The notes under the pieces are model-generated. The model worked only from the letters and a program-made list of their open reading frames with translations, was not told where the DNA came from and did no database searches. From contig NZ_KE387185.1 of NCBI RefSeq assembly GCF_000430645.1, positions 469,780 through 533,779 of the forward strand: a stretch of 64,000 nt of DNA, read 5' to 3'. A program made the position numbers and the translations under genes. Below, in pieces: positions 1-64,000 of the stretch (positions within the stretch are counted from its first letter, which is position 1; each line of letters starts with the position of its first letter). Source of the stretch: Aquimarina latercula DSM 2041 (GTDB taxonomy: Bacteria > Bacteroidota > Bacteroidia > Flavobacteriales > Flavobacteriaceae).

Positions 1-61
1 CTTTTATTATTGGGATATTAAATTTTGATAACTTGTAGAATAAAGTATAACCCAAATTTGT

Positions 62-412
62 ATGAATAAAACCTTAATACAAAACGAAAAAGCAATAGTT
101 AATTTAAAATTTAAAACAACCTTACCCTTAGAAGATCTAGAAAAAATCTCATCAGAAAGGAAGCGTATTCTAAAAAAGACTAGAGGATTGGTTTCTTTGC
201 ATTGTTATGTAAATGACGAAACTAAAACCTTTGGAGGGATTTTTATGTTTGAGGAAATTAGGTTTGCTAATCAGTATTTAGAAAATTTTTTAACTGAAGG
301 AATGGGTCCTAAATATGGTGTTATTGCTAAAACACTTAAAATTGATATAGGTGCTGTTAAGTATAAAATTGATGGAGAAAACTTAGATTCTTATGGCAAT
401 ATTATGGAGTAG
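62..412 (+). CDS. YdhR-like ferredoxin-fold monooxygenase family protein
   Basis: A 116-residue soluble protein with no signal peptide. The middle part (roughly residues 40-85), with a phrase like GLVSLHCYVNDE followed by FGGIFMFEE and a run ending in GPKYG, resembles the YdhR/ABM dimeric alpha-beta barrel family, where a Gly-Gly-hydrophobic strand precedes a helix. Some family members are small cofactor-free monooxygenases, and others have no known activity. It converges on the SRAP-like gene and overlaps its 3' end by 11 bases. Family assignment is by pattern only and the substrate is unknown. Confidence 0.55.
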   Translation: MNKTLIQNEKAIVNLKFKTTLPLEDLEKISSERKRILKKTRGLVSLHCYVNDETKTFGGIFMFEEIRFANQYLENFLTEGMGPKYGVIAKTLKIDIGAVKYKIDGENLDSYGNIME

Positions 413-1103
413 GGATGTTTTTATAATAGACAGGCGCTAACATGGATTCATATGATATATCGTTTTTAAAAAACTCTTTAGCAATAGTGTGTGCTTCTAA
501 TTCAGAAGAGGATGATGTTCTAAGGATATGATCAATTTCTGTCATTTCTGTTTCGGTGTTTAACCAGTTTTTAAGAGTTTTTTTTGATATAATAATGGGC
601 ATAGTAGAGTTAAGGTTTTGTATTGCTTTAACTACTCCAGTCGATGTTGATGTCAACATGCTACAAGTAATAAACCCATCATCTAATGTGTTGTAAACTC
701 CCGCTATAAAAAAAGGCTTTTTATTTTTTTGATAAACATAATATGGATATAGACTTCCATTAGACAAATGATAAACGAAAAATCCCGTAATAATAATAAC
801 ACACCGTCTGTTTTTAAAAGAATCTCGGAATAATTGATTTGTGTCTAATTGTTCTGTATGAATTTGAAGAGTATTATAAACTTTTTGAAAATCATTCCAT
901 TCATCTTTGTAATCATGAGGCAATAGCCCCCAAATACCATAAGATATATAATCAGGATTTTCTGTAGTAATGATAGAAATGGTTGATTCTTCGCTTCCAT
1001 CGATTACACGTCTAGGAGAGTAAAGTTTAGGAAACTTAAAATTGAATCCTACTTCCTCTTCAATAACTTCTCTTTCCGCTTCGTTTGCAATTTTTTTAAA
1101 CAT
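402..1103 (-). CDS. SRAP (YedK/HMCES)-like protein lacking catalytic residues
   Basis: 233 residues. The fold-defining blocks of the SOS response-associated peptidase family are readable: WGLLPHDYKD near 58, FRDSFKNRRCVII near 92-104, KPFFIAGVY near 129, CSMLTSTS near 147 and TMPIII near 167. Active SRAP proteins begin Met-Cys, and Cys2 makes the thiazolidine link to abasic sites. This protein begins MFKK, and an in-frame TAA lies 12 bases upstream of the ATG, so no MC start is available. The usual GFYEW glutamate is Val110 and the HDRMP histidine is Asn165. The active-site asparagine seems kept at Asn77. I infer a catalytically dead or DNA-binding-only paralogue. Confidence 0.7.
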   Translation of the reverse strand: MFKKIANEAEREVIEEEVGFNFKFPKLYSPRRVIDGSEESTISIITTENPDYISYGIWGLLPHDYKDEWNDFQKVYNTLQIHTEQLDTNQLFRDSFKNRRCVIIITGFFVYHLSNGSLYPYYVYQKNKKPFFIAGVYNTLDDGFITCSMLTSTSTGVVKAIQNLNSTMPIIISKKTLKNWLNTETEMTEIDHILRTSSSSELEAHTIAKEFFKNDISYESMLAPVYYKNIPTP

Positions 1104-1277
1104 CTCTTTTTCTTACCGTTGCAAGTAAAAAAAATTTAAGAAATAAAATTATCTCGTATAATTTAATTCGTAACGCATTTACTAGTTATTGGTAAATATA
1201 TTAATAAATGTTCGACTTTTTTTTCAATAGAGTTAAGCAAAAACTTAATAAAGATAAAGAATTGACAATTTAGCTGC

Positions 1278-1285
1278 TAATTTTG
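1278..1285 (+). promoter_or_regulatory. TAnnTTTG -7 box upstream of AraC gene
   Basis: The octamer TAATTTTG matches the Bacteroidota sigma-A -7 consensus TAnnTTTG and lies 61 bases before the AraC start codon. No convincing -33 TTTG is seen at the usual distance. At 1231-1250 there is a short inverted repeat (TTAAG, five bases, CTTAA) similar to one upstream of the second AraC gene. Confidence 0.4.
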
Positions 1286-1346
1286 CAATAAGAGTTTAGT
1301 TGTAAGATTCTAAAAATCAATTAGGTAAATAGTTAATCTGGGTGTT

Positions 1347-2366
1347 ATGGAAAATGTAAAAGACAATGGCATAAATATTCCATCCGAATTAGGTGTACTA
1401 AATACGTATCTACCTGGAAATATAGAAGTAAATTACGATATTCACATACTCACGATAGATTCATCCTTTGGTAAAGGTCAGGTTAGGCATACAAGTTTGC
1501 AAAATGGATTGGAAAGCTATGACTTTGACATTAAGTTATATCAAACTGTAAAAATTCCTATAAATTATATTGCAACAGACGCTCTTCAGTTTTTTTACTG
1601 TTTAGAAGGGTATTGTAATCATCAATTTGAAGATTTCGAGGAAAAGGTAAAAATAGATCAATTTCAAACCGCTGTTGCTCATAGTAATCCTCAATTGTCT
1701 AACAGTATAATAATAGAAAAAAATACTTCTTTTATGTTTAATATTATATGTATTAATAAAAAAGAATATTTTGATAAGTTTAGTGCAGAAAATAATCGTT
1801 TCGATAAGAAGATTCAAGATCTTTTATCTGATATTAAAAATAAATCAAAACACTTTCATTTAGGTAATTATAATTTAAAAATAGCAGAACAACTAAAATT
1901 GTTGTTTGGGATAGAGCATAGTAATGAAATTTCTGAGCTACTTTCACAGAAGGGTAGGTACTATCTTATTTTGGCTAAACATATAGAACAATTCCATACA
2001 GAGATCGAGAATAATTCTAATACAAGTGGCCTTCTTAAAAACGAGTTGATATCTATTTCCGAATTGGGCGAGTATATTAAAGAACATCCCGAAATCCAAC
2101 ATAGTATTAGAACATTGTGTTTGCAATCAGGACTTTCTCCAGCTAAATTACAAGAAGGTTTTAAGTTTATATTTGATAGAACAGTATCAGATTTTGTTAG
2201 AAATATTCGCTTAGAAAAGGCGGAAAAATTGATTAGAACAACAGATTTATCGATATCTGAAATTGTTTATTCTATAGGATTGACAAGTAGAAGTTATTTC
2301 TGTAAAATTTTTAAGAGAAAGTACTTCTGTAGCCCTAAAGAATATAAAATAAGAAAGTCTTGTTAA
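1347..2366 (+). CDS. AraC-family (PchR-like) transcriptional regulator, copy 1
   Basis: 339 residues. The C-terminal part (about 235-335) contains the two helix-turn-helix units of AraC/XylS proteins. These include the phrase LSPAKLQEGFKFIF, the linker RLEKAEKLIRTTDLSISEIVYSIGL, and the signature SRSYFCKIFKRKYFCSPKEYK. The N-terminal 230 residues form a sensor region like that of PchR-type regulators and contain a pair of cysteines (FFYCLEGYC). It is paralogous to the regulator at 12687-13748, and the two bracket a cluster of stress genes. The ligand is unknown. Target genes may include the island itself, which is inference. Confidence 0.85.
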   Translation: MENVKDNGINIPSELGVLNTYLPGNIEVNYDIHILTIDSSFGKGQVRHTSLQNGLESYDFDIKLYQTVKIPINYIATDALQFFYCLEGYCNHQFEDFEEKVKIDQFQTAVAHSNPQLSNSIIIEKNTSFMFNIICINKKEYFDKFSAENNRFDKKIQDLLSDIKNKSKHFHLGNYNLKIAEQLKLLFGIEHSNEISELLSQKGRYYLILAKHIEQFHTEIENNSNTSGLLKNELISISELGEYIKEHPEIQHSIRTLCLQSGLSPAKLQEGFKFIFDRTVSDFVRNIRLEKAEKLIRTTDLSISEIVYSIGLTSRSYFCKIFKRKYFCSPKEYKIRKSC

Positions 2367-2414
2367 ATATAATTAGCAGACGATCTAATTCATAAGTTTA
2401 AATAATAGAAACAT

Positions 2415-2461
2415 AAAAAGATCACTCCGTAGTCTAAAATATTAGATGGAGTGATCTTTTT
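2415..2461. terminator. Bidirectional terminator hairpin
   Basis: A 14-bp perfect stem (AAAAAGATCACTCC pairing with GGAGTGATCTTTTT) encloses a loop that itself contains TCTAA/TTAGA. Its A-run and T-run ends let it serve both the plus-strand AraC gene and the minus-strand DUF2383 gene that converge here. Confidence 0.85.
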
Positions 2462-2473
2462 ATATCAATTAGT

Positions 2474-2923
2474 TTAGGTAAGATCTTCTAATCTTTTGAT
2501 CGTAGATAATCCACTTTCTATCTTATTTTTTTGCTCCACTAAAATTGACTTGGTACTTAAAGGAAGTGTCGTTTCTGAAAGTACATCGTTATATTCTTCT
2601 ACCGAAGCTTTTTCACCTCTAATCGCTTCTTCAAGCATAGATTCTTCATTATCACCAGAAACGAAAGATTTAATATCCATCCACGTTCTGTGTAAGTTTC
2701 CGGATATACTACCACCCTTATCTACTTCTTGGCCAAAAGATTTAATTTCATTTTTTAATTCATGCCCAAAATCATAGCGTTCTTGAGCTTTCTGATTAAA
2801 ATAATTTTTAAGAGGAGTATGAGTTACATTCTCAGCAGCTTTTTTAAAGCCTTTTTCCGCATCATACGTTTTTTCAAGCAAATCATTTAGTTTATTACCT
2901 GTTTTTTCAGAATACGTTGCCAT
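2474..2923 (-). CDS. DUF2383 (PA2169-type) four-helix-bundle protein
   Basis: 149 residues, all helical and charged. A DUF2383-like opening (GNKLNDLLEKTYDAEKGFKKAA) is followed by FNQKAQERYDFGHELKNEIKSFG and a C-terminal pair of helices. This ferritin-like bundle family is typically induced by stress in Proteobacteria and Bacteroidota, and its biochemical role is not known. The Glu and His residues in helices 1-3 could bind metal, but this is not shown. It lies 54 bases downstream of a 45-residue membrane peptide on the same strand and may be cotranscribed with it. Confidence 0.75.
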   Translation of the reverse strand: MATYSEKTGNKLNDLLEKTYDAEKGFKKAAENVTHTPLKNYFNQKAQERYDFGHELKNEIKSFGQEVDKGGSISGNLHRTWMDIKSFVSGDNEESMLEEAIRGEKASVEEYNDVLSETTLPLSTKSILVEQKNKIESGLSTIKRLEDLT

Positions 2924-2977
2924 ATTTTTTCAATTTTTAAGTTTTACGATATTTTCTTTTGAGATGTCTATCGCTTT

Positions 2978-3115
2978 TCATCTTATATTTTTAAAATTCT
3001 TTTTTGAGAAAATTTGTTTGCGATTGATTTTAGTTTTGATTAATCCTTTCGTAACAACTAAGATGATACCAGTTGCGAATCCACAAACAAAAATCAATAG
3101 AATTTCTAATAACAT
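2978..3115 (-). CDS. Small single-pass membrane protein (45 aa)
   Basis: A short open frame encoding about 20 hydrophobic residues at the N-terminus (MLLEILLIFVCGFATGIILV) followed by a Lys/Arg/Asn-rich tail, the layout of an N-out, C-in single-pass peptide. It starts with ATG and ends with TGA, and precedes the DUF2383 gene on the same strand. The 8-base core TGAGTTAA, reading toward it, lies 67 bases upstream of its start. I recognise no family. Evidence is the reading frame, the hydrophobicity pattern and the context only. Confidence 0.5.
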   Translation of the reverse strand: MLLEILLIFVCGFATGIILVVTKGLIKTKINRKQIFSKKNFKNIR

Positions 3116-3182
3116 ATCTTATGTTTCTGAACTCTAAATTAGAGTAATGATGAGTAAAACATTTGTTCTAAACAGTGAAAAG

Positions 3183-3190
3183 TTAACTCA
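3183..3190 (-). promoter_or_regulatory. TGAGTTAA element facing the DUF2383 operon
   Basis: On the minus strand this reads ATGAGTTAA, the 8-base core of an element repeated at 3228, 8533, 14718 and 20060. It lies 67 bases before the start of the small membrane protein gene. Together with the oppositely oriented copy at 3228-3236 it makes a divergent pair in the same intergenic region. Confidence 0.4.
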
Positions 3191-3227
3191 TTTGATTTTC
3201 GGTAAGAGCACTAAGATTGTAGTGGTT

Positions 3228-3236
3228 TTGAGTTAA
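3228..3236 (+). promoter_or_regulatory. TTGAGTTAA element facing the DUF2945 genes
   Basis: An exact copy of the nonamer shared by several stress genes in this window, 60 bases before the ATG at 3297. It could be a binding site for a common activator or the upstream box of an alternative sigma promoter. I could not see a shared second box at fixed spacing. Confidence 0.4.
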
Positions 3237-3296
3237 TAAAAATTTCGATTGAATCAGTTAGTGTGATATAATAAATTGATATTGTCGCTAAAAATC

Positions 3297-3509
3297 ATGA
3301 TAAGAAAAGGAACTTTAGTACAATGGAAGTGGGGAAATGGAATTGCAGAGGGTAAAGTTATAGAAACGTACACGAAAGAAGTTACTAGAACTATTAAAGG
3401 AACTAAAGTCTCTAGAAATGGAAAAGAAAATAATAAGGCATTATACATCGAGCAAGAAAACGGAGATCACGTTCTCAAAAGTGAAAGTGAGGTTGAGAGA
3501 ACTTTTTAG
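3297..3509 (+). CDS. DUF2945 (HVA1/Tudor-like) small protein, copy 1
   Basis: 70 residues from the preferred start MIRKG. An upstream in-frame start at 3276 would add seven residues with no family match. The sequence KGTLVQWKWGNGIAEGKVIETYTKEVTRTIKGTKV, then NKALYIEQENGDHVLKSESEVE, fits the DUF2945/HVA1 small beta-barrel family well. Members are Tudor-like and often stress-induced, with unknown partners. It is the first gene of a plus-strand run with a second DUF2945 copy 29 bases downstream. Confidence 0.75.
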   Translation: MIRKGTLVQWKWGNGIAEGKVIETYTKEVTRTIKGTKVSRNGKENNKALYIEQENGDHVLKSESEVERTF

Positions 3510-3538
3510 ATTTTTTTGTTTTAATAGACTTAGAGCTT

Positions 3539-3784
3539 ATGATAAAAAAAGGAACAAAAGTACAGTGGGCGCAAGATCAATTTGTGCATTTTGGAGTTGT
3601 AGAAGAGACTTATACATATAAAGTAACTAGAAAAATAAAAGAAAATTCAGTAGTCAGTTTTAGCAATACTAGCGTAGCCCTATATATTAAAGTAATCGAT
3701 GGGACATTTGTATTAAAAAATGAAACAGAAGTACTGCTTAATCTTCAATCAGTAAATAAAAAAGAGAAAAATATAAATTATTAA
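3539..3784 (+). CDS. DUF2945 (HVA1/Tudor-like) small protein, copy 2
   Basis: 81 residues. It is clearly related to the preceding gene: both share KKGTKVQW near the start, V-E-TYTYKVTRKIK in the middle and ALYIK-DGTFVLKNETEVL near the end. The WGNG segment of copy 1 is replaced by AQDQFVHFG, so the copies have diverged, probably after a tandem duplication. It is followed 11 bases later by the PMP3-type peptide gene, consistent with one transcript. Confidence 0.7.
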   Translation: MIKKGTKVQWAQDQFVHFGVVEETYTYKVTRKIKENSVVSFSNTSVALYIKVIDGTFVLKNETEVLLNLQSVNKKEKNINY

Positions 3785-3795
3785 AATTAAAAAGT

Positions 3796-3948
3796 ATGTC
3801 ATTATTAACCATTATTCTAAATATATTTTTACCACCCTTAGCAGTCTTTTTGAAACACGGATTAGGGACTACATTTTTAATTAGTTTAGTTCTAACAATT
3901 ATCGGTTGGATTCCTGGTGTAATTCATGCTTTTATTGTTAATAAATAA
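3796..3948 (+). CDS. PMP3/YqaE family membrane peptide (50 aa)
   Basis: A 50-residue frame with two membrane segments, of the form MSLLTIILNIFLPPLAVFLK, then a second hydrophobic stretch ending IIGWIPGVIHAFIV. The FLPPLAV-FLKHG and GWIPGVIHA signatures are diagnostic of the PMP3/UPF0057 family, which in yeast, plants and bacteria is induced by salt, cold or alkaline stress and affects membrane potential. It lies within the DUF2945 cluster and its end overlaps the longest reading of the next gene. Confidence 0.85.
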   Translation: MSLLTIILNIFLPPLAVFLKHGLGTTFLISLVLTIIGWIPGVIHAFIVNK

Positions 3949-3952
3949 TTTT

Positions 3953-4465
3953 GTGAAGAATTTTATAGAATTACAGGAAGTTTTAAAAGCGATTTTTGCT
4001 ACTGAAAGGAAATATCTTGAAGTCTCAAGAAAAGTTCAGGTTCCGGAGTTATCTCGTTTTTTAAATCATCAAAATATTGTTAGAAATAAATATATAAATG
4101 ATTTAACAGAAGCATTTGCGTTCAACGAAATAGAGTTAGCTGTTTTCGACATCGAGCATGGTATAATTGAGTCTGGTTTTAATGAGATAAATATTGAACT
4201 AAATCATAAAAAGCAGGCCTATGTATCACTAGTGCATTCATGTTTAAAACTTGATCAAAAGTTGATTAAAGCTTGTATTGTCTGTTTAAAAAACAATAAA
4301 ATACCATTAGATATTCTTGAAGTTTTGACTAAAATTTGTACTTCTTTAATATTTAATGGTATAGATGGAAATAATAAGATAGAAGAATTTAAAGCAAAGG
4401 AGCTCGAAAAACAACAAATAGAATTACAAAAAAATCGAAGTAGTTACTTTTATAAAAATTCTTAA
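3953..4465 (+). CDS. DUF2383-like helical bundle protein
   Basis: From the GTG at 3953 this gives 170 residues beginning MKNFIELQEVLKAIFATERKY. The ATG at 3926 would overlap the PMP3 gene by 23 bases and add a spurious hydrophobic lead, so I prefer the GTG. Four amphipathic helices with spaced Glu/His/Asn (LNHQNIVRNKYINDL, then a VSLVHSCLKLDQKLIKACIV segment) resemble the ferritin-like DUF2383 family, a divergent relative of the gene at 2474. Last gene of the plus-strand stress cluster. Function unknown. Confidence 0.5.
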   Translation: MKNFIELQEVLKAIFATERKYLEVSRKVQVPELSRFLNHQNIVRNKYINDLTEAFAFNEIELAVFDIEHGIIESGFNEINIELNHKKQAYVSLVHSCLKLDQKLIKACIVCLKNNKIPLDILEVLTKICTSLIFNGIDGNNKIEEFKAKELEKQQIELQKNRSSYFYKNS

Positions 4466-4483
4466 AAATATTTAGAAACGATC

Positions 4484-5518
4484 TTATAGTCGTTCTTCGC
4501 CTTTATTATCTATTTTGCCATATTCGGATTTATAGATTTGAACTACTATTAAAAATAAACTTATTAGAAGAGGACCAAAAATAAGTCCTATAAATCCAAA
4601 AAGAGGAACTCCAACGATTACCCCAATTAATGTAATTATTGGGTGTACATTGTCTAATCTTTTCAGCACGTATAAACGCACTAAATTATCAGAAGATCCG
4701 ACAATTACTAGACCATAAATAAGTATTCCCCATGCCTGAAACGTATTTCCTGTAGATAATGCTATTATAAAAATTGGAATGATAGCGATTAGTGTACCGA
4801 TAAAAGGTATCATAGAACCTACAGTAACAATCACAAACCAAAACATAGGATCTGGTATTCCAAAAATAAAAAAACCAATCAGTGCAACCACCCCTTGAAT
4901 TATTGCGACTAAAGGAATTCCGACAGCATTAGAACGTACCATTTTTTGACTTTCATCTCCTATAATTCTTAAATTATCATCGTTAATAGGAATATATTCA
5001 AAGAGAGATTCTCTTAGCTTTTTTCGATTAGTAAGCATGTAATAAAGCAAAAAATACATAATACCAATAGAAATGAAAACGTTAAAAGTTCCACCAGCTA
5101 AATTCTGAAAATTTTCAGCAATCCAAGAAGAAACAGCATCAGGGTCAATTTGATCACTTATATCATACCCAATTTGGGATTCCCAGGTATCAAGTTGTTT
5201 TTTAATCGCAAAAACAAATTTTTCCGAGTTTTCAGTAACATTACCTATTTTATTACTTAACATAAGAATTAGACCTATTACTGGTACTAGTATGCCAACA
5301 AATGATATCAATAATAATAAACTTGCTGCTAGGTCTGGGTGCCAGCCTTTTCTAATAAGTAATATCATCCATTTTCTTAATATAACATAGATAGTTATTG
5401 CTCCTAATATTCCAGACAGATACGGTAGAATCTCACGAAATATAAGTCCTCCGATAAGAAAAATCAGAAGAAGAATAAATACCTGTCGTATAATGTTAGG
5501 ACTTATGTTTTTTATCAT
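4484..5518 (-). CDS. AI-2E family (PerM/YdiK-like) transporter
   Basis: 344 residues with about eight membrane segments. The N-terminal pair (VFILLLIFLIGGLIF, then LSGILGAITIYVILRK), a soluble stretch near 100-140 and the C-terminal block GSMIPFIGTLIAIIPIFIIAL followed by NVHPIITLIGVIVGVPLFGFIGLIFGPLL are typical of the AI-2E/UPF0118 permeases. Members export quorum signals or act as Na+/H+ antiporters, and the substrate here cannot be told. It is the last gene of an apparent operon with MscS and topoisomerase IB, 33 bases after MscS. Confidence 0.85.
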   Translation of the reverse strand: MIKNISPNIIRQVFILLLIFLIGGLIFREILPYLSGILGAITIYVILRKWMILLIRKGWHPDLAASLLLLISFVGILVPVIGLILMLSNKIGNVTENSEKFVFAIKKQLDTWESQIGYDISDQIDPDAVSSWIAENFQNLAGGTFNVFISIGIMYFLLYYMLTNRKKLRESLFEYIPINDDNLRIIGDESQKMVRSNAVGIPLVAIIQGVVALIGFFIFGIPDPMFWFVIVTVGSMIPFIGTLIAIIPIFIIALSTGNTFQAWGILIYGLVIVGSSDNLVRLYVLKRLDNVHPIITLIGVIVGVPLFGFIGLIFGPLLISLFLIVVQIYKSEYGKIDNKGEERL

Positions 5519-5551
5519 AGATATATTGAGATTAGATAATTTTTCTTACCA

Positions 5552-6451
5552 CTATTCTTCTATTGATGATTGGCTTGCGTTATGTGTTAAACTAAAATTT
5601 TTAGGTAGATCTAAAGTACGTATTGGGAATGGAATATTAATATTATTTTGATCATAAACTTCTTTGATCAACATCATTGTTTCACTTTTTGCTTTTGCCA
5701 CTTCCAGTGCCGAGGTAGAATTAATCCAAAATCGCAATTCATAATTAATAGAACTGTCGCCAAATTCTCTCCATAAAAATAGGACATCTTCCTGATTTTC
5801 GACAGCTTTAAAATGATTTACAACGGTATCTATAGTAAGTCTTTTAACTTTTTTTAAGTCTGATTCGTAACCAACACCACATTTAAGTATAACTCTTGAT
5901 TGCGCTGTTGTAGAATAGTTTTTTATAGGATTCTCAACAACTAATTTGTTTGGAATATATACTAGATTATTATCAACTTGTTTAATAGTCACGGCTCTTA
6001 AATCAATATCAATTACTTCTCCTTCATAATCATTAGTTTCTATCCAATCACCGTATTTTAAGTTTTTTATATAAGACAGTACGATACCAGAATATGTGTT
6101 AGCGAGTGCGCCTTGAAGTGCTAAACCAACTGCTAACCCTGCAACTCCTGCACCTGCTAAAATGGTATTAAGAGCCTTACCAAGATTTAGTATACCTAAG
6201 ATAAAAAATAGCCCTAATAATATAACAAAAATTGAAACTAGTTTTGCAATCACCCTTTTCATTGAACGCTGGAGATTACTTTTGTCCAAAAGTTTTAAGG
6301 CCAGTTTACTAACATATTTAGATGCGATCAGTGCTATAATAAAGACTATTACTGCGATTAGTAAATTAGGTAAATTTATTATAATAGTATCTAACCAAGA
6401 TTTTAGTTTTGATAACATTTTATTCCAAGCTTCTACTAATTGATCGTACAT
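5552..6451 (-). CDS. Small-conductance mechanosensitive channel (MscS family), copy 1
   Basis: 299 residues: three N-terminal membrane segments, then the pore helix signature GAGVAGLAVGLALQGALANTYSGIVL, then the beta domain (KYGDWIETNDYEGEVIDIDLRAVTIKQVDNNLVYIPN) and the C-terminal alpha/beta domain ending in NIPFPIRTLDLP. It opens under membrane tension to release solutes on osmotic downshock. It is in the middle of a three-gene run with topoisomerase IB (19 bases upstream) and the AI-2E permease. A second MscS lies at 17313-18155. Confidence 0.92.
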   Translation of the reverse strand: MYDQLVEAWNKMLSKLKSWLDTIIINLPNLLIAVIVFIIALIASKYVSKLALKLLDKSNLQRSMKRVIAKLVSIFVILLGLFFILGILNLGKALNTILAGAGVAGLAVGLALQGALANTYSGIVLSYIKNLKYGDWIETNDYEGEVIDIDLRAVTIKQVDNNLVYIPNKLVVENPIKNYSTTAQSRVILKCGVGYESDLKKVKRLTIDTVVNHFKAVENQEDVLFLWREFGDSSINYELRFWINSTSALEVAKAKSETMMLIKEVYDQNNINIPFPIRTLDLPKNFSLTHNASQSSIEE

Positions 6452-6470
6452 AGTATTCTATTTAAATGGT

Positions 6471-7565
6471 TTATTTTTGATTTAAAAATTCTGGTCTATA
6501 GTTTTTTAGTAATTCCAATATCGCTAGTTCGGTATTAGAAAAATAAGCAGTATCCCCATTATAACTATCTACCTTATCGAAATAAGACTTTATAGATCCA
6601 TTTACATAATGTGCAATTATAGCCGGGTGCACATAGTATTTTTTACAAACGTTTCTGGTATTCCCTAAACTTTGTGCTGCCTTATCATAAGCGGCAAGTA
6701 TGTTCTGGTGTATTTTTCTTTTGCTATTTGTAACTCCTTTTTCCATAAGTTGTTCAAATACAATAGTAGTAGCTCCCCAGGTTCTAAAATCTTTTGCTGT
6801 AAAAAGCTCACCGCCTATCTCGTGTAAATAATTATTTACCATACCACTCTCTACAGAATGTTTTATACCATCGTTATCATAATACTGAAAGAGTTCCCAT
6901 CCAGGAATTTCTTCACATTTATTTATCAAACGGGTTAATTTTTTATTTCGAAGCGTAACAGAGTGTCGTTTACCTTTTTTACCTACGAATTCAAATTTTG
7001 TTTTATCTTTTTGGATATTAACATGACGAGTTCTCATGGTAGATAATCCATAGGTTTTATTTCTTTTTGCATATTGCTCATTACCTATGCGAATATGTGT
7101 TTCTTCCATCAGTCGTATAATGAGTGCTAAGACCTTACTTTTAGGCCAGCCTTTTTGTTCTAGATCTGTATCGACTTTTTTTCTGATTTTAGGAAGTTGC
7201 TTTCCAAAATCATACATTTTATAAAACTTAGTTTGGCTTCTAATTTTTTGCCAAAGCGGATGATAGCGATACTGCTTTCGTTTTTTTAGATCTCTGCCAG
7301 TAGCTTGTAGATGACCATTGTCTAATACAGTAATTCGAACGTTTTTCCATGCTGGTGGGATTACTAACTTTTTGATTCTATCAATATCCTTTTGAACTGA
7401 TAATATCTCTCCGTTTAGTTTATAAATGAAATCTTCACCTTTTTTATATCTACGAATCGCTAATTTGTGATCATTTGTATACACCAAGTTTAGTTTATCA
7501 ATAACTTTTTCTGGAGTTTTGATAAGTTTAGTTAAAAACGTTGGATTTGTAATATCAGGAATCAT
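6471..7565 (-). CDS. DNA topoisomerase IB (poxvirus/bacterial type)
   Basis: 364 residues. The catalytic core is intact: the RLMEETHIRIGNEQYA block with Arg151, KFEFVGKKGK with lysines near 196-199, KDFRTWGATT with Arg261, and the C-terminal LGNTRNVCKKYYVHP with the expected nucleophile Tyr311. Type IB enzymes relax positive and negative supercoils through a 3'-phosphotyrosyl link without ATP. The enzyme is accessory in bacteria and patchily distributed. As first gene of an operon with an MscS channel and a permease, it may serve in osmotic stress, which changes supercoiling. That link is inference. Confidence 0.93.
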   Translation of the reverse strand: MIPDITNPTFLTKLIKTPEKVIDKLNLVYTNDHKLAIRRYKKGEDFIYKLNGEILSVQKDIDRIKKLVIPPAWKNVRITVLDNGHLQATGRDLKKRKQYRYHPLWQKIRSQTKFYKMYDFGKQLPKIRKKVDTDLEQKGWPKSKVLALIIRLMEETHIRIGNEQYAKRNKTYGLSTMRTRHVNIQKDKTKFEFVGKKGKRHSVTLRNKKLTRLINKCEEIPGWELFQYYDNDGIKHSVESGMVNNYLHEIGGELFTAKDFRTWGATTIVFEQLMEKGVTNSKRKIHQNILAAYDKAAQSLGNTRNVCKKYYVHPAIIAHYVNGSIKSYFDKVDSYNGDTAYFSNTELAILELLKNYRPEFLNQK

Positions 7566-7671
7566 TAATCGGACAAATTATTCTGCATCGGATACTTTGA
7601 GATAATGGATAAGTAAAAGCACTCTATTTTTTCTCAGTACTTCGTAAATATTTATTACTTCAATTTTAAAT

Positions 7672-7711
7672 GAAAATGATCTCGTTTACTAAATGCAAAG
7701 AGATCATTTTC
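7672..7711 (-). terminator. Hairpin terminator after the acidic lipoprotein gene
   Basis: A perfect 12-bp stem GAAAATGATCTC/GAGATCATTTTC with a 16-base loop, 32 bases past the stop of the minus-strand lipoprotein gene. The downstream stretch on the minus strand is T-rich but not a pure T-run, so efficiency is uncertain. Confidence 0.6.
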
Positions 7712-7743
7712 GATTGAAAAATCAACCATATCTATCGTTGATA

Positions 7744-8319
7744 CTACTTAGTATAGATTACTTTAGTATTTTGCATATTAGATTTGAATTCATTTAAATC
7801 TTTAACATACTTATATTGATCGTTAAAAACACGGTCAGGTTTTTCTCCAACAATAATATGTTTAACATTTAGATCAGGAGCGTTAAGAATAACTCTATCT
7901 GATACACGTAATTTTTTGTCACCTAAGGTTTGGTCTGTTTCTTTTAATTGAGAAATTACATACAGCTTATCTTTACTAGCTACAATTTCTTGAATTTCTA
8001 TAGTGTGTTCTTTGTCGCTAACTTCAGCTTCTACAGTTAATGTAAGTTCTTCTTTTTCAACAGAATTAGGCATATCAACATCAACATACGGAACCTCTAC
8101 TTCTACTTCTTCCATTACCACGACAACTTTCGGGATTTTAACCATTTTGGTTTTAGTTCCCACATTTACATCAGCCCAATCAACATCAAAAGTTGGCAGT
8201 TGACCTGATTCGGTCTCTATATCAACATCAACATCAGGTAATTTAGCTTCTTTTTTTTGTTGTACATCACAACTACTAATCAAAAGAATGATCATTAAAA
8301 CCCCTATAAATTTTTTCAT
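7744..8319 (-). CDS. Acidic lipoprotein of unknown function
   Basis: 191 residues. The N-terminus has a lipoprotein signal with lipobox LISSC (Cys17). The mature part is rich in alternating Val/Asp/Glu (PDVDVDIETE, VPYVDVDMPN, MEEVEVEV), suggesting extended beta strands or divalent cation binding. The C-terminal third (KLRVSDRVILNAPDLNVKHIIVGEKPDRVF) looks like a compact alpha/beta unit. I recognise no family. It sits in the stress island, divergent from a flavodoxin-like gene, and is presumably anchored in the outer membrane or the periplasmic face. Confidence 0.7.
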   Translation of the reverse strand: MKKFIGVLMIILLISSCDVQQKKEAKLPDVDVDIETESGQLPTFDVDWADVNVGTKTKMVKIPKVVVVMEEVEVEVPYVDVDMPNSVEKEELTLTVEAEVSDKEHTIEIQEIVASKDKLYVISQLKETDQTLGDKKLRVSDRVILNAPDLNVKHIIVGEKPDRVFNDQYKYVKDLNEFKSNMQNTKVIYTK

Positions 8320-8349
8320 AATTAAATTGTTTAAGATTAGAAATTACTA

Positions 8350-8429
8350 AGGGCTACCTTATTATTTAACACATCACATTTGCTCTAATGAGATCTTTTT
8401 AATTGTTGTAGTAGCCCTCAATTTTTTTA
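8350..8429 (+). ncRNA. Possible terminated small RNA or long-range hairpin
   Basis: AGGGCTAC (8350-8357) pairs perfectly with GTAGCCCT (8411-8418) and is followed on the plus strand by a seven-T run, as in an intrinsic terminator. No plus-strand coding gene lies upstream, because it sits in the 303-base region between two divergent genes. It may be the 3' end of a small RNA or a structured 5' leader of the minus-strand lipoprotein mRNA. The rest of this gap holds only a TTGAGTTAA element. Confidence 0.25.
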
Positions 8430-8532
8430 GATACTGCAAAGCTATGGCACTAGTTCTCTTAAACTGTGCGCATATACTATTTTGATTAACTGCTTTGGTT
8501 TGAGGTTTTTTTAAAAAAAGGATTTATAGTTA

Positions 8533-8541
8533 TTGAGTTAA
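8533..8541 (+). promoter_or_regulatory. TTGAGTTAA element upstream of flavodoxin-like gene
   Basis: Exact copy of the shared nonamer, oriented toward the plus-strand flavodoxin-like gene and 81 bases from its ATG. The copy at 20060 has the same 81-base distance to its gene. Confidence 0.4.
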
Positions 8542-8622
8542 TAAATATTGCATTTGCACACCTAAGCTTAAAATAAATTATACATTTTATCGGAGTAATA
8601 AATAATTCTTAATTCTACATTT

Positions 8623-9342
8623 ATGAGAACTGAAAAGAAAATAGATTTTTCGAACTTAAAGGCTATCTATATCAACTGTACGTTAAAAAATTCTTCGCGG
8701 AAAAGTCATACAGAAGGTTTGATGAAGGTATCAATGAATATAATGAGATCAGAAAATGTAATGGTCGAGTATCTTCGATTAGTGGATCATAATATTGCAT
8801 ATGGTTTAATGCCTGATATGAAGAAAGAAGGGAAAGATGTAGATGAATGGCCTGATATTTATAAAAGAATAATGAGTGCGGATATTTTGGTAGTAGGAAC
8901 ACCTATATGGTTGGGCGAAAAATCATCGGTCGCTACTAAATTAATAGAAAGATTATATGGAATGAGTGGAGAAATGAATGATAAAGGACAATATATTTAT
9001 TACGGAAAAGTAGGGGGTTGTATAATAACAGGTAATGAAGATGGAATTAAACATTGTGCTATGAGTACACTATATGCGTTACAACATTTAGGATACAGCA
9101 TTCCACCACAAGCAGACTGTGGTTGGATAGGCGAGGCTGGACCTGGACCAAGTTATATGGATGAAGAATCGGGAGCAAAAAATAACGAATTCACTAATCG
9201 AAATACAACTTTTATGACGTATAATTTATTGCACCTAGCTAATTTAATAAAGAGTAATGCTGGTTTTCCTTCTTATGGTAATTCTAGGTCGGCGTGGGAT
9301 GATGGTACACGATGGAATTTTGAAAACCCTGAATACCGTTAA
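8623..9342 (+). CDS. Flavodoxin-family NAD(P)H-dependent oxidoreductase
   Basis: 239 residues with a flavodoxin-like fold. After strand one (LKAIYINCTLKNSSRKSHTEGL) comes an FMN-phosphate loop, then DILVVGTPIWLGEKSSVATKLIERLYG and the strand GGCIITGNEDGIKHCAMSTLYALQHLGYSIPP. These match the NADPH-dependent FMN reductase/flavodoxin-2 group. No signal peptide. Substrate unknown; quinone or general redox stress roles are plausible. It is the first of a plus-strand run with DUF2254 and DUF2652 genes and is preceded by a TTGAGTTAA element. Confidence 0.85.
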   Translation: MRTEKKIDFSNLKAIYINCTLKNSSRKSHTEGLMKVSMNIMRSENVMVEYLRLVDHNIAYGLMPDMKKEGKDVDEWPDIYKRIMSADILVVGTPIWLGEKSSVATKLIERLYGMSGEMNDKGQYIYYGKVGGCIITGNEDGIKHCAMSTLYALQHLGYSIPPQADCGWIGEAGPGPSYMDEESGAKNNEFTNRNTTFMTYNLLHLANLIKSNAGFPSYGNSRSAWDDGTRWNFENPEYR

Positions 9343-9374
9343 TAAAACCTATTTAATTCAATTAATTTTTAGCT

Positions 9375-10661
9375 ATGAAGTCGACTTTAAAGTTTTTAAA
9401 AAGATTAAAAAGCGCTGTATTTCATAGCATAGCTTTTTATCCAATCCTTATTAGTTTAGGTTTTTTTTTATTAGCAATTACGTTATTGTATATTGAGAAT
9501 TTAAAAGTTATAGACTCTATTAAAAATAAGGTCACCTATCTCATAGTTCAGGATAATGAAACTGCAAGAACAATTTTGTCAACTTTGTTTGGAGGAATTT
9601 TATCGTTGACTGTTTTTAGCTTTACTATGGTAATGGTAGTGCTTAATCAAGCTTCTTCTAACTTTTCTCCAAGGTTACTTCCTGGATTGATATCCAATAA
9701 AAAACATCAAATAATTTTAGGCTTTTATATAGGGACGATATTATATACTATTATTGTTTTAATGTCATTGGGCGCATATGGATCGTCGAATAATGTAGGC
9801 TTTTCTGTAATGATAGCAGCAGCTTTAGGCGCATTTTGCATAGGCTTATTCGTATATTTTATTCATAGTATCTCTCAAGCTATTCAAATACATAATATTA
9901 TAGACAAGATCTATAAATCTTGTATTAATTTGTTTACCAAAGAAAAAGAGGATCAAGAAAAATTCGATTATAGTATAGAAGATATTCCAGATAAATTTTG
10001 GAAAACAATTAATAGTAATAAAACAGGTTATTACAGATCATTTGATCAATTCTTTCTTATGGATTCATTAAAAATGGAAGAAAATATCATTGAAATAATC
10101 CCATATCCAGATCAGCATGTTTGGAAGGGAGATCCAATACTAAGAATTGAGAAACCGATTACCAAAGAAGAATTAGAATCTCTGCACGTTTGTGTGTATA
10201 TTTTGTCTAATAGACATGAGGATGATAGTGGAGTTGGTGGGATGATAAAACTCACAGAAGTTGCAGTGAAGGCTTTATCACCTGGAATTAATGATCCAGG
10301 TACAGCAATCAATGCTATTTCTAAGATAGGACAATTATTGTACGAAGCGCTACAAATTCAACCTAAAACTGTTATTTCTGAAAAGAATTGTAAGATCAAG
10401 GTTATACATAATAAGATTCCAGCTGCAGAAATGATGCGCATCATTATAGAGCCAATAAGACAATATTCTAAAGCGGATAGTTCTGTTTCCTACGAATTAT
10501 TGAATGCTTTAATTTTCTTGGGAAATAGCAAAAATATATGTTCTGAGTATAAAGAAGCTGTACAGTCAGAGATAGAAGCCCTAATACATGATTTGAAAGA
10601 TAATATTACCAATAATAATGATCTAAAACGTATCTTAATGCTATTGAATAAACAAAGTTAG
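9375..10661 (+). CDS. DUF2254 membrane protein
   Basis: 428 residues. Four membrane segments in the first 170 residues (one near 17-43, then 65-92, 108-132 and 138-165) are followed by a cytosolic C-terminal half. The phrase FSFTMVMVVLNQASSNFSPRLLPGLI and the block VAVKALSPGINDPGTAINAI identify DUF2254, a widespread but uncharacterised membrane family. The stop codon is one base before the ATG of the DUF2652 gene, indicating translational coupling. Confidence 0.85.
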   Translation: MKSTLKFLKRLKSAVFHSIAFYPILISLGFFLLAITLLYIENLKVIDSIKNKVTYLIVQDNETARTILSTLFGGILSLTVFSFTMVMVVLNQASSNFSPRLLPGLISNKKHQIILGFYIGTILYTIIVLMSLGAYGSSNNVGFSVMIAAALGAFCIGLFVYFIHSISQAIQIHNIIDKIYKSCINLFTKEKEDQEKFDYSIEDIPDKFWKTINSNKTGYYRSFDQFFLMDSLKMEENIIEIIPYPDQHVWKGDPILRIEKPITKEELESLHVCVYILSNRHEDDSGVGGMIKLTEVAVKALSPGINDPGTAINAISKIGQLLYEALQIQPKTVISEKNCKIKVIHNKIPAAEMMRIIIEPIRQYSKADSSVSYELLNALIFLGNSKNICSEYKEAVQSEIEALIHDLKDNITNNNDLKRILMLLNKQS

Positions 10662-10662
10662 A

Positions 10663-11265
10663 ATGGAATCGGAATCAATACTAATCTGTATACCGGATAT
10701 TAGTGGTTTTACGGAATTTATGAGTTCAACAGAAATTGAATTGAGCTCTGAGGTAATTCCTGCTTTACTTAATAAGGTAATTTATGCAAATGAAATTGGA
10801 CTCAAGGTATCCGAAATAGAGGGCGATGCAGTGTTATTTTATAGACCTGGAGAACTACCAACTTTTAAAGTGCTTATAGATCAATGCAGAAAATTCTATG
10901 ATGAGTTTTATTCTCAATTGAATATATTATATAAGAAACATTCAGACAATAAAGAAAGAGAGCATATCCCAAATATGTTAGGATTAAAAATTGTTTTACA
11001 TCTGGGGAAACAAGTTAGTGCGGTTCCTATTGGTAAAAATATAAAACTGATGGGAGAGGATGTAATTATTGCACATCGTTTACTCAAGAATAAGGTGCCA
11101 ATAGACGAGTATATTTTATTATCAGAAAACCTTTTGTCAGAATATAAGGATCATATTATCGATCGTAATTTTGGTTGGGGAAAACTTCACGACAGAGAAA
11201 CAGAATATGAACATATTGGAGAGGTTAATTATAGTTATATTGATTTAAGACCCCTGCAATCCTAA
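10663..11265 (+). CDS. DUF2652 (adenylate/guanylate-cyclase-like) protein
   Basis: 200 residues. The N-terminal ILICIPDISGFTEFMSSTEIELSSEVIPALLNKVI and VSEIEGDAVLFYRPGELP blocks resemble the class III nucleotide cyclase fold, where an Asp binds metal near PDISGFT and a second near GDA. DUF2652 proteins have this shape but are not shown to make cyclic nucleotides. A conserved HLGKQVSAVPIG and LMGEDVIIAHRLLKN follow. It begins one base after the DUF2254 stop, so the two probably work together. Confidence 0.8.
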   Translation: MESESILICIPDISGFTEFMSSTEIELSSEVIPALLNKVIYANEIGLKVSEIEGDAVLFYRPGELPTFKVLIDQCRKFYDEFYSQLNILYKKHSDNKEREHIPNMLGLKIVLHLGKQVSAVPIGKNIKLMGEDVIIAHRLLKNKVPIDEYILLSENLLSEYKDHIIDRNFGWGKLHDRETEYEHIGEVNYSYIDLRPLQS

Positions 11266-11393
11266 TTTCTTCATACAAAAAAGTCAATTTTAAATAATTA
11301 CTTCTTTTCTAGAGGATTAAGACTAGTTATTACCTATTTACGATAGCGTTAAGATAAATAGTATATGAGCAAATAACACCTTGTTCGTTAAAG

Positions 11394-11401
11394 TATCTTT
11401 G
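11394..11401 (+). promoter_or_regulatory. TAnnTTTG -7 box for dps
   Basis: TATCTTTG matches the Bacteroidota -7 consensus. A transcript starting about seven bases later would leave almost no leader for the ATG at 11413, but a normal leader of about 60 bases for the ATG at 11470. It therefore decides the dps start. Confidence 0.55.
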
Positions 11402-11469
11402 TATTAACTAAAATGAAGCGCTTCTTTTTAGTTGATTTTAATAGAATACTAATCTTAAAAAAAATTGCT

Positions 11470-11976
11470 ATGAATTATTTAAATATAGATGAAAAAAAAT
11501 TGTTACCAGTTGTATTAGAACTCAATGTTTTACTGGCGGATTATAATTTATACTATCAAAAGTTAAGAGGTTTTCACTGGAATATATTGGGGAAAAACTT
11601 TTTCGACCTTCATGTAAAGTTTGAGGAATTATATAACGATGCAAAGGTAAAAATCGATGAGATAGCGGAACGTATTTTAACCTTGCAACATCATCCGGTA
11701 AGTCAGTTTAAAGAATATATAAAATTAGCTGATGTAGAAGAAGTTTCTCCATTGATGAAGGACACAGAAATGATCGAAGAACTGTTAAAAGATCATGTAA
11801 AGATTCTAGCACAAATGCGAGTAGTTCTTAAACATGCGGATGAAGCAGGTGATGAAGGGACTATAGATATGATTGGAGCATACATTCGTGAGTTGGAAAA
11901 GTTCAGCTGGATGTTAAACGCTTGGTCAAAAAGCACATCAGATAAATTAGATACTAGCTTAATTAGAGAAGCATAA
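11470..11976 (+). CDS. dps: Dps-family DNA-protecting ferritin
   Basis: 168 residues from MNYLNIDEKK. The upstream ATG at 11413 adds 19 residues unlike any Dps and lies on top of the predicted transcription start. The ferroxidase signature is present: RGFHWNILGKNFFDLHVKFEELY with His36, then KIDEIAERI with Asp63 and Glu67. Dps dodecamers oxidise and store iron using hydrogen peroxide and shield DNA in starvation and oxidative stress. It is followed 32 bases later by a small secreted protein gene. Confidence 0.93.
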   Translation: MNYLNIDEKKLLPVVLELNVLLADYNLYYQKLRGFHWNILGKNFFDLHVKFEELYNDAKVKIDEIAERILTLQHHPVSQFKEYIKLADVEEVSPLMKDTEMIEELLKDHVKILAQMRVVLKHADEAGDEGTIDMIGAYIRELEKFSWMLNAWSKSTSDKLDTSLIREA

Positions 11977-12008
11977 ACATTTTAATAAATTAAATACTCA
12001 ACAACAAT

Positions 12009-12479
12009 ATGAATATCTTAAAAACAATAATGGCATTACTTATTTGCTTCACGGTAGCTACTAATGCAGTATCGCAAAGCGATTCACAAAGGATAAAAAC
12101 TAAAACAACTAAAACGTTCGAGTTTAAGAAAGATGGAAAAACAATTCCCTATAGAATTACTGTTTATAAAACCAGTAAAACTCCTTTAAAATTAAAGAAA
12201 GCAGATAAAGGAAAGTTAAATCAAGGTAAAAAAGAAGTGTCGACTCAAGTAACAAAATTGATTTATGTAGATAATGATGTTTGGAGTGACTATGATAAAT
12301 ATATTGTACTACGTTATAATAAAGATCCTAGTGATAGTTTTGAATTAAAACAAACAGAAAAGGGTTTCAAAGTAATTGTGGATAACAAAAATGTAGAATA
12401 CATTTTTGGAGAAGGTGTATACTTCGTTAATAACGAGGATCGTGATTTCTTCTTTGTGGACGAATTCGATACCATCTAG
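12009..12479 (+). CDS. Secreted protein of unknown function
   Basis: 156 residues with a signal peptide (MNILKTIMALLICFTVATNAVSQ, cleavage likely after AVSQ or before it). The mature part is basic at first (KTKTTKTFEFKKDGKTIPYRITVYK) and ends in an aromatic and acidic stretch (EGVYFVNNEDRDFFFVDEFD). It looks like a beta-rich periplasmic protein. I recognise no named family. It follows dps closely and ends at a strong terminator, so it may be cotranscribed with dps. Confidence 0.7.
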   Translation: MNILKTIMALLICFTVATNAVSQSDSQRIKTKTTKTFEFKKDGKTIPYRITVYKTSKTPLKLKKADKGKLNQGKKEVSTQVTKLIYVDNDVWSDYDKYIVLRYNKDPSDSFELKQTEKGFKVIVDNKNVEYIFGEGVYFVNNEDRDFFFVDEFDTI

Positions 12480-12501
12480 ATCTTAAATACATTTTTTTTA
12501 A

Positions 12502-12550
12502 AACACATAGGATAGTTTTCTATTTTTAGAGAACTATCCTATGTGTGTTT
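12502..12550 (+). terminator. Strong hairpin terminator
   Basis: A long stem (ACACATAGGATAGTT with AACTATCCTATGTGT) is followed by GTTT. It ends the dps/secreted-protein transcript and isolates it from the AraC gene. Confidence 0.8.
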
Positions 12551-12632
12551 ATAGAAAGGAATAGAGGTCAAAATGAAGTTGTTTTTAACAAATTTTTACA
12601 AGTAAGATTTTCATAAAAATCATTTTGTTTAT

Positions 12633-12640
12633 TATTTTTG
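12633..12640 (+). promoter_or_regulatory. TAnnTTTG -7 box of second AraC gene
   Basis: TATTTTTG lies 46 bases before the ATG. Just after it, at 12646-12660, is a short inverted repeat (AAGTT, five bases, AACTT). Its sequence, AGTTAAACAAACTTAATA, closely resembles AGTTAAGCAAAAACTTAATA upstream of the first AraC gene, suggesting autoregulation. Confidence 0.4.
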
Positions 12641-12686
12641 AAAAAAAGTTAAACAAACTTAATAGTTATTGTTAAATCTTTAGTTC

Positions 12687-13748
12687 ATGTATAATTACCC
12701 TAACCAACCACTAGAAATAAATATAACAGCCCAAGATACAGAAGGAACCGTAAAACAGATACAACAGGTTATAGGAGGAGAAATTAAAGAAAGATGGGGA
12801 GAGTATATCCTTACAGTCAATAATCTTAATGCTCACGGTACGATTAGGTTTATCACTTTTGATTGGGGAGTTAGTTTGTTGGAATATGATATTATATTTC
12901 ATGAGGAAATAATCTTAAAGATGGATGCTTCAGAATACAACCCTATACACTTTGCTTATTGTTTAGATGGGTTTTGTGGACATCGTTTCGGTTACCAAGA
13001 AAATATACACACTTTAGAAAAATTTCAATCCGTTATCATTACTAGTAGGGATGGTGGATTTAATTACGGGTATTTTCCGAAGGAAGAAAAATTGGAGATT
13101 AATGTCATTCAGATAGCTAGAAATAAATACCTAAAAAAGAGATTAAATAATGTATCTCAACTTAATGAAAACCTATACAGGATTTTTATGGATGAAGATC
13201 ATGAAAAGGCCTTTGCCTATTTTGGAACATATAATCTAAAACTAGCAGATCAGATAGGAGCTTTACGTAAGGTAAAGCAAAAAGGAATGATTAGAATTTT
13301 ACAAATCGAAGGAATGGTTTATCAGATTCTTTCTATGCATATACAGCAGCATGATCGTGCTATGAAAGAGAAGGTATTACCGACAACTTTGTTAAAAAGG
13401 GAGTTAAAAATAGTAAGAAATCTTGCGAAAGAAATTATTAAAAATGTATCAAAGGATTATTGTTTAGAACAATTATCTGATGAAACTGGGCTTTCCCAAG
13501 CTAAACTTCAGGAAGGATTTAAGTTATTATACGCTAGAACTGTTACAGAATATATACGTCATGTAAGATTAGAAGCTGCAAGAGATTTGATAAGAAACAC
13601 GGATATGAATATTTCCGAGGTTGTATATTCAATAGGATTTAGTAGTAGAAGTTATTTTTCAAAAATTTTCAAACAAAAATATAATATTAGTCCAAACGAA
13701 TTTAAAAATAGTGTAGAAAGTCCTGTAGAACAAGTAGTAGCGGGATAG
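12687..13748 (+). CDS. AraC-family (PchR-like) transcriptional regulator, copy 2
   Basis: 353 residues, paralogous to the regulator at 1347. The shared C-terminal double helix-turn-helix region runs from about 245 to 342: LSQAKLQEGFKLLYARTVTEYIRHVRLEAARDLIRNTDMNISEVVYSIGFSSRSYFSKIFKQKY in sections. The sensor half is also conserved, including FAYCLDGFCGHRFG and FGTYNLKLADQI. It converges on the DUF6327-like/holin-X/YtxH operon. The signal sensed is unknown. Two close paralogues with a shared upstream repeat may cross-regulate. Confidence 0.85.
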   Translation: MYNYPNQPLEINITAQDTEGTVKQIQQVIGGEIKERWGEYILTVNNLNAHGTIRFITFDWGVSLLEYDIIFHEEIILKMDASEYNPIHFAYCLDGFCGHRFGYQENIHTLEKFQSVIITSRDGGFNYGYFPKEEKLEINVIQIARNKYLKKRLNNVSQLNENLYRIFMDEDHEKAFAYFGTYNLKLADQIGALRKVKQKGMIRILQIEGMVYQILSMHIQQHDRAMKEKVLPTTLLKRELKIVRNLAKEIIKNVSKDYCLEQLSDETGLSQAKLQEGFKLLYARTVTEYIRHVRLEAARDLIRNTDMNISEVVYSIGFSSRSYFSKIFKQKYNISPNEFKNSVESPVEQVVAG

Positions 13749-13759
13749 CAGAAGAAAAA

Positions 13760-13969
13760 CTATTTAAACATTCTTTTTATCAAATAAAGAAGACCATATT
13801 TTTTAAGTGCACTTAAAAAAGTAGACATCCATTGGTAAGGCTGGAGATCCTCTTTAAATTCGGATTTTGCTAATTTCATTTCTTCTAACGAAATTTGTCT
13901 CTTAAGTTGTAATGTTTTTAATTCATTATGAATTTCCTCAAATGAAGTGTATACTTTTATTTTTTTCAT
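13760..13969 (-). CDS. Small protein of unknown function (DUF6327-like)
   Basis: 69 residues from MKKIKVYTSFEEI. The 13990 position is a TTG and would overlap the upstream gene. The opening YTSFEEIHNELKTLQLKRQISLEEMKLA recalls a small Bacteroidota family placed as DUF6327, but I hold that name loosely. A charged helix is followed by a more hydrophobic C-terminus (WMSTFLSALKKYGLLYLIKRMF). It is the last gene of the YtxH/holin-X operon, and the trio looks like a membrane-peripheral stress module. Confidence 0.55.
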   Translation of the reverse strand: MKKIKVYTSFEEIHNELKTLQLKRQISLEEMKLAKSEFKEDLQPYQWMSTFLSALKKYGLLYLIKRMFK

Positions 13970-13982
13970 ACTATTAGAAGTT

Positions 13983-14330
13983 TTAATCAAAAAATTCTTT
14001 CGAAATTTTTCTTATGATATAGTGATCGATCTTTTTTCTCATTAAAAAACTAATAGTAGAAAATAAGAATAACGCACCTGCTATTATTAAGCAGGCTACA
14101 ACGGTACTATCCAATAATTTGCCTAACCAGATTGCTCCAGCAACGGTGCTAAAAATGATTCCAAGAAAAACCAATCCCCCAATAATAAATAATTTGGTTA
14201 TAGAACTAAAAGATCTGGTTAGTTGTTGAAATACTTTTAACTTATAATATTCTTTTGAGTGTTTTATATAAGATTCTCCAGAGTCTAAAGCTTTATTGGA
14301 TGTTTCGTTTAGCGCTTCAAAAACTCCCAT
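13983..14330 (-). CDS. Holin-X/DUF1469 (YqjE-like) membrane protein
   Basis: 115 residues. An amphipathic N-terminal helix (YIKHSKEYYKLKVFQQLTRSFSSITKL) is followed by two membrane hairpin segments (LFIIGGLVFLGIIFSTVAGAIWLG and STVVACLIIAGALFLFSTISFLM) and a basic tail. This is the layout of the YqjE/holin-X superfamily, which is not a phage lysis protein in this setting. Its ATG overlaps the YtxH stop codon by one base, which implies translational coupling. Confidence 0.75.
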   Translation of the reverse strand: MGVFEALNETSNKALDSGESYIKHSKEYYKLKVFQQLTRSFSSITKLFIIGGLVFLGIIFSTVAGAIWLGKLLDSTVVACLIIAGALFLFSTISFLMRKKIDHYIIRKISKEFFD

Positions 14331-14659
14331 TATGATTTTTGTAATTTTTTGTTTTTAGCTTTCAATTCGTTAAGCTTTTTTTCTAAAGTAGTAATAAGAT
14401 CCTCAGCTTTATAACTGGCATCAGATACTAAAGATTCAACCTTAGTGTCTAAAGTATCTTTTTGAGCAACTACAGTGTCTGTAATTTTATGTTGAAGAAT
14501 AGAAGCCTCTCTAGTTAGATTTTCTTTTGCATTTTGTGCTTCATCAACTATTTTTTTTCTGGTATTAACTCCTTTATCGGGAGCAAATAATACGCCTAAA
14601 GCTGCTCCTACTGCAGTTGCTGCTAGTATTCCTAATAGAGAATTGTTGTTAGAACTCAT
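14330..14659 (-). CDS. YtxH domain protein
   Basis: 109 residues from MSSNNNSLLG. A longer TTG-started frame reaches 14692 but adds no family residues. The hallmark LLGILAATAVGAALGVLFAPDKGVNTRKKI is the YtxH glycine-zipper membrane segment with the FAPDKG motif. A long coiled-coil tail follows, rich in Lys/Glu/Ala. YtxH proteins are general-stress proteins of unknown mechanism. First gene of a three-gene operon, with a TTGAGTTAA element 58 bases before its start. Confidence 0.8.
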   Translation of the reverse strand: MSSNNNSLLGILAATAVGAALGVLFAPDKGVNTRKKIVDEAQNAKENLTREASILQHKITDTVVAQKDTLDTKVESLVSDASYKAEDLITTLEKKLNELKAKNKKLQKS

Positions 14660-14717
14660 AATATATTGTTTAAAGATTAATTTCTTCTTCAAAGTTCTGA
14701 AAACATACTCATTATGT

Positions 14718-14726
14718 TTAACTCAA
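14718..14726 (-). promoter_or_regulatory. TTGAGTTAA element upstream of ytxH operon
   Basis: On the minus strand the sequence is ATTTGAGTTAAA, an exact nonamer match, 58 bases from the YtxH ATG. Upstream on the same strand is GTTAACATCGTTACG, which may extend the site. Confidence 0.45.
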
Positions 14727-14811
14727 ATCGTAACGATGTTAACGTAAACGCATTTTGGTAAAAGGATCAACATTTATTTTAAATGCGTTCATCCTTCCTT
14801 TATTTCGAATT

Positions 14812-14819
14812 TATCTTTG
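14812..14819 (+). promoter_or_regulatory. TAnnTTTG -7 box for the aldehyde dehydrogenase gene
   Basis: TATCTTTG ends at the would-be TTG start at 14817, which rules that start out and supports the ATG at 14850, about 24 bases after the expected transcription start. Confidence 0.55.
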
Positions 14820-14849
14820 GAGCAGATTAAATTTATAATACTATATCTA

Positions 14850-16211
14850 ATGTCTAATAAAATAGAAACAAACTATCCCTTTACAGGAGAAGTTTTAAAA
14901 GAATACAATTTGTTTACAGATAAACAAGTAGAAGATGTCTTAAAAACTTCGAATAAAACTTTTCTTGCTTGGAAAAGAACATCAATTTCCGAGAGAACAG
15001 ATCTTTTAAAAAAACTGGTTTCTATTTTAAATAAGCAGAAAGAAGTATTGGCTAATTTGATAACGCAGGAAATGGGTAAGCCTTTTAAAGAAAGCGTTTC
15101 GGAAATTGAAAAATGTATTTGGCTAGGTGACTTTTATATAAGGAACTCAGAACAATTTCTTGCTGATAGTATTATCGAGACAGAGGCTAAGGAAAGTTTT
15201 ATAAGTTATGATCCTTTAGGAACTATTTTAGGAATTATGCCATGGAATTATCCATTATGGCAAGTAATGCGTTTTGCTATTCCAACCATTACAGCAGGGA
15301 ACACTGTGATACTTAAACATGCCAATAATGTAACTGGATGTTCATTAAAAATTCAAAATATTTTTGAAGAAGCGGGGTATCCAGATGGTTGTTTTATGTC
15401 AGTAATTGCATCCCACAATCAAATAAATTACATGATTGGTAATGATATTGTAAAAGCAGTAAGTCTAACAGGTAGTGAAAAAGCAGGTCGAAAAATTGCA
15501 GAAACGACGGGAAAACATCTTAAAAAGCTTGTTCTTGAGTTAGGCGGAAGCAATGCTTGCATCGTGTTAAAAGATGCAGATTTAGAAAAACATATAGAGA
15601 CTATGGTTACTGCTAGAATGCAAAATGCAGGTCAAAGTTGTATCGCTGCCAAAAGATTTATTGTCGAAGAGGAAATTTACGATAAGTTTTTGAGTCGTTT
15701 TAAAGCCAATATCGAAAAATTAAAATTCGGAAGTCCACTTGAGCCAGAAACTGATATAGCGACCATGGCAAGAGTTGATTTAGCAGAAGAAGTTGAACAG
15801 CAAATTAGTGACTCTGTCAAGAAAGGAGCAAAAGTATTGATCGGTAATAAACGTGAAAAAGCCTATTTTGAACCAACGATTTTAACGGATGTAGAACCAG
15901 GAATGCCTGTGTTTGATGATGAGGTTTTTGGTCCCGTAGCCTCAGTAATAAGAGCAAATAACGAAAAGCACGCAGTAGAACTAGCTACCAATTCTAAGTA
16001 CGGTTTGGGGACCATGATTTTTACCGAAAAAATCGAAGAAGCTAAAAGGTTAATTGGAGAAATCCAAGATGGGGCTTTATTCATTAATGAAATGGTGAAA
16101 TCTGATCCTAGATTACCTTTTGGCGGAACTAAATACTCAGGATATGGAAGAGAACTTTCTAAAGAAGGAATACTGGAGTTTGTAAATAAAAAAACGGTTT
16201 ACATAAAATAA
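14850..16211 (+). CDS. NAD(P)-dependent succinate-semialdehyde dehydrogenase
   Basis: 453 residues of the aldehyde dehydrogenase superfamily. Visible landmarks are the MPWNYPLWQ cofactor/substrate segment near 130, LTGSEKAGRKIA near 207, the general base in LVLELGG (Glu230), the nucleophile in NAGQSC (Cys264) and EVFGPVASV near 360. The shortened N-terminus and QSCIAAKRF phrase fit the succinate-semialdehyde dehydrogenase (GabD/YneI-type) subgroup, which feeds succinate to the TCA cycle. The exact aldehyde cannot be fixed from sequence. A 50-residue membrane peptide gene follows. Confidence 0.88.
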   Translation: MSNKIETNYPFTGEVLKEYNLFTDKQVEDVLKTSNKTFLAWKRTSISERTDLLKKLVSILNKQKEVLANLITQEMGKPFKESVSEIEKCIWLGDFYIRNSEQFLADSIIETEAKESFISYDPLGTILGIMPWNYPLWQVMRFAIPTITAGNTVILKHANNVTGCSLKIQNIFEEAGYPDGCFMSVIASHNQINYMIGNDIVKAVSLTGSEKAGRKIAETTGKHLKKLVLELGGSNACIVLKDADLEKHIETMVTARMQNAGQSCIAAKRFIVEEEIYDKFLSRFKANIEKLKFGSPLEPETDIATMARVDLAEEVEQQISDSVKKGAKVLIGNKREKAYFEPTILTDVEPGMPVFDDEVFGPVASVIRANNEKHAVELATNSKYGLGTMIFTEKIEEAKRLIGEIQDGALFINEMVKSDPRLPFGGTKYSGYGRELSKEGILEFVNKKTVYIK

Positions 16212-16238
16212 TTGAAGTAAAATAAAAAGAAAATACAA

Positions 16239-16391
16239 ATGAAATTTATAAAAGAAGAAGAAGAAAATAGAAGAGATTACATTTTTCAGAAGAATAAAAA
16301 AACAATAACTGGAGCTAAATTTATTGTAATAGTTCTTGCACTTTTGATAGTCGGAGTAATTGCATCAGGAATATTTCTAGAATATTTTTAA
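16239..16391 (+). CDS. Small single-pass membrane protein (50 aa)
   Basis: An ATG-started frame of 50 residues: a highly charged N-terminus (MKFIKEEEENRRDYIFQ) followed by one membrane helix (AKFIVIVLALLIVGVIASGIFL) near the C-terminus. It starts 27 bases after the dehydrogenase stop and could be cotranscribed with it. No family recognised. The remaining sequence up to 16660 holds only the terminator at 16592. Confidence 0.5.
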   Translation: MKFIKEEEENRRDYIFQKNKKTITGAKFIVIVLALLIVGVIASGIFLEYF

Positions 16392-16591
16392 ATGAATCAA
16401 TCATAATTTGGAAAGAGGTAATGTCTATTGTAAATCTAAAATAAATTAGTAAAAGTCAATATTTGTAGTAACGAAAAGAATAAAAATTTTTTAGAATAAA
16501 TAAAAGATAATAAAACACATTAGGTAGATCTATATTGGTACGAAAATAATTGTGTGAATTGATAGATGATTAGATTTGATTAATGATGATT

Positions 16592-16630
16592 GGGGGATTG
16601 GATTTGGGGTATTCAATTCCCCTTTTTTTT
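16592..16630 (+). terminator. Hairpin terminator with T8 run
   Basis: GGGGATTG pairs with CAATTCCCC (one bulged base), followed directly by eight Ts. It lies just 30 bases before the next ATG, so it either ends the dehydrogenase/peptide transcript or attenuates the following gene. Confidence 0.75.
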
Positions 16631-16660
16631 AAAATGTAATAATTAAATAAAAGATAAAAA

Positions 16661-17119
16661 ATGGCAAAAATAAAACAGATAATATTAGACAGAATACCAG
16701 AATATGTAGAAGTAGATGATCATAAAATAAATAATATTATAGTAAATACAGAAATCGAATTTCATCCATTAGATATAAGTGGCAATATGGAGTATTTGCT
16801 GCACCTTTTCGTTTATGATATGCATGGAGCCAGTGATGTTCCTGTGTTGATTTCTAATTGGGACGAAACTAAAATTGTAAGGGTAGAACAGGATGATAGA
16901 AAAGATGATTTTTTGTGTAAAGAAAGTGTACTAATTAAATGTGATCAAGCAAATAAAAAAGAATTAGTGATTAAGACTCCAATGTCTGTGAAATTAGGCA
17001 AACTTCAGGGTAACAGTTCTGTGTATCATAGAAACTTTAAGGTGTTTGGAACGTTAATTCCTGCAGTATTTAGGGCATCTAAGTGGTCAGAAGCATTTGA
17101 ATCTAAACTGGTTTTTTAG
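16661..17119 (+). CDS. Hypothetical cytosolic protein
   Basis: 152 residues with no signal peptide or membrane segment. The pattern of alternating hydrophobics (INNIIVNTEIEFHPLDISGNMEYLLHLFVYDMHG) suggests a beta-sandwich. I recognise no family. It lies in the stress island between the dehydrogenase and the second MscS gene, preceded by a strong terminator. The following 193 bases to 17313 hold no gene that I can support. Confidence 0.6.
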   Translation: MAKIKQIILDRIPEYVEVDDHKINNIIVNTEIEFHPLDISGNMEYLLHLFVYDMHGASDVPVLISNWDETKIVRVEQDDRKDDFLCKESVLIKCDQANKKELVIKTPMSVKLGKLQGNSSVYHRNFKVFGTLIPAVFRASKWSEAFESKLVF

Positions 17120-17312
17120 TAATAAATTTTGACTAGACATAGACAAAGATTCGAAAATTTGTCATAAGTGAAAGAAAATTTGGAGCGATAACAAAGAAAA
17201 AGAATAATAGTAGAACATCAAGTAAAAAATTGAAGTATATCTTGATTAATATAATCTTTAATGATGGAAAGGGAAATAATCAAGTTGATAATAGATAAAA
17301 ATTAATCGTAAT

Positions 17313-18155
17313 ATGGAAAAATTAGGGCTTATCGCAGAAAACTGGAATCAATTTATTGCCTGGGTATGGGATTTTGTGCCAGGATTGATTTCTGCTATTC
17401 TAATATTTTTGGTAGGAGTGTGGGTTATCAATATTTTTAGTAAGGCACTTCGTAAATTTTTTCAAAGGAAAGATTACGATGTTACTTTAGAAAAATTCTT
17501 ATATGACTTAATTAATATTGGTCTGAAAATCCTTTTAATTGTATTGGTTGTGACCCAACTTGGTGTTCAAACATCCTCTTTGGTTGCAATATTAGGAGCA
17601 GCAGGATTAGCAATTGGTCTAGCTCTTCAAGGTTCATTGGCAAATTTTGCAGGAGGTGTCTTAATTTTGTTTTTTAAGCCTTTTAAAATAGGAGATTTTA
17701 TCGAAGCACAAGGAGTTTCTGGCACAGTAAAAGAAATTTCAATTTTTACTACAAAACTAAACACATTTGGGAATCAATTAGCAGTTATTCCAAATGGTAA
17801 AATTTCTAACGGAAACATAATTAATTATTCTTCAGAAAATAAAAGAAGAGATAAAATAGAAATAGGAATATCTTATAAAAGTAATATCAAGGATGCAAAA
17901 GACACTTTGTTAGAATTAATTGATAGTCAGGAAAAGGTAATTAAGGATCCTGCTCCAGAAATATATGTGTCAGAACTTGGAGAGAGCTCAGTTACTCTAT
18001 CGTTGCGTTATTGGGCATTAAATGATGATTTTTGGGAAGTTCATTTCTACATAATTGAGGAAGCAAAAAGACGTTTAGAAGGTAAAGGTGTATCAATACC
18101 TTTTCCACAACGTGAGATTCGATTGATTTCTGATAACGTATCAAAGAAGAACTAA
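17313..18155 (+). CDS. Small-conductance mechanosensitive channel (MscS family), copy 2
   Basis: 280 residues, close to the minimal E. coli MscS architecture of three membrane helices plus cage domain. TM3/pore is LGAAGLAIGLALQGSLANFAGGVLIL, followed by the beta domain (FKIGDFIEAQGVSGTVKEISIFTTKLNTFGNQLAVIPN) and a C-terminal domain ending GVSIPFPQREIRL. It differs clearly from copy 1 and so is not a recent duplicate. It ends at a strong hairpin shared with the convergent DJ-1 gene. Confidence 0.93.
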   Translation: MEKLGLIAENWNQFIAWVWDFVPGLISAILIFLVGVWVINIFSKALRKFFQRKDYDVTLEKFLYDLINIGLKILLIVLVVTQLGVQTSSLVAILGAAGLAIGLALQGSLANFAGGVLILFFKPFKIGDFIEAQGVSGTVKEISIFTTKLNTFGNQLAVIPNGKISNGNIINYSSENKRRDKIEIGISYKSNIKDAKDTLLELIDSQEKVIKDPAPEIYVSELGESSVTLSLRYWALNDDFWEVHFYIIEEAKRRLEGKGVSIPFPQREIRLISDNVSKKN

Positions 18156-18210
18156 CTAAAGTATATTGTTGGATAAAAACAGTTACATTATTTATTCATT
18201 GATGTTTTAA

Positions 18211-18256
18211 AAATATTAGAAAAAAGCAAAATCCCCTGCTTTTTTCTAATATTATT
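18211..18256. terminator. Bidirectional terminator
   Basis: AATATTAGAAAAAAGCA pairs with TGCTTTTTTCTAATATT around an 8-base loop containing CCCC. It serves the plus-strand MscS and the minus-strand DJ-1/PfpI operon. Confidence 0.85.
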
Positions 18257-18274
18257 TTTTGATCAGAAAAGTAA

Positions 18275-18955
18275 TTAATTCTTAAGAAGATTAAATAATT
18301 TTTCTACTACTTTCTCTGATGATGCGGGATTTTGCCCAGTGATAAGATTATTATCTTGTACTGCATAAGGTTCCCAGTCATTTGCTTTACTGTAAGTGCC
18401 TCCATTTTCTTTTAGCATGTTTTCTACCAAAAAAGGAACTACTTCTGTAAGTTCCACAGCGGCTTCCTCACTATTGGTAAAACCAGTCACTTTCTTACCT
18501 TTAACTAAATAATCTCCGTTAGATGTTTTTACATTTTTTAATGCGGCGGGAGCATGGCAAACAAGACCAGTTGGTTTTTGGTTTTCATAAAAAGATTGAA
18601 TCAATCTAATAGAATCAGTGTCGTTAGATAGATCCCATAGTGGTCCGTGACCTCCAGGATAAAAAATAGCATCATAGTTTTTTTCGTCTATCTCAGATAG
18701 TTTGATTGTTTTGCTTAACTTATCTTTTAATGCTTCGTCTTTATGGAAACGTTTTGTAGAATCAGTTTGATTTTGTGATTCATCGCTAGAGGGGTCGATA
18801 GGAGGCTGTCCGCCTTTAGGAGATGCCAGCGTAATGTCAACACCTTTATCTATTAAATAATAATAAGGAGTGGCGAATTCTTCGATCCAAAATCCTGTTT
18901 TTTTTCCTGTATCCCCGAGTTTATCGTGAGATGTTAAAACAAATAGTATTTTCAT
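18275..18955 (-). CDS. DJ-1/PfpI (Hsp31-like) family protein
   Basis: 226 residues. The glutamine-amidotransferase-like fold has the nucleophile elbow GLVCHAPAAL with Cys near residue 134, the upstream acid in GFWIEEFATPYYYL (Glu25 or Glu26), and DAIFYPGGHGPLWDL. These fit the Hsp31/HchA-like group (type 1 glutamine amidotransferase domain), often glyoxalase III or protein/nucleotide deglycase and stress chaperone. Eleven bases downstream of the HPF-like gene, likely one operon. Confidence 0.87.
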   Translation of the reverse strand: MKILFVLTSHDKLGDTGKKTGFWIEEFATPYYYLIDKGVDITLASPKGGQPPIDPSSDESQNQTDSTKRFHKDEALKDKLSKTIKLSEIDEKNYDAIFYPGGHGPLWDLSNDTDSIRLIQSFYENQKPTGLVCHAPAALKNVKTSNGDYLVKGKKVTGFTNSEEAAVELTEVVPFLVENMLKENGGTYSKANDWEPYAVQDNNLITGQNPASSEKVVEKLFNLLKN

Positions 18956-18966
18956 GATTTTATTTT

Positions 18967-19266
18967 TTAATAAGTTTTCATTTTTTCTTTTCTTCTTTCT
19001 AATTGATCTTTTAGATCGCTAATAGTTTTAGATATAGCGTCTTCAAAATTTAATTCATCAGAAGAAGCATATAATCTTGGTCCAGGAGCACTTAAACGAA
19101 TTCCACAAATATGACCAGTGCCATCTGTTTTATTTTCTTTTTTAAAGAAAATATCTCCACGAATGACAAATGAATATTTTGTGGATAGATCATTTAGTTT
19201 TTCTTGTACAAAAGATTCCAATCTATCGCTTTTACTTATGTTAGTGTATTCAAAAATTGTTTTCAT
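18967..19266 (-). CDS. Ribosome hibernation factor HPF/RaiA family
   Basis: 99 residues, the short form. MKTIFEYTNISKSDRLESFVQEKLNDLSTKY is the first helix of the beta-alpha-beta-beta-beta-alpha fold. VIRGDIFFKKE and CGIRLSAPGPRLYASSDELNFEDAISKTISDLKDQLERRKEK complete it. Family members bind the 30S decoding site and silence ribosomes in stationary phase or stress. Cotranscribed with the DJ-1-like protein. Confidence 0.85.
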   Translation of the reverse strand: MKTIFEYTNISKSDRLESFVQEKLNDLSTKYSFVIRGDIFFKKENKTDGTGHICGIRLSAPGPRLYASSDELNFEDAISKTISDLKDQLERRKEKMKTY

Positions 19267-19366
19267 TATTAATGTTTTATGGTAACTGCTATCATAATAA
19301 TAGGGAAACCTGATAGTGTTTGTTGTTTCAATTATTATTGAGCCCTATTTATCAATCTCTTTAAGA

Positions 19367-19978
19367 CTAAATAACTTCGTTTGGTATGTAATTACCGTTA
19401 AAAGTGAAATTTAGTTGAGGCATTCTTGTTCTATGTTCTGGAGTTTCTTGTGTTCTCAAATCTTCAGGGAGATCTTCGATATTGCCTCCGTAATATCCTA
19501 AGGCTATGGCGGTGACCACATGGTATTCTTCGGGAAACTTAAACTCTTTCTTCGCCTGCTCGTGGTTTACTCCTGCCATTTGATGAAGTGCAATACCTAA
19601 ATGTTGAGCTTGGGCAGTAACATTTCCCATATATAGCCCTAGATCGTGTAATGCGTGAAAGTTTTCTTCTCCTTGATCTGTGGTTTTTTTAAATGCATTG
19701 AGAAACAGAGCGGGAGCATTTATGGCCCAAGATTTATTAAAATCGCTTAAGCAGTCCAATATTCTATCATATGTTTTACTTCCTTTTATACCCCATATCG
19801 TTCTCCAAGGTTGTCTGTTATATGAACTTGGCGCCCACCTTCCAGCCTCTAAGATTGTGCGTATTTCGGTTTCTGATATTGAAGTTTTTGCAAAAATTCT
19901 TGGAGAATATCGATCTTTAAGTATTGGTAAAATTTCGAGTTTTGTTTCTTTTTTAATATTTTTATTTTCTAATTCCAT
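19367..19978 (-). CDS. Nitroreductase family protein
   Basis: 203 residues. The FMN-binding nitroreductase pattern is clear: RYSPRIFAKTSISETEIRTILEAGRWAPSSYNRQPWR at the start, AINAPALFLNA and LGLYMGNVTAQAQHLGIALHQMAG in the middle, and VVTAIALGYYG near the C-terminus. It reduces nitro compounds, quinones or enones with NAD(P)H, and the substrate is not known. A TTGAGTTAA element precedes it by 81 bases. Confidence 0.9.
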   Translation of the reverse strand: MELENKNIKKETKLEILPILKDRYSPRIFAKTSISETEIRTILEAGRWAPSSYNRQPWRTIWGIKGSKTYDRILDCLSDFNKSWAINAPALFLNAFKKTTDQGEENFHALHDLGLYMGNVTAQAQHLGIALHQMAGVNHEQAKKEFKFPEEYHVVTAIALGYYGGNIEDLPEDLRTQETPEHRTRMPQLNFTFNGNYIPNEVI

Positions 19979-20059
19979 GCTTTTTTCTTTTTTAAAAATG
20001 TAACTTCAGATAAAGGTAGATTTCCTGTTCTGAATTAAGGTGCTGAAAAAAGAGATAGA

Positions 20060-20068
20060 TTAACTCAA
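20060..20068 (-). promoter_or_regulatory. TTGAGTTAA element upstream of nitroreductase
   Basis: On the minus strand ATTTGAGTTAAT, identical over 11 bases to the copy before ytxH and 81 bases from the ATG of the nitroreductase. Confidence 0.45.
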
Positions 20069-20118
20069 ATCATTTTGAATATGTATTAATTGTTGGCTAT
20101 AAGTTTTATTTGTTGATT

Positions 20119-20229
20119 TTAGAAAACCATAATAGCGACAAAAGAAGAGCCATAAAGGATTAAAAATCCTAGAAATAATAGTAATAATGATTTAATTAGT
20201 CTTTGTTTAAAGTTTATTTTTCGTTTCAT
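20119..20229 (-). CDS. Small membrane peptide (36 aa)
   Basis: ATG-started frame: a basic N-terminus (MKRKINFKQRLIKS) followed by one hydrophobic helix (LLLLFLGFLILYGSSFVAIMVF) up to the stop. The positive-inside layout is that of a real small membrane peptide, but no family is recognised. It lies in the roughly 720-base stretch between the nitroreductase and the tRNA. The rest of that stretch shows a second hydrophobic frame near 20345-20450 without a usable start, and no other gene. Confidence 0.35.
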   Translation of the reverse strand: MKRKINFKQRLIKSLLLLFLGFLILYGSSFVAIMVF

Positions 20230-20696
20230 TTAAATTATTTGTTGTTATTAGGTAATGCATTTTCGACTTTTCTTTTTTTAATTGTAAATAAGGGAATCCT
20301 TTTAACAATTAAATATGAGCCTTGGATTTAGATTAGGATAGAAATTAAAGCTATAGCAAATACGAAAAGGGAAATGCTGGTTAATACGATTAAATTTTTA
20401 TTTCCATTATATTTCGAATCAACAGTTTTCAGGATTAATATTTTTTTCTTAAACTAAAAATATTTAAAACTAGTTAGTTTAGTACTGTACATTAATTAAA
20501 ATAGAATCCATTCAAGCGATGTCAAGCTCTTTAACGGTGTTTAACCATTATGAGTCATTTTTAACATAAGAACTGTTAAATAAACAGTTTTAAGGTTAAT
20601 GTCATTAACAACTATTTTGCAACTTAATTTTGGATATAGTAATACTACGTTACGAAACGGAATGTTTGTAATATTAGTAATGTATCTGATGATCTG

Positions 20697-20770
20697 TGGA
20701 GAAGATGGGACTCGAACCCACGACCTCTTGACTGCCAGTCAAACGCTCTAGCCAGCTGAGCTACATCCCC
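20697..20770 (-). tRNA. tRNA-Ala (anticodon GGC)
   Basis: The minus strand folds into a full cloverleaf: GGGGATG acceptor, GCTC/GAGC D-stem, TTTGA-CTGGCAG-TCAAG anticodon arm with GGC at positions 34-36, AGGTC variable region, GTGGG-TTCGAGT-CCCAT T-arm, CTTCTCC acceptor and discriminator A. G3:U70, the alanine identity pair, is present. CCA is not encoded. The acceptor stem has an unusual U6:U67 mismatch. Confidence 0.95.
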
Positions 20771-20780
20771 TGATTATAAG

Positions 20781-21587
20781 TTAATCACGCAATGCACCCT
20801 TAAGGACTAATAAAGGAATCCTACTTTCAAAATCTTTTTTCAATATGGTATTCTCCTCCCATAGTTTAGCAAAAAAACCTCTACTACGCCTAAATACACA
20901 TAACAAATCTGGATTGTTCTCATTAAGATGTTCTAAAACTCCCTGAAACAAGGTTGCGTTTTCTGAAGATTTATAGGATGTTATAATTTCTGCTAAATCT
21001 TTCTGAAATTCCGCGTCTTCGGGCAAAAATTCTTTTGTTTTAACCTGAAGTAATTTTATTTCTGAATCAAAAGCACTTAGAATTTCTTTTATGGGGTTCA
21101 ATGTTTTTTGCTTTTTAATGACTCCTGATTTTATAGCCATTAATGTCCTATTGATTGGCTGAAAAACATAATTCTCGGGAACAATTAATACAGGTATCTC
21201 TGTTTTCTTTAGTAAACTTCCAGAGGTCTCTCCAAGGAAATAAGAGTTTTTGATATCATGGCTTTCCGAACCTAGAACAATTAAATCTATAGAGTGTTTT
21301 AGATTAAATTCTGGAATAGCTTCTAATAGATCACCTTCTAGCGGAAGGGCAATGACCGATACACCTTTTTTTTCTACTTGAGCAAATTTTTCTTCAATTG
21401 TTGTAACCGAAATATTTTTTAGTGTTTCATTTACCGAAGGGAGACTACCGGATCTAGGTAGTTCTTTAAAAACTTGTACGGCGTAAATGGTTCCTCCTAG
21501 TTCTTTTGCAAAATCAATTGCATATTGAAGTCGTGCGATACTTACAGAGTTTTCTGATAGTCCTAAAGGAACAAGAATATTTTTCAT
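20781..21587 (-). CDS. Universal stress protein with tandem Usp domains
   Basis: 268 residues. The first domain (1-137) is canonical: MKNILVPLGLSENSVSIARLQYAIDFAKELGG at the start and LIVLGSESHDIKNSYFLGETSGSLLKKTEIPVLIVP, containing a G-x2-G-x9-G-S/T-like ATP loop. The second domain (about 147-268) is degenerate and lacks the glycine loop. Tandem Usp proteins of this kind are typical of Bacteroidota. Ten bases from the tRNA on the same strand. The promoter box at 21616 gives a short leader. Confidence 0.9.
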   Translation of the reverse strand: MKNILVPLGLSENSVSIARLQYAIDFAKELGGTIYAVQVFKELPRSGSLPSVNETLKNISVTTIEEKFAQVEKKGVSVIALPLEGDLLEAIPEFNLKHSIDLIVLGSESHDIKNSYFLGETSGSLLKKTEIPVLIVPENYVFQPINRTLMAIKSGVIKKQKTLNPIKEILSAFDSEIKLLQVKTKEFLPEDAEFQKDLAEIITSYKSSENATLFQGVLEHLNENNPDLLCVFRRSRGFFAKLWEENTILKKDFESRIPLLVLKGALRD

Positions 21588-21615
21588 TTCTAAGCTTAAT
21601 TTGTGTGTCAGGATG

Positions 21616-21623
21616 CAAAATTA
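21616..21623 (-). promoter_or_regulatory. TAnnTTTG -7 box for the Usp gene
   Basis: Minus-strand TAATTTTG, 28 bases from the ATG, giving a leader of about 20 bases. The -33 box is not obvious. Confidence 0.5.
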
Positions 21624-21751
21624 CAATTTTTGAGCAGTAAATCTCTCTTTTGATAGGTTGAAGATATACGGGTTATTATTTCTTTTCTTAAAGTTTATAT
21701 AAAATGATGTTTTGTTATACTATAAGTCGTTTTCTTAGAAGGAATAGTTTG

Positions 21752-21759
21752 TATTTTTG
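21752..21759 (+). promoter_or_regulatory. TAnnTTTG -7 box for GNAT-MATE operon
   Basis: TATTTTTG ends 16 bases before the ATG of the acetyltransferase gene. Confidence 0.45.
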
Positions 21760-21775
21760 GCATTTGTAAAAAAGT

Positions 21776-22276
21776 ATGATCCGTAAAGCTACACTTTCTG
21801 ATTTAGACGCTATTCATAAACTAACCCAGTCTTGTGCTAGGGCTATGATAGCAAAAGAAATTTATCAATGGAATGAACACTACCCTACTCGATCACGTTT
21901 CGAAAAAGACATTGAATTACAAGAGTTATATCTTTTAGAAGAAGAAAATTTGATTAAAGGAATTATTGTAATTACTGAATTGATGGATGATGAATATATA
22001 CCGATCAAATGGATTACCAAGAATAAAAATAATATCTATATACATAGATTAGCTGTACATCCTGATTATTGGGGTAAAGGATATGCTCAGGAACTAATGA
22101 GTTGGGCAGAAGCTTACGCAAAAAATAATAACTATGTATCAGTTCGTCTAGATACATTTAGTGAGAATAAAAGAAATCAAAAATTTTATGAAACTAGAGG
22201 ATATAGGAAATTAGGAAATATTTTCTTCCCTAAACAAAGTGAACACCCCTTTTATTGTTATGAACTTGTATTGTGA
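21776..22276 (+). CDS. GNAT-family N-acetyltransferase
   Basis: 166 residues. The acetyl-CoA binding motif A is visible as IHRLAVHPDYWGKGYAQELMSWAEAYAK (about 105-132), followed by VRLDTFSENKRNQKFYETRGYRKLG, the typical motif B with an Asn and the GYR turn. The substrate is unknown. Its stop overlaps the GTG start of the MATE gene (GTGA), so the pair is translationally coupled. Confidence 0.9.
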   Translation: MIRKATLSDLDAIHKLTQSCARAMIAKEIYQWNEHYPTRSRFEKDIELQELYLLEEENLIKGIIVITELMDDEYIPIKWITKNKNNIYIHRLAVHPDYWGKGYAQELMSWAEAYAKNNNYVSVRLDTFSENKRNQKFYETRGYRKLGNIFFPKQSEHPFYCYELVL

Positions 22277-23604
22277 GCAGTGTTATAAGTTTTAAAAATA
22301 TAAACCGATTGGCAATTCCTGCGATCATTGCTGGAATTGCAGAGCCTGTATTATCAGCTACAGATACTGCAATTGTTGGTAATATTCCAATAAATGGAAC
22401 AGAATCCCTTGCTGCTGTAGGAATCGTTGGTTCATTTCTTTCTATGTTGATATGGGTTTTAGCACAAACTCGAGCAGCAATTTCTGCTATTATTTCACAA
22501 TATTTGGGAGCGGGCAAATTGGATGAGATAAAGACACTACCTGCGCAAGCAATTCTTTTTAATATTGGATTGAGTATTACCATTCTTTTAGCCACAGTTC
22601 CTTTTATTAAAGAAATTTTTATTCTTCTAAAAGCAGAAGGATTGGTATTGGATTATTGTATTTCTTATTATAGTATCAGAGTGTGGGGCTTTCCATTATC
22701 CCTTTTTGTATTTGCAATTTTTGGGATTTTTAGAGGATTACAAAACACATATTGGCCGATGATTATTGCTATTATAGGAGTTGTAGCAAATATTATATTG
22801 GATTTTGTTTTAGTTTATGGAATACAAGGTTTTTTAGAACCAATGTATCTCGAAGGAGCAGCATGGGCAAGCCTATTCTCTCAGATTTTAATGGCTGTTT
22901 TGTCATTAGTATTATTACTTAAAAAAACGGAGGTGTCATTGCGATTAGAAAAACTTTGGCACCCAGAGATGAAACGTTTTTTGGTAATGAGTGGAAATCT
23001 ATTCATTCGTTCTCTTGCATTAAATACTACATTACTTTTGGCAGTAAGAGAAGCGACAAGCTTAGGAACAAACTATATCGCGGCTCATAGTATTGCGATA
23101 CAATTATGGTTGTTCTTTGCATTTTTTATTGATGGATATGGAGGTGCTGGTAATATTTTAGGAGGGAGATTATTAGGGGCAAAAGACTATACCAACCTTG
23201 TTTCGATGGCTAAGAAAGTGAATATTTATGGAGTTATTGTAGCTTGTATCTTAGGAGGAATTTCGTTACTAATTCCTGAACGATTAGGTTTGATCTTTAC
23301 TAAGGATCCAGAGGTGCTAAATGTATTTATAGGTTTCTTTTATTTAGTTGTAATCGCTTTGCCAATTAATGCGTTAGCATTTGTAGGTGATGGAATATTC
23401 AAAGGGTTGGGAGAAACTGGTTTTTTACGAAATGTATTAGTAGGATCTACTTTTTTGGGTTTTATACCAATGTTATTAATTGCTAGATATTTTGATTGGA
23501 AACTTTATGGAATATGGATTGCAATTTCAGTTTGGATGTTAATTAGAGGGGTAGCTTTGGTTATTAAGTTTAGGAATAAATATTATCCATTAGCAAATGT
23601 TTAA
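22273..23604 (+). CDS. MATE family efflux transporter
   Basis: 443 residues with 12 membrane segments in two MatE halves. The first half begins INRLAIPAIIAGIAEPVLSATDTAIVGNI, with the conserved Asp in the ATDTAIVG motif, and the second half has SLALNTTLLLAVREATSLGTNYIAAHSIA. The DinF-like subgroup is the closest match. It starts with GTG inside the stop of the preceding acetyltransferase gene. Likely exports cationic compounds in exchange for Na+ or H+. A drug-modifying acetyltransferase paired with an exporter is suggestive, but unproven. Confidence 0.9.
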   Translation: MSSVISFKNINRLAIPAIIAGIAEPVLSATDTAIVGNIPINGTESLAAVGIVGSFLSMLIWVLAQTRAAISAIISQYLGAGKLDEIKTLPAQAILFNIGLSITILLATVPFIKEIFILLKAEGLVLDYCISYYSIRVWGFPLSLFVFAIFGIFRGLQNTYWPMIIAIIGVVANIILDFVLVYGIQGFLEPMYLEGAAWASLFSQILMAVLSLVLLLKKTEVSLRLEKLWHPEMKRFLVMSGNLFIRSLALNTTLLLAVREATSLGTNYIAAHSIAIQLWLFFAFFIDGYGGAGNILGGRLLGAKDYTNLVSMAKKVNIYGVIVACILGGISLLIPERLGLIFTKDPEVLNVFIGFFYLVVIALPINALAFVGDGIFKGLGETGFLRNVLVGSTFLGFIPMLLIARYFDWKLYGIWIAISVWMLIRGVALVIKFRNKYYPLANV

Positions 23605-23696
23605 AATGCAAATTTCATAATTACCATCACAATAATGACGTATAAACAGATTAGAAAAGCTACTAATCTAAATTTTTCTAAATACTTTTTTTCCAT
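23601..23696 (-). CDS. Small membrane peptide (31 aa)
   Basis: ATG-started frame MEKKYLEKFRLVAFLICLYV, continuing as one hydrophobic helix to a stop that overlaps the end of the MATE gene on the other strand by four bases. Charged N-terminus and one helix. No family. Supported only by the layout of the frame. Confidence 0.3.
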   Translation of the reverse strand: MEKKYLEKFRLVAFLICLYVIIVMVIMKFAF

Positions 23697-23727
23697 AAAC
23701 CAAATATAATTTATCAATTAAAAAACG

Positions 23728-23752
23728 TAAACCCGTGAAAATACGGGTTTTA
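23728..23752. terminator. Hairpin terminator
   Basis: AAACCCGT/ACGGGTTT with a 6-base loop, flanked by A-rich and T-rich ends. Ends the GNAT-MATE transcript. Confidence 0.65.
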
Positions 23753-23818
23753 TATTGTGGTTAAGAATGTAGAATGAGAGTCTAAAATATTATTTATTTT
23801 TATCAAAAATCTAGCTTA

Positions 23819-24586
23819 ATGACTACTACAAGAACTAACGGAAGTTTATATACACATTCGGATAATCATATTGCAACCATAGAGTTTGGACATCCGTCTA
23901 GTAATTCTTTTCCATCAGAATTATTAGAAAGATTAACAAAAGCTATTGATATTTTATCTGATGATGCATCAATTTATGTGATTGTTTTAAAATCGGAAGG
24001 AGAAAAAGCTTTTTGCGCGGGGGCTTCTTTTGATGAACTTGTATCAATTACAAATTTAGAGGATGGAAAAAAGTTCTTTTCCGGATTTGCCAATGTAATT
24101 AATGCTATGAGAAGATGTAAAAAACCAATCATTGGCAGAATACAAGGAAAAACTGTTGGAGGAGGAGTTGGATTAGCTTCTGCTTGCGATTATTGTATGG
24201 CTACAGAAGCAGCTTCTATTAAGTTAAGTGAATTAACGATTGGGATAGGACCGTTTGTAATAGAACCAGCTGTATCAAGAAAAATAGGATTAGCGGCTTT
24301 CGAAGCACTAGCTTGGGATGCTTCTCAATGGAAAAATGCCTATTGGGCAAAAGATCAAGGGCTATTTACTAGAGTTTTTGAAACGATAACAGAATTGGAT
24401 AAAGAGGTACAATTGTTTGCCGAAAAATTAGCTAGTTATAATCCACGAGCTACTGAAAAAATGAAAGAAGTAAATTGGAAAGGAACAAGTCATTGGGATG
24501 AGTTATTAATTGAAAGAGCTGCTGTTTCTGGAGAGTTGGTGCTTTCTGATTTTACAAAAGAAGCGTTAAAAAAATTCAAAAAATAA
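23819..24586 (+). CDS. Enoyl-CoA hydratase/isomerase family protein
   Basis: 255 residues of the crotonase fold: IATIEFGHPSSNSFPSELLERL, then the oxyanion-hole segment KSEGEKAFCAGASFDEL, then IGRIQGKTVGGGVGLASACDYCMATEAASIKLSELTIGIGPF. The Glu/Asp catalytic positions after GGGVGLA are not of the classic double-Glu hydratase type, so isomerase or another crotonase activity is possible. A 32-residue membrane peptide gene follows after 5 bases. Confidence 0.85.
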   Translation: MTTTRTNGSLYTHSDNHIATIEFGHPSSNSFPSELLERLTKAIDILSDDASIYVIVLKSEGEKAFCAGASFDELVSITNLEDGKKFFSGFANVINAMRRCKKPIIGRIQGKTVGGGVGLASACDYCMATEAASIKLSELTIGIGPFVIEPAVSRKIGLAAFEALAWDASQWKNAYWAKDQGLFTRVFETITELDKEVQLFAEKLASYNPRATEKMKEVNWKGTSHWDELLIERAAVSGELVLSDFTKEALKKFKK

Positions 24587-24591
24587 AACAA

Positions 24592-24690
24592 ATGGATATT
24601 TTAAATTTTTTAGGAGGAAATGGACTATTCTTAATTCTGGGAATCATATTAGTAGTAGTTTACTTTTATAATAAAAGAAAGAGAAGATAA
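24592..24690 (+). CDS. Small single-pass membrane peptide (32 aa)
   Basis: ATG-started frame: MDILNFLGGNGLFLILGIILVVVYF in parts, then YNKRKRR. One membrane helix with a basic C-terminal tail. It starts five bases after the enoyl-CoA hydratase stop and ends in a terminator hairpin, so it is probably in the same transcript. No family recognised. Confidence 0.5.
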   Translation: MDILNFLGGNGLFLILGIILVVVYFYNKRKRR

Positions 24691-24719
24691 ATATCAGGAT
24701 GTAAGCATCCCGATATTTA
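24690..24719 (+). terminator. Hairpin terminator
   Basis: AAATATC-GGATG pairs with CATCC-GATATTT around a TAAG loop directly after the small peptide gene, with AT-rich flanks. Confidence 0.65.
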
Positions 24720-24731
24720 TACATTTGATTT

Positions 24732-25577
24732 TTATAAGAAATCTCTTTTTAAAACTGCTTCTAAACTTTCGGGTTCTTGTCCTGTTAGATCTTTTATAGC
24801 TGTTGTTACTTCGCTTACTTTCCCTTGTTTAATCATTCCGTAAACAGGAATCATATAATCCGCAATGAAATCTGGAGCACCAGATTCTTTTAACACCTCT
24901 TTATAGGTGTTTTCATCTGGATTTGGATATGTGATTTCTCTTTCTAATAGGTCACTTAGCATAGAGGCAACATCAAAATGAGAATAGGCTTTTGCTCCTG
25001 TAAGTATATGAGTTTCTTTAACTCTATTCTGATCTGTAAGTAATTCAGCGATGGCACTTCCAACATCTCTAGAAGAAACAAAGGATGATTTACCTTCTCC
25101 TGCAGGAGAAAAAATAATATTACGATCTTGAATATTTTCTCGCTCATAGTTACCGAAATTTTGCATGAAAAATCCAGGACGAACAATATTCCAATCTAAA
25201 GAAGAACCCCTTAGCTTTTCTTCCATTTTTTTATGAAAAGGTAATTCTTCAAGATTTTCCATTCCATTCCCCGATAAATATATGAGTCGTCCGTTATAGT
25301 TATCCTGTAAATAATCAACAAAAGGTTCTAGTAATTCATAGAGCCTAGGGTTTAATGGAGGGCCTAATAAGAAAATTCCATCTGACTGCAAAACTTCCCG
25401 ATACGATGCTTTATCCTCATAATCAAAGTACGTTCCAGTAACCGAATTTTCAAAAATGTCTTTGACTTTTTGGGTATTTCGAGTACCTGCAATTATATGT
25501 TCTTTTTTAGTAAGTAGGTTGTTTACTACTTCTTTTCCTATAGTACCTGTAGCACCAGTAATAAAATAAGTTGACAT
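24732..25577 (-). CDS. NmrA-like NAD(P)-binding reductase
   Basis: 281 residues, an atypical short-chain dehydrogenase. The Rossmann glycine motif is FITGATGTIGKEVV at the start. DGIFLLGPPLN, RLIYLSGNGMEN and LDWNIVRPGFFMQNFGNY follow, the last being the NmrA/YtfG-type substrate region. It lacks the usual Tyr-x3-Lys pair. Often a quinone oxidoreductase or a redox-sensing NADP-binding protein. Divergent from an HxlR-type regulator gene, a familiar pairing for electrophile-response genes. Confidence 0.87.
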   Translation of the reverse strand: MSTYFITGATGTIGKEVVNNLLTKKEHIIAGTRNTQKVKDIFENSVTGTYFDYEDKASYREVLQSDGIFLLGPPLNPRLYELLEPFVDYLQDNYNGRLIYLSGNGMENLEELPFHKKMEEKLRGSSLDWNIVRPGFFMQNFGNYERENIQDRNIIFSPAGEGKSSFVSSRDVGSAIAELLTDQNRVKETHILTGAKAYSHFDVASMLSDLLEREITYPNPDENTYKEVLKESGAPDFIADYMIPVYGMIKQGKVSEVTTAIKDLTGQEPESLEAVLKRDFL

Positions 25578-25701
25578 AATGATGATCTTTTTTGTAACAA
25601 GGTAAATACATTAGTATCTTAGTGCAAGTAGGTACATAAAAGTGCAGTAGTTTCTTTTTCTATACTAATATTGATTATCAGTATTTTAAAAATTGAATTT
25701 T
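25578..25701. promoter_or_regulatory. Divergent promoter region between reductase and HxlR genes
   Basis: 124 bases containing an imperfect repeat (AGTGCAAGTAGGTACATAA and AAAGTGCAGTAG) that could be the HxlR operator. No clear -7 boxes. Assignment rests on the divergent arrangement. Confidence 0.35.
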
Positions 25702-26051
25702 ATGAGTTTTTTATCAAAAAAAGAATGTGAGGGTCCGATAAAATGCCCAGTAATGACAACACTTAGTGTTATTGGAGGTAAATGGAAGCCTGGTATTTTA
25801 TGGGAATTGCAAAACAATGAAATACTGCGTTTTGGTCAATTAAAAAAAGATTGGGAACTATTACTCAGAAAATGCTGACACAGCAATTACGAGAGTTAGA
25901 AACTGATGGTATTATAATAAGAAAGATTTATCCCGAAGTCCCTCCACGTGTGGAGTATTGTTTATCTGATTATGGTAAAAGTTTGGCTCCTGTACTCAAT
26001 GAAATGGCAAATTGGGGTACAGGACATTTACAAACAATCACTAGTAAATAG
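25702..26051 (+). pseudogene. HxlR-family regulator split by a one-base frameshift
   Basis: Two frames together make a full HxlR winged helix. The first (25702-25878) reads ECEGPIKCPVMTTLSVIGGKW, KPGILWELQNNEILRFGQLKK. The second, in the -1 frame (visible from about 25849 to 26051), reads LGTITQKMLTQQLRELETDG and PEVPPRVEYCLSDYGKSL. The break is in a run of seven As at 25842-25848. With eight As, or with a -1 slip on A-AAA-AAA, the join reads QLKKRLGTITQ and fits the family with no gap. It is a true mutation, a sequencing error in the homopolymer, or programmed slippage. ATG at 25702 is chosen over the TTG at 25693. Confidence 0.8.
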
Positions 26052-26093
26052 CTCTTATTTACGTTTTAAAATAAAATAGAAAATAATCTTCAC

Positions 26094-26101
26094 TAACTTT
26101 G
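26094..26101 (+). promoter_or_regulatory. TAnnTTTG -7 box for queD-lpxH
   Basis: TAACTTTG, 20 bases before the queD ATG, a good match to the Bacteroidota consensus. Confidence 0.6.
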
Positions 26102-26121
26102 CAAAAAAGTTTGATCAAAAA

Positions 26122-26577
26122 ATGAGTAAGATTAGAATTACCAAGAAGTTTACTTTTGAAGCAGGGCATGCACTGTATGGATATGATGGTAAATGTAAAA
26201 ATCTACATGGACATAGCTACAAGTTAAGTGTAACTGTAATAGGAGAACCGATTACAGATACATCTCATGTAAAGTTAGGAATGGTTATGGATTTTGGAGA
26301 TCTAAAGAGAATAGTAAAGAAGGATATAGAAGATGTATTTGATCATGCTACTATTTTTAACAAAAATACCCCGCACTTAGAATTAGCCCAGGAGTTAGAA
26401 AAAAGAGGACATCATGTTATTTTGGTGGATTATCAGCCATCTACTGAAAATATGATCATCGATTTCGCTGCTAAAATAAAAGCTAAACTTCCTGAAACGA
26501 TAAAATTACACTCCTTAAAGCTCCAAGAAACAGAAACTTCTTATGCAGAGTGGTATGCATCAGATAATGATGAATAA
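26122..26577 (+). CDS. queD: 6-carboxytetrahydropterin synthase (QueD)
   Basis: 151 residues. The zinc ligands of the PTPS/QueD fold are visible as FEAGHAL near residue 16 and the pair in NLHGHSYKL near 30-34. The phrase CKNLHGHSY supplies the catalytic Cys. Later MVMDFGDLK, FDHATIFN and STENMIIDFA with the C-terminal LQETETSYAEWY complete the family. It converts dihydroneopterin triphosphate to 6-carboxytetrahydropterin for queuosine synthesis. First of a pair with lpxH (37 bases). Confidence 0.93.
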   Translation: MSKIRITKKFTFEAGHALYGYDGKCKNLHGHSYKLSVTVIGEPITDTSHVKLGMVMDFGDLKRIVKKDIEDVFDHATIFNKNTPHLELAQELEKRGHHVILVDYQPSTENMIIDFAAKIKAKLPETIKLHSLKLQETETSYAEWYASDNDE

Positions 26578-26614
26578 CGAATATTTTTTCACTTCATAGT
26601 ATCTATAGAAATTA

Positions 26615-27388
26615 ATGAAAAAGATAAGTTTATCCGAAGGTAAAAAAATATACTTTGCATCTGACAATCATTTAGGAGCGCCAACTCAAGAAAAAAGTTT
26701 TCCTAGAGAACAAAAATTTGTAAAATGGTTAGATGAGGTTAAAGAAGATGCAGGGGCTATATTTTTATTAGGAGATCTTTTTGATTTTTGGTTCGAATAT
26801 AAAACAGTAATTCCGAAAGGTTTTACAAGAACTTTAGGGAAACTTGCAGAAATTACTGATGCCGGAATCCCGGTTTATTATTTTGTCGGAAACCATGACC
26901 TCTGGATGAATGGATATTTCGAAGCAGAATTGAATATTCCGGTATTTCATAAGCCACAAGAATTTACTTTTAATGAAACTACATTTCTTATTGGTCATGG
27001 TGATGGATTAGGTCCTGGTGATAAAGGATATAAACGAATGAAAAAAGTATTCACAAACCCTGTTGCAAAATGGTTTTTTCGTTGGTTACATCCGGATTTA
27101 GGAGTAAAATTAGCACAATATCTTTCTGTAAAAAACAAATTGATTTCTGGAGACGAGGATGTCACTTTTCTTGGAGAAGAGAATGAGTGGCTAGTACAAT
27201 ACTGTAAACGAAAATTAGAGATAAAACATACAGATCATTTTGTTTTTGGTCATAGACACCTTCCAATGGAAATAAACCTAAATGATAAATCTAAATATAC
27301 AAACTTAGGAGATTGGATCATACATTATACATATGCAATCTTTGATGGTGCCGAAATGAAGATGATGAAGTATACAGAAAATGAATAA
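26615..27388 (+). CDS. lpxH: UDP-2,3-diacylglucosamine diphosphatase (LpxH-type)
   Basis: 257 residues of the calcineurin-like phosphoesterase fold. Metal-binding blocks: FASDNHLGAP, LGDLFDFWFEYK, VGNHDLW, GHGDGLGPGDKGY and VFGHRH. The block order and the KKVFTNPVAKWFFRWLHPD insertion are those of LpxH enzymes of Bacteroidota, which hydrolyse UDP-2,3-diacylglucosamine to lipid X in lipid A synthesis. Note SDNH in place of SDxH spacing of E. coli. Ends at a good terminator. Confidence 0.9.
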   Translation: MKKISLSEGKKIYFASDNHLGAPTQEKSFPREQKFVKWLDEVKEDAGAIFLLGDLFDFWFEYKTVIPKGFTRTLGKLAEITDAGIPVYYFVGNHDLWMNGYFEAELNIPVFHKPQEFTFNETTFLIGHGDGLGPGDKGYKRMKKVFTNPVAKWFFRWLHPDLGVKLAQYLSVKNKLISGDEDVTFLGEENEWLVQYCKRKLEIKHTDHFVFGHRHLPMEINLNDKSKYTNLGDWIIHYTYAIFDGAEMKMMKYTENE

Positions 27389-27391
27389 AAA

Positions 27392-27422
27392 AAACGGATA
27401 ATCATTTTTTGATCATCCGTTT
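27392..27422. terminator. Hairpin terminator between convergent genes
   Basis: AAACGGAT/ATCCGTTT with an internal GATNATC-like stretch and A/T-run flanks. It can serve lpxH and the convergent T9SS protein gene. Confidence 0.75.
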
Positions 27423-27447
27423 AAGATATTTATAAAAGTAACTAAGA

Positions 27448-28989
27448 TTATTGTTTCGCTATTTTCTTAGTTATTACAGTATTATCCAATTGTACTTTGA
27501 TAATGTAAAGTCCACTAGAATGCATACTTCTTCCCATGTCATCTAGTGAGATTGATTTAGTTCCAGATTCCATAGCTCCAGTATTTTTCTTAGCGATACT
27601 GTTTCCTTTTAGATCTATAATTTCTATAGAAGAATAAGAAACTTTTTGAGGTAGTGAGATTGTAATGCTAGCATTATCTAAAGTCAACGGAACTGGATAT
27701 ACACTTATAGAATAAGATGCTTTACTCCCTTTTACTATTTCGTTTATTCTATTTGGATTTAGACCGCTAATTACAAATTTTTCCCAGGCTCCGATGGCAT
27801 TTCTATTGCAATTAATGGCCTTGTTTCCATTTTCATGACTTACGTATTTACCATTATTTCCTTTGATCGCATAAAGATCACCTCCCAAAGACTCTAAAGT
27901 AAATTTTTCCCAAGACCCAACTGCATTTCTGTTACAGTTCATAGGCTTTCCTCCATTTTCTGAACTTACATACTTTCCATTACTTCCTTTAAAACTCACT
28001 GTTCCGTTTCCGGCAGATTCCATAATAAATTGTTCATCTGTACCAGCATTGTTTCTGTTGGCTTGCATGGTTCGCGTACCTCCTTCAGAGCTTACATATT
28101 TATTAATACTTTGCCCAAGTATAGTTACAAAATCATCCGTTCCGTTATCATTTCCAACGGTAAAAGAGATCGTTTTAGTGGTTTTAGCTCCTTTACTATC
28201 TGTTGCTTCAGCTCTTAACGTATAATTTCCTTCGCCAAGATTCTTTAAGGCGTTATCTTGATTATTGTTATTCCAAGTATAAGGGCTAACATTTTCTTGT
28301 CTGATAAAAGAATCATTAAGATATAATCGTACGTTACTAACACCGTCACTGTCAGTTGCAGTCACAATAGCCTCTATAGTTGCAGGAGCCGAAAAAGATG
28401 CATTGTTTGATGGAGTTGTGAATGAAGTGTTAGGACCAGTGTTGTCTCCGTTTCCGTCTCCATCACCTCCAAATCGAGGTCTAGAACTTAACCAGTCCAT
28501 ATCAAATTTAGGCCCTTTACATTGACACCCTTTGCTACCTTGGTCTACACGACCAGGACATACTTTTTCATCTTTAATTCTCTTACCTTGTATAGTAATG
28601 GCGTCATCATGCCCGGGTTCGTTGCCACATTGTATTGTATTATATCTGGGATCTCCATTTGCTAAATCTCTATAACTAGGGTGTTTTTTAAGCTCATCAC
28701 AGATATCTTTAATATTTCTGCCTTGTCCATTAATATCAATTTTGAAATTGCCAACACCGTGATCAAAAGAGGATTTACAAAAACAAAAGCCATTTGCTTG
28801 ATAACTATCTTTCCACGAATTTGCATTAGGAACAATTCTCACACCTTGGTCAAAAGTATCTTGACCAGTACAACCCGTATCTTCGACATTGGCTTTAGAA
28901 CTATTGGTTGGGCTTGGTTGTTGGGCTATTGAAATATTGACGACAAATAAAAGTGCTAAAAACTTTAAAATAAATAGTTTACGTTTCAT
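27448..28989 (-). CDS. Secreted cysteine-rich, Ig-like and fascin-like T9SS protein
   Basis: 513 residues. A signal peptide (1-22) is followed by a region with eight cysteines (40, 69, 71, 97, 121, 144, 155, 157) and the repeated phrase T/S-FD-Q/H-GV. Then come a Gly/Asp linker (173-185), one bacterial Ig-like domain (188-278, VTATDSDGVSNVRLYLND), three beta-trefoil fascin-like repeats (about 290-410, each with GKYVS-ENG and CNRN-A-G-WEKF), and a type IX secretion sorting domain (425-513, YPVPL to KKIAKQ). No catalytic domain is recognised. I infer a surface or secreted binding protein, perhaps for polysaccharide. The N-terminal domain is not one I know. Confidence 0.8.
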   Translation of the reverse strand: MKRKLFILKFLALLFVVNISIAQQPSPTNSSKANVEDTGCTGQDTFDQGVRIVPNANSWKDSYQANGFCFCKSSFDHGVGNFKIDINGQGRNIKDICDELKKHPSYRDLANGDPRYNTIQCGNEPGHDDAITIQGKRIKDEKVCPGRVDQGSKGCQCKGPKFDMDWLSSRPRFGGDGDGNGDNTGPNTSFTTPSNNASFSAPATIEAIVTATDSDGVSNVRLYLNDSFIRQENVSPYTWNNNNQDNALKNLGEGNYTLRAEATDSKGAKTTKTISFTVGNDNGTDDFVTILGQSINKYVSSEGGTRTMQANRNNAGTDEQFIMESAGNGTVSFKGSNGKYVSSENGGKPMNCNRNAVGSWEKFTLESLGGDLYAIKGNNGKYVSHENGNKAINCNRNAIGAWEKFVISGLNPNRINEIVKGSKASYSISVYPVPLTLDNASITISLPQKVSYSSIEIIDLKGNSIAKKNTGAMESGTKSISLDDMGRSMHSSGLYIIKVQLDNTVITKKIAKQ

Positions 28990-29198
28990 GGTATATTGGT
29001 TTTAAGGGTTAATATTTTAAAAGATAACAATAATTATCGGTGATATATATAAAAAACACCAACTTTAAAGATACCTTAATAGAGGGAATCAAAATGTAAT
29101 TAAATAGAATCCGTAGAGGATTAATTAGTCTACGTAGGATCTGGTTCGATCAAGTATTCAGGATACTATTTTTAAGCTCTAAATTTGATAGTCTTAGA

Positions 29199-30176
29199 CT
29201 AAATATTTTTTGTTCTAGAAGTAAGTGTTTTTTCAGAGACATGTATCGCTACTTCTTTAGAATTTTCTATTGCGTATGGGTGTTCAATAAAAATAATTTT
29301 ATTATTAAAAATAGCTTCAATTAGATAATGATTTCCATTAAAATAGGACTTTTTTACCCTGACTTTTATATCAGAGTTCTCGACAATTTGTAATTCGTGA
29401 GGATATAATAGGATTGTTTGATCGTTATTAAAATCTGGTAAAAAAGTATTGATCGGTAATTGATTTACTTCGCCAAAAAGTGATGCAATGTAATAGTTTT
29501 CTGGATTATTATAAATATTTTTTGTATTCCCTTTACTGATAACCTCTCCATTGTGGATTACAATTGTTTCTTCGGCAAAAGAAAGTATATCAGTTTTATC
29601 GTGAGTAGCAGTGATACTAGTGATCTTATTTCTTTTTAGATACGTAAAAAGATTTCTTCTTAGGGAACTACGTCTGAAGTTATCAATATTACCAAAAGGT
29701 TCATCTAATAGTAATAATTCAGGTCTTTTAGCTAATGCTTTTGCCAATGCTACACGTTGTTTTTGACCACCACTTAAGTTTTCAACCTGGGCATCCGCAA
29801 ATGGTAACATTTCTACTATTTCTAAAAGCTCATTAACACGACCAATTTTTAATTCAGGTTCAAAATTGGATAGATATTGTCCTATATTTTCAGAAACTGT
29901 TCTATATGCTTGTAGTTCGAAGCCTTGAGATAAGAATTTCATATTTTCTTGTCCTGGAACCAAGTTATAAGCAGGGCCTAATATTTCTTGATCATCCCAG
30001 AATAACGTTCCTTGGTTTGTGTCTAAGAGTCCGTAAATTATTTTTAACAAGGTGCTTTTTCCGCAACCACTTGCTCCAATAAGTGCCACGTGTTTCCCCT
30101 TTTCAATAGTAAAATTGATATTTTTTAAAACCGGAATGGTATTATAGGCAAAGGAAACATTTTTAACTGTAAGCAT
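29199..30176 (-). CDS. ABC transporter ATP-binding protein with C-terminal extension
   Basis: 325 residues. Walker A is GASGCGKST (34-42), the signature is LSGGQKQRVALAKALAKRPE and Walker B is LLLLDEPFGNID, followed by the H-loop TATHDK. The first 240 residues are the ATPase. The last 85 form a TOBE-like beta domain (QTILLYPHELQIVENSDIKVRVKKSYFNGNHYLIEA), as in spermidine/iron/molybdate-type importers. No permease or binding protein lies nearby, so its partner is encoded elsewhere. Confidence 0.9.
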   Translation of the reverse strand: MLTVKNVSFAYNTIPVLKNINFTIEKGKHVALIGASGCGKSTLLKIIYGLLDTNQGTLFWDDQEILGPAYNLVPGQENMKFLSQGFELQAYRTVSENIGQYLSNFEPELKIGRVNELLEIVEMLPFADAQVENLSGGQKQRVALAKALAKRPELLLLDEPFGNIDNFRRSSLRRNLFTYLKRNKITSITATHDKTDILSFAEETIVIHNGEVISKGNTKNIYNNPENYYIASLFGEVNQLPINTFLPDFNNDQTILLYPHELQIVENSDIKVRVKKSYFNGNHYLIEAIFNNKIIFIEHPYAIENSKEVAIHVSEKTLTSRTKNI

Positions 30177-30199
30177 ATTTCAAATATAAATAACTTCAA

Positions 30200-30232
30200 T
30201 AAAAAAATCCGTCTCTTTTTAGAAAACGGATC
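30200..30232 (-). terminator. Hairpin terminator after the prolyl oligopeptidase gene
   Basis: On the minus strand ATCCGT/ACGGAT with a 13-base loop, followed by seven Ts, 24 bases past the stop of the peptidase gene. Confidence 0.7.
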
Positions 30233-30255
30233 TTTTAATTTTAATTATAAAAAAA

Positions 30256-32424
30256 TTATCCTTTTACATTGTCACTTACTTGCTCTGGTAAAACTTCATA
30301 TCCCATATTGTATAGCGTAAAGCTAAAAATATCAGCATATTGCTCTATTGTTTTGGCAACCGGTGTACCAGCTCCGTGACCTGCGTTTGTTTCGATTCGT
30401 ATCAAAGTTGGGTTAGTACCTTGTTGTTTTGATTGTAATTCTGCGGCAAATTTAAATGAGTGTGCAGGTACTACACGATCATCGTGATCTCCCGTAGTTA
30501 CTAATGTTGCAGGATATGATACTCCTTCTTTTACATTGTGTACTGGAGAATATCCTTTTAAGTATTCGAACATCTGTTTGTCATCTTCCACAGTTCCGTA
30601 ATCATATGCCCATCCTGCACCAGCAGTAAAGGTGTGATAACGTAGCATATCCATTACACCAACAGCAGGTAAAGCTACTTTCATTAAATCAGGTCGCTGC
30701 GTCATGGTAGCTCCTACTAATAACCCTCCGTTAGATCCTCCTCTTATGGCTAGATATTCGCTTGATGTATATTTATTTTCTATTAAATATTCTGCAGCTG
30801 CAATAAAATCATCAAATACATTTTGCTTTTGCATTTTTGTTCCTGCATCATGCCATTTTTTTCCATATTCTCCACCACCTCTTAGGTTAGGAACTGCATA
30901 AACTCCACCTTGTTCCATCCATACCGCATTCGTAATACTAAAAGAAGGAGTTAGACTAACATTAAATCCTCCATATGCATATAGGATAGTCGGATTTTTA
31001 CCTGTTAGTTCTATTCCTTTTTTATGTGTAATGATCATTGGAATTTTAGTACCATCTTTAGAGTTATAGAAAACTTGCTTGCTTTCGTAATCTTCAGGAT
31101 TAAAATCTATTTTGGGTTTGCGATATAGTTCTGAAGTTCCATTTGCAATATCATATTTATAAATGCTTCCTGGAGTTTTATAATTAGTAAAAGAATAGTA
31201 TAATTCTTTATCTTCTTTTTTCGCTCCAAAACCACCAATACTTCCCACTCCTGGTAATTCTACATCTCTTACTAATTTTCCTTCATAATCGTATTGTAAT
31301 ACTTTGGATACTGCATCTACCATATATTCTGCAAAAAAGTAACCTCCACCTGTATTTGGGCTTAGTACATTTTCTGTTTCAGGAATAAAATCTTTCCAGT
31401 TTTCTGGTGTTGGATTAGATGCATCAACCGTTACAATTTTTTGATTAGGAGCATTTAGGTTTGTAACTAGGTATAACTTAGAACCAACATTTTCAATTAC
31501 ATAGGTATCACTTTCTGTGTTATCTAGAATAGTAACAAGTTTATCATTATTACTAGTTAAGTTTTTTATAAATAATTTATTTCCAGAAGTAGAGGTGCTA
31601 GCAGAGATAATTAAATACTTATCGTCTTCTGTTACACGTCCACTTATATATCGATGTTTTTCTTCTGGTGTACCTCCAAAAATTAGTTGATCTTCTTTTT
31701 GAGCTGTACCTAGTTTATGATAATATACTTTATGCTGATCTGTTTTTGCAGAAAGCTCACTTCCTTTAGGCTTATCGTAACTGGAATAATAGAAACCTTC
31801 ATTTCCTCGCCAAGACATTCCAGAAAATTTGATATCTACAAGGGTATCTTCTATAATCTCTTTAGTCTCTGCATTTTTAACAATGACTTTTCTCCAATCA
31901 CTGCCACCTTCAGAGATAGAGTAAGCTAAAAGTTTTCCATTTTTAGAAAAACTAACACCACCAAGTGAAGTTGTACCATCGTTACTAAAAGTATTAGGAT
32001 CTAAAAATATTTCAGGTTCATCTCCTTCGTTTTTGAATCTGTAAATTACATATTGATTTTGTAAACCATCATTTTTATAAAAGTAGGTGTAATCACCTTC
32101 TTTAAATGGTGAGCCAACTTTTTCATAATTCCATAATCCCGATAAACGATTTTTTACTTGATCTCTAAATGGAATACTATCTAGATATCCAAAAGTTACT
32201 TTGTTTTGTTCAGCTACCCAACTTTCAGTTTCTTTACTACGATCATCCTCTAGCCATCTGTAAGGGTCTTTAACCTCAGTGTCAAAATAAGTATCTACGG
32301 TATCTACTTTTTTAGTTTCTGGATAATTCAAGGGAATAATAGTTTTAGCAGTTTCTATTTTTGTTTCATTTTTACATCCTATGATAGACGCTAACAAAAA
32401 TAGTATTAAAAGAGTTTTTTTCAT
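30256..32424 (-). CDS. Prolyl oligopeptidase family serine peptidase (lipoprotein)
   Basis: 722 residues. Signal lipobox LLASIIGC with Cys17 suggests a periplasmic or outer-membrane lipoprotein. The N-terminal S9 beta-propeller starts [37 protein letters not shown], the classic PREP entry. The C-terminal alpha/beta hydrolase carries [14 protein letters not shown] (nucleophile Ser), [20 protein letters not shown] (Asp) and NAGHGAGTP (His). It cleaves short Pro-containing peptides. A structured RNA with a T-run terminator lies upstream of its start on the same strand. Confidence 0.93.
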
Positions 32425-32552
32425 GATGAGTTAAATTTTATAAATAATTAAATATTAATTATTAGTTTTTATTTTGGTAATACCTATAAAACCAAATAAA
32501 GTAGTTTACAAAATTATCAAAACTTATAACTGTAAAGTGCTAAATAAAGCAT

Positions 32553-32661
32553 AAAAAAAGACTGCTCTAACAATGATCAGATAGCTATTACACATTTAGA
32601 GCGTTGCTTTGGGGTTTAGCAACTCAGTTGATCATTTTCGTAGAGCAGTCGGAATTTTCCG
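32553..32661 (-). ncRNA. Structured RNA with intrinsic terminator
   Basis: On the minus strand a nested structure is formed: GACTGCTCTA (32650-32641) pairs with TAGAGCAGTC (32569-32560), TTx inner stem AATGATCA/TGATCATT (32629-32636 with 32572-32579), and a hairpin GTTGCT/AGCAAC (32623-32618 with 32608-32603). Seven Ts follow the outer stem. Preceding it, CGGAA/TTCCG with flanking TAGAG/CTCTA (32641-32668) can pair instead with one arm of the outer stem. No coding frame runs through it. It could be a stand-alone RNA of the Flavo-1 type, a 3'UTR of the DoxX gene or a leader switch for the peptidase gene. Confidence 0.6.
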
Positions 32662-32715
32662 TCCTCTAAGAAACGAAAAATTTTACTTTTATACCAGTAA
32701 TGTTATAGAAGTAGT

Positions 32716-33090
32716 TTATTGGAATAGACCTTTAAAAGTATTCCAGTTTTTATAAATCAAGAAGGCATTTGCAAGAAAAACAAATGCTCCAGGACCTATA
32801 TTTGCAGGATCAAGGGTTGCATGAAATAGTATAATATTGACAGAAATAGGAGCCATCAATACTAGTGCAAATGGCACAGCTTTATTACTTACTAATAACA
32901 ATCCAACGATTATTTCAATAAGACCAACTGTTTTTAAAATGTAACTATTTGCAAGAGCTCCAAATAGAATTCCTGCTTCTGGATTTGCAAATTCAAAATC
33001 AGGTAAAAACCCTATAAATTTATTACTTCCGAAAACGATTAATAAGACACCTAATAGGATTCTTAAGGCTAAAATTATTTTAGTATTCAT
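32716..33090 (-). CDS. DoxX family membrane protein
   Basis: 124 residues with four membrane segments: LALRILLGVLLIVFGSNKFIGF, FGALANSYILKTVGLIEIIVGLLLVS, PFALVLMAPISVNIILFHATLD and PGAFVFLANAFLIY. The arrangement and the GSNKFIGF entry fit DoxX/DoxD-like proteins, whose role is poorly defined and often linked to redox or respiratory function. The structured RNA at 32553 lies downstream of its stop and may be part of its 3' end. Confidence 0.8.
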   Translation of the reverse strand: MNTKIILALRILLGVLLIVFGSNKFIGFLPDFEFANPEAGILFGALANSYILKTVGLIEIIVGLLLVSNKAVPFALVLMAPISVNIILFHATLDPANIGPGAFVFLANAFLIYKNWNTFKGLFQ

Positions 33091-33234
33091 TGTTTGTTTT
33101 TTTATGATTAAGTGATTTATTAGAGGGCTAAATGTTAAAAACCTTACAAATGTTATTAAAAACTGAAGCTAAAAAAATATCTTACGGCTTCTGAAAACTA
33201 ACTGATTGACCTAACTTTTTTAATCTTATTTCTA

Positions 33235-35781
33235 ATGAAGATCACACAACTTTTCATACTCTCTTCCTTAATCTATTTGTTCTCTATATCGTCTATTGTA
33301 GGACAAGATTATTTTTTTAAGGATAAGGCTCCTTTTAATTCTGAAATACCGACACCAGAAGAATTTCTTGGATATCCTATTGGAGAACAACACACACGTC
33401 ATGATCAAATTGTAGCATACTTAACTAAGCTGGCTGAAATATCAGATAGAGCCACTATAGAGAACTACGGAAAATCTCATGAAAACAGAAAATTAGTAAT
33501 ACTTACTATTTCTAAACCAGAAAACATTGGCAGTTTACCAAGTATAAAAAAACAACATCTTGCATTTACTGATGCTTTGGCTAACCCAACGAATTATAAT
33601 GGCATACCTATTTTTGTTCAACTAGGTTATAATGTTCATGGAAATGAGCCTTCTGGTGCTGAGGCGGCTATGCTAACCGCATATACGCTTGTTGCTTCTA
33701 ATAGTTCCGAAGTAAAAACATATCTTGATAATGCAATTGTATTTATTGACCCTGCGATTAATCCAGATGGTCGAGATAGACATACGCAATGGGCAAATCA
33801 ATTTAAGGGAAGTCCGTTGGTTAGTGACAAATATGATGCAGAACATAATGAAGGATGGCCTCGTGGGAGAACTAATCATTATTGGTTTGATCTTAATAGA
33901 GACTGGTTATTAGCTATTAATCCTGAGAGTCGAGGAAAATTAAAATGGTATCACGAATGGTATCCTAATGTGGTTACTGATTTTCATGAAATGGGAACGA
34001 ATAGCACATACTTTTTTGAGCCAATGAAACCTATTGGTTCTTTAGATCCTATTATGCCAAAAGAGAATTATGAAGATTTAAACAATTTGTTTGCTCCTTA
34101 TTTTTCGAAAGCATTGGATAATATTGGATCTTTTTATTTTACAAAAGAAGCATTTGACGGGACATATCCAGGTTACGGGTCGTCATACCCGGATCTTCAA
34201 GGAGCACTAGCATTATTGTTTGAGCAAGCTAGTTCTCGAGGACATTTACAAGATACTGATTACGGAACAATCTCGTTTCCTTTTACAATTCGTAATCAAT
34301 ATGTTTCTAGTATAGCCACAGTAAAAGCTGCAGTAGAAAATAAAGCTAGGTTACGAAAGTATCAGCAGGACTTTTTTAAATCATCGGAATCTGGGGTTGC
34401 TAAAAATAATTTTGCTGGTTATGAATTTGGAGATGCATATGATAATAATAGAAATAAAGCATTTATAGATAAATTATTACTACATAAAATAAAGGTTTAT
34501 AAAAAAGGAAATAAATATGTAGTTCCTGTAAAACAAGCACAAAAAAGAATGGTTCAAACGGTATTTGAAACATACAACAAATATCGAGATAGTGTTTTTT
34601 ATGATGCTTCTGCTTGGAGTGTAGCCAATTTTTATAACATGAAATATAAAGGGTTAAAATCTATTGATTTAGGGCAAGAAATAACATCTACAAAAGAGAT
34701 AACCATCGTTTCTAAAGTATCTAAGTCCGATTATGCATATATTATGAATTGGGATGATTATAATGCACCGGCGGCATTGTATTACATGCAATCAAAAGGA
34801 TTGTTAGTTGCTTCTGCATTTAAACCGTTTAGTATTATTACTTCAGAAGGAAATAAAAGCTTTAATTACGGAAGTATTTTAGTTCCGGTAAGTAAGCAGA
34901 AAAAAGATATTGATGAGGTGTTTGCTATTGTAAAAACAGCCCAAGAAAAATTTAACGTACCTATTTTTAGTACTAATACAGGATTTAGTTCATCGGGAAT
35001 TGACTTAGGAAGTGGTAATTTTAGAAAATTAGAAACACCTAAAGCATTGTTGTTAATTGGAGAAGGTATTAATTCTTATGAGGCAGGAGAAGTATGGCAT
35101 TTGCTAGATACCAGAATTCATATGCCAATAACTAAATTAAGAATGAATAGGTTTAATGGTATTCCATTAAAAGAATATAATACGTTAGTCATGGTGTCCG
35201 GAAGATATTATCAATTGGATTCTCTACAACAAAAAAGAATAAAGGAATGGGTTTCTCACGGAAATACGCTGATAACTATTGCAAATGCTTCTAAATGGGC
35301 TATTGATAAAAAAATCGTTAAAGAACAATTAACCAAAAAAGAAAAAGATACTTCTAAGAATAAAATTGTAAAACGATTACCATATGTAGATGCTGGAGAA
35401 AATATTGGGAGAGAGCAAGTAGGAGGTGCTATTTTTGAGGTGGATCTTGATACTACCCATCCATTAGGTTTTGGATATCGAGACAATTCATTACCTGTAT
35501 ATAAAAATAATGAAGTATTTATTTCGCCAAGTAAGAATCCGTATGCTACGGTGGCAAAATATACTAAAAATGCCCATATTGACGGGTATATATCGATTGA
35601 TAATTATGAACATTATCTAAAACCTTCTGCTTCACTTGTTGTAAGTCCTATAGGAAGTGGCCGAGTTATTTTATTTGCAGATAACCCTAATTTTAGAGGT
35701 TCTTGGTATGGAACGAATCGTTTATTTATGAACGCTTTGTTTTTAGGAAAACATATGTATGTACCAAGAGTAAGAGAATAG
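33235..35781 (+). CDS. Secreted M14 family zinc carboxypeptidase
   Basis: 848 residues. A signal peptide is followed by the M14 domain: VQLGYNVHGNEPSGAEAAML has the zinc His and Glu, FIDPAINPDGRDRHTQW, and VVTDFHEMGTNSTYFFEP has the third ligand. The catalytic Glu is in LLFEQASSRG. The C-terminal half (about 470-848) is a glutamine-amidotransferase-like/beta domain, seen in large flavobacterial M14 proteins. It trims C-terminal residues from peptides outside the cell. Start chosen at the ATG before the signal peptide. Confidence 0.9.
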   Translation: MKITQLFILSSLIYLFSISSIVGQDYFFKDKAPFNSEIPTPEEFLGYPIGEQHTRHDQIVAYLTKLAEISDRATIENYGKSHENRKLVILTISKPENIGSLPSIKKQHLAFTDALANPTNYNGIPIFVQLGYNVHGNEPSGAEAAMLTAYTLVASNSSEVKTYLDNAIVFIDPAINPDGRDRHTQWANQFKGSPLVSDKYDAEHNEGWPRGRTNHYWFDLNRDWLLAINPESRGKLKWYHEWYPNVVTDFHEMGTNSTYFFEPMKPIGSLDPIMPKENYEDLNNLFAPYFSKALDNIGSFYFTKEAFDGTYPGYGSSYPDLQGALALLFEQASSRGHLQDTDYGTISFPFTIRNQYVSSIATVKAAVENKARLRKYQQDFFKSSESGVAKNNFAGYEFGDAYDNNRNKAFIDKLLLHKIKVYKKGNKYVVPVKQAQKRMVQTVFETYNKYRDSVFYDASAWSVANFYNMKYKGLKSIDLGQEITSTKEITIVSKVSKSDYAYIMNWDDYNAPAALYYMQSKGLLVASAFKPFSIITSEGNKSFNYGSILVPVSKQKKDIDEVFAIVKTAQEKFNVPIFSTNTGFSSSGIDLGSGNFRKLETPKALLLIGEGINSYEAGEVWHLLDTRIHMPITKLRMNRFNGIPLKEYNTLVMVSGRYYQLDSLQQKRIKEWVSHGNTLITIANASKWAIDKKIVKEQLTKKEKDTSKNKIVKRLPYVDAGENIGREQVGGAIFEVDLDTTHPLGFGYRDNSLPVYKNNEVFISPSKNPYATVAKYTKNAHIDGYISIDNYEHYLKPSASLVVSPIGSGRVILFADNPNFRGSWYGTNRLFMNALFLGKHMYVPRVRE

Positions 35782-35808
35782 ATGTATTTCTAATCTAATA
35801 AAAATGAG

Positions 35809-35848
35809 AAAGCCCTTGTTATTTCTTTGATATAACAAGGGCTTTTTA
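35809..35848. terminator. Strong bidirectional terminator
   Basis: A perfect stem AAAGCCCTTGTTAT with ATAACAAGGGCTTT around a short loop, plus a T5 tail and an A-rich front. Separates the M14 gene from the convergent asd. Confidence 0.85.
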
Positions 35849-35864
35849 TAATAGTGGTTGGTTA

Positions 35865-36857
35865 TTAGCCGATTAAATTATTTTCTACTAAATATTCTCC
35901 AATTTGTACTGCATTTGTAGCGGCTCCTTTTCTAAGGTTATCTGCTACAATCCACATGTTTAATGCATTTTCTCTAGAATGATCTCTTCTGATCCTACCT
36001 ACAAAAACATCATTTTTCCCTTCCGCATAAATGGGCATTGGGTATGTATTAGTATCTGGGTTATCTTGTACTGTAACTCCAGAAGTGTTATTTAAGATTT
36101 GACGAACTTCATTTTCCTGAAACTCGTTTTCAAATTCTAGATTTACACTTTCACTATGTCCACCAACAACAGGAATACGAATAGCAGTGGCGGTAACTGC
36201 AATAGTTCGATCATCAAGAATTTTTTGAGTCTCATTAACCAATTTCATCTCTTCTTTTGTATAACCATTTTCCTGGAACACATCACAATGTGGAATTGCA
36301 TTACGATGGATTGGATAAGGATAAGCCATTTCACCTTTTTCTCCAGCGTATTCATTTTCTAATTGTTGAACAGCTTTTACTCCTGTTCCGGTAATGGATT
36401 GGTAGGTAGAAATAATAGCACGTTTTATCTTATATGATGAGTGTAACGGTCCTAGTGCCATTACTAGTTGTATAGTAGAACAATTAGGGTTGGCTATAAT
36501 TTTATCTTCTTTAGTTAAATCTTTAGCATTAATTTCTGGTACAACCAACTTTTTGGTTGGATCCATTCTCCAGGCAGAAGAGTTATCGATTACCGTGATC
36601 CCAGCATCTGCAAATTTAGGAGCCCATTCTAGAGAAGTACTTCCACCGGCAGAAAACAAAGCTACATCAGGTTTCATTTCTATAGCTGTAGTTAAACCAA
36701 CAACAGAAAACTCTTGACTTTTATACGATATTTTTTTTCCAATAGACCTTTCTGAGGCAACAGGAATTAATTCTGTTACTGGAAAATTACGTTCTTCTAA
36801 TACTTTTAACATTACAGTACCTACCAATCCAGTGGCACCAACAACAGCTACTTTCAT
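35865..36857 (-). CDS. asd: Aspartate-semialdehyde dehydrogenase
   Basis: 330 residues. The NADP-binding opening is MKVAVVGATGLVGTVML, the catalytic cysteine is in IIANPNCSTIQLV (Cys126), and the substrate His is in RIPVVGGHSESVNLEF. The SAGGSTSLEWAPKFADAGITVIDNSSAWRM block is typical. It makes aspartate semialdehyde for lysine, threonine, methionine and diaminopimelate synthesis, in the cytosol. Isolated transcription unit between terminators. Confidence 0.95.
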   Translation of the reverse strand: MKVAVVGATGLVGTVMLKVLEERNFPVTELIPVASERSIGKKISYKSQEFSVVGLTTAIEMKPDVALFSAGGSTSLEWAPKFADAGITVIDNSSAWRMDPTKKLVVPEINAKDLTKEDKIIANPNCSTIQLVMALGPLHSSYKIKRAIISTYQSITGTGVKAVQQLENEYAGEKGEMAYPYPIHRNAIPHCDVFQENGYTKEEMKLVNETQKILDDRTIAVTATAIRIPVVGGHSESVNLEFENEFQENEVRQILNNTSGVTVQDNPDTNTYPMPIYAEGKNDVFVGRIRRDHSRENALNMWIVADNLRKGAATNAVQIGEYLVENNLIG

Positions 36858-37011
36858 CTGCTTAATTTATTAATGACTTTTATAGACACAAAAATCGGTC
36901 TTTTTTTTAGATTCCAGCAAATGTGCTGATTATTTATAACAGTTTTATATTTTTTAATAAAATAATATTAATTTAAACAATTTGTTATATATAAAACAAA
37001 TTGTAAAAAAG

Positions 37012-37036
37012 AACCACTCAAGAAATTGAGTGGTTT
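37012..37036 (-). terminator. Hairpin terminator of mscL
   Basis: AACCACTCAA/TTGAGTGGTT with a 5-base AGAAA loop, 60 bases after the mscL stop on the minus strand and followed by T-rich sequence there. Confidence 0.7.
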
Positions 37037-37096
37037 AGTTAGAATATGTAGTATAGCGGTAGCTATAGATAATTCATTTAATAATAAGATTAGGTG

Positions 37097-37504
37097 TTAC
37101 TTTTTAAGTAGATCTCTTATTTCTGCTAATAACTCTTCTTGACTTGGTCCAGCTGGTTCAGCAGGAGCTTCTTCTACAGGCTTCTTAGTTTTATTATATG
37201 CTTTAACAATCATAAACATTACGAATCCAACAATGATTAAATTAATAATGGTATTAATCCAAGCTCCATAAGTTATTGCGTTTTCAGCGGTAGTTATGGC
37301 ACCTGTAGCATCTACAACTGCTTCTTGAAGAATGATTTTTTTACTGCTAAAGTCCATTCCTCCTGAGAAATAACCTACAACAGGCATTACAATATTGGAT
37401 ACAAAACCTTTGACAACGCCACCAATTGCAGTTGCCATAATAACAGCGACAGCAAATTCAACGACATTACCTGTCATTATAAATTCCTTAAATTCTTTAA
37501 GCAT
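37097..37504 (-). CDS. mscL: Large-conductance mechanosensitive channel MscL
   Basis: 135 residues, a normal length. The N-terminal KEFKEFIMTGNVVEFAVAVIMATAIGGVVKGFVSNIVMPVVGYFSGG holds the cytosolic helix and TM1 with the pore constriction. The second membrane segment is YGAWINTIINLIIVGFVMFMIVKAYN, and the tail ends PSQEELLAEIRDLLKK, the conserved C-terminal helix. It releases solutes at high tension. This is the third mechanosensitive channel in the window. Confidence 0.95.
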   Translation of the reverse strand: MLKEFKEFIMTGNVVEFAVAVIMATAIGGVVKGFVSNIVMPVVGYFSGGMDFSSKKIILQEAVVDATGAITTAENAITYGAWINTIINLIIVGFVMFMIVKAYNKTKKPVEEAPAEPAGPSQEELLAEIRDLLKK

Positions 37505-37606
37505 GATTATTTTATTTTAGTTAGTATTATTGATAACAAAATACGTAAAAAATAAATCAATATTTAAAAAAGTGTTAAAAAAAATAGACTGTAAATTCGA
37601 TCAAAT

Positions 37607-38719
37607 TCAATTATTACCGATAATAACACGTTTTACTCTTGGAGAAATAGCTGTAAGGAGTTCATAAGAAATTGTTCCTGCACTTTCAGCAATTATAGAT
37701 GCAGAAGAAATGTTGTCGAATATAATTACTTCATCTCCTTCTTTACAATCAATGTCTGTGATATCAATCATTATCATATCCATACAGACATTTCCAAGGA
37801 TAAAAGCTTTTTTTCCATTTACAATAAAGAAACCTTTCCTATTTCCATATTGTCTTCCGATTCCATCCGCGTGACCGATTGGTATAGTTGCCGTTTTGGT
37901 ATAGCCATTAGAAACAAAAGCTCTGTTGTATCCTAAAGTTTCACCAGGCTCTAGTGTATGAATCTGTGAGATAATCGACTTAAGGGATGCTATAGGTTTT
38001 AAATGAGTATCATAATCTGCATCATTCCCATAACCGTATAATCCTATTCCGGCACGAACCATATCAAAATGCGCTTCGGGATAATTCAATATTCCTGAGG
38101 TATTACATTGATGAAGTATAGGTTTATAACCTAACTTATTAATAATGTCTGAGCTTATTTTCTGAAATGAGTTGACTTGACTCACTGTAAACTTTTTCTC
38201 ATTATGATCCTCACTTGCTGCAAGGTGAGAGAATAGCGATTTTACTTTAATAGCGTTGGTTTGATGTAAACAACTCATTATATAATCTACATCATTCTCC
38301 CAAAAACCTAATCGATTTAAACCCGTATTAAACTTAACATGTACAGGATAATCTTTTTGATTTTCCGCTTCTGCAACCTTTATGAATTCTTGTATAATTC
38401 TTGGACTATATACACTAGGTTCTAAATTATATTCAATTAGTGCTGAAAAATTTATGGGTTGTGGGTGTAGTACTAATATAGGTGTTTTTACTCCTGCTTT
38501 TCGTAAAATAATTCCTTCTGAAACATAAGCAACAGCAAAATAATCAGCACCTATTTTTTCCAGATGTTTTGCTATTGTTACAGCATCACTTCCATATCCT
38601 GCAGCTTTTACTACAGCTAACAATTTAACTTTTGAATCAAGCTTACTTTTTAAGTATGTGTAATTATGAGTAAGATGAGTCAGATTAATTTCAAGAATTG
38701 TTTCTTTTACTTTACTCAT
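37607..38719 (-). CDS. alr: Alanine racemase
   Basis: 370 residues. The PLP lysine is in [14 protein letters not shown] (Lys38), and the opposite base is Tyr264 in [10 protein letters not shown]. Other marks are [24 protein letters not shown] and [14 protein letters not shown]. It makes D-alanine for peptidoglycan. Its start overlaps the thymidine kinase end by 8 bases, so the two form an operon. It ends at a short intergenic gap before mscL. Confidence 0.93.
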
Positions 38720-39359
38720 CAGATTTTTTAGAATTTTCAGATAATTCTTTGGGATCGGTAACTTCTATTTGTTTTACTTTTTCTTTTAAAGAAGCTTTAT
38801 AGTAAGCTGCACGACTTAAAGGTTCGTATTCATCAGTTTCGCCAAGTAGTACTAAATCATCTTTTTTAGATTTTCGATAACTAAATTGAGCAAGATTACC
38901 AGTTCTTGTACAAACTGCGTGGACTTTGGTTACGTATTCTGCTGTAGCCATAAGTGCCGGCATAGGTCCAAAAGGATTTCCTTTAAAATCCATATCCAAA
39001 CCTGCAACGATAACCCGAATACCTTTATTCGCTAAGTCGTTACAGACACTGACTATTTCATCGTCAAAAAATTGTGCTTCGTCAATACCGACTACATCAC
39101 AAGTATCTGCAAGAATTCTAATATTTGCTGCTGCAGGAACAGGAGTAGAACGAATTTCATTGGCATCATGAGAAACAACCATCTCGTCATCATATCTGAC
39201 ATCGATAGCTGGTTTAAAAATTTCAACTTTTTGTTTAGCAAATTGCGCGCGTTTTAATCTACGGATCAATTCTTCGGTCTTTCCCGAAAACATCGAACCA
39301 CAGATAACTTCTATCCAGCCAAATTGCTCTTTATGATTTACTGTATTTTCGAGAAACAT
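38712..39359 (-). CDS. tdk: Thymidine kinase
   Basis: 215 residues. The P-loop is [18 protein letters not shown], the lasso Asp is in [13 protein letters not shown] (Glu94 as catalytic base), and [28 protein letters not shown] follows. Canonical enzymes have a C-x2-C ... C-x2-C zinc site. Here only Cys150 of HAVCTRTG remains, and the C-terminal pair is replaced ([11 protein letters not shown]), so structural zinc is probably lost in this lineage. It salvages thymidine. Overlaps alr. Confidence 0.92.
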
Positions 39360-39532
39360 TTTGTATTTTTCAGCATCAATTAAAAGAAACCCTACTCTTT
39401 AATAATACCAATTGAATTTTAAGATGATAATGGAAATAATCCTTCATTTCATTTTTACTTTTTGGTATTGCTTTAAAGATGAGGTAAATTTATTAAAAAA
39501 CAAAAAGCATAGCCCAAACGAATAAGAAAGTT

Positions 39533-40336
39533 ATGAAGAAGAAATTGGAAGCAGAATTGATAAGTATTGCACATAGGATATTGCAACTTAAAGATAGATC
39601 TACCTTACCACAATTGCAGGAAGAGGCAAGGTTGTTATATGAAAAATTAAGTGTTTTAAATTTTGCAGAGTCTCATTTTGCAGATATTCAACCAACAATA
39701 GGGAGTATCAATGAGGCTTTAGAAGTAACAGATACATCAGATACTCATACAGAGGATGTTTCAGATGAGATAAAACCTAAACCAATTGTTAGTTTAGATC
39801 AAGAAATAGAAACAAATGAAGTTGCAGAGACTATGTTTAGTCTGGAAGATAAAGTTGCGGAATCAATACCTGAAGTAATTGAGGAACAAAAACCAGAAAT
39901 CGTAATCGAAAAGATTAATGAGAAAGTTACAGAAGATCTTTTTGTCCCTGCTCCTAAGTTTACAGAAGAGAATGTTTCTTTATCCGAACCTGTTTATGAA
40001 AAAAATGATATGGAAGAAATAGGATCAGTACCTCAAAGTATGCCTATTTTAGAAAAGATGAATGATGTAGAAGAAAAACCAAAATCACTAAATGATCAAT
40101 TAAAAAGGGGAATCAATATTGGATTAAATGATAGATTGGCTTTTATAAAACATTTGTTTGATGGGAGTTCTACAGATTATAATCGTGTACTTTCACAATT
40201 AAATACACTTAATAGTAAAAGTGGAGCGAAGCAATTTATTAAAAATATGGTAAAGCCTGATTATAACAATTGGCAAGGAAAAGAAGAGTATGAAGAACGT
40301 TTTATGGAGATCGTAACTAATAAGTATGAATTCTAG
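39533..40336 (+). CDS. Hypothetical protein with acidic central linker
   Basis: 267 residues. A helical N-terminus (KKKLEAELISIAHRILQLKDRSTLPQLQEEARLLYEKLSVL) and a folded C-terminus (LKRGINIGLNDRLAFIKHLFDGSSTDYNRVLSQLNTLNS, KSGAKQFIKNMVKPDYNNWQGKEEYEERFMEIV) flank an acidic, probably disordered middle (about 60-175). I know the layout as a conserved uncharacterised protein of Flavobacteriia, not its function. Located beside tdk-alr and before DoxX-rsmI. Confidence 0.65.
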   Translation: MKKKLEAELISIAHRILQLKDRSTLPQLQEEARLLYEKLSVLNFAESHFADIQPTIGSINEALEVTDTSDTHTEDVSDEIKPKPIVSLDQEIETNEVAETMFSLEDKVAESIPEVIEEQKPEIVIEKINEKVTEDLFVPAPKFTEENVSLSEPVYEKNDMEEIGSVPQSMPILEKMNDVEEKPKSLNDQLKRGINIGLNDRLAFIKHLFDGSSTDYNRVLSQLNTLNSKSGAKQFIKNMVKPDYNNWQGKEEYEERFMEIVTNKYEF

Positions 40337-40392
40337 GTAAGGATTAACATTCTTTTGTTACTAATAACCTTAATAAAAATAAAACTATTTAT

Positions 40393-40740
40393 ATGAAAAT
40401 TATCTACTGGATTGCCACGGTAGCGATGTGCGGAATTATGTTGTTTTCTGCACAGATGTACTTTAGAAATACAGAAATGGTAAGAGGTTTTTTTGAAAAC
40501 CTAGACTATCCAACATATCTGGTTATTCCTCTGGCGATAGCAAAAATAGGCGGGATTATTGTAATTCTTACTAATAAAATAAAATGGTTGAAGGAATGGG
40601 CGTATGCTGGATTCTTTTTTGATATGGTACTTGCTTTTACAGCACATTATATGAAAGATGATGGACAAGGGTTATTTGCTACTTTAGGATTAATATTCCT
40701 TATTATATCATATACAATAGGAAAAAAAGTAAGACCCTAA
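40393..40740 (+). CDS. DoxX-like membrane protein
   Basis: 115 residues with four membrane segments (IYWIATVAMCGIMLFSAQMYF, YPTYLVIPLAIAKIGGIIVILT, EWAYAGFFFDMVLAFTAHYM and GLFATLGLIFLIISYTIGKK). It matches the DoxX-like group seen also at 32716, though the two are not closely similar. Three bases separate its stop from the rsmI ATG, so the genes are probably cotranscribed. Confidence 0.75.
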   Translation: MKIIYWIATVAMCGIMLFSAQMYFRNTEMVRGFFENLDYPTYLVIPLAIAKIGGIIVILTNKIKWLKEWAYAGFFFDMVLAFTAHYMKDDGQGLFATLGLIFLIISYTIGKKVRP

Positions 40741-40743
40741 AAT

Positions 40744-41415
40744 ATGTCCAAATTATTTATCGTCCCTACTCCAATTGGTAATTTAGAAGATATGACTTTT
40801 AGAGCTATTAAAGTGCTAAAAGAAGTGGATTTAATTCTAGCCGAAGATACCCGTACTAGTGGTAAATTGTTAAAACATTTCGAAATTACTACTCATATGC
40901 AAAGTCATCATATGCATAATGAACATAAAACTATAGATAGTGTCATTAGAAAGTTGCAAAGTGGAGAAAATATAGCTTTAATTAGTGATGCTGGAACACC
41001 TGCAATTAGCGATCCTGGATTTTTATTGACCAGGGCGTGTGTAGAAAATAGTATTGATGTAGAATGTTTACCAGGAGCTACGGCATTTGTTCCAGCCTTG
41101 GTTAATAGTGGTTTGCCAAATGATAAATTTGTTTTCGAAGGATTTCTTCCAGTAAAAAAGGGTAGGCAAACACGATTGAAAATATTGGCAGAGGAAACTA
41201 GAACCATGATATTTTATGAATCTCCACATAAACTTATTAAGACTTTAGGTAATTTTGTAGAATATTTTGGAGCTGATAGAATGCTTTCTGTATCGAGAGA
41301 ATTAAGTAAACTTCATGAGGAAACCGTTCGTGGAACTGCACAAGAAGTATTATCACATTATGAAAATAAACCTCCTAAAGGTGAAATAGTTATTGTCGTT
41401 GGAGGAAAAAAATAA
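40744..41415 (+). CDS. rsmI: 16S rRNA (cytidine-1402-2'-O)-methyltransferase
   Basis: 223 residues. Marks are MSKLFIVPTPIGNLEDMTFRAIKVLKEVDLILAEDTRTSGKLLKHF, the SAM pocket LISDAGTPAISDPG, CLPGATAFVPALVNSGLPNDKFVFEGFLP and FYESPHKLIKTL. The E. coli enzyme is about 286 residues. This short form ends after GEIVIVVGGKK and lacks the C-terminal HTH-like extension, as usual in Bacteroidota. It methylates C1402 in the decoding centre. The HopJ gene follows after 3 bases. Confidence 0.94.
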   Translation: MSKLFIVPTPIGNLEDMTFRAIKVLKEVDLILAEDTRTSGKLLKHFEITTHMQSHHMHNEHKTIDSVIRKLQSGENIALISDAGTPAISDPGFLLTRACVENSIDVECLPGATAFVPALVNSGLPNDKFVFEGFLPVKKGRQTRLKILAEETRTMIFYESPHKLIKTLGNFVEYFGADRMLSVSRELSKLHEETVRGTAQEVLSHYENKPPKGEIVIVVGGKK

Positions 41416-41418
41416 TAT

Positions 41419-41766
41419 ATGAATATATCTGATTTTATTAAGAGACTTAGAAAATATCCTACAGAAATTACATTCCAGAATACTATGGATATTATTGAAG
41501 CTCACTATAGTTTTGAGCCTACATCCTTCATTAATGGAAATGTAACTAATGAAACTGGACAAAACTCTGGTTCTTGTAAGTTATTTTCGTTTGCAAAAAT
41601 TCACAATTTAGAAGTAGAGGAAACATTGAATTGTTTTGGAGAACATTATAGAAATGTTTTGCAAAACCCTGAAGGAACTGACCACCAAAATATTCGGAAT
41701 TTTATGAAAACAGGTTGGAGTGGAATTTCTTTTAAAGATCAGACTCTTACTAAAAGACTTAGGTAA
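41419..41766 (+). CDS. HopJ type III effector family protein
   Basis: 115 residues matching the HopJ family: FIKRLRKYPTEITFQNTMDIIEAHYSFEPTSFING, then NETGQNSGSCKLFSFAKIHNLEVEETLNCFGEHYRNVLQNP and NIRNFMKTGWSGISF. Named after a Pseudomonas syringae effector, but widespread in non-pathogens where it has no known type III role. No secretion system is seen here. It is at the end of the DoxX-rsmI operon. Confidence 0.85.
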   Translation: MNISDFIKRLRKYPTEITFQNTMDIIEAHYSFEPTSFINGNVTNETGQNSGSCKLFSFAKIHNLEVEETLNCFGEHYRNVLQNPEGTDHQNIRNFMKTGWSGISFKDQTLTKRLR

Positions 41767-41772
41767 TTTGAC

Positions 41773-42090
41773 TTAATTGTTTTTCAAATTTTCTTTGATT
41801 TCTTTCAAGGTTTTTAAATTAACCTTCGCTAAGGAATTCTTAGATTTAAATTCTAAAGAAAGATAAGGCTTATATATTGGCATTATAGGATCAGTATCAT
41901 TAATGAGGGTGTTTTTTATTTGTTCATCTAACTTATAGTTGGGTTTATATATGGGCATTGTGGATTTTTCTGACGAAGATTTTTTGTTTGAAAAAAATGT
42001 TTCTTCTGTAACTTTTTCCTGGCCATATATACCAATAGTTAGGAAGCAAACTAGAATAGAAAGTAAATATTTGTTTTTTGGCGAGTTCAT
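41773..42090 (-). CDS. Small secreted protein with MPIYKP repeats
   Basis: 105 residues. A signal peptide (about 1-23, ending IYGQ) is followed by two copies of the hexamer MPIYKP (residues 46-51 and 70-75), each in a context of STMPIYKPN and PIMPIYKPY. A basic C-terminal helix ends the protein. I do not recognise a family. It is convergent with the HopJ gene and divergent from the M50 peptidase gene. Confidence 0.55.
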   Translation of the reverse strand: MNSPKNKYLLSILVCFLTIGIYGQEKVTEETFFSNKKSSSEKSTMPIYKPNYKLDEQIKNTLINDTDPIMPIYKPYLSLEFKSKNSLAKVNLKTLKEIKENLKNN

Positions 42091-42206
42091 AAGAATGATT
42101 TTTGTGAATTTGAAGTTGCAAATTTTGCCTCTATCTATACTATAAACTGTAAAATAATTTAAAAATTACAAGTATCTCTAAACGTTTCGATTATACTATA
42201 ATTATC

Positions 42207-42872
42207 GTGGCTATTGTTGTAGTCATATTATGGCAATTACCATATTTTGGGTGGTTTCAATATCCATTTAGATTATTGGGGACTTGGTTCCACGAAATGG
42301 GTCACGGTCTTATGGCGGTATTACTAGGAGGTAATTTTGAGCATTTAGAAATTTATGAGAATGGAGGTGGTGTTGCTTACTACCATTTAGGAGGAAGCTA
42401 TGTTTCTCCTTTTATAGGTAATGCCTTAGTAGCGGCAGGAGGATTATTAGGACCAGCTGTAATTGGAGCTTTGTTAATAATGTCTGCAAAATCGCACAGA
42501 AATTCTATGATAGCACTTAGAGTATTAATAGGAGTTATGATACTTTCGTTGTTATTATGGATTAGATCTTTTTGGGGAGTATCTGTAATGAGTGGTTTTG
42601 CAATCTTTTTATTTGTTATTACCTTATTTAAGAGTAGAAAACTCGAAGTAGTTGTTATCTTGTTTTTAGGTTTACAATCTGTATTAAGTACATATCTTCA
42701 GCTGGATTATTTATTTACAAAACAGTTCGAAAGAGATGGAGCAATTCAGATATCAGATACGCAGGCTATTGCAGAAAATACCTTTGGTACTTATTGGATG
42801 TGGGCTATTCTTATTATACTTATGAGCGCTTATTTACTTTGGAAAAGTTTTCGATTTTACTTTAAAAAATAA
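42207..42872 (+). CDS. M50 family membrane metallopeptidase
   Basis: 221 residues from GTG. The zinc motif is TWFHEMGHGLMAVLLG (HExxH), with five to six membrane segments and the second metal region around the LGPAVIGALL stretch. There is no site-2 PDZ domain, so it is a short M50B-like protein. The start is uncertain: in-frame sequence extends back to 42153 without ATG, GTG or TTG, and an ATT at 42165 would add ITSISKRFDYTIII, which completes the first membrane helix as in relatives I recall. Confidence 0.75.
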   Translation: MAIVVVILWQLPYFGWFQYPFRLLGTWFHEMGHGLMAVLLGGNFEHLEIYENGGGVAYYHLGGSYVSPFIGNALVAAGGLLGPAVIGALLIMSAKSHRNSMIALRVLIGVMILSLLLWIRSFWGVSVMSGFAIFLFVITLFKSRKLEVVVILFLGLQSVLSTYLQLDYLFTKQFERDGAIQISDTQAIAENTFGTYWMWAILIILMSAYLLWKSFRFYFKK

Positions 42873-42898
42873 CAACCTAAATCCAGTGATAAAGGTTG
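42865..42898 (-). terminator. Hairpin terminator after cytolysin-domain gene
   Basis: On the minus strand CAACCT/AGGTTG with a 14-base loop followed by TTATTTTTT, located about 50 bases past the stop of the 110-residue gene at 42950. Confidence 0.55.
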
Positions 42899-42949
42899 CT
42901 ATATGGTTATAGAAGTGTAAGATGATTTTTTTCAAAATCGTTAATAAAA

Positions 42950-43282
42950 CTAACAAGAGATTTTTGCGTATTTAGGATCTAAGGTAGTACCATACACCTT
43001 ATAGCATTCTGTTACGGGCTTATCGTAGCTCTTTGTAAAAATAGTGGACCATCCAAATGCCCAGTTTTCTTCCACTTTTAAGTAAATAGAAGTAGCACCT
43101 TCTGGGATAGTTTCGGATTTATTCACTCCTAATGATATATCTCCAGAGTGTTTACTAAACTCCTTGCCATTTAATGTATAAGATAACGTAAAACGGGCTA
43201 CGTATCCACCTTCACACCTTATCAGAATAGAGCCTGTTTGTTTTGCATCTAAATGAGTTAATACTGCTTCTTTTAATTCCAT
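42950..43282 (-). CDS. Stand-alone cholesterol-dependent-cytolysin domain-4-like protein
   Basis: 110 residues, no signal peptide. The whole length aligns by eye with the C-terminal beta-sandwich (domain 4) of thiol-activated cytolysins: GGYVARFTLSYTLNGKEFSKHSG near the start, VNKSETIPEGATSIYLKVEENWAFGWSTIF in place of the undecapeptide region, DKPVTECYKVYGTTLDPKY at the end. The Thr-Leu pair that recognises cholesterol (T100-L101 in YGTTLDP) is kept. The undecapeptide Cys and Trp pattern (ECTGLAWEWWR) is only partly kept. There is no pore-forming domain. Probably a small sterol-, lipid- or glycan-binding module. Confidence 0.75.
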   Translation of the reverse strand: MELKEAVLTHLDAKQTGSILIRCEGGYVARFTLSYTLNGKEFSKHSGDISLGVNKSETIPEGATSIYLKVEENWAFGWSTIFTKSYDKPVTECYKVYGTTLDPKYAKISC

Positions 43283-43511
43283 GATTTATGTTATTAATCC
43301 TCTACTCTGTTTAAAATTAGGCTTTTCGAATCCGCCGATGTAATCAAAAAAGTAGCTACCCTTTAATGTGTTTTTTAATTACATTCAAAAGTATTGTAAC
43401 TGGTTGTTTTTCAATAGCGTATAAGTATCTGTTTTTATATTTAAGTATTTACTGCAATTATGCCGTAGAATTACCTGTTTGTAAAAAATTAATGGTAGGT
43501 TCAACGAAATA

Positions 43512-43536
43512 AACACGTGGTAAATACGTGTTTTTT
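43512..43536 (+). terminator. Orphan hairpin with T6 run
   Basis: AACACGT/ACGTGTT around a GGTAAAT loop, with six Ts on the plus strand. No plus-strand gene ends here, since the region from 43283 to 43636 (354 bases) is otherwise without a gene. It may end a small RNA or attenuate transcription into the next gene. I see nothing else in this stretch. Confidence 0.45.
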
Positions 43537-43636
43537 AATGGTTATTACTTGTTAATGCATTCATTATTAGCTCCAAAGGTGTTTTTTGTTTAGTTTTAAA
43601 GGAATAAACCAATTTAACGTATAAATTTTCACACAA

Positions 43637-44434
43637 ATGGAACAGGCAATCCAACCAAAACAATTAATGACTTTAGAACAAGCAGAGAAAATTGAGAGAT
43701 GGCAACAGGAAGAAGTATTGTTGTTAGCCAGACACTTTCAACGCCTAAATGAAACAAAAGGTAGGCCCTTTAGTGGATACTATACTAGAGCTAATTACTT
43801 TCAGATGGATGCTGTAGATGTTGCTATATTAAATAGCCTTAAAGATGATGGAAAAACTATTCAAAGAATTAAAACTCATATGGCATTAGAAGTAGAAGAC
43901 AAAAAGAATTTCACTTTTGTGCCAATTATAGAAGTAGACCTAGAAGATACAATCAACAATTTGTTTTTTACTTTGATTCCAAAATATAAGGAACCGGTAG
44001 AGCCAATTCAGAATGGAACAATAGGAGATCTAGATACTGGAGGAGTATTGGTGCCAGGGATTTTTAAAGAGATGATTTTAACCAATTGGAACAATCTTGA
44101 AGATAATTTGATAGATGATCTTTTTGTAGCGGTTGATACAAAAACAAGACAAAGAGAGCGAGTAAATTATTATTTAATTGATAATATTGATATAATCGAT
44201 CTTATTAATGATTCTTTATTGGGAGAAATTGAGGAGTTTATTCTCTATCCCGGAGTTGATATGAATAAGTTTCATAAAAGAGATATGATTTCGTTTACTC
44301 CAGTCATAGGAATCACTCCTGTGGGTGAAGTTATCACTGAAATTTTATCAAGGCATGCGTTATTAGAATTTACTGATGAAGAGATTTTTATAGAATATTC
44401 TAGTCCTTGTCCACCCACGTGTCCCGAAGCATAA
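43637..44434 (+). CDS. Hypothetical protein
   Basis: 265 residues, soluble, acidic. It begins with a charged helix (MEQAIQPKQLMTLEQAEKIERWQQEEVLLLARHFQRLNET) and ends in a short Cys-Pro tail (PCPPTCPEA). The middle is beta-rich (FVPIIEVDLEDTINNLFFTLIPKY, DLDTGGVLVPGIFKEMIL). I do not recognise a family. It is the first gene of a run with a 7-TM protein, a histidine kinase and a response regulator, spaced 20 bases from the next ATG, so a link to that signalling pathway is possible. Confidence 0.65.
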   Translation: MEQAIQPKQLMTLEQAEKIERWQQEEVLLLARHFQRLNETKGRPFSGYYTRANYFQMDAVDVAILNSLKDDGKTIQRIKTHMALEVEDKKNFTFVPIIEVDLEDTINNLFFTLIPKYKEPVEPIQNGTIGDLDTGGVLVPGIFKEMILTNWNNLEDNLIDDLFVAVDTKTRQRERVNYYLIDNIDIIDLINDSLLGEIEEFILYPGVDMNKFHKRDMISFTPVIGITPVGEVITEILSRHALLEFTDEEIFIEYSSPCPPTCPEA

Positions 44435-44454
44435 AGGACAAAAATTCAATTCGA

Positions 44455-45105
44455 ATGAGTAAAGAACTTTTTGATAGTTTACGTCTGATTTCATCTTTTA
44501 TAGTGGTTATACCTTTAATATTATCAATATTTAAATTCAAATCATTATCCGCAACCCAACTAAAACTATTTTATTTACTCATAATCGTTTTTATAGTTGA
44601 ATTCATTGCTAATATATTATGGTATCAAAAAATTAATAATCTCCCTCTTTATCACTTTTATGCAGTGATCGAGTTTATATTAATTATTAATATCTATAGA
44701 ATTGTACTGTCAAAAATTTTCCCAAAACAGTTTTTTATTATTCTGGGGATTACATTTACTGTTTTTGCCATAACAAATACGCTATTTTTTCAAAATTTAA
44801 ATACATTTAATTCTAATGTAACGACACTTTTAGGTATCATAGTAATATTTCTTTCACTTAGTTATTTTTATGCTTTATTAAAGGAAGTAAAATACAATGC
44901 GCTGGAAACCAATCCTATGTTTTGGATCAATGCTGGTTTTTTAATTTATTTTTCCAGTAACTTAATCCTGTTTTTTATTAATAACAATATGTTTCAAGGG
45001 TCTACAGAAGCTAGTTATCTCGTTTGGGGACTCCATGCTATTGTAAACATTGTATTGACAATTTTTTATACCATCGCTTTATGGGTGAATCCGAAGAAGC
45101 CATAG
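44455..45105 (+). CDS. Seven-transmembrane protein, likely sensor partner
   Basis: 216 residues from MSKELFDSL. The earlier in-frame TTG at 44407 lies inside the preceding gene. Seven hydrophobic segments fill the protein (starting near 8, 33, 60, 87, 113, 147 and 179), with short loops and no extra domain. The gene overlaps the kinase gene by 25 bases and the kinase has no sensor domain of its own, so I infer that this protein is the separate sensing component. No family name is certain. Confidence 0.65.
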   Translation: MSKELFDSLRLISSFIVVIPLILSIFKFKSLSATQLKLFYLLIIVFIVEFIANILWYQKINNLPLYHFYAVIEFILIINIYRIVLSKIFPKQFFIILGITFTVFAITNTLFFQNLNTFNSNVTTLLGIIVIFLSLSYFYALLKEVKYNALETNPMFWINAGFLIYFSSNLILFFINNNMFQGSTEASYLVWGLHAIVNIVLTIFYTIALWVNPKKP

Positions 45106-45860
45106 CATTAAAGATTATTATCATTGGTATGATAGTGATTTTTTTATTATCACTATCAGTGATTGTATTTTTTATTATTTATCAGCGAAGACTATTAGAA
45201 CAACAAAAAAGGCATCAAAAAGCAGAGTCAGATTATCAAAAGGAGTTACTAAAAACGGCTATCCAAAGTCAAGAAGTAGAACGCAGCAGAATCGCAAAGG
45301 AATTACATGACGATGTTGGAGCTATGTTAACAACTACTAAATTATATATTGGTCAAATAACTCATGAATTAAATCCAGAAGAATTAACAACGATAGCAGA
45401 TAAAATAAGTGGTTTTTTTGATGATATGATACAGAGTGTACGCAGTATTTCTAAAGATTTAAGACCTGTAGTATTAGAAAAATTGGGATTTATGGAGGCC
45501 ATAGATAGTTTAGTGCAAACCATACGAGACACTGGTAAAATCAATATTTCTTTTATAAATAACACCACATATTCTGTATCTAAGACAAAAGAGCTAAATC
45601 TTTATAGAATTATTCAGGAGTTAATTACCAATACACTTAAACACGCAGAAGCTACAGAAATAAAAATCGAAATGAAAAATGAAAAAGAGACATTAATCAT
45701 TGTTTATGAGGATGATGGAAAAGGTTTAAATCAAAAACAGCTTCAATATAGAAAAGGATTAGGACTAAAAAATATAGAAAGCAGGTTGTCCATTTTATCA
45801 GGAACCATTAGCTTTTTAGAAGAAAAATCTGGAATGAAAGTATTACTCAAAATACCATAG
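45081..45860 (+). CDS. Sensor histidine kinase (HisKA_3 type)
   Basis: 259 residues from MGESEEAIALK, which overlaps the 7-TM gene. One N-terminal membrane helix (10-34) precedes a coiled coil and the DHp helix with IAKELHDDVGAML (phospho-acceptor His76). The ATP domain shows ELITNTLKHAEATEI (N-box) and YEDDGKGL (G1), then KGLGLKNIESRLSILSG. It lacks PAS, HAMP or periplasmic domains. It is a NarX/DesK-type kinase whose input must come from another protein. Confidence 0.9.
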   Translation: MGESEEAIALKIIIIGMIVIFLLSLSVIVFFIIYQRRLLEQQKRHQKAESDYQKELLKTAIQSQEVERSRIAKELHDDVGAMLTTTKLYIGQITHELNPEELTTIADKISGFFDDMIQSVRSISKDLRPVVLEKLGFMEAIDSLVQTIRDTGKINISFINNTTYSVSKTKELNLYRIIQELITNTLKHAEATEIKIEMKNEKETLIIVYEDDGKGLNQKQLQYRKGLGLKNIESRLSILSGTISFLEEKSGMKVLLKIP

Positions 45861-45893
45861 TAAATGCACTCTTAACAACCTAAATAAATACCC

Positions 45894-46547
45894 ATGGAAA
45901 TTATAAAACTAGGATTAGTAGATGATCATAATTTGTTTCGAGAAGGGATTAAATCACTTTTGGATAAAATGGACAATATAGAACTGGTTTTAGAAGCTGT
46001 AAGCGGCAAAGATCTATTAGCTAAATTAAATAAACTTGTTCCAGATGTGATTCTATTAGATTTAGAAATGGAAGAAATGAATGGAGTAGACGCTACGTTA
46101 AAAATAAAAGAGTCATATCCAAATATGAAAGTTATTATTCTCACTATGCATAAAGAAGAGCGAATGATATCATATTTGATGGAAGTTGGAGCTAATGGAT
46201 ACTTGCTTAAAGATACCAATCCACAAGAATTAGAGGATGCAATACGATCTGTATGTGATAAAGGTTTTTATTTTAATCCTTTTGTTTCTCAGGCGTTACT
46301 GAAAGGATTAAAGAATAAGTCCAACAAGCCTCCTGTAATTGGAAAAGATTATCATCTTACTACTAGAGAGTTAGAAGTGTTGGAGTTGGTGACCAAAGAA
46401 TTTACGACGGCAGAAATTGCGGCGGAATTATTTTTGAGTGTTCGAACCATAGAAGGCCATCGAAAAAATTTAATGATGAAATTAGAGGTAAAAAACACTG
46501 CGGGATTGATTATTAAAGCAGTACGAGAGAAGATTATTTCTGTCTAA
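45894..46547 (+). CDS. NarL/LuxR-type response regulator
   Basis: 217 residues. Receiver domain with acidic residues DDHNLFREG (Asp10-Asp11) and phosphoacceptor in DVILLDLEMEEMNG (Asp56), then Thr and Lys of the switch (LTMHKEE, LLKDTNP). The C-terminal LuxR HTH is LTTRELEVLELVTKEFTTAEIAAELFLSVRTIEGHRKNLMMKLEVKNTAGLI. It pairs with the kinase 33 bases upstream. A terminator follows directly. Confidence 0.93.
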   Translation: MEIIKLGLVDDHNLFREGIKSLLDKMDNIELVLEAVSGKDLLAKLNKLVPDVILLDLEMEEMNGVDATLKIKESYPNMKVIILTMHKEERMISYLMEVGANGYLLKDTNPQELEDAIRSVCDKGFYFNPFVSQALLKGLKNKSNKPPVIGKDYHLTTRELEVLELVTKEFTTAEIAAELFLSVRTIEGHRKNLMMKLEVKNTAGLIIKAVREKIISV

Positions 46548-46560
46548 AAACAATCATAAA

Positions 46561-46595
46561 AAGGCCTCACAGATTATTGAAATTTGTGAGGCCTG
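46561..46595 (+). terminator. Hairpin terminator of signalling cluster
   Basis: AGGCCTCACA/TGTGAGGCCT with a short loop, 15 bases past the response-regulator stop. The tail (GATATTTT) is T-rich. Confidence 0.75.
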
Positions 46596-46635
46596 ATATT
46601 TTAAGAGATAAGAAAACCTATATGTTCAATAGATA

Positions 46636-47226
46636 TTATACGTGTTTTCCTTTTTCCCAACCGTGTTTTCCGAGATATTGTTCGCCAGATTCAATAGCGC
46701 CTTCTTCTACGGTAGTTCCCATAGAGTCATTCCAACGATTTAGATATCCAAACAAAGAAATCACACCAAGCATTTCTACGATTTCACCTTCATCCCAATA
46801 TTTATAAAGTTCTGTTTTGATAGCCTCATCAACATTGTTAGGTACCAAAGAAGCAGCAAGTGAAAAATCTAGTGCAGCACGTTCCGCATCACTAAAAGCT
46901 GGGTGTGTTTTATATTCCCAAATATTATCTAACTGTTCCTGTTCTGCACCATAACGTTCTGCAGCACGTATAGCGTGCGCTTGACAATATCTACATCCTG
47001 TAGCATTACTACTTACCCAAGCAATCATACGTTTTAGAGCAGAGGTTACACGACCTTCATTTGCCATAACCGCTTTGTTAAGATTAATAAAGGCTTTAGA
47101 AATGGCTGGTCTTCGCTGCATGGTCAATACAGAATTTGGACAGAAACCTAAGGTTTCGTTAAAGAATTCCGCCAATTCTTTGGTTTCTATATCATGTTCT
47201 GCGGATAGAGGTGTAACTAATGGCAT
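46636..47226 (-). CDS. Carboxymuconolactone decarboxylase/AhpD-like peroxidase-related protein
   Basis: 196 residues. The redox motif is ATGCRYCQAHAIRAAERYG (CxxC plus His, as in AhpD). The N-terminal LSAEHDIETKELAEFFNETLGFCPNSVLTMQRRP and later DFSLAASLVPNNVDEAI match peroxidase-related CMD proteins. It may scavenge peroxides or alkyl hydroperoxides with a thiol donor, and the physiological donor is unknown. Divergent from recJ. A minus-strand -7 box (TAGTTTTG) lies at 47275-47282. Confidence 0.88.
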   Translation of the reverse strand: MPLVTPLSAEHDIETKELAEFFNETLGFCPNSVLTMQRRPAISKAFINLNKAVMANEGRVTSALKRMIAWVSSNATGCRYCQAHAIRAAERYGAEQEQLDNIWEYKTHPAFSDAERAALDFSLAASLVPNNVDEAIKTELYKYWDEGEIVEMLGVISLFGYLNRWNDSMGTTVEEGAIESGEQYLGKHGWEKGKHV

Positions 47227-47274
47227 GTGTATGTATATTTTTTTGAGTTAATTTAATTTTAGCAAACCAAAATA

Positions 47275-47282
47275 CAAAACTA
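47275..47282 (-). promoter_or_regulatory. TAnnTTTG -7 box for CMD-family gene
   Basis: TAGTTTTG on the minus strand, about 49 bases before the ATG. The preceding intergenic segment also holds TTTTGAGTTAAT on the plus strand at 47241-47252. Confidence 0.5.
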
Positions 47283-47348
47283 ATGTCAAACCGGAACGAG
47301 TAGCGATGTTTTTTGTACTTTGGTTTTTTAAATAATTTCGGAAGGATA

Positions 47349-49040
47349 ATGCCAATGAGATGGACGCTTAGACCAAAACCAAATATTACTGCAATTACCA
47401 ACCTGTCAAAAGCACTTAATGTAGATGAAATCATTGCTTCTTTACTAGTTCAAAGAGGAGTTGATACATTCGATCAAGCTAAACAGTTTTTTAGACCTTC
47501 CTTAAAAGATTTACATGATCCTTTTTTGATGAAAGATATGGATATTGCTGTTTCTAGAATAGAAAAAGCAATATCAGATGAAGAGAATATTATGGTTTAT
47601 GGAGATTATGATGTAGATGGAACTACTTCTGTAGCTCTGATGTCTTCGTATTTAGAAACCATTACATCACAAGTAGCAACATATATTCCGGATCGATATG
47701 CAGAAGGATATGGGGTTTCTTATCAAGGAATTGATTATGCCTCTGATAATGATATTTCACTTATTGTAGCGTTGGATTGTGGTATAAAAGCAATAGAAAA
47801 GGTGGCATATGCAAAATCAAAAGGAATTGATTTTATCATTTGTGATCATCATAGACCGGGAGATATAATTCCAAAAGCAATTGCAGTATTGGATCCTAAG
47901 AGAGAAGATTGTGATTATCCTTATAAAGAATTATGTGGTTGTGGAGTAGGTTTCAAACTAATACAAGCTATTGCTTCTAAAAGAGGTGATTCTATAGAAG
48001 ATCTTCTAATATATTTAGACCTTGTTGCTACAGCAATCGGAGCGGATATTGTTCCGATAACAGGAGAGAATAGGGTGCTTGCTTATTTTGGTTTAAAAGT
48101 AATAAATCAAAATCCAAGAACAGGTTTTAAAGCAATGTTATCGCAAGTAAAAAAGAAAACGCTAACAATTACTGATGTAGTATTTATGTTGGCTCCTAGA
48201 ATTAATGCAGCAGGAAGAATGAAACATGGATTGCATGCGGTAAACTTGCTTAAGGAGAATGATTTAGAGCTTGCATTACAATATGCTTCTGAGATAGAAA
48301 CGTATAATAGTGATCGAAAAGATGCTGATAAAAGTATTACTGAAGAAGCTTTAGAGCAAATAAGCCAAAATTCTGAAGAAGATAAATTCACAACAGTAGT
48401 TTATGATGAGAATTGGCATAAAGGAGTAATCGGAATTGTAGCATCCAGACTTACAGAAACATATTATCGACCAACCTTAGTTTTCACAAAGAGTGGCTCT
48501 AAGTTAGCCGCTTCTGCCAGATCAGTTAAAGGATTTGATGTATATAACGCATTGAATGAATGCGCAGAATATATAGAACAATTTGGAGGTCATAAATACG
48601 CAGCAGGATTAACATTGAAAGAAGAACAGTATGAGCCGTTTAAGAAAAAATTTGAAGAAGTAGTAGCTACCACTATCGACAAAAGATTATTGACACCAGA
48701 AATAATGATAGATACAACAATGGAGTTGGATCAAATTACACCTAAGTTTTTTAGAATTTTAAAACAATTTGCACCCTTTGGTCCAGGGAATCTGGCGCCT
48801 GTGTTTATGACAGAAAATGTAAAAGATACGGGGTATGCAAAATGCGTAGGAGCAGATGAGAAACATTTAAAGTGCAAGATGCAAAAAAATGGATTGGCAA
48901 TAGGAGGAATTGGTTTTAATCTAGGACCTAAATTTAATTTGATATCCGATAATAAGAATGTGAAAGTAGCATATAACATTGATGAAAATGAGTGGAACGG
49001 AACAGTTTCTCTACAATTGAAGTTAAAAGATATAATTTAA
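47349..49040 (+). CDS. recJ: Single-stranded-DNA-specific exonuclease RecJ
   Basis: 563 residues from MPMRWTL. The longer frame to 47313 starts with TTG and lacks similarity. DHH-family motifs are in order: VYGDYDVDGTTSVAL (motif I), LDCGIKAIEK, FIICDHHRPG (DHH), VLDPKRED, then GCGVGFKLIQA, and the DHHA1 domain with GHKYAAGLTL near 420. Length is near the E. coli 577. A 5'-3' exonuclease for recombination and mismatch repair, Mn/Mg dependent. Confidence 0.95.
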   Translation: MPMRWTLRPKPNITAITNLSKALNVDEIIASLLVQRGVDTFDQAKQFFRPSLKDLHDPFLMKDMDIAVSRIEKAISDEENIMVYGDYDVDGTTSVALMSSYLETITSQVATYIPDRYAEGYGVSYQGIDYASDNDISLIVALDCGIKAIEKVAYAKSKGIDFIICDHHRPGDIIPKAIAVLDPKREDCDYPYKELCGCGVGFKLIQAIASKRGDSIEDLLIYLDLVATAIGADIVPITGENRVLAYFGLKVINQNPRTGFKAMLSQVKKKTLTITDVVFMLAPRINAAGRMKHGLHAVNLLKENDLELALQYASEIETYNSDRKDADKSITEEALEQISQNSEEDKFTTVVYDENWHKGVIGIVASRLTETYYRPTLVFTKSGSKLAASARSVKGFDVYNALNECAEYIEQFGGHKYAAGLTLKEEQYEPFKKKFEEVVATTIDKRLLTPEIMIDTTMELDQITPKFFRILKQFAPFGPGNLAPVFMTENVKDTGYAKCVGADEKHLKCKMQKNGLAIGGIGFNLGPKFNLISDNKNVKVAYNIDENEWNGTVSLQLKLKDII

Positions 49041-49074
49041 TCTATTTTTATTTAGATTAATTATAAATAATTAA

Positions 49075-49082
49075 TATTTTTG
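49075..49082 (+). promoter_or_regulatory. TAnnTTTG -7 box
   Basis: TATTTTTG, 18 bases before the ATG of the small Cys-rich gene, so this gene probably has its own promoter apart from recJ. Confidence 0.5.
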
Positions 49083-49100
49083 AATCAAATATGATTCAGA

Positions 49101-49448
49101 ATGAGTGCTATAGATAGAATTTACAGTAATAAAATTGGAATATCTTTCTTTTGGAGAAAACAAAAATCAGATGATTCGCCAAAAGTTCAATTGGTATTTA
49201 GGGATATTGGATTTTTACTTACCTTAAATGAACTTAAGGATTTTTCGGATTCATGCAGACTTACCGAGCAATCTCAATGTTGTGATCAATGTAGTCATAA
49301 TTGCAGATCACTATTACTTAGAACGCCATCTGATAAAATTGATTTAGCAATAAGTAAAGATGAACTAGAACAAGTACATGAGTTAATCAACGGTACTGTT
49401 TTTAGAGTAGAATTACAAAAATGGATAACCAGTACTGGACGAAACTAA
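49101..49448 (+). CDS. Small protein with a CC-x2-C-x3-C cluster
   Basis: 115 residues, cytosolic. The centre holds LTEQSQCCDQCSHNCRSLLLRTP, with four closely spaced cysteines (residues about 59, 60, 63 and 67) plus a fifth earlier in DSCRL. This could bind zinc or iron, but the spacing is not one of the classic ones I know. N-terminal part RIYSNKIGISFFWRKQK and C-terminal SKDELEQVHELINGTVF look compact. Unrecognised family. Follows recJ on the same strand by 60 bases and is convergent with a hydrolase gene. Confidence 0.6.
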   Translation: MSAIDRIYSNKIGISFFWRKQKSDDSPKVQLVFRDIGFLLTLNELKDFSDSCRLTEQSQCCDQCSHNCRSLLLRTPSDKIDLAISKDELEQVHELINGTVFRVELQKWITSTGRN

Positions 49449-49458
49449 TAGTATTTTT

Positions 49459-50391
49459 CTATCGAAGAAAATCCAAAATTTTATAAGATATTTCTTCTGC
49501 TTTAGTTTCTTGTATAAAATGTTTTTCATCTATAAAATGAATATCTGCCTCATCAATTTTCAGGGCATTTGTCACTTTAGTTTGTTGAGGAGTCCATTGT
49601 AACATGGTGTCATGAATCCCCCAAATAACTGCAACAGGAATTTCAATATTTTCAAAAACTAAAGAATAATCAGGAAAATAATTACAAGTTCTTGTAAAGA
49701 AATAATACATTCCATCAGTTTTACCTTCTAATAAAGGAGTTTTATAACCCTCTACATCTATTTCGTTTAACGTATTTTCTTTAAGCCCTTCTTTGAATAA
49801 TGATTTCAGAAGTGTATTGGTTGTAACTCCATTCCGATAGGACCACATTGCAGCTTTAGCAGCTGGACCAGGACTAAATCGTATTGGCGGATAAAAACCT
49901 TCCTCATACAATAATGTATTTAGTATAATAAGTTCTTCAATTCGTTTAGGAGCTTGATTAAAGAGCTCCCAAGTCCATACACCTCCTACATCGTGCATTA
50001 CGTGAGACCAATATTCAATACCTAAACCATCCATTAAAGCAAGAAGCCTTTTTACATGTTCTTTTTCACTATAAATTTTATATCCTTCTGGAGAATCGCT
50101 AGAACCATATCCTAACATATCTGGAACAATAACTCGATAGCCTCCAGCAACCAGAGGGTCTATCATTTTACGATATAGCCATCCAGAAGTAGGAACCCCA
50201 TGAAGAAGTACAATTGCCGGTCCACTTCCTTTATCTATATATTTAATTATGCCATCTTTACTTGGAAATGATCGTTGTTGGGCTCTAAATTCTTCATAAG
50301 TCATTTGACCTTTTCTGATTTTAGTATTCTGATATGGTTTGCACCCAAAAACAATTACTACGATTAGAAGTAATAAAGAAAGCTTCTTCAT
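49459..50391 (-). CDS. Alpha/beta hydrolase with Asp nucleophile (lipoprotein)
   Basis: 310 residues. Lipobox IVFGC (Cys17) suggests membrane anchoring. The oxyanion region is IVLLHGVPTSGWLYRKM, then PDMLGYGSSDSPEGY. The nucleophile elbow is VMHDVGGVWTW, with Asp rather than Ser, as in haloalkane dehalogenases and epoxide hydrolases. The late His is in IDEKHFIQETKAEEI. The dehalogenase or epoxide hydrolase activity is inferred from the Asp, not proven. Confidence 0.82.
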   Translation of the reverse strand: MKKLSLLLLIVVIVFGCKPYQNTKIRKGQMTYEEFRAQQRSFPSKDGIIKYIDKGSGPAIVLLHGVPTSGWLYRKMIDPLVAGGYRVIVPDMLGYGSSDSPEGYKIYSEKEHVKRLLALMDGLGIEYWSHVMHDVGGVWTWELFNQAPKRIEELIILNTLLYEEGFYPPIRFSPGPAAKAAMWSYRNGVTTNTLLKSLFKEGLKENTLNEIDVEGYKTPLLEGKTDGMYYFFTRTCNYFPDYSLVFENIEIPVAVIWGIHDTMLQWTPQQTKVTNALKIDEADIHFIDEKHFIQETKAEEISYKILDFLR

Positions 50392-50505
50392 TTAGATTGA
50401 CAATTTGTGAGGTAGCAATTTACTTAAAATCATTTTTTTATACTATTAGATTTAACAAATTTCTAGTACCTCTATTTATATATTATATTAATGGGGGCGT
50501 TTGAT

Positions 50506-51144
50506 CTATTCTGTTATAACAATACCATTTAATAATTCTTCGGCAACAGGCTTATATTCCTCTAAAAGATTTTGAGATGTGTATGCTAAAAATTGAACAG
50601 ATCCTTCTTCATTCGAAAAATAGTACCCGTAATAAGAAATCTTTATTCCTTGCATAGTACCGTTCATCTGCATCAATAACATTTTCAGTCCATTGACCAT
50701 TCTGTATTCTTCTTTTACAACTTGTATGTCAGGAGCAATTTCTCTTCCATTTTCAAGTGCTAATTCTTTAAATGATTCTAGAGGGATTTCTACTTTTTCA
50801 GTAATAATTATAGCATATAAATCTTCTCCACGTAATTGAAGTTCGTACTCAGCATCATCATTATTAACCCCTTTTTTAAAAGACCATTTTTTGGGGTTTA
50901 ACCAAAATCCTAATTTAGTACTGTTGCTTTTTAATAAGAAAGTTGATTTCTCACTTTTTTCGAATGTAGCAGGATTCGTAGTAATTTCTTTTTCAATTTC
51001 CTCTTCTTGATTTAAGTATTTCCACGTGCCATCGGTATATAAAATTACTTCTTCACCAGTTTCCGTTACAGCATTTGTTTGAGCTTGTAATGAACTAGTG
51101 ATCAAAAGAACAATTATAGAAAGTAATGAGTAGTTGTTTTTCAT
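50506..51144 (-). CDS. Secreted protein of unknown function
   Basis: 212 residues with a signal peptide (about 1-21, ending SLQAQ). After it, TGEEVILYTDGTWKYLN is a short conserved opening found in many flavobacterial exported proteins. A beta-rich domain follows: KLGFWLNPKKWSFKKGVNNDDAEYELQLRGEDLYAIIITEKVEIPLESFKELAL, then KMLLMQMNGTMQGIKISYYGYYFSNEEG. No enzyme motifs. Probably periplasmic. Confidence 0.65.
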   Translation of the reverse strand: MKNNYSLLSIIVLLITSSLQAQTNAVTETGEEVILYTDGTWKYLNQEEEIEKEITTNPATFEKSEKSTFLLKSNSTKLGFWLNPKKWSFKKGVNNDDAEYELQLRGEDLYAIIITEKVEIPLESFKELALENGREIAPDIQVVKEEYRMVNGLKMLLMQMNGTMQGIKISYYGYYFSNEEGSVQFLAYTSQNLLEEYKPVAEELLNGIVITE

Positions 51145-51166
51145 TATTGTAGATGTTTATATTGTA

Positions 51167-51174
51167 CAAATCTA
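51167..51174 (-). promoter_or_regulatory. TAnnTTTG -7 box for the secreted-protein gene
   Basis: Minus-strand TAGATTTG, 22 bases before the ATG at 51144, giving a leader of about 15 bases. Confidence 0.45.
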
Positions 51175-51192
51175 TTAGATTTTATTTTATAA

Positions 51193-51645
51193 TTACACCA
51201 AATTTTTTATTTGTATTTCATTCCCATTAAAGTTAAAATAATCACCTATCTTTTTTCCTAATAGTAATTTTCCAATTGGAGTATTGGTAGCTATTGCGAA
51301 ATACGTTTTATTGTCTATAATAATTTTCCCGGACGAAATGCTTAAGAAATAATTCCCTAGTGATGTTTCTATGATGTTTCCTAATCGTATTACTTTAGAA
51401 GACGAGTATATATCAATTTTAGCTAAGGTTTCTTGAAGTTTTTGAACCTCTGCTAATTGCGCTCCTGCTTTTTCTCTTTCTAATTGCAACATTGCCCTCC
51501 CAGTTTCATGTTTGTCACCAGCGGTACTTTTTGTCTCAGAGTTAAGAGATTCCTGAATATTAGCAATTCTATGTTCAATACGATTTAAGCGATCCTGTAC
51601 AAATTGTTGACAATGATCATATAGAGTTTCTTTAATGTTTCCCAA
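51193..51645 (-). CDS. GreA/GreB-like transcript cleavage factor homologue
   Basis: 150 residues. An N-terminal coiled coil (KETLYDHCQQFVQDRLNRIEHRIANIQESLNSET, and EREKAGAQLAEVQKLQETLAKID) is followed by a C-terminal beta domain with VIRLGNIIETSLGNYFLSISSGKIII and FAIATNTPIGKLLLGKKIGDYFNFNG, the GreA/B C-terminal fold ending in the G-K-GD pattern. Shorter than GreA (158). Database entries of this kind are sometimes named 3-oxoacyl-ACP synthase, which the sequence does not support. Function as RNA polymerase secondary-channel factor is inferred. Confidence 0.7.
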   Translation of the reverse strand: MGNIKETLYDHCQQFVQDRLNRIEHRIANIQESLNSETKSTAGDKHETGRAMLQLEREKAGAQLAEVQKLQETLAKIDIYSSSKVIRLGNIIETSLGNYFLSISSGKIIIDNKTYFAIATNTPIGKLLLGKKIGDYFNFNGNEIQIKNLV

Positions 51646-51769
51646 AAAAAAATAGATTTAGAATTCTAATATAGAACAACTGTAATAATTGCACAAATAT
51701 GAACTTCGTTAAGCAAAAAGAAGACTAATTTTAAACTAATAATTTTCTTCTTTAGTGGATTCACTAAAA

Positions 51770-52312
51770 TTAAGTTTTTGGAAGAAAAACATCTACAATA
51801 CCTTCTAGATATCCCATATTATTATAATTAAAATCGATAACTCTACAATTTTCTGCTACTATAGCAATTTCATCAATTAATATTCTTGGGTCGTCTTTAA
51901 AATAAATTTGAGTTTCCAATGAATGATGCCCTTTAGCAGAAATTTTATAATGAAAATGCCTAGCTCTATATCCATATACACCTGGTCGTATAGTTTTTAT
52001 TTTATAAGCTCCAGATGCGTCCGTAATAATACATCCTGTTAACGTTGTTTGGGATGGAAAATAAAAATTACCATCATTATGATACGCACCTGCATCGTCT
52101 GCATGCCAGATTTCTATTTTTGCATTTGGTACTATCTGTTTGTTTTTGGTAAAGATTTTTCCCGATATTATTGTGGGAATTCCAGGTAGGTTTTTGGTAT
52201 TTAGATTTACAAATTGATGTGATGTAGAGAAGTCAGAATATTGGGTAGCTAAGCTATTTTTTATCCCATTCGTATGTTGTAAAAAGGTATTATTTCCTGA
52301 ATTGGTTTTCAT
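51770..52312 (-). CDS. Intradiol ring-cleavage dioxygenase-like protein
   Basis: 180 residues from MKTNSGNN. The upstream part to 52351 is unlike the family. The beta-sandwich core shows IWHADDAGAYHNDGNFYFPSQTTLTGCIITDASGAYKIKTIRPGVYG, then YRARHFHYKISAKGHHSLETQIYF, which carries the RxxHxH-like iron site. These fit the protocatechuate/catechol dioxygenase fold. Shorter than classical enzymes (about 200-300), so substrate and even activity are unsure. Confidence 0.78.
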   Translation of the reverse strand: MKTNSGNNTFLQHTNGIKNSLATQYSDFSTSHQFVNLNTKNLPGIPTIISGKIFTKNKQIVPNAKIEIWHADDAGAYHNDGNFYFPSQTTLTGCIITDASGAYKIKTIRPGVYGYRARHFHYKISAKGHHSLETQIYFKDDPRILIDEIAIVAENCRVIDFNYNNMGYLEGIVDVFLPKT

Positions 52313-52385
52313 AATAAAGAATTTTAAGGGATTTACTTTAAAACAAACCACTCGGATTTTACCCTACCATCTGGAGATATTTTTT

Positions 52386-53060
52386 CTACTTAGAAATAGA
52401 AAAAGCTCCATAATTACGCATCTGTAGGAGAATCCATTTTTTTCTTTTTTGTATATAATTAGATGCTGGTTCTGCTAGATATTTTCTAGGGTTAGGAAGT
52501 ATTGCTGCTACTGCGGCAGCTTCATTTTTAGTAAGACTTGTGGCAGGTTTATTAAACCAAAATATAGCAGCAGCTTCTGCACCATAAATTTGATTTCCCA
52601 TTTCTATGCTGTTAAGGTATACTTCAAGAATACGTTCTTTACTCCAGAGAGTTTCTATCAAAAAAGTAAAATAACTTTCTAGCCCTTTACGTATCCAACT
52701 TCGTTGTGGCCATAAGAAAACATTCTTTGCTGTTTGTTGGGATATAGTGCTAGCACCTCTTAATCGTTTCCCTGTTTTGTGTTCTTTAATTGCTTTTTCA
52801 ATTGCCTTGGTGTCAAAACCTTTATGTTCTAGAAAATGTTGATCCTCACTACAGATAACGGCAAGTTGTAAGTTTTTAGAGATATTTTTTAGGTCAACCC
52901 ATTGATGTTCTATTGGGATTTTTTCGATGGATTGAGCGTTTCTAATAATCATCAGTGGAGTCACAGGAACATTGACCCATTTGTATATGAATACCCAGAT
53001 TACACTAAGGATTAAGAAGGCTAAAAAACCTTTGAAAATCAAACGAAAGATTTTTTTCAT
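52386..53060 (-). CDS. mtgA: Monofunctional biosynthetic peptidoglycan transglycosylase
   Basis: 224 residues. One N-terminal membrane anchor (FRLIFKGFLAFLILSVIWVFIY), then GT51 motifs: SEDQHFLEHKGFD (catalytic Glu), RGASTISQQTAKNVFL, RKGLESYFTFLIETLWSKERILEVYLNSIEMGNQIYGAEAAA and LPNPRKYLAEP. It polymerises lipid II glycan strands without a transpeptidase domain. Close to the FAD oxidoreductase gene (18 bases), likely cotranscribed. Confidence 0.93.
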   Translation of the reverse strand: MKKIFRLIFKGFLAFLILSVIWVFIYKWVNVPVTPLMIIRNAQSIEKIPIEHQWVDLKNISKNLQLAVICSEDQHFLEHKGFDTKAIEKAIKEHKTGKRLRGASTISQQTAKNVFLWPQRSWIRKGLESYFTFLIETLWSKERILEVYLNSIEMGNQIYGAEAAAIFWFNKPATSLTKNEAAAVAAILPNPRKYLAEPASNYIQKRKKWILLQMRNYGAFSISK

Positions 53061-53078
53061 AGTTAATCGGAAATTGAT

Positions 53079-54191
53079 TTATAACAAATCTGCTAGCTCC
53101 ATGCCAACCTGACTTCCAATTGCTATACCCATACCACCAAGCCGAACTCCGCAGAAAATATTATTGGATACTTGTTTGACAATAGATTTTTTTTGGGAAC
53201 CAACTCCCATAATACCACTCCAGCGATATTCAATTTCAAAAGTAGTACCTGGTAAGATAGTTTCTTTTAAAATCTTTTCTAGTTCTTGTTGTACTAATTC
53301 TGTTTGACCTTGTTTAGTAGTCTCCTCAGCTTTGAAATCAAGATTTCTTCCTCCACCAAAAAGTATTCGATTATCAATATTTCTGAAGTAATAATACCCT
53401 TTGTCTAGGTGAAATGTACCCTTAATATTTAAGCCTTCAATTGGTTTGGTTATTACTACTTGTGCTCGCGCAGGCTTTACATTTTGAATTCCAAATCGAG
53501 AGGCGAAACCATTGGTGGCGATTAGTACTTTATTAGAGGAAAACGTAAAATGATTTGTTTTTATTTCGACAGTGTTCTGATTTTCAATAAGATCCTCGAC
53601 AATACAGTTGTTTAATATCTTAACACCAGAAGTTTGAACTTTTTGCAGTAATGCGCTCATCATTTTACCGGTATCGATTTGCCCTTCAAATTGATTTACG
53701 ATATAATGCGGTTGAATATTTTTGAAGCTGAAAGTATTCTTTGTTTCTAAAAATACGTCATCTTTAAAAACAGGTGTTAATAGGGAGTTTATATCTGAGA
53801 TTTTAGAAATGCAATTTTCATATAGATTAAAATCAGTTTTTGTGAAAAGCTCGTAACCTCCGTTACGATGATAATCAATATTAGAATCACCGAGATTATT
53901 ACGCAATAATTGAAGGCCATTTCTTCTCTTTTGTACTAAATCTAAAACTTCTTCTTGAGAGTGAGTCTCTAGGTCATCCAGAATTTCGGAGATACTTCCA
54001 AAACAGGCGAAACCTGCATTTTTAGTGCTTGCTCCATTAGGAAAAACTCCTCGTTCTAATATAAGTATTTTAGCCTTTGGAAACTTTTGGTGTATTCTTA
54101 GAGCACTGTTTAATCCAACAATTCCACTACCGATGATAGTAAAATCGACATTGGATAACCACGTTTTATATTCCCAATAGCTAAAATCCAT
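53079..54191 (-). CDS. FAD-dependent oxidoreductase (DAO family)
   Basis: 370 residues. The FAD dinucleotide motif is FTIIGSGIVGLNSALRIHQKFPKAKILILERG, and the substrate domain includes STKNAGFACFGSISEILDD. The C-terminal RWSGIMGVGSQKKSIVKQVSNNIFCGVRLGGMGIAIGSQVG closes the FAD site. It belongs to the glycine oxidase/D-amino-acid dehydrogenase superfamily. Substrate not predictable. Starts 13 bases after a terminator. Confidence 0.88.
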   Translation of the reverse strand: MDFSYWEYKTWLSNVDFTIIGSGIVGLNSALRIHQKFPKAKILILERGVFPNGASTKNAGFACFGSISEILDDLETHSQEEVLDLVQKRRNGLQLLRNNLGDSNIDYHRNGGYELFTKTDFNLYENCISKISDINSLLTPVFKDDVFLETKNTFSFKNIQPHYIVNQFEGQIDTGKMMSALLQKVQTSGVKILNNCIVEDLIENQNTVEIKTNHFTFSSNKVLIATNGFASRFGIQNVKPARAQVVITKPIEGLNIKGTFHLDKGYYYFRNIDNRILFGGGRNLDFKAEETTKQGQTELVQQELEKILKETILPGTTFEIEYRWSGIMGVGSQKKSIVKQVSNNIFCGVRLGGMGIAIGSQVGMELADLL

Positions 54192-54203
54192 TATAATAAG
54201 TTC

Positions 54204-54230
54204 ATAAAAAAAGCCTCAGTAATGAGGCTT
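54204..54230 (-). terminator. Terminator of the fatty-acid cluster
   Basis: AAGCCTCA/TGAGGCTT with a 4-base loop. On the minus strand seven Ts follow. It lies nine bases past the accC stop and just upstream of the FAD oxidoreductase start. Confidence 0.9.
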
Positions 54231-54239
54231 AATTGTTAG

Positions 54240-55592
54240 TTAGTTATCTTTTGGTTCTTCCATCTCAAAATCCTCCATAAACTTCGTGGTGTAATTTCCA
54301 GAAACATAATCGGGATGATCCATAAGTTGCCTATGGAATGGGACAGTAGTTTTTATTCCTTCTACTACAAATTCATCAAGAGCCCTTTTCATTTTATTGA
54401 TTGCTTCTTCGCGAGTTTGAGCAGTGGTGATTAATTTAGCGATCATAGAATCGTAATTCGGTGGAATAATATAACCACTGTATACATGAGTATCTATACG
54501 TACTCCGTGACCACCTGGAAGATGTAAATTCGTTATCTTACCTGGTGAAGGGCGAAAATCTTTGTACGGATCTTCAGCGTTGATTCTACATTCAATAGAG
54601 TGTAATTGTGGGTAATAGTTTTTACCAGAAATTGGTACTCCAGCAGCAACTAGTATTTGTTCTCTAATTAAATCATAATCTACTACTTGCTCTGTGATAG
54701 GATGCTCTACTTGGATTCTAGTATTCATCTCCATAAAGTAGAAGTTACGATGTTTATCAACTAAGAATTCTACAGTTCCAGCTCCCTCGTATTTAATATA
54801 TTCTGCAGCTTTAACTGCTGCTGCTCCCATCTCATCTCTTAGTTCATCTGTCATGAACGGAGAAGGAGTTTCTTCAGTAAGTTTTTGGTGTCTTCGTTGT
54901 ACAGAACAGTCTCTTTCAGACAAGTGACAAGCTCTACCATTACTATCACCTACAACTTGGATTTCGATATGTCTTGGTTCTTCGATCAGTTTTTCCATGT
55001 ACATATCATCGTTACCAAAGGCTGCTTTACTTTCTTGTCTGGCAGATTCCCAAGCATTTTGTAAATCTTCTTCTTTCCAAACTGCACGCATACCTTTACC
55101 ACCACCTCCAGCACTTGCTTTAAGCATTACCGGGTAGCCTGTTTCTTTAGCAACTTTTATACAGGTTTCGAAATCAGGAATTACACCTTCGCTTCCAGGA
55201 ACACAAGGGACTCCTGCTTCAATCATAGTAGATTTAGCAGATGCTTTATCTCCCATTCTATCAATCATTTCTGCACTAGCACCGATGAACTTTATCTCGT
55301 GCTCTTCACAAATTTTAGAGAATTTAGCATTCTCTGATAAGAATCCATATCCTGGATGAATAGCATCGGCATTTGTGATTTCTGCAGCTGCTATTATATT
55401 GGACATTTTTAAGTATGATTCGCTACTTGGTGCTGGTCCTATACATACAGCTTCATCAGCAAAACGAACATGTAAACTTTCAGCGTCAGCAGTGGAGTAT
55501 ACTGCTACGGATTTTATACCCATTTCTTTACAGGTTCTGATTACACGCATTGCAATCTCACCTCTATTGGCTATTAGAATTTTTTTAAACAT
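54240..55592 (-). CDS. accC: Acetyl-CoA carboxylase, biotin carboxylase subunit
   Basis: 450 residues, standard length. [25 protein letters not shown] at the start, [31 protein letters not shown] (ATP loop), [35 protein letters not shown] with catalytic region, [16 protein letters not shown] and FRPSPGKI. It carboxylates biotin on AccB. Gap to accB is about 90 bases, so they are probably one transcript. Confidence 0.97.
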
Positions 55593-55682
55593 AACGTTCT
55601 AAATTTAAAAATCTCAAATTCCATGTTCCAAATTCCATACTATTGGATTTTGGGATTTGTCAATTGGAATTTTAAAATTGGG

Positions 55683-56174
55683 TTATGATGGGTCTATTAA
55701 AAATAATGGTTGATCAAATTCTACAGGAGAATTATCATCAGCTAAAATCTTAACAATTTTACCTGAGACTTCACTTTCAATTTCATTGAAAAGTTTCATT
55801 GCTTCGATGATACAAAGCACATCTCCTTCTTTGATTGTGTCTCCAACTTCTACAAAAGTTGATTTATCCGGAGATGGTTTTCTATAAAGCGTTCCTATGA
55901 TAGGAGATTTTATAGTAATGTATTTAGAATCGTCTTCTTCTTTTGCTGCGGGTGTTTCTGTAGCTGCAACTGGCGCAGCAGCTTGTACTTGTGTTACAGG
56001 TTGTGCTGCTGGGACTGCACTACCTACAGGTATTTGTTGTACAATTGTTGTTTCTTTGTTGTCTTCTGAAGTTGTTCTGATAGTAATTTTTACATCTTCC
56101 ATCTCTAACTTCACTTCGCTAGCCCCAGATTTGGCCACGAATTTGATTAAATTCTGAATTTCTTTTAAATCCAT
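55683..56174 (-). CDS. accB: Acetyl-CoA carboxylase, biotin carboxyl carrier protein
   Basis: 163 residues. N-terminal helix pair ([26 protein letters not shown]), an Ala/Pro/Glu-rich linker (about 52-80), then the biotinyl domain [44 protein letters not shown] with biotinylated Lys127. A typical BCCP. Sits between fabH and accC, the usual order in Bacteroidota. Confidence 0.96.
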
Positions 56175-56202
56175 AATGTTGGGTATTGTGTGTTTTAGTT
56201 GT

Positions 56203-57198
56203 TTAGGAATTATAGGCCCATTTTAAGAAAATGGAACCCCAAGTAAAGCCTCCACCGAATGAGGCAAATACTATATTATCTCCTTTTTTGAGTTGTTTTT
56301 CGTAATCACTTAATAATAAAGGTAAAGTTGCTGAGGTAGTATTACCATATCTATGAATATTCATAAGAACTTTACTATCATCTAGGTTCATTCTATTAGC
56401 AGTAGCATCAATAATACGTTTATTAGCTTGATGCGCAACAAGCCAATCTACATCATCTCCTGTAATATTATTACGCTCCATGATTTTAGTACTAGCATCT
56501 GCCATATTGGAAACAGCGTACTTAAAAACAGATTTACCGTCTTGTTGTACAAAATGTTGTCTATTTGCTATTGTTTCTTCGGTTGGTGGTAAAATAGATC
56601 CTCCGGCTTCAATTTTTAAAAATTGGCGACCCACTCCATCCGTACGTAAATATTCGTCTTGTAGTCCTAATCCTTCTTCATTAGGTTCAAAAAGGGCTGC
56701 ACCACCTCCATCTCCAAAGATGATACAAGTCGTTCGATCTGTATAATCAATTATTGAAGACATTTTATCAGCTCCGATTAGTAATATTTTCTTATATCTT
56801 CCTGCTTCTATATAGCTGGCTGCGGTAGACATTCCGTATAAAAAGCTAGAACAAGCAGCTTGTAAGTCATAAGAAAAAGCGTTTATCGCTCCTATCTCAG
56901 ATGCAGCATATGCTGCTGTTGCTGCTACTGGAAGATCCGGAGTAGCAGTTGCGAATATTACCATATCTATCTCTTTGGGATCGAGATTTTTTTTAGCAAT
57001 TAAATCTTCTGCTGCTTTTATACCTAAGAAAGAGCTTCCTTTGCCTTCTTCTTTAAGTATTCTTCGTTCTTTAATACCAGTACGAGTGGTGATCCATTCA
57101 TCGTTTGTATCGACCATGGTTGCTAATATATCATTAGATAACACATAGTCCGGCACATAAGCGCCTACAGCTGTGATAGCGGCTGTGATTTTACTCAT
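56203..57198 (-). CDS. fabH: 3-oxoacyl-[ACP] synthase III
   Basis: 331 residues. Catalytic Cys is in [12 protein letters not shown], His in [15 protein letters not shown] and Asn in [14 protein letters not shown]. The start is [42 protein letters not shown]. It condenses acetyl-CoA with malonyl-ACP to begin fatty acid synthesis. Twenty-eight bases upstream of accB. Confidence 0.96.
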
Positions 57199-57412
57199 AT
57201 CTTGATTTTAGTTTCACCTGAATCTTTTATTTGGTTTCAGATGGAATTCGCTAATAACTCTGTTGCTTGCTCGCTTTTCAGGAATTAGCATCAATAAATT
57301 GCTTAGCTCATTTCGTTACTTGTTATACAAAACGCATAAAAAGTGGTTGAAAATACTAAATTACATGCAAATATGGCGCAAAATAATTGGATTTTGACAC
57401 ATATTCAACTAA

Positions 57413-57444
57413 AAACAAAAAAACTCTCACATTTGTGAGAGTTC
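57413..57444 (-). terminator. Terminator between rpmF and fabH
   Basis: AACTCTCACA/TGTGAGAGTT with an AT loop, followed on the minus strand by a seven-T run. It comes 24 bases after the rpmF stop. The 215 bases up to the fabH ATG hold no gene, and I see no clean promoter box there. Confidence 0.85.
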
Positions 57445-57467
57445 TTGTTAGAATTTTAACAATATAC

Positions 57468-57665
57468 TTAAGCTACTTCTTCTTCAGTATTGTCAATAAT
57501 TACTTGACCACGGTAATATAATTTACCTTCGAACCAATGTGCTCTGTGGTATAAATGTGCTTCTCCTGTTGTAGGATCTGTAGCTATTTGTGGTACAGTA
57601 GCTTTATAATGTGTTCTTCTCTTATCTCTTCTTGTTTTGGAGATTTTTCTCTTAGGATGTGCCAT
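57468..57665 (-). CDS. rpmF: 50S ribosomal protein L32
   Basis: 65 residues. [22 protein letters not shown] is the diagnostic N-terminus of L32. The Cys zinc ligands of some L32 proteins are absent, and the C-terminus is acidic (NTEEEVA). Ten bases after the DUF177 gene, the universal pairing. Confidence 0.97.
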
Positions 57666-57675
57666 TGCTTAGCTA

Positions 57676-58215
57676 TTATTTATCGTTTAATAAGTTTTTT
57701 AATTTATCCCAACGAGGATCAATTTCCTCGTTATCATTTTCTAATGTTTTCTCTTTCGGGCTTAATTCTTCTAGTTTTTCAAGTATATCAGATTCTAATG
57801 TTCCATCTTCGACACCAGGGTGAACTCTTTTAGAAGGTACTCCTAATACAATAAGTTCATAAATATATTGTTGAACGTTGATTTCATATTCTCCGTAAGG
57901 AATAATAAGAATTTCTTCGTTCTCATTGTTGTACTCTTCTCCAAATTTAACAACTAAAAAGAATTCATTCTTAATAGGTAAATTAAAAGGTTCATTGGTG
58001 ACATCGCAATTAACATTTATGGTACCATTGGCCACAAATCCAAGCTCTAACATTGTCGTTTTTTTATTAAACTCCAAATCAACTTTAATTGCAGATGCAT
58101 TAAATTCATCATACTCAAAATGTTCAAAGAACGTATTGCCAATCTGATACTCAAACTTGTGTAATCCTTGCTTCAGTCCAACAAAAGGGATATTAAACTC
58201 TTTTAGTGGTTTCAT
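57676..58215 (-). CDS. DUF177 (YceD) family protein
   Basis: 179 residues from MKPLKEFNIP. A longer frame reaches 58272, but the promoter at 58261-58268 excludes it. Landmarks are LKQGLHKFEYQIGNTFFEHFEYDEF, INVNCDVTNEPFNLP and QYIYELIVLGVPSKRVHPG with the acidic LEELSPKEK. Bacterial homologues aid 23S rRNA processing or 50S maturation. The gene always precedes rpmF. Confidence 0.9.
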   Translation of the reverse strand: MKPLKEFNIPFVGLKQGLHKFEYQIGNTFFEHFEYDEFNASAIKVDLEFNKKTTMLELGFVANGTINVNCDVTNEPFNLPIKNEFFLVVKFGEEYNNENEEILIIPYGEYEINVQQYIYELIVLGVPSKRVHPGVEDGTLESDILEKLEELSPKEKTLENDNEEIDPRWDKLKNLLNDK

Positions 58216-58260
58216 TTCATCATCAGTTTTGAGTCTCTGCCAATTCGGCAAAGGCGGGTG

Positions 58261-58268
58261 CAAAGATA
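58261..58268 (-). promoter_or_regulatory. TAnnTTTG -7 box for DUF177-rpmF
   Basis: Minus-strand TATCTTTG preceded by TTTTTTGT, the most typical flavobacterial promoter seen in the window. It predicts a leader of about 40 bases before the ATG at 58215. Confidence 0.65.
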
Positions 58269-58379
58269 ACAAAAAATCGTTATGAATGCATTTTTGTAAA
58301 TAAAATTATATCAGAAAGTTAGTCTCTGACAATGTTTTAGCTCTTAAGTATGGATATACTCAATTAATTTTCTTTTTAA

Positions 58380-59450
58380 TTATTGTTCTTTGTTGCTTTT
58401 ATATTGGGGTTTTCGAGGTTGTTTCTTTAATGGATTTTTTGTTAACTCTTTGTACTCATTTCTGTTTTTGAAAATTTTCAAAGCCGCAAATACAGCCTCC
58501 TTAAACGATCCATTATCAGCTTTATTTTTTCCTGCAATTTCAAATGCAGTCCCATGATCGGGAGATGTTCGTACTTTGTGTAAACCTGCTGTATAGTTAA
58601 CGCCTTTGCCAAAAGATAATGTTTTAAAAGGAATCAAACCTTGATCATGGTAAGATGCAACGATCGCATCGAATGTTTTATAACTATTTGATCCAAAAAA
58701 ACTGTCCGCTGCATAAGGTCCGTATACTAATTTACCGGACTCATTTATTTTCTTGATAGTAGGTTTTAGAATTTCTTCATCTTCTTTTCCTATGACACCA
58801 TTGTCTCCACTATGAGGATTAATTCCTAAAATTGCTATTTTTGGTTTACTAATGCCAAAATCTTGTTTTAAAGTAGTGTAAATGGTATCAACTTTTTGCT
58901 CGATAAGTTTAGGAGTTATCGTATCAGCAATGTCCTTAACGGCTACATGATCTGTGAGCAAACCAACTTTTAATGTATCTGTAATCATAAACATTAAGCT
59001 GTTTCCCTCTAATTCTTTGTCTAAATAATCTGTATGCCCTGGAAAATTAAAATCTTCTGATTGAATACTATGTTTGTTAATTGGAGCGGTTACAAGTACA
59101 TCTATTTCATCATTTTTTAATGATTTGGTAGCTGCTTTTAGTGATTTTATAGCATAAGCTCCAATTTTTTCATCTTCTTGTCCAAAATTAATATCAACTC
59201 CTTCTTTCCAGACATTTAAGACATTTATTTTTCCATCTATAATTTGTGAAGTCTTATCAATTCCATGAAGATTAACATTAATATTATACTTCTTTTTAAG
59301 AAAAGAAAGAATTTTAACGGATGCAAAAATTACAGGAGTGCAGAAATCAAGCATTCTAGAATCTGCAAATGTCTTTAAAGCTACTTCACTTCCTATGCCG
59401 TTTAGATCACCTATTGATATACCTAATCTTATTTTTTCTTCTTTCTTCAT
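58380..59450 (-). CDS. pdxA: 4-hydroxythreonine-4-phosphate dehydrogenase
   Basis: 356 residues. LGISIGDLNGIGSEVALK at the start, VLVTAPINKHSIQSEDFNFPGHTDYL with metal His, GLLTDHVAVKDI, AILGINPHSGDNGVIGKEDEE and ASYHDQGLIPFKTLSFGKGVNYTAGL complete the zinc/substrate sites. It oxidises 4-phosphohydroxy-threonine in pyridoxal phosphate synthesis. Divergent from ribE. Confidence 0.95.
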   Translation of the reverse strand: MKKEEKIRLGISIGDLNGIGSEVALKTFADSRMLDFCTPVIFASVKILSFLKKKYNINVNLHGIDKTSQIIDGKINVLNVWKEGVDINFGQEDEKIGAYAIKSLKAATKSLKNDEIDVLVTAPINKHSIQSEDFNFPGHTDYLDKELEGNSLMFMITDTLKVGLLTDHVAVKDIADTITPKLIEQKVDTIYTTLKQDFGISKPKIAILGINPHSGDNGVIGKEDEEILKPTIKKINESGKLVYGPYAADSFFGSNSYKTFDAIVASYHDQGLIPFKTLSFGKGVNYTAGLHKVRTSPDHGTAFEIAGKNKADNGSFKEAVFAALKIFKNRNEYKELTKNPLKKQPRKPQYKSNKEQ

Positions 59451-59509
59451 TATAATCTACTTTATAAGTATTTTTGAAATCTAAAAAAAGATCTCAAATT
59501 TTGAGGTCA

Positions 59510-59517
59510 CAAATTTA
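59510..59517 (-). promoter_or_regulatory. TAnnTTTG -7 box for pdxA
   Basis: Minus-strand TAAATTTG about 60 bases before the pdxA ATG. Between lies a short palindrome (CTCAAATTTTGAG, 59492-59504). Confidence 0.5.
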
Positions 59518-59535
59518 ACTAAATAATTCGCATTT

Positions 59536-60123
59536 ATGTTTACAGGAATCATCGAAGAATTGGGAACAGTTACTAATCTGAAAATTGATCAAGAAAATTT
59601 AGATATTACCGTTCGTGCGAATTTTACTTCAGAATTAAAAATTGACCAAAGTGTTTCCCATAATGGAGTTTGTCTTACTGTTGTTTCTATTTTAGATGAC
59701 ACTTATACTGTTACTGCTATTAAAGAGACTTTAGAAAAAACTAATTTAAATGATCTTACAGAAGGAAGTGTTGTTAATCTAGAAAGAGGAATGAAACTTG
59801 GTGCTAGATTAGATGGCCATATTGTTCAGGGGCATGTAGATCAAACTGCAGTTTGTAATAATATAAAAGAGGCAAATGGGAGTTGGTATTTTACTTTTGA
59901 ATATGATCCTTTGCTAAATAATATCACGATCGAAAAAGGTTCTGTTACTGTTAATGGAGTTAGTTTAACAGTTGTGAATTCTAAAAAGAATGAATTTAGT
60001 GTAGCTATTATCCCGTTTACATATGAACATACTAATTTTAATACTTTTAATGTTGGTACTGTGGTAAATTTGGAGTTTGATGTTATTGGTAAATATGTGA
60101 AAAGAATTACAGAATTAGGTTAG
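59536..60123 (+). CDS. ribE: Riboflavin synthase alpha chain
   Basis: 195 residues, two lumazine-binding repeats: MFTGIIEELGTVTNL then SHNGVCLTVVSI and LGARLDGHIVQGHVDQTA in both halves (second copy SVTVNGVSLTVV). The MFTGI start and the SHNGVCLTV motif with catalytic Ser/Cys are diagnostic. It dismutates 6,7-dimethyl-8-ribityllumazine into riboflavin. I looked for an FMN riboswitch upstream and saw no conserved fold. Confidence 0.96.
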   Translation: MFTGIIEELGTVTNLKIDQENLDITVRANFTSELKIDQSVSHNGVCLTVVSILDDTYTVTAIKETLEKTNLNDLTEGSVVNLERGMKLGARLDGHIVQGHVDQTAVCNNIKEANGSWYFTFEYDPLLNNITIEKGSVTVNGVSLTVVNSKKNEFSVAIIPFTYEHTNFNTFNVGTVVNLEFDVIGKYVKRITELG

Positions 60124-60138
60124 GTAATAGTTAAGAAA

Positions 60139-60873
60139 ATGAAGAAAAGGATTTTAATGATACTAGCTTTTTTGTCACTTCTTTCTTGTAATGAGACTAG
60201 TGAAGTTCTATATAAAGATAGTTTCGAGGCGTATTCTGTTGGAGAAACGCCAAGTGATCCTTGGGAAAAGACAGGTAATGGAATTGCTGTTATTGATGAT
60301 ACCAAATCGTTTAGCGGAAATAAATCAGTCCATTTTGTAACGGGAGAAGGATATAATAACCGTGCTTTTTTAGGGATCAATCATATTTTTCCATTAAAAA
60401 ATAATGCATACTATGGTAGTCTAAAAATGTATGTTCAAGAGGCTTCTCCTAACGGAATCCATTGGACAATGATCCAGAGTTCAGGTAAGGTAAAAAGTGA
60501 AGATTATTCTTCGGAAATTAGATATGGTGGTCAGCATAATAAAAAGTTGATGGCTAATTATGAAACACAAGGGGTAAAAAGTGATTGCTGGAAGCATTCT
60601 GATATAGAAATGCCAGAAGGTAAATGGTTTACGTTACAATGGTATTTTAATGGAAATCAAGATACAATGCGGTTATGGTTGGATGGAGAATCAATAGAAT
60701 CCCTAACTGTGGTAGGTAATGGAGAAGGTTGTGTGGAAAATGATACTAATGGTCAATGGGAATTTCCGATAATGGAAAATATACTACTAGGTTGGGTTGA
60801 TTATCAAACTGGAGGTGGAACAAGAAATATCTGGATTGATGACTTGATCATATCTTTGGAAAAGATAGATTAA
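60139..60873 (+). CDS. Cip1-like/polysaccharide-binding lipoprotein
   Basis: 244 residues. Lipobox FLSLLSC (Cys17). The mature protein is one beta-jelly-roll: DSFEAYSVGETPSDPWEKTGNGIAVIDDTKSFSGNKSVHF, SSEIRYGGQHNKKLMANYETQ, WFTLQWYFNGNQDTMRLWLDGESI and GWVDYQTGGGTRNIWIDDLIIS. These match Cip1-like proteins and polysaccharide lyase family 7/20-type jelly rolls. Enzymatic activity is not certain. Fifteen bases after ribE, but there is no functional link. Confidence 0.72.
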   Translation: MKKRILMILAFLSLLSCNETSEVLYKDSFEAYSVGETPSDPWEKTGNGIAVIDDTKSFSGNKSVHFVTGEGYNNRAFLGINHIFPLKNNAYYGSLKMYVQEASPNGIHWTMIQSSGKVKSEDYSSEIRYGGQHNKKLMANYETQGVKSDCWKHSDIEMPEGKWFTLQWYFNGNQDTMRLWLDGESIESLTVVGNGEGCVENDTNGQWEFPIMENILLGWVDYQTGGGTRNIWIDDLIISLEKID

Positions 60874-60955
60874 TAATTAATTTAATAAACCTATGTTGAA
60901 TTATGGAATTACTCCAGTCCAATTAAAAATCTGACGTATCAATTAATGATATATT

Positions 60956-61273
60956 TTAACTAGCAAGAATCGTATCTATTTTTTCTACTTCATTAAACCG
61001 AAAAAGAGAGAAAGTTTCTTCATCTATCTTTAAAATTACACCTCCTAGATCTTTAACATCGGCGCACGATTTAAAATCCAATACTTTACCAAAATGTTGG
61101 CTTTTAGTATCAATTACTTTATACTGCATAATCACAAGTTTTGATTTGTATTCCCTTATATCATTATAGCTGTTCTTTCCCCAAAAAACATACCATAATG
61201 TAGTGATCCTAGGTTGTAAATCTAAGATGAGTGATTCAAATTTAAAAATTATTTTATCAGGTTTTATTAACAA
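60956..61273 (-). CDS. Hypothetical protein
   Basis: 105 residues, cytosolic, no family recognised. N-terminal KPDKIIFKFESLILDLQPRITTLWYVFWGKN and C-terminal VLDFKSCADVKDLGGVILKIDEETFSLFRFNEVEKIDTIL suggest a small beta-rich domain of PH-like shape. It lies between the Cip1-like gene and the serine hydrolase gene. Confidence 0.45.
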   Translation of the reverse strand: MLIKPDKIIFKFESLILDLQPRITTLWYVFWGKNSYNDIREYKSKLVIMQYKVIDTKSQHFGKVLDFKSCADVKDLGGVILKIDEETFSLFRFNEVEKIDTILAS

Positions 61274-61346
61274 TATTGGTTTAATGCTTTGATTTTCAAA
61301 GTTTAAGTAGGTTTTTAGGGTTGTTGGACTAAAACCTCCGAAAACC

Positions 61347-62762
61347 TTAGTTTTTTCTAAGGCTTTTAAAACTTGCTAACGGTTTTTCTTGTTTTGGATT
61401 TACTGATTGTCTATTAAAATAAGTGTACAATCTACCTTTTAGGAACTCTTTTTCTAGAAGACTTAGATATAAAAGACCATATGGTGTCGCTAATGTATAA
61501 TGATCTTTGCTGCCTAAATAATAAATAGGATTGGATTTTAAAAAGTTGTCATTTGTAGTCTCTAATAATCCGTTTTTTTGATCAAACGAAAGTGTTCCTT
61601 TAAATTCTTTTGAACCTTTATTAGAGTTAAAAGTTAACTCGACTTTTTGATTCTTTATTCGTAGAAGTGAATTTGTTTTGTGATGCTCTCTCACGATTTG
61701 AGCAAATATATGTGCGGTTTCTTCAATTAATACTTGACAACTGGTATTTACCATCAGGGAAATACTTACATTTTCTTCTGGAAAATAGGCGACTACAGTT
61801 CTAGCACCTAACCAATTGCCAGCATGTTCAATAACTTTGTTTCCAAAAGGATCAATTGAGGTGCGCCAAGCAATTCCTACATTGGTTTTTGTCCCATTTA
61901 GTAATTGATGACTTTTAAACATTTCTGCAACCACAGCTTCTGAAATGAAATCAGTGCTGTATGCATTCATCATTTTTACTAAGTCTATGGAGGTACTTCT
62001 AAAGCTAGCTCCAGGAATTTTATAACTTCCGTTAGTAATTCTCTCCTCGCGTAATTGGTTCTTTTTTATATAATATAATTGTGCATCTTTTTTAGATAGC
62101 ATATTTATGTTTTCAGCTTTGGTGTTAACCATTTTTAAAGGATCGAATATATATTTTTGCATATACTCCAAGTAGCTTTTTCCTGATGCACCTTCAATAA
62201 CTGCTGCTAATAAATTATAAGCGTGCGTGGAATATTTATAATCTGTATCAGGTGGAAAAAGAAGCGGAGCCTTCATTAATTCTACTGTTTCCCTAATAGA
62301 AGTGTATTGTTTTTTTTTATACCGATTTCCTTTTGGACGGTGCTCTAATCCAGAAGTGTGCCCTGCTAGTTGACGTGTAGTCAAGTTTTTATAAGGTTCT
62401 TTTATGTAGGGGATATATGTTTTTATTGGAGCATCAAAATCTAATTTCCCTTCTGATGCCAAACGGCCCAATGCAGTGGCCGTTATGACTTTGGCTACAG
62501 ATGCTGTACGTACTCGTATAGTTGGTTCCATTTTAATACCCTCTTCAATATTTGCGTAGCCAAATCCATCTGCATATATCAGGTCTCCATTTTTACTAAT
62601 GGCAATTGACATTCCTGCAGTATGGGTTTGTGCTAAAAAGGCTTTTGCTAAAGTTTCAATTTTAGAATTTACCGAATTTGAAAGTTTACTGCTGTTGTTT
62701 TGAGCCCGTACAACAAAAGTTGAAAATAATAATAGTAAAAAGTAGATATATATTGTTTTCAT
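61347..62762 (-). CDS. Secreted serine hydrolase (beta-lactamase/DD-peptidase family)
   Basis: 471 residues with a signal peptide (ending VVRAQ). The SxxK nucleophile motif is ASVAKVITATALG. The second motif is KYSTHAYNLLAAVIEG (Y-x-N), and EHAGNWLGARTVV (HxG) is near the third. It fits class C-like serine hydrolases/penicillin-binding esterases. The C-terminal 100 residues are a beta domain (KGTLSFDQKNGLLETT). Nineteen bases downstream of the ankyrin gene, so cotranscribed. Confidence 0.9.
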   Translation of the reverse strand: MKTIYIYFLLLLFSTFVVRAQNNSSKLSNSVNSKIETLAKAFLAQTHTAGMSIAISKNGDLIYADGFGYANIEEGIKMEPTIRVRTASVAKVITATALGRLASEGKLDFDAPIKTYIPYIKEPYKNLTTRQLAGHTSGLEHRPKGNRYKKKQYTSIRETVELMKAPLLFPPDTDYKYSTHAYNLLAAVIEGASGKSYLEYMQKYIFDPLKMVNTKAENINMLSKKDAQLYYIKKNQLREERITNGSYKIPGASFRSTSIDLVKMMNAYSTDFISEAVVAEMFKSHQLLNGTKTNVGIAWRTSIDPFGNKVIEHAGNWLGARTVVAYFPEENVSISLMVNTSCQVLIEETAHIFAQIVREHHKTNSLLRIKNQKVELTFNSNKGSKEFKGTLSFDQKNGLLETTNDNFLKSNPIYYLGSKDHYTLATPYGLLYLSLLEKEFLKGRLYTYFNRQSVNPKQEKPLASFKSLRKN

Positions 62763-62781
62763 TAGTATGTAAATTATGAAT

Positions 62782-63747
62782 TTATCTTACCGCTCCTTTG
62801 TCTACTAAATAACTAATAACCTCTTGATGATTTCCTCTCTTAGCCATTTTTAAAGCACTTCTTTTTTCGGATAGTATAGAGTAACTGTCTCGTACAGATT
62901 TATTTATATCAGCACCTTTATCAACTAGGAATTTTACTGTTTCTAAATGTCCATTCCACGCGGCTCCGATAAGAGGTGTTTCATCTCCAGAAACAAAAGC
63001 ATTTACATCGGCACCTTTGTTTACCAAGAACTTAACGATTTCTAAATGGCCTCTTTTAGATGCTACGATTAATGGATTTCCATCGCGATCACTTTTTTTA
63101 TTCACGTCGGCACCAAGAGATACCAAAGCTTTTACCATCGCAAGATCTCCTTTGACTGACGCTTGTATCAAAGCAGTTCCATCACCAATAGTTTCTTTAT
63201 CAATATCCCCATTAGAGGAAAGTAGTAGTTTTAAAATTTCGATATTTCCTGAAGCTCCTGCTAATTGAATTGGATTGCCATCTCCTTCTACTTCGCTATT
63301 GGGGTTAGCGCCTTCTTTTAAAAACAGTTTTACAATTTCGCTATTATTTCCTTTTACGGCGGACATTAATGGAGTTCCATCACCACTAATTTTTTGGTTT
63401 ACGTCGGCTCCTTTTGAGATCAAGTATTTTGAGAATTCAAAATGACTATTTTGTGCAGCAATCATAAGTGCACTTGCATCATTTTTATATCTATAAGAGG
63501 TTTTAGCTCCTGCGCTAAAAAGCAGTTTCGCGATAGGTAGATTCCCGTTTAAAGATGCCATTCCTAATGGAGTTCTTGGTTGTATTAATCCTTTATATGT
63601 GCAATTGGGATTAACAGTTTTTAAAAGCTGTTCGACTTTGTTTTTATCATTGCTTTTAACTGCTTTTAGGAGATCTTCGCAAGTTTGAGATTTTGCAGAT
63701 ATACTGCTAATAAATAAGATGATCAAAAATGTAATTAAAGTTTTCAT
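62782..63747 (-). CDS. Secreted ankyrin-repeat protein
   Basis: 321 residues from MKTLITFLIILFISSISAKSQ, with a clear signal peptide. A frame extending to 63801 adds an N-terminus with no signal function. After an N-terminal segment with two Cys, at least seven ankyrin repeats of about 33 residues run to the end (GNLPIAKLLFSAGA, EFSKYLISKGADVN, SEIVKLFLKEGANPN, and so on). It is first in an operon with the serine hydrolase, so it may bind that enzyme or the same periplasmic target. Confidence 0.87.
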   Translation of the reverse strand: MKTLITFLIILFISSISAKSQTCEDLLKAVKSNDKNKVEQLLKTVNPNCTYKGLIQPRTPLGMASLNGNLPIAKLLFSAGAKTSYRYKNDASALMIAAQNSHFEFSKYLISKGADVNQKISGDGTPLMSAVKGNNSEIVKLFLKEGANPNSEVEGDGNPIQLAGASGNIEILKLLLSSNGDIDKETIGDGTALIQASVKGDLAMVKALVSLGADVNKKSDRDGNPLIVASKRGHLEIVKFLVNKGADVNAFVSGDETPLIGAAWNGHLETVKFLVDKGADINKSVRDSYSILSEKRSALKMAKRGNHQEVISYLVDKGAVR

Positions 63748-63959
63748 AAGTATTCGTTTTATTTTGATTATAAACCAAAAGTATTGGTTAAAAGGCCACA
63801 TAAAATATTAAATAGACGAACTGATGTTTTCTGCAAATAGAAACTTGATTAATAAGGATTGTTACATTGATCAGTTGGAAACAGCTTTCTGTACGGAGTT
63901 ATTCAGTGTTAGGAGTTTTGTGCTCTATTACGCATCATTAATATGTATTTTTATGGTGT

Positions 63960-64000
63960 ATGAAAAACAATAATTCATTTTTGGATAATGTTCTACAGAA
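63960..64000 (+). CDS. Start of a gene running off the window
   Basis: An ATG opens MKNNNSFLDNVLQ and the frame is still open at the last base. Too short to assign. The 200 bases before it (63802-63959) hold no gene that I can support and no clean promoter box. Confidence 0.4.
   Translation, partial: MKNNNSFLDNVLQ

Follow-up and report, generated by a model that had tools for sequence, protein, structure and literature searches.

A stand-alone homologue of cytolysin domain 4 encoded in Aquimarina

A gene of Aquimarina latercula DSM 2041 encodes a 110-aa protein that, judged by profile searches, is homologous to domain 4 (D4) of the cholesterol-dependent cytolysins (CDCs). Domain 4 is the sterol-binding end of the CDC toxin, a beta-sandwich, and we infer the same fold for the 110-aa protein. 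The gene (42950..43282, minus strand; ATG start, 110 codons and a stop) lies in a window of 64,000 nucleotides, i.e. the whole stretch of DNA that was analysed, and its annotation draws on the ORF, on dN/dS and on the match to a CDC domain 4 profile. Our leading interpretation, to which we give about an even chance, is that this D4-like protein acts as a soluble, non-lytic recognition module of the D4 type. Because domains 1–3 are absent, pore formation by the protein alone is not expected.

A conserved gene at a fixed position

The ORF is a genuine gene, since 4 of the 51 other genomes searched from the genus (5 of 52 with the window's own) carry orthologues of 95–99% identity. Its position is identical in all five carrier genomes, convergent to a gene for an M50B peptidase (42207-42872, assigned by Pfam) and divergent from an ORF for a 265-aa protein of no assigned family (43637-44434); it is absent from all 39 genomes searched in the order's other families. 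The sequence-only reading had seen no toxin neighbours, which is correct beside the gene, where these two neighbours are found, but does not extend to the genome at large, as all five carriers encode a CDC-like protein with a PF01289 match (see below).

The 265-aa neighbour is present in 27 of the 52 genus genomes, and at 22 of those 27 loci the D4-like gene is missing. Across 10 of the 22 empty loci, the flanking matches are separated by 152–321 bases in nine cases and by 724 in one (G010), the spacing with the gene in place being 765–777 bases; no gene remnant was recognised by eye at any of the 10. In a tree of three neighbour proteins, built from 15 of the 27 genomes, the carriers fall into two groups, one of which is weakly placed (support 0.39) next to a group of non-carriers; the topology is consistent with a single gain and one or more losses. 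The 265-aa neighbour itself shares only 52–55% identity with its counterparts in three genomes with which most of the other compared genes share 63–100%, and its tree departs from those of its neighbours as if alleles had been swapped.

The D4-like gene is under strong purifying selection. Comparison with the four relatives gives dN/dS values of 0.025, 0.014, 0.011 and 0.018, at the low end for the 12 compared genes of the segment, with the proviso that dS spans 0.16–2.14 and is saturated in two comparisons, the ratios being rough where dS exceeds 1. A dN/dS of about 0.02 implies that the protein is needed in nearly unchanged form. Recent transfer as the source of the high identity is unsupported, the dS of the gene resembling that of its neighbours.

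Homology to domain 4 of the cytolysins

Tested singly, the protein falls short of a database assignment. Against the Pfam model PF17440 (Thiol_cytolys_C), it scores 16.3 bits with a cut-off of 23, the alignment spanning model positions 2–102 of 102, and the four orthologues reach 16.5–18.0 bits, also below the cut-off; a PDB search with the 110-aa sequence alone gave listeriolysin O at E 0.29. This PF17440-like match is the only one that Pfam returns for the ORF, so that domains 1–3 (PF01289), which define a whole CDC, are missing; of two further marks of a whole CDC, the conserved undecapeptide is lacking and the Thr-Leu pair is present. Used at E 0.01, the PF17440 model misses the gene in its own genome and matches 1 of 397 genomes, namely G104, where the match sits in an ORF that by eye looks glycosyltransferase-like. 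A control E. coli also gave one match, below the cut-off, and these two hits make the chance level of the model visible.

The same model is of little help across the family described below: every D4-like member that was scanned and matched stays sub-threshold at 13.7–22.5 bits (Leptolyngbya 20.7, G516 22.5, G266 13.7), while the proteins of G615, G1116 and G1152 (loci L013, L018 and L019) and two ORFs of G675 gave no match in a scan that covered the members other than G1195.

It is through the family profile only that the link to D4 becomes significant, the single-sequence Pfam test being sub-threshold. With a profile of seven members, no CDC included, CDCs were the best 18 of the 25 PDB matches listed (E 4.3e-9 to 0.026), several of these 18 being separate entries of the same toxins. 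An independent profile of the six non-Aquimarina members likewise placed CDCs as the best 11 of the 13 PDB matches listed (best E 3e-7). This six-member profile scores the window's ORF at 88 bits (E 1.6e-26); the next best of 837 window frames of at least 30 codons reached 5.5 bits, and the best among 2001 controls (2000 shuffles plus the reversed protein) 11.3 bits. The proposal of a stand-alone CDC domain 4 homologue is thus borne out by the family profiles; the HMM comparison with Thiol_cytolys_C that had been suggested for it fails with the protein alone (16.3 vs 23 bits) and succeeds via the family profile (best E 4.3e-9). Membership of Thiol_cytolys_C accordingly holds as homology by profile search, below the curated cut-off.

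That the likeness to D4 is accidental, or that the gene is the decaying remnant of a toxin, deserves hardly any credence. The sub-threshold single-sequence scores (16.3 vs 23 bits, PDB E 0.29) would suit such a view, but chance is ruled out by both family profiles together with the scrambled controls, and decay by the dN/dS of 0.011–0.025.

Aligned to listeriolysin O, the protein shows which parts of the D4 tip have been kept. The Thr-Leu pair, retained within YGTTLDP as the sequence-only reading had noted, aligns to the loop 1 pair of the toxin; the GTTL itself (codons G98–L101, 42980..42991, minus strand) corresponds to the CDC Thr-Leu loop. The undecapeptide position is occupied by ENWAFGWSTIF (codons E72–F82, 43037..43069, minus strand), and the undecapeptide is therefore degenerate, again as that reading had it. 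The stretch from the first strand to Pro60 is shorter in the 110-aa protein than in listeriolysin O; in CDCs, this stretch carries other tip loops. Two cysteines flank the GTTL loop (codons C93–C110, 42953..43006, minus strand), as the alignment of D4-like domains reveals. An in-frame stop codon lies 1–8 codons 5′ of the ATG in all five orthologues, which makes a signal peptide impossible in the five Aquimarina proteins and upholds the absence of a secretion signal noted earlier.

A sparse family of D4-like domains

Relatives of the D4-like protein are rare and are either short proteins or modules within MACPF, papain-like peptidase and FG-GAP proteins. Searches by tblastn in plasmids led to a 126-aa single-domain protein of Leptolyngbya (E 0.009), whose N-terminus is signal-like by eye; Enterococcus plasmid matches of the same search were left out of the family. 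Of 394 other Bacteroidota genomes, three held convincing relatives by profile search, as did two of 394 others from the class, after three of seven rows (G751, G513, G652) and four of seven rows (G513, G907, G1103, G904), respectively, had been dropped as weak. Further convincing relatives turned up in 2 of 97 others from G516's class, one of them a complete CDC, and in 1 of 12 others from the family of G1116; the class of G615 yielded none in 194 other genomes. A phage or viral origin was considered and rejected, with no phage match and no confirmed relative among viral contigs.

Stand-alone D4-like domains are encoded in Aquimarina, Leptolyngbya, G516 and, as two neighbouring ORFs, G675. By eye, the short ORF of G516 and the two of G675 lack a signal peptide, and the G675 pair are the least certain members of the family (E 4.8e-4 for one). 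These latter ORFs, L033:1127-1447 and 1507-1830, are adjacent, and both have GTTL without the cysteine pair. The remaining members are larger. G1195 encodes a 410-aa protein with two D4-like domains, and in G615 the domain forms the C-terminus of a 560-aa protein that looks secreted by eye. G1116 carries it C-terminal to AbfB and papain-like peptidase (peptidase C1) domains, G1152 within an FG-GAP protein and G266 as the C-terminal domain of a MACPF protein (L012:1492-3036; MACPF 78.7 bits). The G266 protein, seen in context at L027, is a single bacterial protein in which the two halves of the MACPF/CDC superfamily are joined. An 819-aa ORF of like orientation lies two genes from it (L027:12207-14666) and starts with a stretch that is D4-like by eye.

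The tip was compared across 11 D4-like domains, with one row representing all five Aquimarina sequences. GT is followed by TL in six of the 11 and by IF or LF in the other five; the pattern GT[TIL][LF], picked after viewing the domains, fits all of them. A cysteine stands on each side of this loop in 9 of the 11, the two of G675 being the exceptions, and the exact ten-letter core of the CDC undecapeptide is found in none. The true CDC of G595 (locus L032) possesses this core and GTTL and lacks the cysteine pair.

Promoter and leader

Sequence patterns suggest that the D4-like gene is driven by its own promoter and that its transcript has a conserved leader. A promoter-like site, TTG-N18-TACTTTTG, was located by pattern match at 43386..43414 on the minus strand, 103 nt before the start, and the corresponding TTG-N18-TAnnTTTG pattern, which follows the Bacteroidetes-type promoter consensus, occurs in four of the five orthologues, ending 103–108 nt before the start. 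Between this site and the start codon, the leader contains a strongly conserved element (43299..43338, minus strand) resembling Rfam DUF805b, a cis-regulatory RNA, at 19.8 bits with a threshold of 35.6. The element recurs in all five orthologue leaders at identical position and strand with 19.8–25.4 bits, so that none of the five attains the gathering threshold of 35.6 bits; its E-value is 0.0064 for the window alone and 0.0017–0.13 in the joint search. No copies beside other genes were found in 1.4 Mb of sequence, overlapping copies included.

Two further elements flank the gene. A terminator-like inverted repeat, spotted by eye, lies where the M50B and D4-like genes converge (42871..42900), and a conserved element, CGTGGTAAATACGTGTTTTT, is located 5′ of the divergent 265-aa gene (43516..43535, plus strand), with one copy in the window and none in 100 shuffles. 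The latter is also kept in several genomes without the D4-like gene.

A CDC-like protein in the same genomes

Each of the five carrier genomes encodes a protein of about 516 aa with a PF01289 match (278–287 bits), and three of them encode a second such protein (124–131 bits). In the window's genome, the gene for the former lies at L069:7775-9325, about 273 kb from the D4-like gene on the same contig. Its product is lipoprotein-like by eye, and residues 46–403 match CDC domains 1–3. The last 113 residues have no Pfam family match; compared with the D4 family, they gave a probability of 47% or 14%, with cysteines roughly in register, which is suggestive only of the possibility that this C-terminal part is a divergent D4. 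Among the five genomes, the C-terminal parts come in two types, 58–60% alike between types and 96% within (for the pair compared), and these types are discordant with the relatedness of the D4-like genes.

In all five carriers, the CDC-like gene has lip458/dnaE on one side and a thioredoxin gene on the other; a TPR gene accompanies it between lip458 and the thioredoxin gene. In the closed genome G006, which has no D4-like gene, the CDC-like gene is absent both at this site, where a 136-aa ORF fills the place between lip458/dnaE and thioredoxin, and in 400 kb of its 6.01 Mb. G020, also without the D4-like gene, has none beside dnaE or in 440 kb of 5.98 Mb and carries two other CDC-like genes that are about 23–28% identical. 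Two adjacent CDC-like genes in G020 (L111:16377-19436), of the kind of a 659-aa protein (about 28% identity), are possibly a two-component CDCL pair. In a third lacking genome, G014, the 88 kb examined held neither dnaE nor the CDC-like gene and were uninformative. The co-occurrence—five of five carriers vs none of two partly covered lacking genomes—is suggestive only. A MACPF partner was sought as well, with no matches in the window's genome and one sub-threshold match across the four other carriers.

Comparison with known systems

The closest described family is PF17440 itself. With it, the D4-like protein shares a near-full model match, the G-T-Thr-Leu tip and the retrieval of CDC domain 4 by the family profile; it differs in scoring below the curated cut-off, in lacking the undecapeptide and domains 1–3 and in carrying loop-flanking cysteines. 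The G595 CDC, encoded at L032:1483-2910, is similar in having PF17440 (113 bits) and GTTL; it differs in combining PF01289 and PF17440 in one protein, in keeping the undecapeptide core intact and in lacking the cysteine pair. This complete CDC, from the class of G516, has no obvious signal peptide by eye.

A functional parallel is the isolated D4 of perfringolysin O, which, according to PMC5653841, is non-lytic and serves as a cholesterol probe. It resembles our protein in being a domain 4 without the pore-forming part; it is a laboratory construct, however, whereas the D4-like gene is natural and strongly conserved. The same source gives Thr490 and Leu491 as fully conserved in 28 CDCs and states that in perfringolysin O Thr and Leu alone are not the whole cholesterol-binding motif (PMC5653841).

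The CDCL proteins of Bacteroidota are related by phylum and as CDC-type proteins from Gram-negatives (PMC11169675). The two long CDCL components examined there have binding domains unlike CDC domain 4 in sequence and structure, and the short component has no such region (PMC11169675); the Aquimarina D4-like protein, by contrast, keeps D4 and is without the pore part. Nor does the locus look like a two-component CDCL system, i.e. an adjacent pair of PF01289 genes, the neighbours being the M50B and 265-aa genes. A literature search of titles and abstract openings found no publication on a natural stand-alone D4 protein.

Ligand and mode of action

By analogy with isolated perfringolysin D4 and cholesterol, the tip loops of the D4-like protein may dock it to a lipid or to some other component of a surface, and the cysteine pair could fix the tip loop or switch it by redox. 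The ligand might be a foreign sterol encountered on hosts or food of eukaryotic origin, or else some other lipid or a glycan, and the site of action would be the cytosol or, if the protein is exported by a non-classical route, the outside. A recognition role fits the presence of D4-like modules on MACPF, AbfB plus peptidase C1 and FG-GAP proteins.

A ligand of the bacterium's own making is a different matter. The SQHop_cyclase_C model, which covers both squalene-hopene and oxidosqualene cyclases, has no match in any of the five carrier genomes (2 of 14 control genomes were positive), which makes a home-made hopanoid or sterol ligand unlikely. The ligand is thus probably not a self-made sterol or hopanoid, and the earlier suggestion of a hopanoid or sterol sensor, as regards the bacterium's own lipid, is not supported. 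Since five of the 11 domains have IF or LF instead, Thr-Leu by itself is no pointer to sterol either.

The main rival to a self-sufficient recognition module is that the D4-like protein acts in trans with the CDC-like protein, as an accessory binder, a regulator or a protection of the producer membrane. We regard this as unlikely, if worth serious attention. It would explain why a CDC-like protein is encoded in every carrier, and G006 and G020, both lacking the D4-like gene, fit it too, the first by the lack of the CDC-like gene at the lip458/dnaE–thioredoxin site and the second by having no copy beside dnaE or in the 440 kb covered. Yet these are two informative genomes with partial cover (400 kb of 6.01 Mb and 440 kb of 5.98 Mb), one of which, G020, holds two other CDC-like genes. 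In addition, some 273 kb separate the two genes in the window's genome, the C-terminal types do not track the relatedness of the D4-like gene and the lipoprotein-like protein already has its own C-terminal domain.

Two other readings dispense with lipid. The protein may bind a glycan or a protein on cell surfaces, since CDC D4 can bind glycans, relatives are joined to AbfB and FG-GAP domains and the residue pair in the tip loop is variable; GT[TIL][LF] in all 11 domains, albeit a post hoc pattern, is nevertheless the hydrophobic tip expected of a membrane-facing loop, and we hold this option to be quite unlikely. A cytosolic protein that has lost membrane binding and retains the fold for protein–protein contact or redox use would agree with the missing export signal in all five orthologues, the cysteine pair and the near-invariant sequence. 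We rate it as very unlikely, because the conserved GTTL tip is unexpected in a pure cytosolic scaffold and several relatives look secreted by eye. More speculatively, and with quite low expectations, one may picture D4 as a recognition family in its own right, its tip loop clamped by cysteines, whose members occur singly, in tandem or attached to MACPF proteins and peptidases. In Aquimarina, the free domain would then work in trans with a CDC-like surface protein whose gene lies about 273 kb off, the pore-forming system being divided between separate genes.

Outlook

As the D4-like protein is small and, by its sequence, soluble, its ligand is directly testable. A natural, near-invariant stand-alone D4 in bacteria without a detected sterol or hopanoid cyclase, together with the D4 on a MACPF protein, bears on the origin of the domain and on what it recognised before, or apart from, cholesterol.
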